From positions 1 through 9,829 of the forward strand of contig JALRJA010000235.1 in the NCBI GenBank assembly GCA_023255235.1: DNA of 9,829 bases, in the 5' to 3' direction. The notes under the pieces are model-generated. The model was not told where the DNA came from. It saw nothing but the letters and a program-made list of their open reading frames with translations, and ran no database searches. The stretch comes from Flaviramulus sp. (lineage in GTDB: Bacteria; Bacteroidota; Bacteroidia; Flavobacteriales; Flavobacteriaceae). The position numbers were made by a program, and so were the translations under genes. Below, piece by piece: positions 1-9,829 of this stretch. Positions within the stretch are counted from its first letter, which is position 1. Every line of letters begins with the position of its first letter.

Positions 1-581
1 CTATAAAAGAGGTAATTATAACAGAGTTAAATATTATAAGAAAAGGTAAAAATGCTAAAAATTTTGATGCTTCAAACATCTTTACTAACCATTTTAAAGA
101 AGTAGAACGTATTGAAAAAGAAAAAGCTGAAAAAGCTGAAGCACTAATTAAAGCATCAAAAGAAAAACTTACCAAACAAGAAGCTCAAGCAACCATTCTT
201 GAATCTGGATTAAAATATTATATTTCTGAAAAAGGTTCTGGTAACAAATTAAAAGAAGGCAACCGTATATCAATTCATTATACAGTATATTTTGAAAACG
301 GCCAGCTTTTAGAAACCAGCAAATTAGAAACCGCTAGAGCTTTAAATGCTATTAATACAACTCGTTTAGAAGGAGACAGATACCAACCAATAGACGTTGA
401 AATAATGCCAAACGCTCCTATAATTGCAGGCTTAAAAGAAGGATTAAAGCAATTGAGTTTGGGTGATAAAGCTACTTTTTTCATTCCTTACCATCTAGCC
501 TATGGCGAGTATGGTAATAGAGCTATACCCGGTAAATCTAATTTAATTTTTGAAGTTGAAATTGTTGCCCTTCTTGAATAA
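1..581 (+). CDS. Peptidyl-prolyl cis-trans isomerase, C-terminal part (probable cyclophilin-FKBP fusion), 5' truncated
   Basis: An open frame runs from base 3 to the TAA at 579-581 and gives 192 residues; the start lies outside the window. The last ~105 visible residues are an FKBP domain. It reads IHYTVYFENGQLLETS near residue 91, then AGLKEGLKQLSLGDKATFFIP and the family hallmark AYGEYGNRAIP near 166-176, ending LIFEVEIV. FKBPs catalyse prolyl cis-trans isomerisation during protein folding. The first ~24 residues (a beta strand followed by IIRKGKNAKNFDA) resemble the end of a cyclophilin domain. A charged, probably helical linker rich in E, K and A (about residues 31-62) joins the two, so the full protein is probably a cyclophilin-FKBP double isomerase. 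The FKBP domain has an insert of ~25 residues after LLETS, which I associate with Bacteroidota homologues. Its cellular location cannot be judged without the N-terminus. The FKBP call is secure; the cyclophilin call is an inference from a short tail. Confidence 0.88.
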   Translation, partial: IKEVIITELNIIRKGKNAKNFDASNIFTNHFKEVERIEKEKAEKAEALIKASKEKLTKQEAQATILESGLKYYISEKGSGNKLKEGNRISIHYTVYFENGQLLETSKLETARALNAINTTRLEGDRYQPIDVEIMPNAPIIAGLKEGLKQLSLGDKATFFIPYHLAYGEYGNRAIPGKSNLIFEVEIVALLE

Positions 582-644
582 AATGGTCTTGTATTAGCGT
601 TAGATAAAAGTTAATATGCATTAATTTTTGGTTTAGCAATTTCG

Positions 645-690
645 ACTGAGTTTTGACTCAGTAAAGCACACTGTAATTACAATTTTGTGC
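645..690. terminator. Possible bidirectional terminator: two small inverted repeats between convergent genes
   Basis: The 123-bp gap between the two convergent stop codons contains a perfect 6-bp stem, ACTGAG (645-650) with CTCAGT (657-662), around a 6-nt loop. A second stem follows, GCACA (666-670) with TGTGC (686-690), enclosing the 10-bp palindrome TGTAATTACA (672-681). The position suits termination from both sides. Neither stem is followed by a long T run (the second is followed only by ATTTT), so this is a weak call based mainly on location. Confidence 0.28.
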
Positions 691-704
691 ATTTTGCATA
701 GTTT

Positions 705-1517
705 TCAATTTTCAATCCAACTGTAAAATTTAATATTATTCCAACCATATATTGAAATGGTAACTCCTGAATTTTCTTCAATATTTTCTGAAGAAAAATC
801 GTTAAGTATGTTAGCTAAATTGTTAAATTCAATCAAGTTTGTATATTTATAATATTTTGAAGGATGATTAACCCAATTTCCATTAGTTGTTTCTGGGTAA
901 GGTATTCTCCCTTCTCCTTCAAATTCAAATTCTATGAAATCAGGATTTTGCTCTATAATCTCTGAAAAATCTGTATAAATGTTAGTATTATTTGTATTAG
1001 TTCCGCAAACATAGGCGAATGAATTTTCTGGAACTCTAAACGTTTTGTTGTATAATGACATTGTGAAATTATTTTCGATGAGTGTTATAGATGTTTTTTG
1101 TTCGTTAATGTCAATAGAATATTTGTCAATAACACTTCCATTTAAAAAAGTTACTTTATTTGTATTTTCAGGTAATTCAATATAGGATATTGCAGGTCCT
1201 AATGCAGTGAAACATAATTCGGGTTGAATTATCTGATTAAATCTTACAATTAGTTCATTACCATTTATAAATTCAGTTGTTGACAATCCATAGTTGATAC
1301 AAGGGAATATTTCAGAGGTAATTAATTTTAGTTTTAAAATGGGTTCTTGTATTTGGTTAGTTGTATATATTTCTTCTACCATAAAATTAATTTCTGTATC
1401 AATAGAGTTCTCAATTATATATTTGGTGTAATCAGAAGTATTTAAAATACTATCATTGTTAGAGCTACAACTTAAAATGGTAAATCCAATTAAAGTAAAG
1501 ATTAGTAATTTTTTCAT
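705..1517 (-). CDS. Hypothetical lipoprotein, 270 residues, family not recognised
   Basis: The ATG at 1517 begins a clear type II signal peptide: MKK, a hydrophobic stretch, then the lipobox LS-C with lipidated Cys17, followed by SSNNDS. The mature part is acidic and rich in Asn, Thr, Ile and Glu, with many alternating hydrophobic/polar segments that suggest a beta-rich fold. There are three further cysteines (Cys73 in FPCINYG, Cys102 in ELCFTALGPA, Cys171 in YVCGTNT). Two could form a disulphide outside the cytoplasm. No catalytic motif is evident. The sequence after the cysteine (SSNND) is not a clear surface-export signal, so a periplasm- or surface-facing position cannot be decided. The gene stands alone, convergent with the isomerase gene and divergent from lgt. 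The start is supported by the signal peptide. It is surely coding, but I do not recognise a function. Confidence 0.8.
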   Translation of the reverse strand: MKKLLIFTLIGFTILSCSSNNDSILNTSDYTKYIIENSIDTEINFMVEEIYTTNQIQEPILKLKLITSEIFPCINYGLSTTEFINGNELIVRFNQIIQPELCFTALGPAISYIELPENTNKVTFLNGSVIDKYSIDINEQKTSITLIENNFTMSLYNKTFRVPENSFAYVCGTNTNNTNIYTDFSEIIEQNPDFIEFEFEGEGRIPYPETTNGNWVNHPSKYYKYTNLIEFNNLANILNDFSSENIEENSGVTISIYGWNNIKFYSWIEN

Positions 1518-1631
1518 AGCAATTGTTTTTAGATTAGATGCAATTTTTTTTGTTTGGTTGCGTCAAATTATAACAACTTAATATAAAAAACTAATATTTA
1601 CTTGTATATTTACCTATAAAAATCAAACCGT
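1518..1631. promoter_or_regulatory. Divergent intergenic region with a candidate -7 element for lgt
   Basis: This 114-bp region must hold the promoters of both the orphan lipoprotein gene and lgt. On the plus strand TATATTTA (1605-1612) matches seven of eight positions of the Bacteroidota -7 consensus TAnnTTTG and lies about 20 bp before the lgt ATG. No TTG sits at the expected ~20 bp further upstream, so the match is only suggestive in such AT-rich DNA. On the minus strand a TATAATTTG sequence (rough match, spacing off by one) lies at about 1564-1572, about 50 bp before the lipoprotein ATG. Neither gene has an obvious Shine-Dalgarno sequence. Confidence 0.25.
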
Positions 1632-2555
1632 ATGCAACTTTTAAAAATTGATTGGAATCCAATAACAGGAATAGACATCATTGGTAATTTTAAGCTTCAT
1701 TTTTACAGCCTTATGTGGGTTGTTGCCTTTGTTTTAGGTTGGTATATAATGAAGCGTATTTTTACTAAAGAAAAAATAGCTATTGAATTTTTAGATTCGC
1801 TTTTAATATACACTGTTTTTGCAACCATGATTGGTGCAAGGCTTGGGCATGTTTTGTTTTACCAATCGGAGTTAATTCATGACGATTTTTTTAGCATTTT
1901 TCTACCATTTAAATTTAAAGGCGGTTTTGAATTCACCGGGTTTCAAGGTTTAGCAAGTCATGGTGCAGCTATAGGTATTATTATTGGCATGTATTTGTAC
2001 CGAAAAAAATACCAATATAAATCATTGCTATGGATTTTAGACCGCGTTGTTATTTCGGTGGCTTTAGGTGCTATTTTTATTAGAATAGGAAATTTTATCA
2101 ATTCTGAAATTATTGGAAAAGTTTCAGGTGATTTTGCACTAGGCACACGCTTTATTCAAGATTATTATAACAAATATGAAGCTGTACAACTAACCGGAAT
2201 TAAAAATGTTCAAAAAGCCTATAATGCAATTGCCAATAATCCTGAATTATTGGAAGCTATTCCTTATAGACATCCTACTCAATTGTATGAATCATTTTGT
2301 TACATATTTGTATTTTTAATACTTTGGTTTTTTTATTCTAAAACTAAAAAAAGTGAACAATCGGGGTTTTTATTTGGTCTGTTTTTAATTTTACTTTGGA
2401 CTATACGGTTTTTTGTAGAATTTGTAAAAGAACCTCAAGGAGATGAGTATATTAATTGGTTTGGGCTAAATACTGGGCAATGGCTAAGCATTCCTTTTAT
2501 ATTACTTGGTCTTTACTTTATGTTTATATACAAACCTATAAACGCTAAAAAATAA
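1632..2555 (+). CDS. lgt: Prolipoprotein diacylglyceryl transferase (Lgt)
   Basis: Lgt is an inner-membrane enzyme that moves diacylglycerol from phosphatidylglycerol to the lipobox cysteine of prolipoproteins, the first step of lipoprotein maturation. The 307-residue product has about seven hydrophobic segments and the family landmarks in order: GARLGHVLFY (68-77), SHGAAIG with His110 (equivalent of E. coli His103), the signature RIGNFINSE (151-159; Arg151, Asn154 and Glu159 match the essential Arg143, Asn146 and Glu151), RHPTQLYE (213-220), and IRFFVEFVKEP with Arg259 and Glu263 (E. coli Arg239 and Glu243). Between the signature and RHPTQLYE lies an extended loop of about 50 residues. It includes a hydrophilic helix-like stretch around 190-208 and makes the protein slightly longer than the E. 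coli enzyme. The ATG at 1632 gives a complete N-terminus. A DUF192 lipoprotein gene follows after one base, so the two are co-transcribed and probably translationally coupled. The gene fits the many lipoproteins encoded nearby. Confidence 0.97.
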   Translation: MQLLKIDWNPITGIDIIGNFKLHFYSLMWVVAFVLGWYIMKRIFTKEKIAIEFLDSLLIYTVFATMIGARLGHVLFYQSELIHDDFFSIFLPFKFKGGFEFTGFQGLASHGAAIGIIIGMYLYRKKYQYKSLLWILDRVVISVALGAIFIRIGNFINSEIIGKVSGDFALGTRFIQDYYNKYEAVQLTGIKNVQKAYNAIANNPELLEAIPYRHPTQLYESFCYIFVFLILWFFYSKTKKSEQSGFLFGLFLILLWTIRFFVEFVKEPQGDEYINWFGLNTGQWLSIPFILLGLYFMFIYKPINAKK

Positions 2556-2556
2556 T

Positions 2557-3033
2557 ATGTTTAACAAGCATTATGCTTTTTCTAAAGTACTAGTCATTTT
2601 CTTTGTTTTTATAGCCTGTAAAGACGACAAAAAGGGTATTACACAAACCAAAATTTCATTTAAAAAGGAAGCCGAACTTACTATTTATAAAAAAGACTCT
2701 ACACAAGTAACCTTAGATATTGAAATAGCCAATACAGCCTATGAAATAGAAACAGGATTAATGTATAGAGATAGTATGCAAACCAACCAAGGAATGCTAT
2801 TTGTTTTTGATGATGTTGCACCACGTAATTTTTATATGAAGAATACAAAAATGCCGCTTGATTTAATTTTTATTGATGCAAATAAAAAAATAGTGAGCTT
2901 TCAAAAAAATGCAAAACCTTTTGATGAGTCTTCGTTACCTTCTGTTTTACCAGCAAAATATGTATTAGAAATTAATGCCGGTTTGGTTGATAAATGGATG
3001 ATTTCTGAAGCAGATAGCATTAATTACCAATAA
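2557..3033 (+). CDS. DUF192 family lipoprotein
   Basis: This 158-residue protein begins with a hydrophobic signal (about residues 8-20) and a lipobox ending FIA-C, giving lipidated Cys21. The mature part carries the DUF192 pattern: an early strand TQVTLDIEIA, GLMYRDSM (67-74), GMLFVFDD (79-86), then FYMKNTKMPLDLIFID (92-107), and a closing YVLEINAG (135-142). DUF192 proteins are small beta-barrel-like extracytoplasmic proteins without an agreed biochemical function, so none is assigned here. The residues after the cysteine are KDDKK. A Lys followed by two acidic residues resembles the lipoprotein export signal described in Capnocytophaga, so surface exposure is possible. The ATG lies one base after the lgt stop codon, indicating translation from the lgt transcript. 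The following gene is convergent. Confidence 0.9.
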   Translation: MFNKHYAFSKVLVIFFVFIACKDDKKGITQTKISFKKEAELTIYKKDSTQVTLDIEIANTAYEIETGLMYRDSMQTNQGMLFVFDDVAPRNFYMKNTKMPLDLIFIDANKKIVSFQKNAKPFDESSLPSVLPAKYVLEINAGLVDKWMISEADSINYQ

Positions 3034-3063
3034 AAACTGGTTTTATACAAATTACTTAATTGT

Positions 3064-3090
3064 TAAAACAAAAAGCTAATTGGTGTTTTA
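3064..3090. terminator. Weak AT-rich stem-loop between convergent genes
   Basis: TAAAACA (3064-3070) can pair with TGTTTTA (3084-3090) around a 13-nt loop in the 65-bp gap between the DUF192 and symporter stop codons. The position suits a shared terminator, but the stem has only two G:C pairs and there is no clean T tract. It is reported on position alone. Confidence 0.18.
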
Positions 3091-3098
3091 TAACCTGA

Positions 3099-4403
3099 TT
3101 ATTTGCCGGTATAATTATCATCCCAATTTTTAACTTTAGGTTCTCCTAACTTTCCTATAGATTTAGCAACAAGCATAGAAACAGCCGCATCTCCGGTTAC
3201 ATTTACAGTTGTTCTACTCATATCTAAAGGTCTATCAACAGCAAAAATAAGAGCCAATCCAGCTTCTGGAATACCGGCATAGCCAAGCACTCCAACAAGC
3301 ATTACCATACCAGCTCCTGGAACAGCCGCACTACCAATAGAGGCTAAAGTAGCCGTTGCTATAATGCCCAATTGTGTAGAAAAAGACAAATCCATACCAA
3401 AGGCTTGTGCAATAAATACCGCTGCAACAGCTTGATATAAACTTGTACCATCCATATTAATAGTGGCTCCTATAGGTAATACAAAACTAGCAACTTCTTC
3501 TTCTACACCTAAATGCTCGGTAACACGTTCCATAGTTACAGGTAGTGTTGCAGCACTACTACTTGTAGAAAAAGCTAATAGTTGTGCAGGTGAAATTCCA
3601 TTTATAAAAAAATTGGGTTTCTTTTTAGTAAAAACAAAAACCAATACAATATAAATGATTATCATAAGTAATAATCCTAAAATTACTGTTAATGAGTACC
3701 ACCCTAAAGCTTTAAATAAATCTATGCTAGGAGACTCAACAACCAATGCAGCAAGAAGTGCAAAAACACCGTATGGTGCTGCCAACATAATTAGGTCAAC
3801 CATTTTTAGAATAACTTCGTTAAAACCATCAAAGAATTTTTTAACCGTACTACCTTTATCTTCTGGAATTAGTATTAAGCCAATACCAAAAAATAAAGAA
3901 AAGAATATTATTTGTAGCATATTACGATTACTAGTAGCCGAAGAAAAAATGTTTTCAGGCACTAAATCTTCTAAAGCCTTTAGTGGTCCTGCTTCTTTTT
4001 GAGCTTTTGCAGTTTCTTTATATTGGGTGGTGTTATCGGCATAATTACCTACCATTTCTTGTCTGGTATTTTCAGAAATAGAATATCCAGGGTTTACCAT
4101 ATTTACTAAAAACAACCCTATGGTTACGGCAATAATTGTAGTGCTAATATATATTCCAATAGTGCGACCACCCATTTTAGATAGTTTAGAAATATCTTTT
4201 AAATCTGAAACGCCTTTAATTAAAGCCGCTAAAATTAATGGTATAGCTATGAGCTTAAGTGCATTAATAAATATTGTGCCAAATGGTTTTACCCAATCTT
4301 GAACAAGCTCTTTGCCGCCTTCAAAAGTTGTCATTACTAATCCTAGAATGACACCAAAAAGCATTCCTAATAATATTTTCCAATGTAATGCGAGTTTTTT
4401 CAT
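3099..4403 (-). CDS. Dicarboxylate/amino acid:cation symporter (DAACS/SLC1 family), probably acidic amino acid uptake
   Basis: This 434-residue inner-membrane protein belongs to the glutamate transporter family, which couples uptake of Glu, Asp or C4-dicarboxylates to Na+ or H+. The family elements appear in order: the serine-rich hairpin-1 tip STSSSAATLP (279-288), the TM7 cation-site motif NMDGT (316-320), the hairpin-2 sequence GSAAVPGAGMVML (357-369), and TM8 DRPLDMSRTTVNVTGD (390-405). In TM8, Asp394, Arg397, Thr398, Asn401 and Asp405 match the substrate and cation residues of archaeal GltPh. Arg397 is the residue that binds an acidic side chain in that family, so glutamate or aspartate is a better guess than a neutral amino acid. 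A polar loop of about 35 residues follows TM3 (roughly 105-140). The gene lies 179 bp downstream of the racemase-like gene on the same strand. It may have its own promoter in that gap, though I found no convincing TTG/TAnnTTTG pair there. The family is certain; the substrate is inferred. Confidence 0.95.
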   Translation of the reverse strand: MKKLALHWKILLGMLFGVILGLVMTTFEGGKELVQDWVKPFGTIFINALKLIAIPLILAALIKGVSDLKDISKLSKMGGRTIGIYISTTIIAVTIGLFLVNMVNPGYSISENTRQEMVGNYADNTTQYKETAKAQKEAGPLKALEDLVPENIFSSATSNRNMLQIIFFSLFFGIGLILIPEDKGSTVKKFFDGFNEVILKMVDLIMLAAPYGVFALLAALVVESPSIDLFKALGWYSLTVILGLLLMIIIYIVLVFVFTKKKPNFFINGISPAQLLAFSTSSSAATLPVTMERVTEHLGVEEEVASFVLPIGATINMDGTSLYQAVAAVFIAQAFGMDLSFSTQLGIIATATLASIGSAAVPGAGMVMLVGVLGYAGIPEAGLALIFAVDRPLDMSRTTVNVTGDAAVSMLVAKSIGKLGEPKVKNWDDNYTGK

Positions 4404-4582
4404 AATAAGGCTTTAAGTGGTTTTGTTTAATTAGTAAAAGTACTATTTTAATTTAAAAACATATCCTAAAGCATAATTCATTTATAATCAAGCAATAGAC
4501 ATCTTTTCAAAATTTAACGAGTTTATAATCAATAAAAATAATAAAGTAATATTTGTGATTTTAGGTTTTATGAATTGGTTTA

Positions 4583-6118
4583 TTATATTTTACTCTTTTC
4601 TGATAGGTGCTGGGTCTTAGGATTTTGGTAATTGAAATTTTGCATTAATTGATATACATAAGGAATTTGTTTCTGAAAACGGGTTAATATATCATAAGAA
4701 ATATTATTCCTACTAAAGGGCACTATCTTAACATATTCTTGAATTTGGTTTGCATCTCTACCATATTTATAATTATAAGTAAAGCGACCATTAGAGTCTA
4801 TAATATTATTTGCATTGTCTTTATTGGCTACGCTTATATAAAACTCACTATCTTTTATATTACCAACTGGGTTAAATAAAGCCTCTTGTTTTAAATACTG
4901 ATGTAATTCTTTAGCAGTATCTACAGCAGGGTCTATTAGATTAGTATTTTTAACCATAAAATCTCTGTAAAAGTAATTGCCATTTTTACCTTTATAATTG
5001 TATAACTCTTTTAAAATAGCATTAATTTCTTCAATCATATATGGGTAATGTGTACAACCTAATATGATGGATTTCAATTTGTTTTTTGTTTTAGATTGAC
5101 GAATTTGCTCCATAAGCGTTACCAAATGGTAACGTACATAATTTTTAGCATCGTTAATTTGAAGAACTGAACAATTGGTTAACTCTTTGGTGTCACATAG
5201 CATTTTACTATTGCTAAAATCAAAATTATAAATATCAAAAAGTGTTCGGTCTATTTTTACGTCGTTATCTAAACTAGGTCCTTTGTAATTATCTCTAGGT
5301 TTTTTAAGGTTTTTATTATAGTAATTAAGGTCTTCATCAATAGCTTCGGCAATTCCAACGCCTCCTTGTGAGAATACTTCAATGTTGCCTGTATAACCTA
5401 ACTGATCTTTAAATTTTAACAATGTGTTTTGATATCCTTTTGATGCTACGGTTCCTGTTGTAGCCAAAACACCAATAATGGCATCTTCATCTTTTTTAAT
5501 AGTAGCCAGTGTACCTCTTACGCCAGCATCAATAACGCCAATAACTTTTAAATTAGAATTTGCTTTTTTTAGAAACGCTTCTATGTGTTCTTTGCCATAA
5601 GCAGTTGCAGTATTGCAAGCAATTACTAATGCTTTAACAGGCTGTTTATCTGTTTTAACCATAGTATCTAAAGCATCAGTGTAATACTTATTACTCATTA
5701 AAAATTGAACATCTTTAATAATGTGCTCTTTTAATAAATCGACCTTATTTTCTGTTGAATAATTTCCATAAGGCATATTTGCTTGATCTCCTAAATAGAT
5801 AAAGGATTCTTTTATAAAATCTATTTCTCCATCCTCTCCACTTTCATGATTTTTGTTATTGTTTTGGTCATAATTTACAATTGCTTTTAGTACTGTAAGA
5901 CCGCCTGTACCAGAATCGAACACACCAATGGGTAATTCTTTTTTCTTATTAGGGTAGTTTTTAAAATCTATATAATAAAAACTTTCTTTGTCTTTTATTA
6001 TAGTTGAAACTATATCGCTGTTTTCAACTGCAGCTTGTAAAACTTCTTTTTTCTTCTCTTTTTTACAACTTATTATCAATAATGCTAACAGGAAGTATGC
6101 TAGTTTATGCTTGTTCAT
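4583..6118 (-). CDS. Lipoprotein with a glutamate racemase (MurI-like) core, extracytoplasmic
   Basis: The 511-residue product starts with a lipoprotein signal (MNKHKL, hydrophobic core, LIIS-C; lipidated Cys18). The rest is a recognisable Asp/Glu racemase: PIGVFDSGTGGLTVLKAI (63-80), YLGDQANMPYG (108-118), LVIACNTATA with catalytic Cys168, VIGVIDAG (192-199), IGVLATTGTVASKGYQ (215-230), LGCTHYP with catalytic Cys355 and neighbouring His357, and LIDPAVDTA (394-402). Known MurI enzymes interconvert L- and D-glutamate by a cofactor-free two-cysteine mechanism in the cytoplasm and have about 265 residues. This one is nearly twice as long: a ~45-residue linker after the lipid site, a ~15-residue insert after the first motif, an insert of about 70 residues near 257-325, and a C-terminal extension of ~105 residues. 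Both cysteines are kept, so activity is plausible. The exported position argues against a role in making cell-wall D-Glu and for using external D-amino acids. The ATG lies 2 nt after the stop of the amidohydrolase gene. The substrate could also be aspartate or another acid. Confidence 0.88.
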   Translation of the reverse strand: MNKHKLAYFLLALLIISCKKEKKKEVLQAAVENSDIVSTIIKDKESFYYIDFKNYPNKKKELPIGVFDSGTGGLTVLKAIVNYDQNNNKNHESGEDGEIDFIKESFIYLGDQANMPYGNYSTENKVDLLKEHIIKDVQFLMSNKYYTDALDTMVKTDKQPVKALVIACNTATAYGKEHIEAFLKKANSNLKVIGVIDAGVRGTLATIKKDEDAIIGVLATTGTVASKGYQNTLLKFKDQLGYTGNIEVFSQGGVGIAEAIDEDLNYYNKNLKKPRDNYKGPSLDNDVKIDRTLFDIYNFDFSNSKMLCDTKELTNCSVLQINDAKNYVRYHLVTLMEQIRQSKTKNKLKSIILGCTHYPYMIEEINAILKELYNYKGKNGNYFYRDFMVKNTNLIDPAVDTAKELHQYLKQEALFNPVGNIKDSEFYISVANKDNANNIIDSNGRFTYNYKYGRDANQIQEYVKIVPFSRNNISYDILTRFQKQIPYVYQLMQNFNYQNPKTQHLSEKSKI

Positions 6119-6120
6119 AG

Positions 6121-7677
6121 TTATTTCTTTTTTAATACTTTTCCATTTAAAAGCTTAGTGAATTTACCATTTGCAACAGAGAGTTTTCCGTTAATAATGC
6201 TATATTCTAAACCTTTGGCATACTCAAAGGCGTTTTTGTAGTCTGCTATGTCTCTAAATGTATTTGGGTTAAATATGATAATATCGGCATAATAGCCTTC
6301 TTTAAGCTCACCTCGTTGTGCTATTTTAAATATGTTTGCAGTTTTTGAGGTGCTTTGATTTATAAAAGTTGCCAAATTTAAAACACTGTCTTGTTTCACG
6401 TATTGGTTATACTTTCTTGGAAATGTGCCATATTTACGAGGATGACCTGTATTACCATCTGATCCTGTAACTACCCAATCTTGTTTCATGAAATTTGTAA
6501 TATCTTTAGAATTCATATTAAAGGAAGCTACACGCACATAGCCAGTTTCTAAAATAGGATATACAGCTTCTTCTGGTGGTAAGTTTAACACATCTGCTAT
6601 TTCTTGAAGCGTTTTACCTATATATGTAGTGTTATTACATTTTACAATAAGGAGTTTTGTTGGACCGCCACGACGCATAATATTGTCTTTGGTTTCATTA
6701 ACTATTTTTTCTTTAAACTTTGGCTGTTTTACACGATACAATAAAGAATCTTTACCACCACTTTCTGCCCAACGAGGCGATACAGCAGCGTTTAAACTTG
6801 TGCCAGAAGCATCATAAGGATACTGATTTGCAGTAACTATAATACCTTCTTTTCTAGCAGTTTCAATAATTTTTATAATAGAATCACTTTGATGCCAAAC
6901 AGAAACACCTAAACACTTAATATGCGAAATGTGAATGGGTAATTTTGCTCTTCTACCAATTTCTATAGCTTCTTTAACAGATGCTACTAAACCAATGGTA
7001 TTAGAGCTTTCATCACGTAAATGTGTATCGTAAATACCTTGGTTTTTTGCAACAATTTTAGCTAGTGCTATAACTTCCTCTGTACTGGTATAACTTCCTG
7101 GTGAATAATATAAGCCTGTTGACATGCCAAACACGCCTGCATCCATTTCCTTTTGAATTAAATCTTGCATTTGGGCTATTTGCTCTGCACTTGGCTCTAT
7201 ATCACTTTTACCAATAACAGCCTCCAAAATTTGATGATGTCCTACCAATTGAACAACATTAGTACCAATACCTTGTTGTGTATATAGTTTTTGATATTTT
7301 TCGCTTGGGTAAAAACTATCTCCATCGTTACCAACTACAACTGTTGTTACGCCTTGTAATAGAAAAGGTTTATTATGTGATAGTGTTGAATCTTTTAATT
7401 CTCTGTCTGCATGTGTGTGAGGGTCTATAAAACCAGGAGATACTATAAAACCACTAGCATCAATAGTTTTTGAAGATTTAATTTCAACATTGTTTTTATT
7501 GCCTACAAAAACAATTCTATCGTTTTTTATGGCTATTGACACATCATAACTTGGAATGGTGTTTTTTCCATCATAAACAATTCCATTTATTATTAAAATA
7601 TCGGCTTTAATCTCTTTTTTACATGAAATAAAGCTGCCTATTAGAATTGAAACAAAAAGTAGGTTTAATTTTTTCAA
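6121..7677 (-). CDS. N-acyl-D-amino-acid deacylase (D-aminoacylase) family lipoprotein, TTG start
   Basis: This amidohydrolase-superfamily protein (518 residues, normal for the family) is expected to hydrolyse N-acyl-D-amino acids to D-amino acid plus acid. Motifs in order: PGFIDPHTHAD (81-91; His87 and His89 bind metal), QGVTTVVVGNDG (108-119), GVFGMSTGLYYSPG (181-194), THLRDE with His219, ISHIKCLG with His252, YPYDASGTSL (286-295), SDG with Asp407 (catalytic), HPRKYGTFPR (412-421), and GELKEGYYADIIIFNP near the end. The usual metal-ligand cysteine of GNCG (Cys96 in the Alcaligenes enzyme) is Asp118 here. The start is a TTG at 7677: an in-frame TAG comes immediately before it, and only this start gives the full lipoprotein signal with its FIS-C lipobox (Cys19). 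The gene lies 24 nt after the M14 gene and 2 nt before the racemase gene, within one operon. Substrate specificity cannot be read from sequence; N-acyl-D-glutamate would fit the neighbours. Confidence 0.9.
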   Translation of the reverse strand: MKKLNLLFVSILIGSFISCKKEIKADILIINGIVYDGKNTIPSYDVSIAIKNDRIVFVGNKNNVEIKSSKTIDASGFIVSPGFIDPHTHADRELKDSTLSHNKPFLLQGVTTVVVGNDGDSFYPSEKYQKLYTQQGIGTNVVQLVGHHQILEAVIGKSDIEPSAEQIAQMQDLIQKEMDAGVFGMSTGLYYSPGSYTSTEEVIALAKIVAKNQGIYDTHLRDESSNTIGLVASVKEAIEIGRRAKLPIHISHIKCLGVSVWHQSDSIIKIIETARKEGIIVTANQYPYDASGTSLNAAVSPRWAESGGKDSLLYRVKQPKFKEKIVNETKDNIMRRGGPTKLLIVKCNNTTYIGKTLQEIADVLNLPPEEAVYPILETGYVRVASFNMNSKDITNFMKQDWVVTGSDGNTGHPRKYGTFPRKYNQYVKQDSVLNLATFINQSTSKTANIFKIAQRGELKEGYYADIIIFNPNTFRDIADYKNAFEYAKGLEYSIINGKLSVANGKFTKLLNGKVLKKK

Positions 7678-7680
7678 CTA
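7675..7680 (-). other. TAG-TTG junction that fixes the non-ATG start of the D-aminoacylase gene
   Basis: Read on the minus strand, an in-frame TAG (7680-7678) is followed directly by TTG (7677-7675) and two AAA codons. No in-frame ATG occurs between the stop and the lipobox cysteine, so TTG is the only start that preserves the signal peptide. No strong Shine-Dalgarno sequence precedes it. Translation may depend on ribosomes finishing the M14 gene 24 nt upstream. Confidence 0.75.
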
Positions 7681-7701
7681 ATTATGGTTTAAGTTTTCAA
7701 T

Positions 7702-8922
7702 TTATTTAAGTAATACTTTCATCATCTGCTCAGCAGTTGCTTTACCAATAACTTGTATTCTGTCTTTAGGAGTTGCATCTCCAATTTCATAAGTTATACC
7801 AGTAGCGTTATGCCCATTTAAAAACCACCCTTTTGAAACTGGTTTTTTACTATTGCCTGCCTCTTCATTTACCTTATAATTAGGAATATTTTCTTCTAAT
7901 GCTTTAAACCAGTTGGTTATAAAATTTGGAAGTGTTGTTCCTTCTCTTATTTCATTTGTATAAAACACATCTTCATAAGTAGAATGAAAATCTAAGCCTA
8001 AAATGAGTTTAGCATTGTTTTTTTTCAGCGTTTTGGTAATGTGTTTTACGGTTTGTTTTATCTCTGGTTGGTTATAAACAGACCAGTCTCTGTTTGTATC
8101 TACACCACCTGCATTATGTCGCCAATGACCAAGATCAACCCCATCGGGGTTTATTATAGGAAAAGCTAATACACGATATTTATTCAAAAATGTATCTGAA
8201 AGGTTTGAGTTGTTTAAAATAGTTTTTAAAAACTCTTGAAATGCAAAAAAACCTGTTACCTCTGGTGGGTGTTGACGTGTTAGTAAAACAATAATATCTT
8301 TGTTTTTTTTGCTTCCCTTGTATATATCAAGAACTGGTAAGTTGCGTTTTAATTTTGATTTTCCAAAATTGCTTACGTGTACATAATCTTCTTTTCCTTT
8401 AATTAAGTTTAAATACCACTGCTTAACATTGGTTGAGGTATTAATTTCTTGAGCAGCAACCAATAAAGGATTGCTGTTTAAATCTAGTTTAATAGTTACC
8501 GTATCACCCCTTTTAAAAACATTTGTAGAGTCTATAATATGCCACAGATTGCCGTTTTTAAGTTTAGGTATATACCTGTGCTTATATTCTTTTGGATATT
8601 GAAAAGTTAAGTAAAATGGTTTAGGGGTTTTTGACCAAATTTTAAAAGCATAATAAGCACTATTGTTAATAGGTTCATTTTCAGGGTTTATTATAAGTAT
8701 AGCGGTGCTATCATTTGTTCTTTTAAAACCGTTTAGTCTTGCACCATCAAACTCGTTGCTGGCATATACACCAATAGTATCTAATGCAAAAGTTTGTTTT
8801 TTTTGATTTGAAATAGCTTTGGTTGTTGTATCTACTGGTGTTTCAAAAGAAACGGTATCTATACTTTTACAACTAACTATAATTAAAAAAGCAACTAATA
8901 AGTGGTAATAATTAAGTTTCAT
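7702..8922 (-). CDS. M14 family zinc carboxypeptidase lipoprotein
   Basis: The 406-residue product has a lipoprotein signal (hydrophobic residues 8-16, LIIVS-C, Cys18). It then has a domain of about 190 residues that looks beta-rich, and a zinc carboxypeptidase catalytic domain. Catalytic features are complete: RQHPPEVTG with zinc ligands His218 and Glu221, NPDGVDLGHWRHNAGGVD with Arg268 (like carboxypeptidase A Arg127), NRDW with Asn277-Arg278 (like Asn144-Arg145), DFHST with zinc ligand His313, and TYEIGD with catalytic Glu379. M14 enzymes remove C-terminal residues from peptides, and some act on gamma-D-Glu-diaminopimelate bonds of peptidoglycan. The HPPE and NPDGV...WRHN patterns recall the Nna1-like branch, but I cannot assign a subfamily firmly. 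The ATG overlaps the stop of the preceding M14 gene by four bases (ATGA). The two proteins are clear paralogues. Its place before an amidohydrolase and a racemase suggests it supplies trimmed peptides or amino acids to them. Confidence 0.93.
   Translation of the reverse strand: MKLNYYHLLVAFLIIVSCKSIDTVSFETPVDTTTKAISNQKKQTFALDTIGVYASNEFDGARLNGFKRTNDSTAILIINPENEPINNSAYYAFKIWSKTPKPFYLTFQYPKEYKHRYIPKLKNGNLWHIIDSTNVFKRGDTVTIKLDLNSNPLLVAAQEINTSTNVKQWYLNLIKGKEDYVHVSNFGKSKLKRNLPVLDIYKGSKKNKDIIVLLTRQHPPEVTGFFAFQEFLKTILNNSNLSDTFLNKYRVLAFPIINPDGVDLGHWRHNAGGVDTNRDWSVYNQPEIKQTVKHITKTLKKNNAKLILGLDFHSTYEDVFYTNEIREGTTLPNFITNWFKALEENIPNYKVNEEAGNSKKPVSKGWFLNGHNATGITYEIGDATPKDRIQVIGKATAEQMMKVLLK
8919..8922 (-). 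other. ATGA stop/start overlap linking the two carboxypeptidase genes
   Basis: On the minus strand the sequence ATGA holds both the ATG of the second M14 gene (8922-8920) and the TGA of the first (8921-8919). Such overlaps usually indicate translational coupling and support a single transcript. Confidence 0.85.
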
Positions 8923-9829
8923 TTAGGACTGTTTTTAGTTGTTAATAATACTTTTATCAACTCTTTAGCATATACCTGTGCTCTTTCTCTAATTGTATTA
9001 CGGTCTATTTCATCGCCGTCTTCATAGGTAACTGCTTCACAATTATAGGTGTTGTAAAAATAGTTGTAGCAATAAGGAAGTTCTTGGCTGCGTCTTCTGG
9101 CTTCAACTTTAAACTTTGAGTTGTTTTCGATAGCACTTATCCAGTTTGGAATAATTTTAGTTGTTTTAAATTCATTTAAAGAATCTAAAACTAACATGTA
9201 TGGTCCTGAATGCGATGTGTGAAAATCTATTGCAAATAGTATTTTTTTACCGTTTTTAATTTTGTTCTTTAGGTATTTATCTACCATTTGTGTTTCTGGT
9301 TGAGTAAAGTTTTGCCAATCTCTATTTAAATCTACACCGTTAGCGTTATGTCTCCAATTACCCATGTCAACACCATCTGGGTTTAACAAAGGGAATGTGT
9401 AAATATTAAAATGATTTCTAAAGGTTTTTGCTATTGCTGAATTGCTTAATAAAGTTTCATAAAAAGCTTTAAACCCAATAGTTCCTCCGGGTATTTCAGG
9501 AGGATGCTGTCTTGCAATTAAAACAATAGAATTTACTTGACTGCTATCTTCAATTTCTAAAACATAGTTTGATTCATTTAATACCGTTTTGCCAGCTTCT
9601 ATTTTTTTTATTTTGTGGTGTTTTATTAAAAGGGTATCAATCCAAGAATAGGTGTTTTTTGATGATTCAATTTCTTGAGCAGCAACATACAGTTTTTTAG
9701 GCGAAACATTAAGTTTTAAAGTAGCTGTTCCTGAAAGAGTATCAACCTTTATTTTTTTTGCATCAATTGGTTTCCATATTTTTTTATCATTGCTTAGCTT
9801 AGGTATATAGCGATGTTTATATTTATTAT
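8919..9829 (-). CDS. M14 family zinc carboxypeptidase, 5' end outside the window
   Basis: The reading frame is open from the window edge to the TGA at 8919-8921, giving 302 residues. A TTG at 9389 is internal to the conserved NPDGVD region and is not the real start. Upstream of it lie a conserved KHRYIPKL segment, VAAQEI, and the zinc motif ARQHPPEIPGG (around 9486-9515). Downstream are NPDGVDMGNWRHNANGVDLN and RDW, the third zinc ligand in DFHTSHSGP (His codon 9219-9221), and the catalytic Glu in TYEDGDE (codon 9021-9023). All catalytic residues are therefore present. Aligned to the downstream paralogue, about 110 N-terminal residues are missing, presumably including a lipoprotein signal. 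The closest differences from the paralogue are around the substrate pocket (TSHSGPYML against STYEDVFYT), so the two enzymes may prefer different C-terminal residues. It is the first visible gene of the minus-strand operon, whose promoter lies beyond the window. Confidence 0.93.
   Translation of the reverse strand, partial: NKYKHRYIPKLSNDKKIWKPIDAKKIKVDTLSGTATLKLNVSPKKLYVAAQEIESSKNTYSWIDTLLIKHHKIKKIEAGKTVLNESNYVLEIEDSSQVNSIVLIARQHPPEIPGGTIGFKAFYETLLSNSAIAKTFRNHFNIYTFPLLNPDGVDMGNWRHNANGVDLNRDWQNFTQPETQMVDKYLKNKIKNGKKILFAIDFHTSHSGPYMLVLDSLNEFKTTKIIPNWISAIENNSKFKVEARRRSQELPYCYNYFYNTYNCEAVTYEDGDEIDRNTIRERAQVYAKELIKVLLTTKNSPK

What the first reader, a model, noticed from the sequence alone, without database searches (positions are those of the whole stretch)
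3099..9829. Candidate envelope pathway for D-amino-acid salvage: peptidases, D-deacylase, racemase, importer
Two M14 carboxypeptidases, a D-aminoacylase-type amidohydrolase and a racemase are packed with gaps of -4, 24 and 2 nt, and three of the four visibly carry lipoprotein signals. A DAACS symporter with the acidic-substrate arginine (Arg397) follows on the same strand. The order suggests peptide trimming, release of D-Glu (or similar) from an N-acyl form, conversion to the L form outside the membrane, then uptake through an L-selective carrier. Likely sources are peptidoglycan stem peptides (gamma-D-Glu) or poly-gamma-glutamate. I do not know a described system with this composition.
Basis: inference. 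Interest (0 to 1): 0.78.

Follow-up and report, generated by a model that had tools for sequence, protein, structure and literature searches.

The report
Envelope D-glutamate salvage operon
A flavobacterial operon encodes enzymes with lipoprotein signals that likely digest D-glutamate-containing peptides, probably scraps of other bacteria's cell walls, outside the cytoplasm; one of them is a glutamate-racemase relative that would turn D-glutamate into ordinary L-glutamate before uptake, whereas racemases of this type are normally cytoplasmic enzymes for building cell wall.

Summary
In detail: five same-strand genes (two M14 carboxypeptidases, a D-aminoacylase-like amidohydrolase, a MurI-type racemase, a DAACS symporter), gaps -4, 24, 2, 179 nt. 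The window stops short of the most telling part: in 16 of 19 named relatives a SusC importer gene lies upstream, with FecR in 9; the own genome has a 79%-identical SusC stub beside FecR/ECF-sigma genes on another contig. The racemase family is distinct (511 aa; both catalytic cysteines 30 of 30 rows, lipobox 29 of 30), separate from the housekeeping MurI the genome also has. The amidohydrolase is directly upstream in 18 of 19. Three distant racemase relatives lie within 3 kb of an AmpG-like gene, with a NagK-like gene alongside, two also by a NagZ-beta-lactamase fusion, pointing to peptidoglycan. Such symporters are common (123 of 149 genomes), but 11 of 12 cluster-linked copies form one clade. 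Best reading: SusCD import of D-Glu-containing peptides, likely peptidoglycan stem peptides, M14 trimming, D-Glu release, racemisation outside the cytoplasm, L-Glu uptake. No activity is shown; D-Glu specificity and source are inferred. The amidohydrolase has Asp where known D-aminoacylases have a zinc Cys (19 of 19). New variant of a known kind.

The parts
8919..9829 (-). M14A: M14 zinc carboxypeptidase, 5' end cut by the contig end (302 aa present)
   Evidence: Pfam PF00246 65.8 bits; HPPE, NRD, DFH, YE motifs; full-length relatives carry lipobox-like signals
7702..8922 (-). M14B: second M14 zinc carboxypeptidase, lipoprotein signal, overlaps M14A by 4 nt
   Evidence: PF00246 56.4 bits; HPPE218, NRD277, DFH311, YE378
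6121..7677 (-). AMH: D-aminoacylase-like amidohydrolase with lipoprotein signal (TTG start); Asp118 at the position of the zinc-site Cys
   Evidence: closest solved structures 9g5m, D-aminoacylase 1rjp/1m7j, N-acyl-D-Glu deacylase 3gip; alignment of 19; metal and alpha-carboxylate residues (with PMC12017989)
4583..6118 (-). RAC: MurI-type glutamate racemase relative with lipoprotein signal, 511 aa, Cys168 and Cys355 at the catalytic positions
   Evidence: TIGR00067 106.7 bits; Foldseek top hits glutamate racemases, E 1.8e-13, from a low-confidence model; alignment of 20; 30-row cysteine table
4404..4582 (-). 179-nt gap between RAC and symporter, no terminator-like site found
   Evidence: 0 terminator-like sites in 2990-4650 (shuffles 0.9 +/- 1.0); 11 promoter-like matches (shuffles 7.9 +/- 2.7)
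3099..4403 (-). SYM: DAACS (SDF) glutamate/aspartate-type symporter, Arg397
   Evidence: PF00375 421 bits; nearest solved relative 'Aspartate transporter' 9bgz; clade of cluster-linked copies

Best explanation
This is a PUL-like operon that likely imports D-glutamate-containing peptides (probably peptidoglycan stem peptides) through a SusC/SusD pair probably encoded upstream, is predicted to dismantle them with envelope lipoproteins, and would convert the freed D-Glu into L-Glu outside the cytoplasm with a predicted lipid-anchored MurI-type racemase before a symporter takes it up. Proposed steps, all inferred: M14A/M14B remove C-terminal residues (in the peptidoglycan case cleaving gamma-D-Glu from diaminopimelate, as MpaA does); the D-aminoacylase-like enzyme hydrolyses the N-acyl (for example L-Ala) bond of the remaining D-Glu; the racemase equilibrates D-Glu with L-Glu; removal of L-Glu by the symporter pulls the reaction. 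Shown: gene order, conservation, lipoprotein signals and catalytic residues in sequence, and SusC/SusD/FecR context in relatives.
For: Conserved unit in 19 named loci: AMH directly upstream of RAC in 18, M14 in 16, SusC upstream in 16, SusD families 4/9 in 15 (L047 has a SusD of another family), FecR-family gene upstream in 9, SYM in 9, gamma-glutamyltranspeptidase in 5 (Pfam in all 5). Own genome: SusC stub 79% identical to the L035 cluster SusC at the end of contig C196, next to FecR and an ECF sigma gene. RAC: catalytic Cys motifs 30 of 30, lipobox-type Cys 29 of 30, L038 called short; on the far side of a fully supported branch from 23 MurI proteins; own MurI elsewhere. Residues after the lipid Cys: RAC mean 2.4 Lys/Arg and 0.95 Asp/Glu, SusD and LP10 1.6-2.5 Asp/Glu and no Lys/Arg; acidic residues there mark surface lipoproteins (PMC5080379, passages), so RAC probably faces the periplasm. 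AMH keeps residues that bind the substrate alpha-carboxylate (Lys254, Tyr286, Arg414) and the catalytic Asp407 (PMC12017989). Peptidoglycan: RAC relatives L062 and L066 lie on one strand with NagK-like, AmpG-like and GH3-beta-lactamase genes, L063 with the first two (every NCBIfam score below its cut-off); L047 carries a gene nearest to DgcA / L-Ala-D/L-Glu epimerase (below cut-offs); some relatives add a 2,4-diaminopentanoate-dehydrogenase-like gene and an fn3 lipoprotein whose C-terminal domain is modelled with a fold like MurNAc-L-Ala amidases, N-formylglutamate amidohydrolase and carboxypeptidases.
Against: No activity, expression or localisation data. AMH lacks the Cys zinc ligand of known D-aminoacylases. 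D-Glu selectivity of AMH could not be tested (alignment to 3gip stops before Arg295). M14A/M14B score 20-22 bits against MpaA (cut-off 157). AMH of >=57% identity occurs without RAC in 3 of 149 genomes (G024, G147, G032), and more distant AMH relatives occur in more (29 of 149 at E<=1e-40 in all). 6 of the 8 distant RAC loci lack AMH within the fetched stretch, and 3 of the 8 (L061, L064, L065) lack recognised peptidoglycan-salvage neighbours too. SYM was not seen in 10 of 19 loci. The own-genome SusC is on another contig, so linkage is inferred from relatives; the MAG is 77% complete. A Cys-Cys racemase needs reduced thiols, which a periplasm may not favour (inference).
Confidence: 0.55

Rival explanations
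1. The substrate is poly-gamma-glutamate or another gamma-glutamyl polymer: the peptidases and gamma-glutamyltranspeptidase trim it, AMH cleaves D-Glu ends, RAC makes L-Glu.
Confidence: 0.15
2. General scavenging of N-acyl-D-amino acids or D-residue peptides from dissolved organic matter; AMH is broad and RAC handles only the acidic fraction.
For: AMH relatives occur without RAC (G024 with SusCD, M14B and the dehydrogenase-like gene); a TonB receptor beside a D-aminoacylase was predicted for N-acyl-D-amino acids (PMC3400609, passages); the changed metal site may mean changed chemistry.
Against: The tight pairing with a glutamate-type racemase and, in some loci, an Arg397 carrier points to Glu/Asp.
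Confidence: 0.2
3. RAC works in the opposite direction, making D-Glu outside the cytoplasm (cell-wall editing, signalling or recycling of the cell's own wall).
For: Racemases are reversible; exported racemases that make D-amino acids are known (BsrV, BsrF, RacK; PMC12502697, passages).
Against: SusCD importers, peptidases, a deacylase-like enzyme and a glutamate-type carrier accompany it; a housekeeping MurI is present.
Confidence: 0.07
4. RAC is not a working extracytoplasmic racemase: a degenerate or binding protein, or a cytoplasmic enzyme with a chance lipobox.
For: Below the TIGR00067 cut-off; large insertions; the periplasm may oxidise its thiols.
Against: D68, S69, Y117, G118, C168, N169, T170, C355, T356, H357 invariant in 20; catalytic Cys in 30 of 30 and lipobox-type Cys in 29 of 30.
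Confidence: 0.08
5. The symporter is an unrelated core gene that happens to lie downstream (compatible with the best explanation for the other four genes).
For: SDF carriers at E<=1e-100 in 123 of 149 genomes; linked in 9 of 19 loci; 179-nt gap.
Against: 11 cluster-linked copies form one clade (support 0.99) against 27 copies from genomes without a full-length RAC; no terminator-like site in the gap.
Confidence: 0.3

Closest known systems
E. coli murein-tripeptide catabolism (MpaA, YcjG, PepD) and B. subtilis YkfABC
   Same: Metallo-carboxypeptidase or NlpC/P60 step at gamma-D-Glu-DAP, then D-Glu to L-Glu conversion and dipeptide cleavage (PMC2954226, passages)
   Different: There conversion is an epimerase acting on L-Ala-D-Glu; here the predicted order is deacylation first, then a free-Glu racemase, with enzymes carrying lipoprotein signals and a SusCD importer
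MurI glutamate racemase
   Same: Catalytic Asp-Ser, two Cys and His motifs; fold by a weak model
   Different: 511 vs 256-275 aa, lipoprotein signal, own clade, salvage context; genome keeps a normal MurI
D-aminoacylase / N-acyl-D-glutamate deacylase / OngB (subtype V amidohydrolases)
   Same: Homologous along the barrel; two zinc His, catalytic Asp, Lys/Tyr/Arg for the alpha-carboxylate
   Different: Asp in place of the zinc Cys in 19 of 19; lipoprotein signal; specificity residue not assignable
Marine DgcN-DgcA D-glutamate pathway
   Same: Turns acidic D-amino acids into L forms (dgcN: PMC12363236, passages)
   Different: Works through N-acetylation and an enolase-type racemase (recalled); no DgcN-family (PF07755, assignment recalled) match in the own genome, 77% complete
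Secreted broad-spectrum racemases BsrV, BsrF, RacK
   Same: Racemase exported from the cytoplasm (PMC12502697, passages)
   Different: PLP-dependent, alanine-racemase fold (recalled), make D-amino acids; RAC is of the cofactor-independent Cys-Cys type
Bacteroidota polysaccharide utilisation loci
   Same: SusC/SusD pair, sigma/FecR genes, clustered enzymes with lipoprotein signals
   Different: Peptide and D-amino-acid enzymes in place of a glycoside-hydrolase set

Membership tests
MurI glutamate racemase (TIGR00067) | Catalytic Asp/Ser, two Cys (CNT, CTH) and His | tested here: met
   invariant in 20 aligned; Cys motifs 30 of 30
MurI glutamate racemase (TIGR00067) | Score over the curated equivalog cut-off | tested here: not met
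   106.7 vs 146.65 bits
MurI glutamate racemase (TIGR00067) | Asp/Glu racemase fold | tested here: met
   top Foldseek hits glutamate racemases, E 1.8e-13, TMt 0.70, TMq 0.39, but model pLDDT only 56.6
MurI glutamate racemase (TIGR00067) | Cytoplasmic (no export signal), about 260 aa | tested here: not met
   511 aa, lipobox-type Cys in 29 of 30 by sequence; 23 MurI are 256-275 aa; location itself not measured
MurI glutamate racemase (TIGR00067) | Racemises glutamate | not testable with these tools
   needs enzyme assay
Subtype V D-aminoacylase | Zinc site Cys-His-His | tested here: not met
   Cys is Asp118 in 19 of 19; His219 and His252 kept (PMC12017989)
Subtype V D-aminoacylase | Catalytic Asp and alpha-carboxylate residues Lys, Tyr, Arg | tested here: met
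   Asp407, Lys254, Tyr286, Arg414 invariant; mapped by the alignments
Subtype V D-aminoacylase | Score over the NCBIfam subfamily cut-off (best hit NF006560) | tested here: not met
   172.2 vs 340 bits
N-acyl-D-glutamate deacylase | Arg (BbDam Arg295) for the gamma-carboxylate | tested here: inconclusive
   alignment to 3gip ends before it; a basic residue at 302 in 19 of 19
MpaA murein tripeptide amidase | M14 zinc and catalytic motifs | tested here: met
MpaA murein tripeptide amidase | Score over NF007897 cut-off | tested here: not met
   20.4 and 21.8 vs 157 bits
DAACS acidic amino-acid carrier | SDF domain and Arg in the DMSRT motif | tested here: met
   421 bits, Arg397
DAACS acidic amino-acid carrier | GltP equivalog cut-off | tested here: not met
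   264 vs 638 bits
SusCD utilisation locus | SusC/SusD pair in the locus | tested here: inconclusive
   16 of 19 relatives have SusC upstream; in the own genome a SusC stub on another contig; own SusD not searched for
DgcN-DgcA pathway | DgcN (PF07755) and DgcA-like genes in the genome | tested here: inconclusive
   no match in G000, 77% complete; the epimerase/DgcA query had no control genome

The most novel reading that the evidence does not exclude
First nutrient-scavenging glutamate racemase of the cofactor-independent MurI type working outside the cytoplasm: a lipid-anchored enzyme, patchily but repeatedly present in Flavobacteriaceae and in other lineages of the phylum, that turns D-Glu from other bacteria's peptidoglycan into L-Glu inside a SusCD peptide-utilisation locus, so that the cell eats foreign cell-wall D-Glu without mixing it with its own MurI-made D-Glu pool; its partner is a D-deacylase with a new Asp-containing metal site.
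Probability: 0.42. Interest if true: 0.75.

Novelty: new variant of a known kind. Interest (0 to 1): 0.62.

Why it matters
D-amino acids are described as important components of recalcitrant deep-sea organic matter (PMC12363236, abstract), and the D-Glu routes I know of act in the cytoplasm (recalled; E. coli and B. subtilis routes in PMC2954226). A lipoprotein that racemises D-Glu outside the cytoplasm would be a new way to use it, would let an L-Glu carrier serve a D-amino-acid diet, and would give a marker gene for peptidoglycan-peptide consumption that sources now name 'glutamate racemase', 'Asp/Glu/hydantoin racemase' or 'hypothetical protein'.

Tried and rejected
Ala-racemase-type racemase in the own genome: no PF01168 match. 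Link of the fn3 protein to the FGase-like gene of L067 by profile comparison: none (probability 0.6%). Sigma-70 promoters near the symporter: 11 vs 7.9 +/- 2.7 in shuffles, no clear excess. Epimerase and DgcN in the own genome: none found, incomplete MAG; the epimerase search had no control genome. D-Glu specificity of the amidohydrolase by alignment to 3gip: not reached. Structure of RAC: only pLDDT 56.6 with 20 close sequences; the second fold job went to a homologue of the fn3 protein. Gene calls in scripts are mechanical longest-ORF choices: the RAC starts of L040 and L048 were called inside AMH, and RAC of L038 short; L038 was left out of the trees; the simple rule misplaced some lipobox cysteines. 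First RAC/MurI tree held only 5 MurI because minus-strand loci were not turned; repeated with 23. Literature: the listings of searches (open-licence PMC only; several lists capped, e.g. 12 of 76) show no lipoprotein MurI-type racemase or this operon; I saw titles and abstract starts only, apart from passages of PMC3400609, PMC2954226, PMC12363236, PMC6987092, PMC12502697, PMC5080379, PMC11382707 (nothing used from it) and PMC12017989, and section 10 of the last. So absence from print is not shown.


Full report
What is in the window. The window is a whole contig (G000:C316) of a 2.07-Mb, 456-contig, 77%-complete MAG. On the minus strand lie M14A (cut by the contig end), M14B, an amidohydrolase (AMH), a racemase (RAC) and a DAACS symporter (SYM), with gaps of -4, 24, 2 and 179 nt. 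On the plus strand a prolipoprotein diacylglyceryl transferase and a DUF192 gene converge on the operon's end.

The racemase. RAC hits glutamate racemase models over two stretches (TIGR00067 106.7 bits, below the 146.65 cut-off) and solved glutamate racemases. An AlphaFold2 model from 20 close sequences is weak (pLDDT 56.6; parts of the core 70-93), yet Foldseek puts glutamate racemases on top (E 1.8e-13). Among 20 aligned relatives the MurI catalytic residues and the lipid-anchor Cys18 are invariant. In 30 RAC rows both catalytic Cys motifs occur in 30 and a lipobox-type Cys, judged by eye from its context, in 29; the miss is L038, called short. Besides the lipid Cys the window protein has four Cys: the two catalytic ones and a C308/C316 pair that could form a disulfide; the pair is kept in the close group and in L060 and L067 but absent in the six most distant rows. 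The genome has a separate MurI with a 268-aa frame. RAC and 23 MurI proteins lie on opposite sides of a fully supported branch (with 5 MurI agrees). Full-length RAC (54-100% identity) is in 6 of 149 genomes of the family and in 8 of 394 phylum genomes at E<=1e-20 (both counts include the own genome): patchy, not a core gene. Some sources name such proteins 'glutamate racemase'.

The neighbourhood in relatives. A genome-contig scan gave 19 named loci (Flaviramulus, Gaetbulibacter, Hyunsoonleella, Flagellimonas/Muricauda, Gelidibacter, Flavobacterium degerlachei, and MAGs incl. one labelled Saprospiraceae). L037 and L044 are the same contigs as the G034 and G018 hits. Of the 19: AMH directly upstream of RAC on the same strand in 18 (not L041), with called gaps of -4 to +64 nt in 15 of the 18 (L040 and L048 RAC starts called inside AMH, L038 RAC called short); M14 in 16; SusC upstream in 16 (misses: L038, a 6.2-kb contig; L041; L045, where 7.3 kb read N); SusD of two families in 15; a FecR-family gene upstream in 9 and a sigma gene in 3 (Pfam on L042; the rest by clustering); SYM in 9; an fn3 lipoprotein family in 9; gamma-glutamyltranspeptidase in 5 (Pfam in all 5; in L052 downstream of RAC); a 2,4-diaminopentanoate-dehydrogenase-like gene in 3. 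Two more close loci, L068 and L069, also pair AMH and RAC. The own genome holds the first 555 residues of a SusC, 79% identical to the L035 cluster's, running off the end of contig C196 after FecR, with an ECF sigma gene divergent beside it. In relatives such genes precede M14A, so the missing upstream part may lie there; physical linkage is not shown.

Location. After the lipid Cys, RAC rows average 2.4 Lys/Arg and 0.95 Asp/Glu, AMH 1.4 and 1.0, M14 1.4 and 0.6; SusD and LP10 average no Lys/Arg and 1.6-2.5 Asp/Glu; the fn3 protein none and 0.9. Acidic residues there are the surface-export signal (PMC5080379, passages). So the enzymes probably face the periplasm and act on what SusCD brings in. 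The simple rule misplaced some Cys, so this is a trend.

The amidohydrolase. Its nearest solved relatives are 9g5m, D-aminoacylase, OngB and N-acyl-D-glutamate deacylase. Known subtype V enzymes bind zinc with Cys-His-His and hold the substrate alpha-carboxylate with Lys, Tyr and Arg (PMC12017989, passages and section 10). AMH keeps both His, the catalytic Asp407 and Lys254/Tyr286/Arg414 but has Asp118 in place of Cys in 19 of 19; the L060 homologue also has Asp there. It may therefore work like a D-aminoacylase but fails one defining feature. The D-Glu residue could not be aligned.

Symporter. Yet 11 of the 12 cluster-linked copies tested form a clade (0.988) apart from 27 copies from genomes without a full-length RAC, with one of those (L118) as sister; the twelfth, L067, is distant and served as root. 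The contexts of the 27 were not inspected. The symporter lineage seems to travel with the cluster as an optional part.

Counter-observations. AMH of >=57% identity without RAC occurs in G024 (with SusCD, M14B and the dehydrogenase-like gene), G147 and G032. G006 keeps SusCD, M14B and SYM, while AMH and RAC are truncated around one break.

Known systems. E. coli (MpaA, YcjG, PepD) and B. subtilis (YkfABC) degrade murein tripeptides with an epimerase (PMC2954226, passages). DgcN handles acidic D-amino acids in marine bacteria (PMC12363236, passages). Exported racemases BsrV, BsrF and RacK are described in PMC12502697 (passages), where changed glutamate symporters let a D-Glu auxotroph grow on less D-Glu, which suggests that the wild-type carrier takes D-Glu less well. 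A TonB receptor beside a D-aminoacylase, and one for peptidoglycan in Pedobacter, were predicted in PMC3400609 (passages). The listings of searches, some capped, show no MurI-type lipoprotein racemase or this gene set.

Verdict. The symporter link and the exact substrate are weaker, and no biochemical step is shown.

Noticed in passing
L034 11550-12857 and relatives (fn3 lipoprotein C-terminal domain): Uncharacterised domain with 752 relatives at E<=1e-5, many of the 120 listed with a T9SS tail domain (PF18962, name recalled); model folds like Zn amidases, FGase and carboxypeptidases, with invariant His, Asp and Glu.
   Followed up: partly
window 6121-7677, residue Asp118: D-aminoacylase-like family with Asp in place of the zinc-binding Cys in 19 of 19, also in L060: possibly a new amidohydrolase metal-site subtype.
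   Followed up: partly
L037 6233-7225, L038, L039, L068, L111: 2,4-diaminopentanoate-dehydrogenase-like gene, no lipobox found in the rows tested, in the same cluster; might act on diaminopimelate released from peptidoglycan.
   Followed up: no
L070 9714-11014 (G006): Decayed copy of the cluster: AMH and RAC both truncated around one break; importer, M14B and symporter frames open.
   Followed up: partly
window 1632-2555 and 2557-3033 (+): Prolipoprotein diacylglyceryl transferase (Lgt) and a DUF192 gene convergent with this lipoprotein-rich operon.
   Followed up: no
window 705-1517 (-): 270-aa protein with a lipoprotein-like start and no Pfam or NCBIfam family.
   Followed up: no
window 3-581 (+): FKBP-type peptidyl-prolyl isomerase, weakly similar to BamJ, cut by the contig start.
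   Followed up: no
window RAC residues C308 and C316: Extra cysteine pair in the close group, L060 and L067, absent in the six most distant rows; candidate disulfide of an envelope enzyme.
   Followed up: partly
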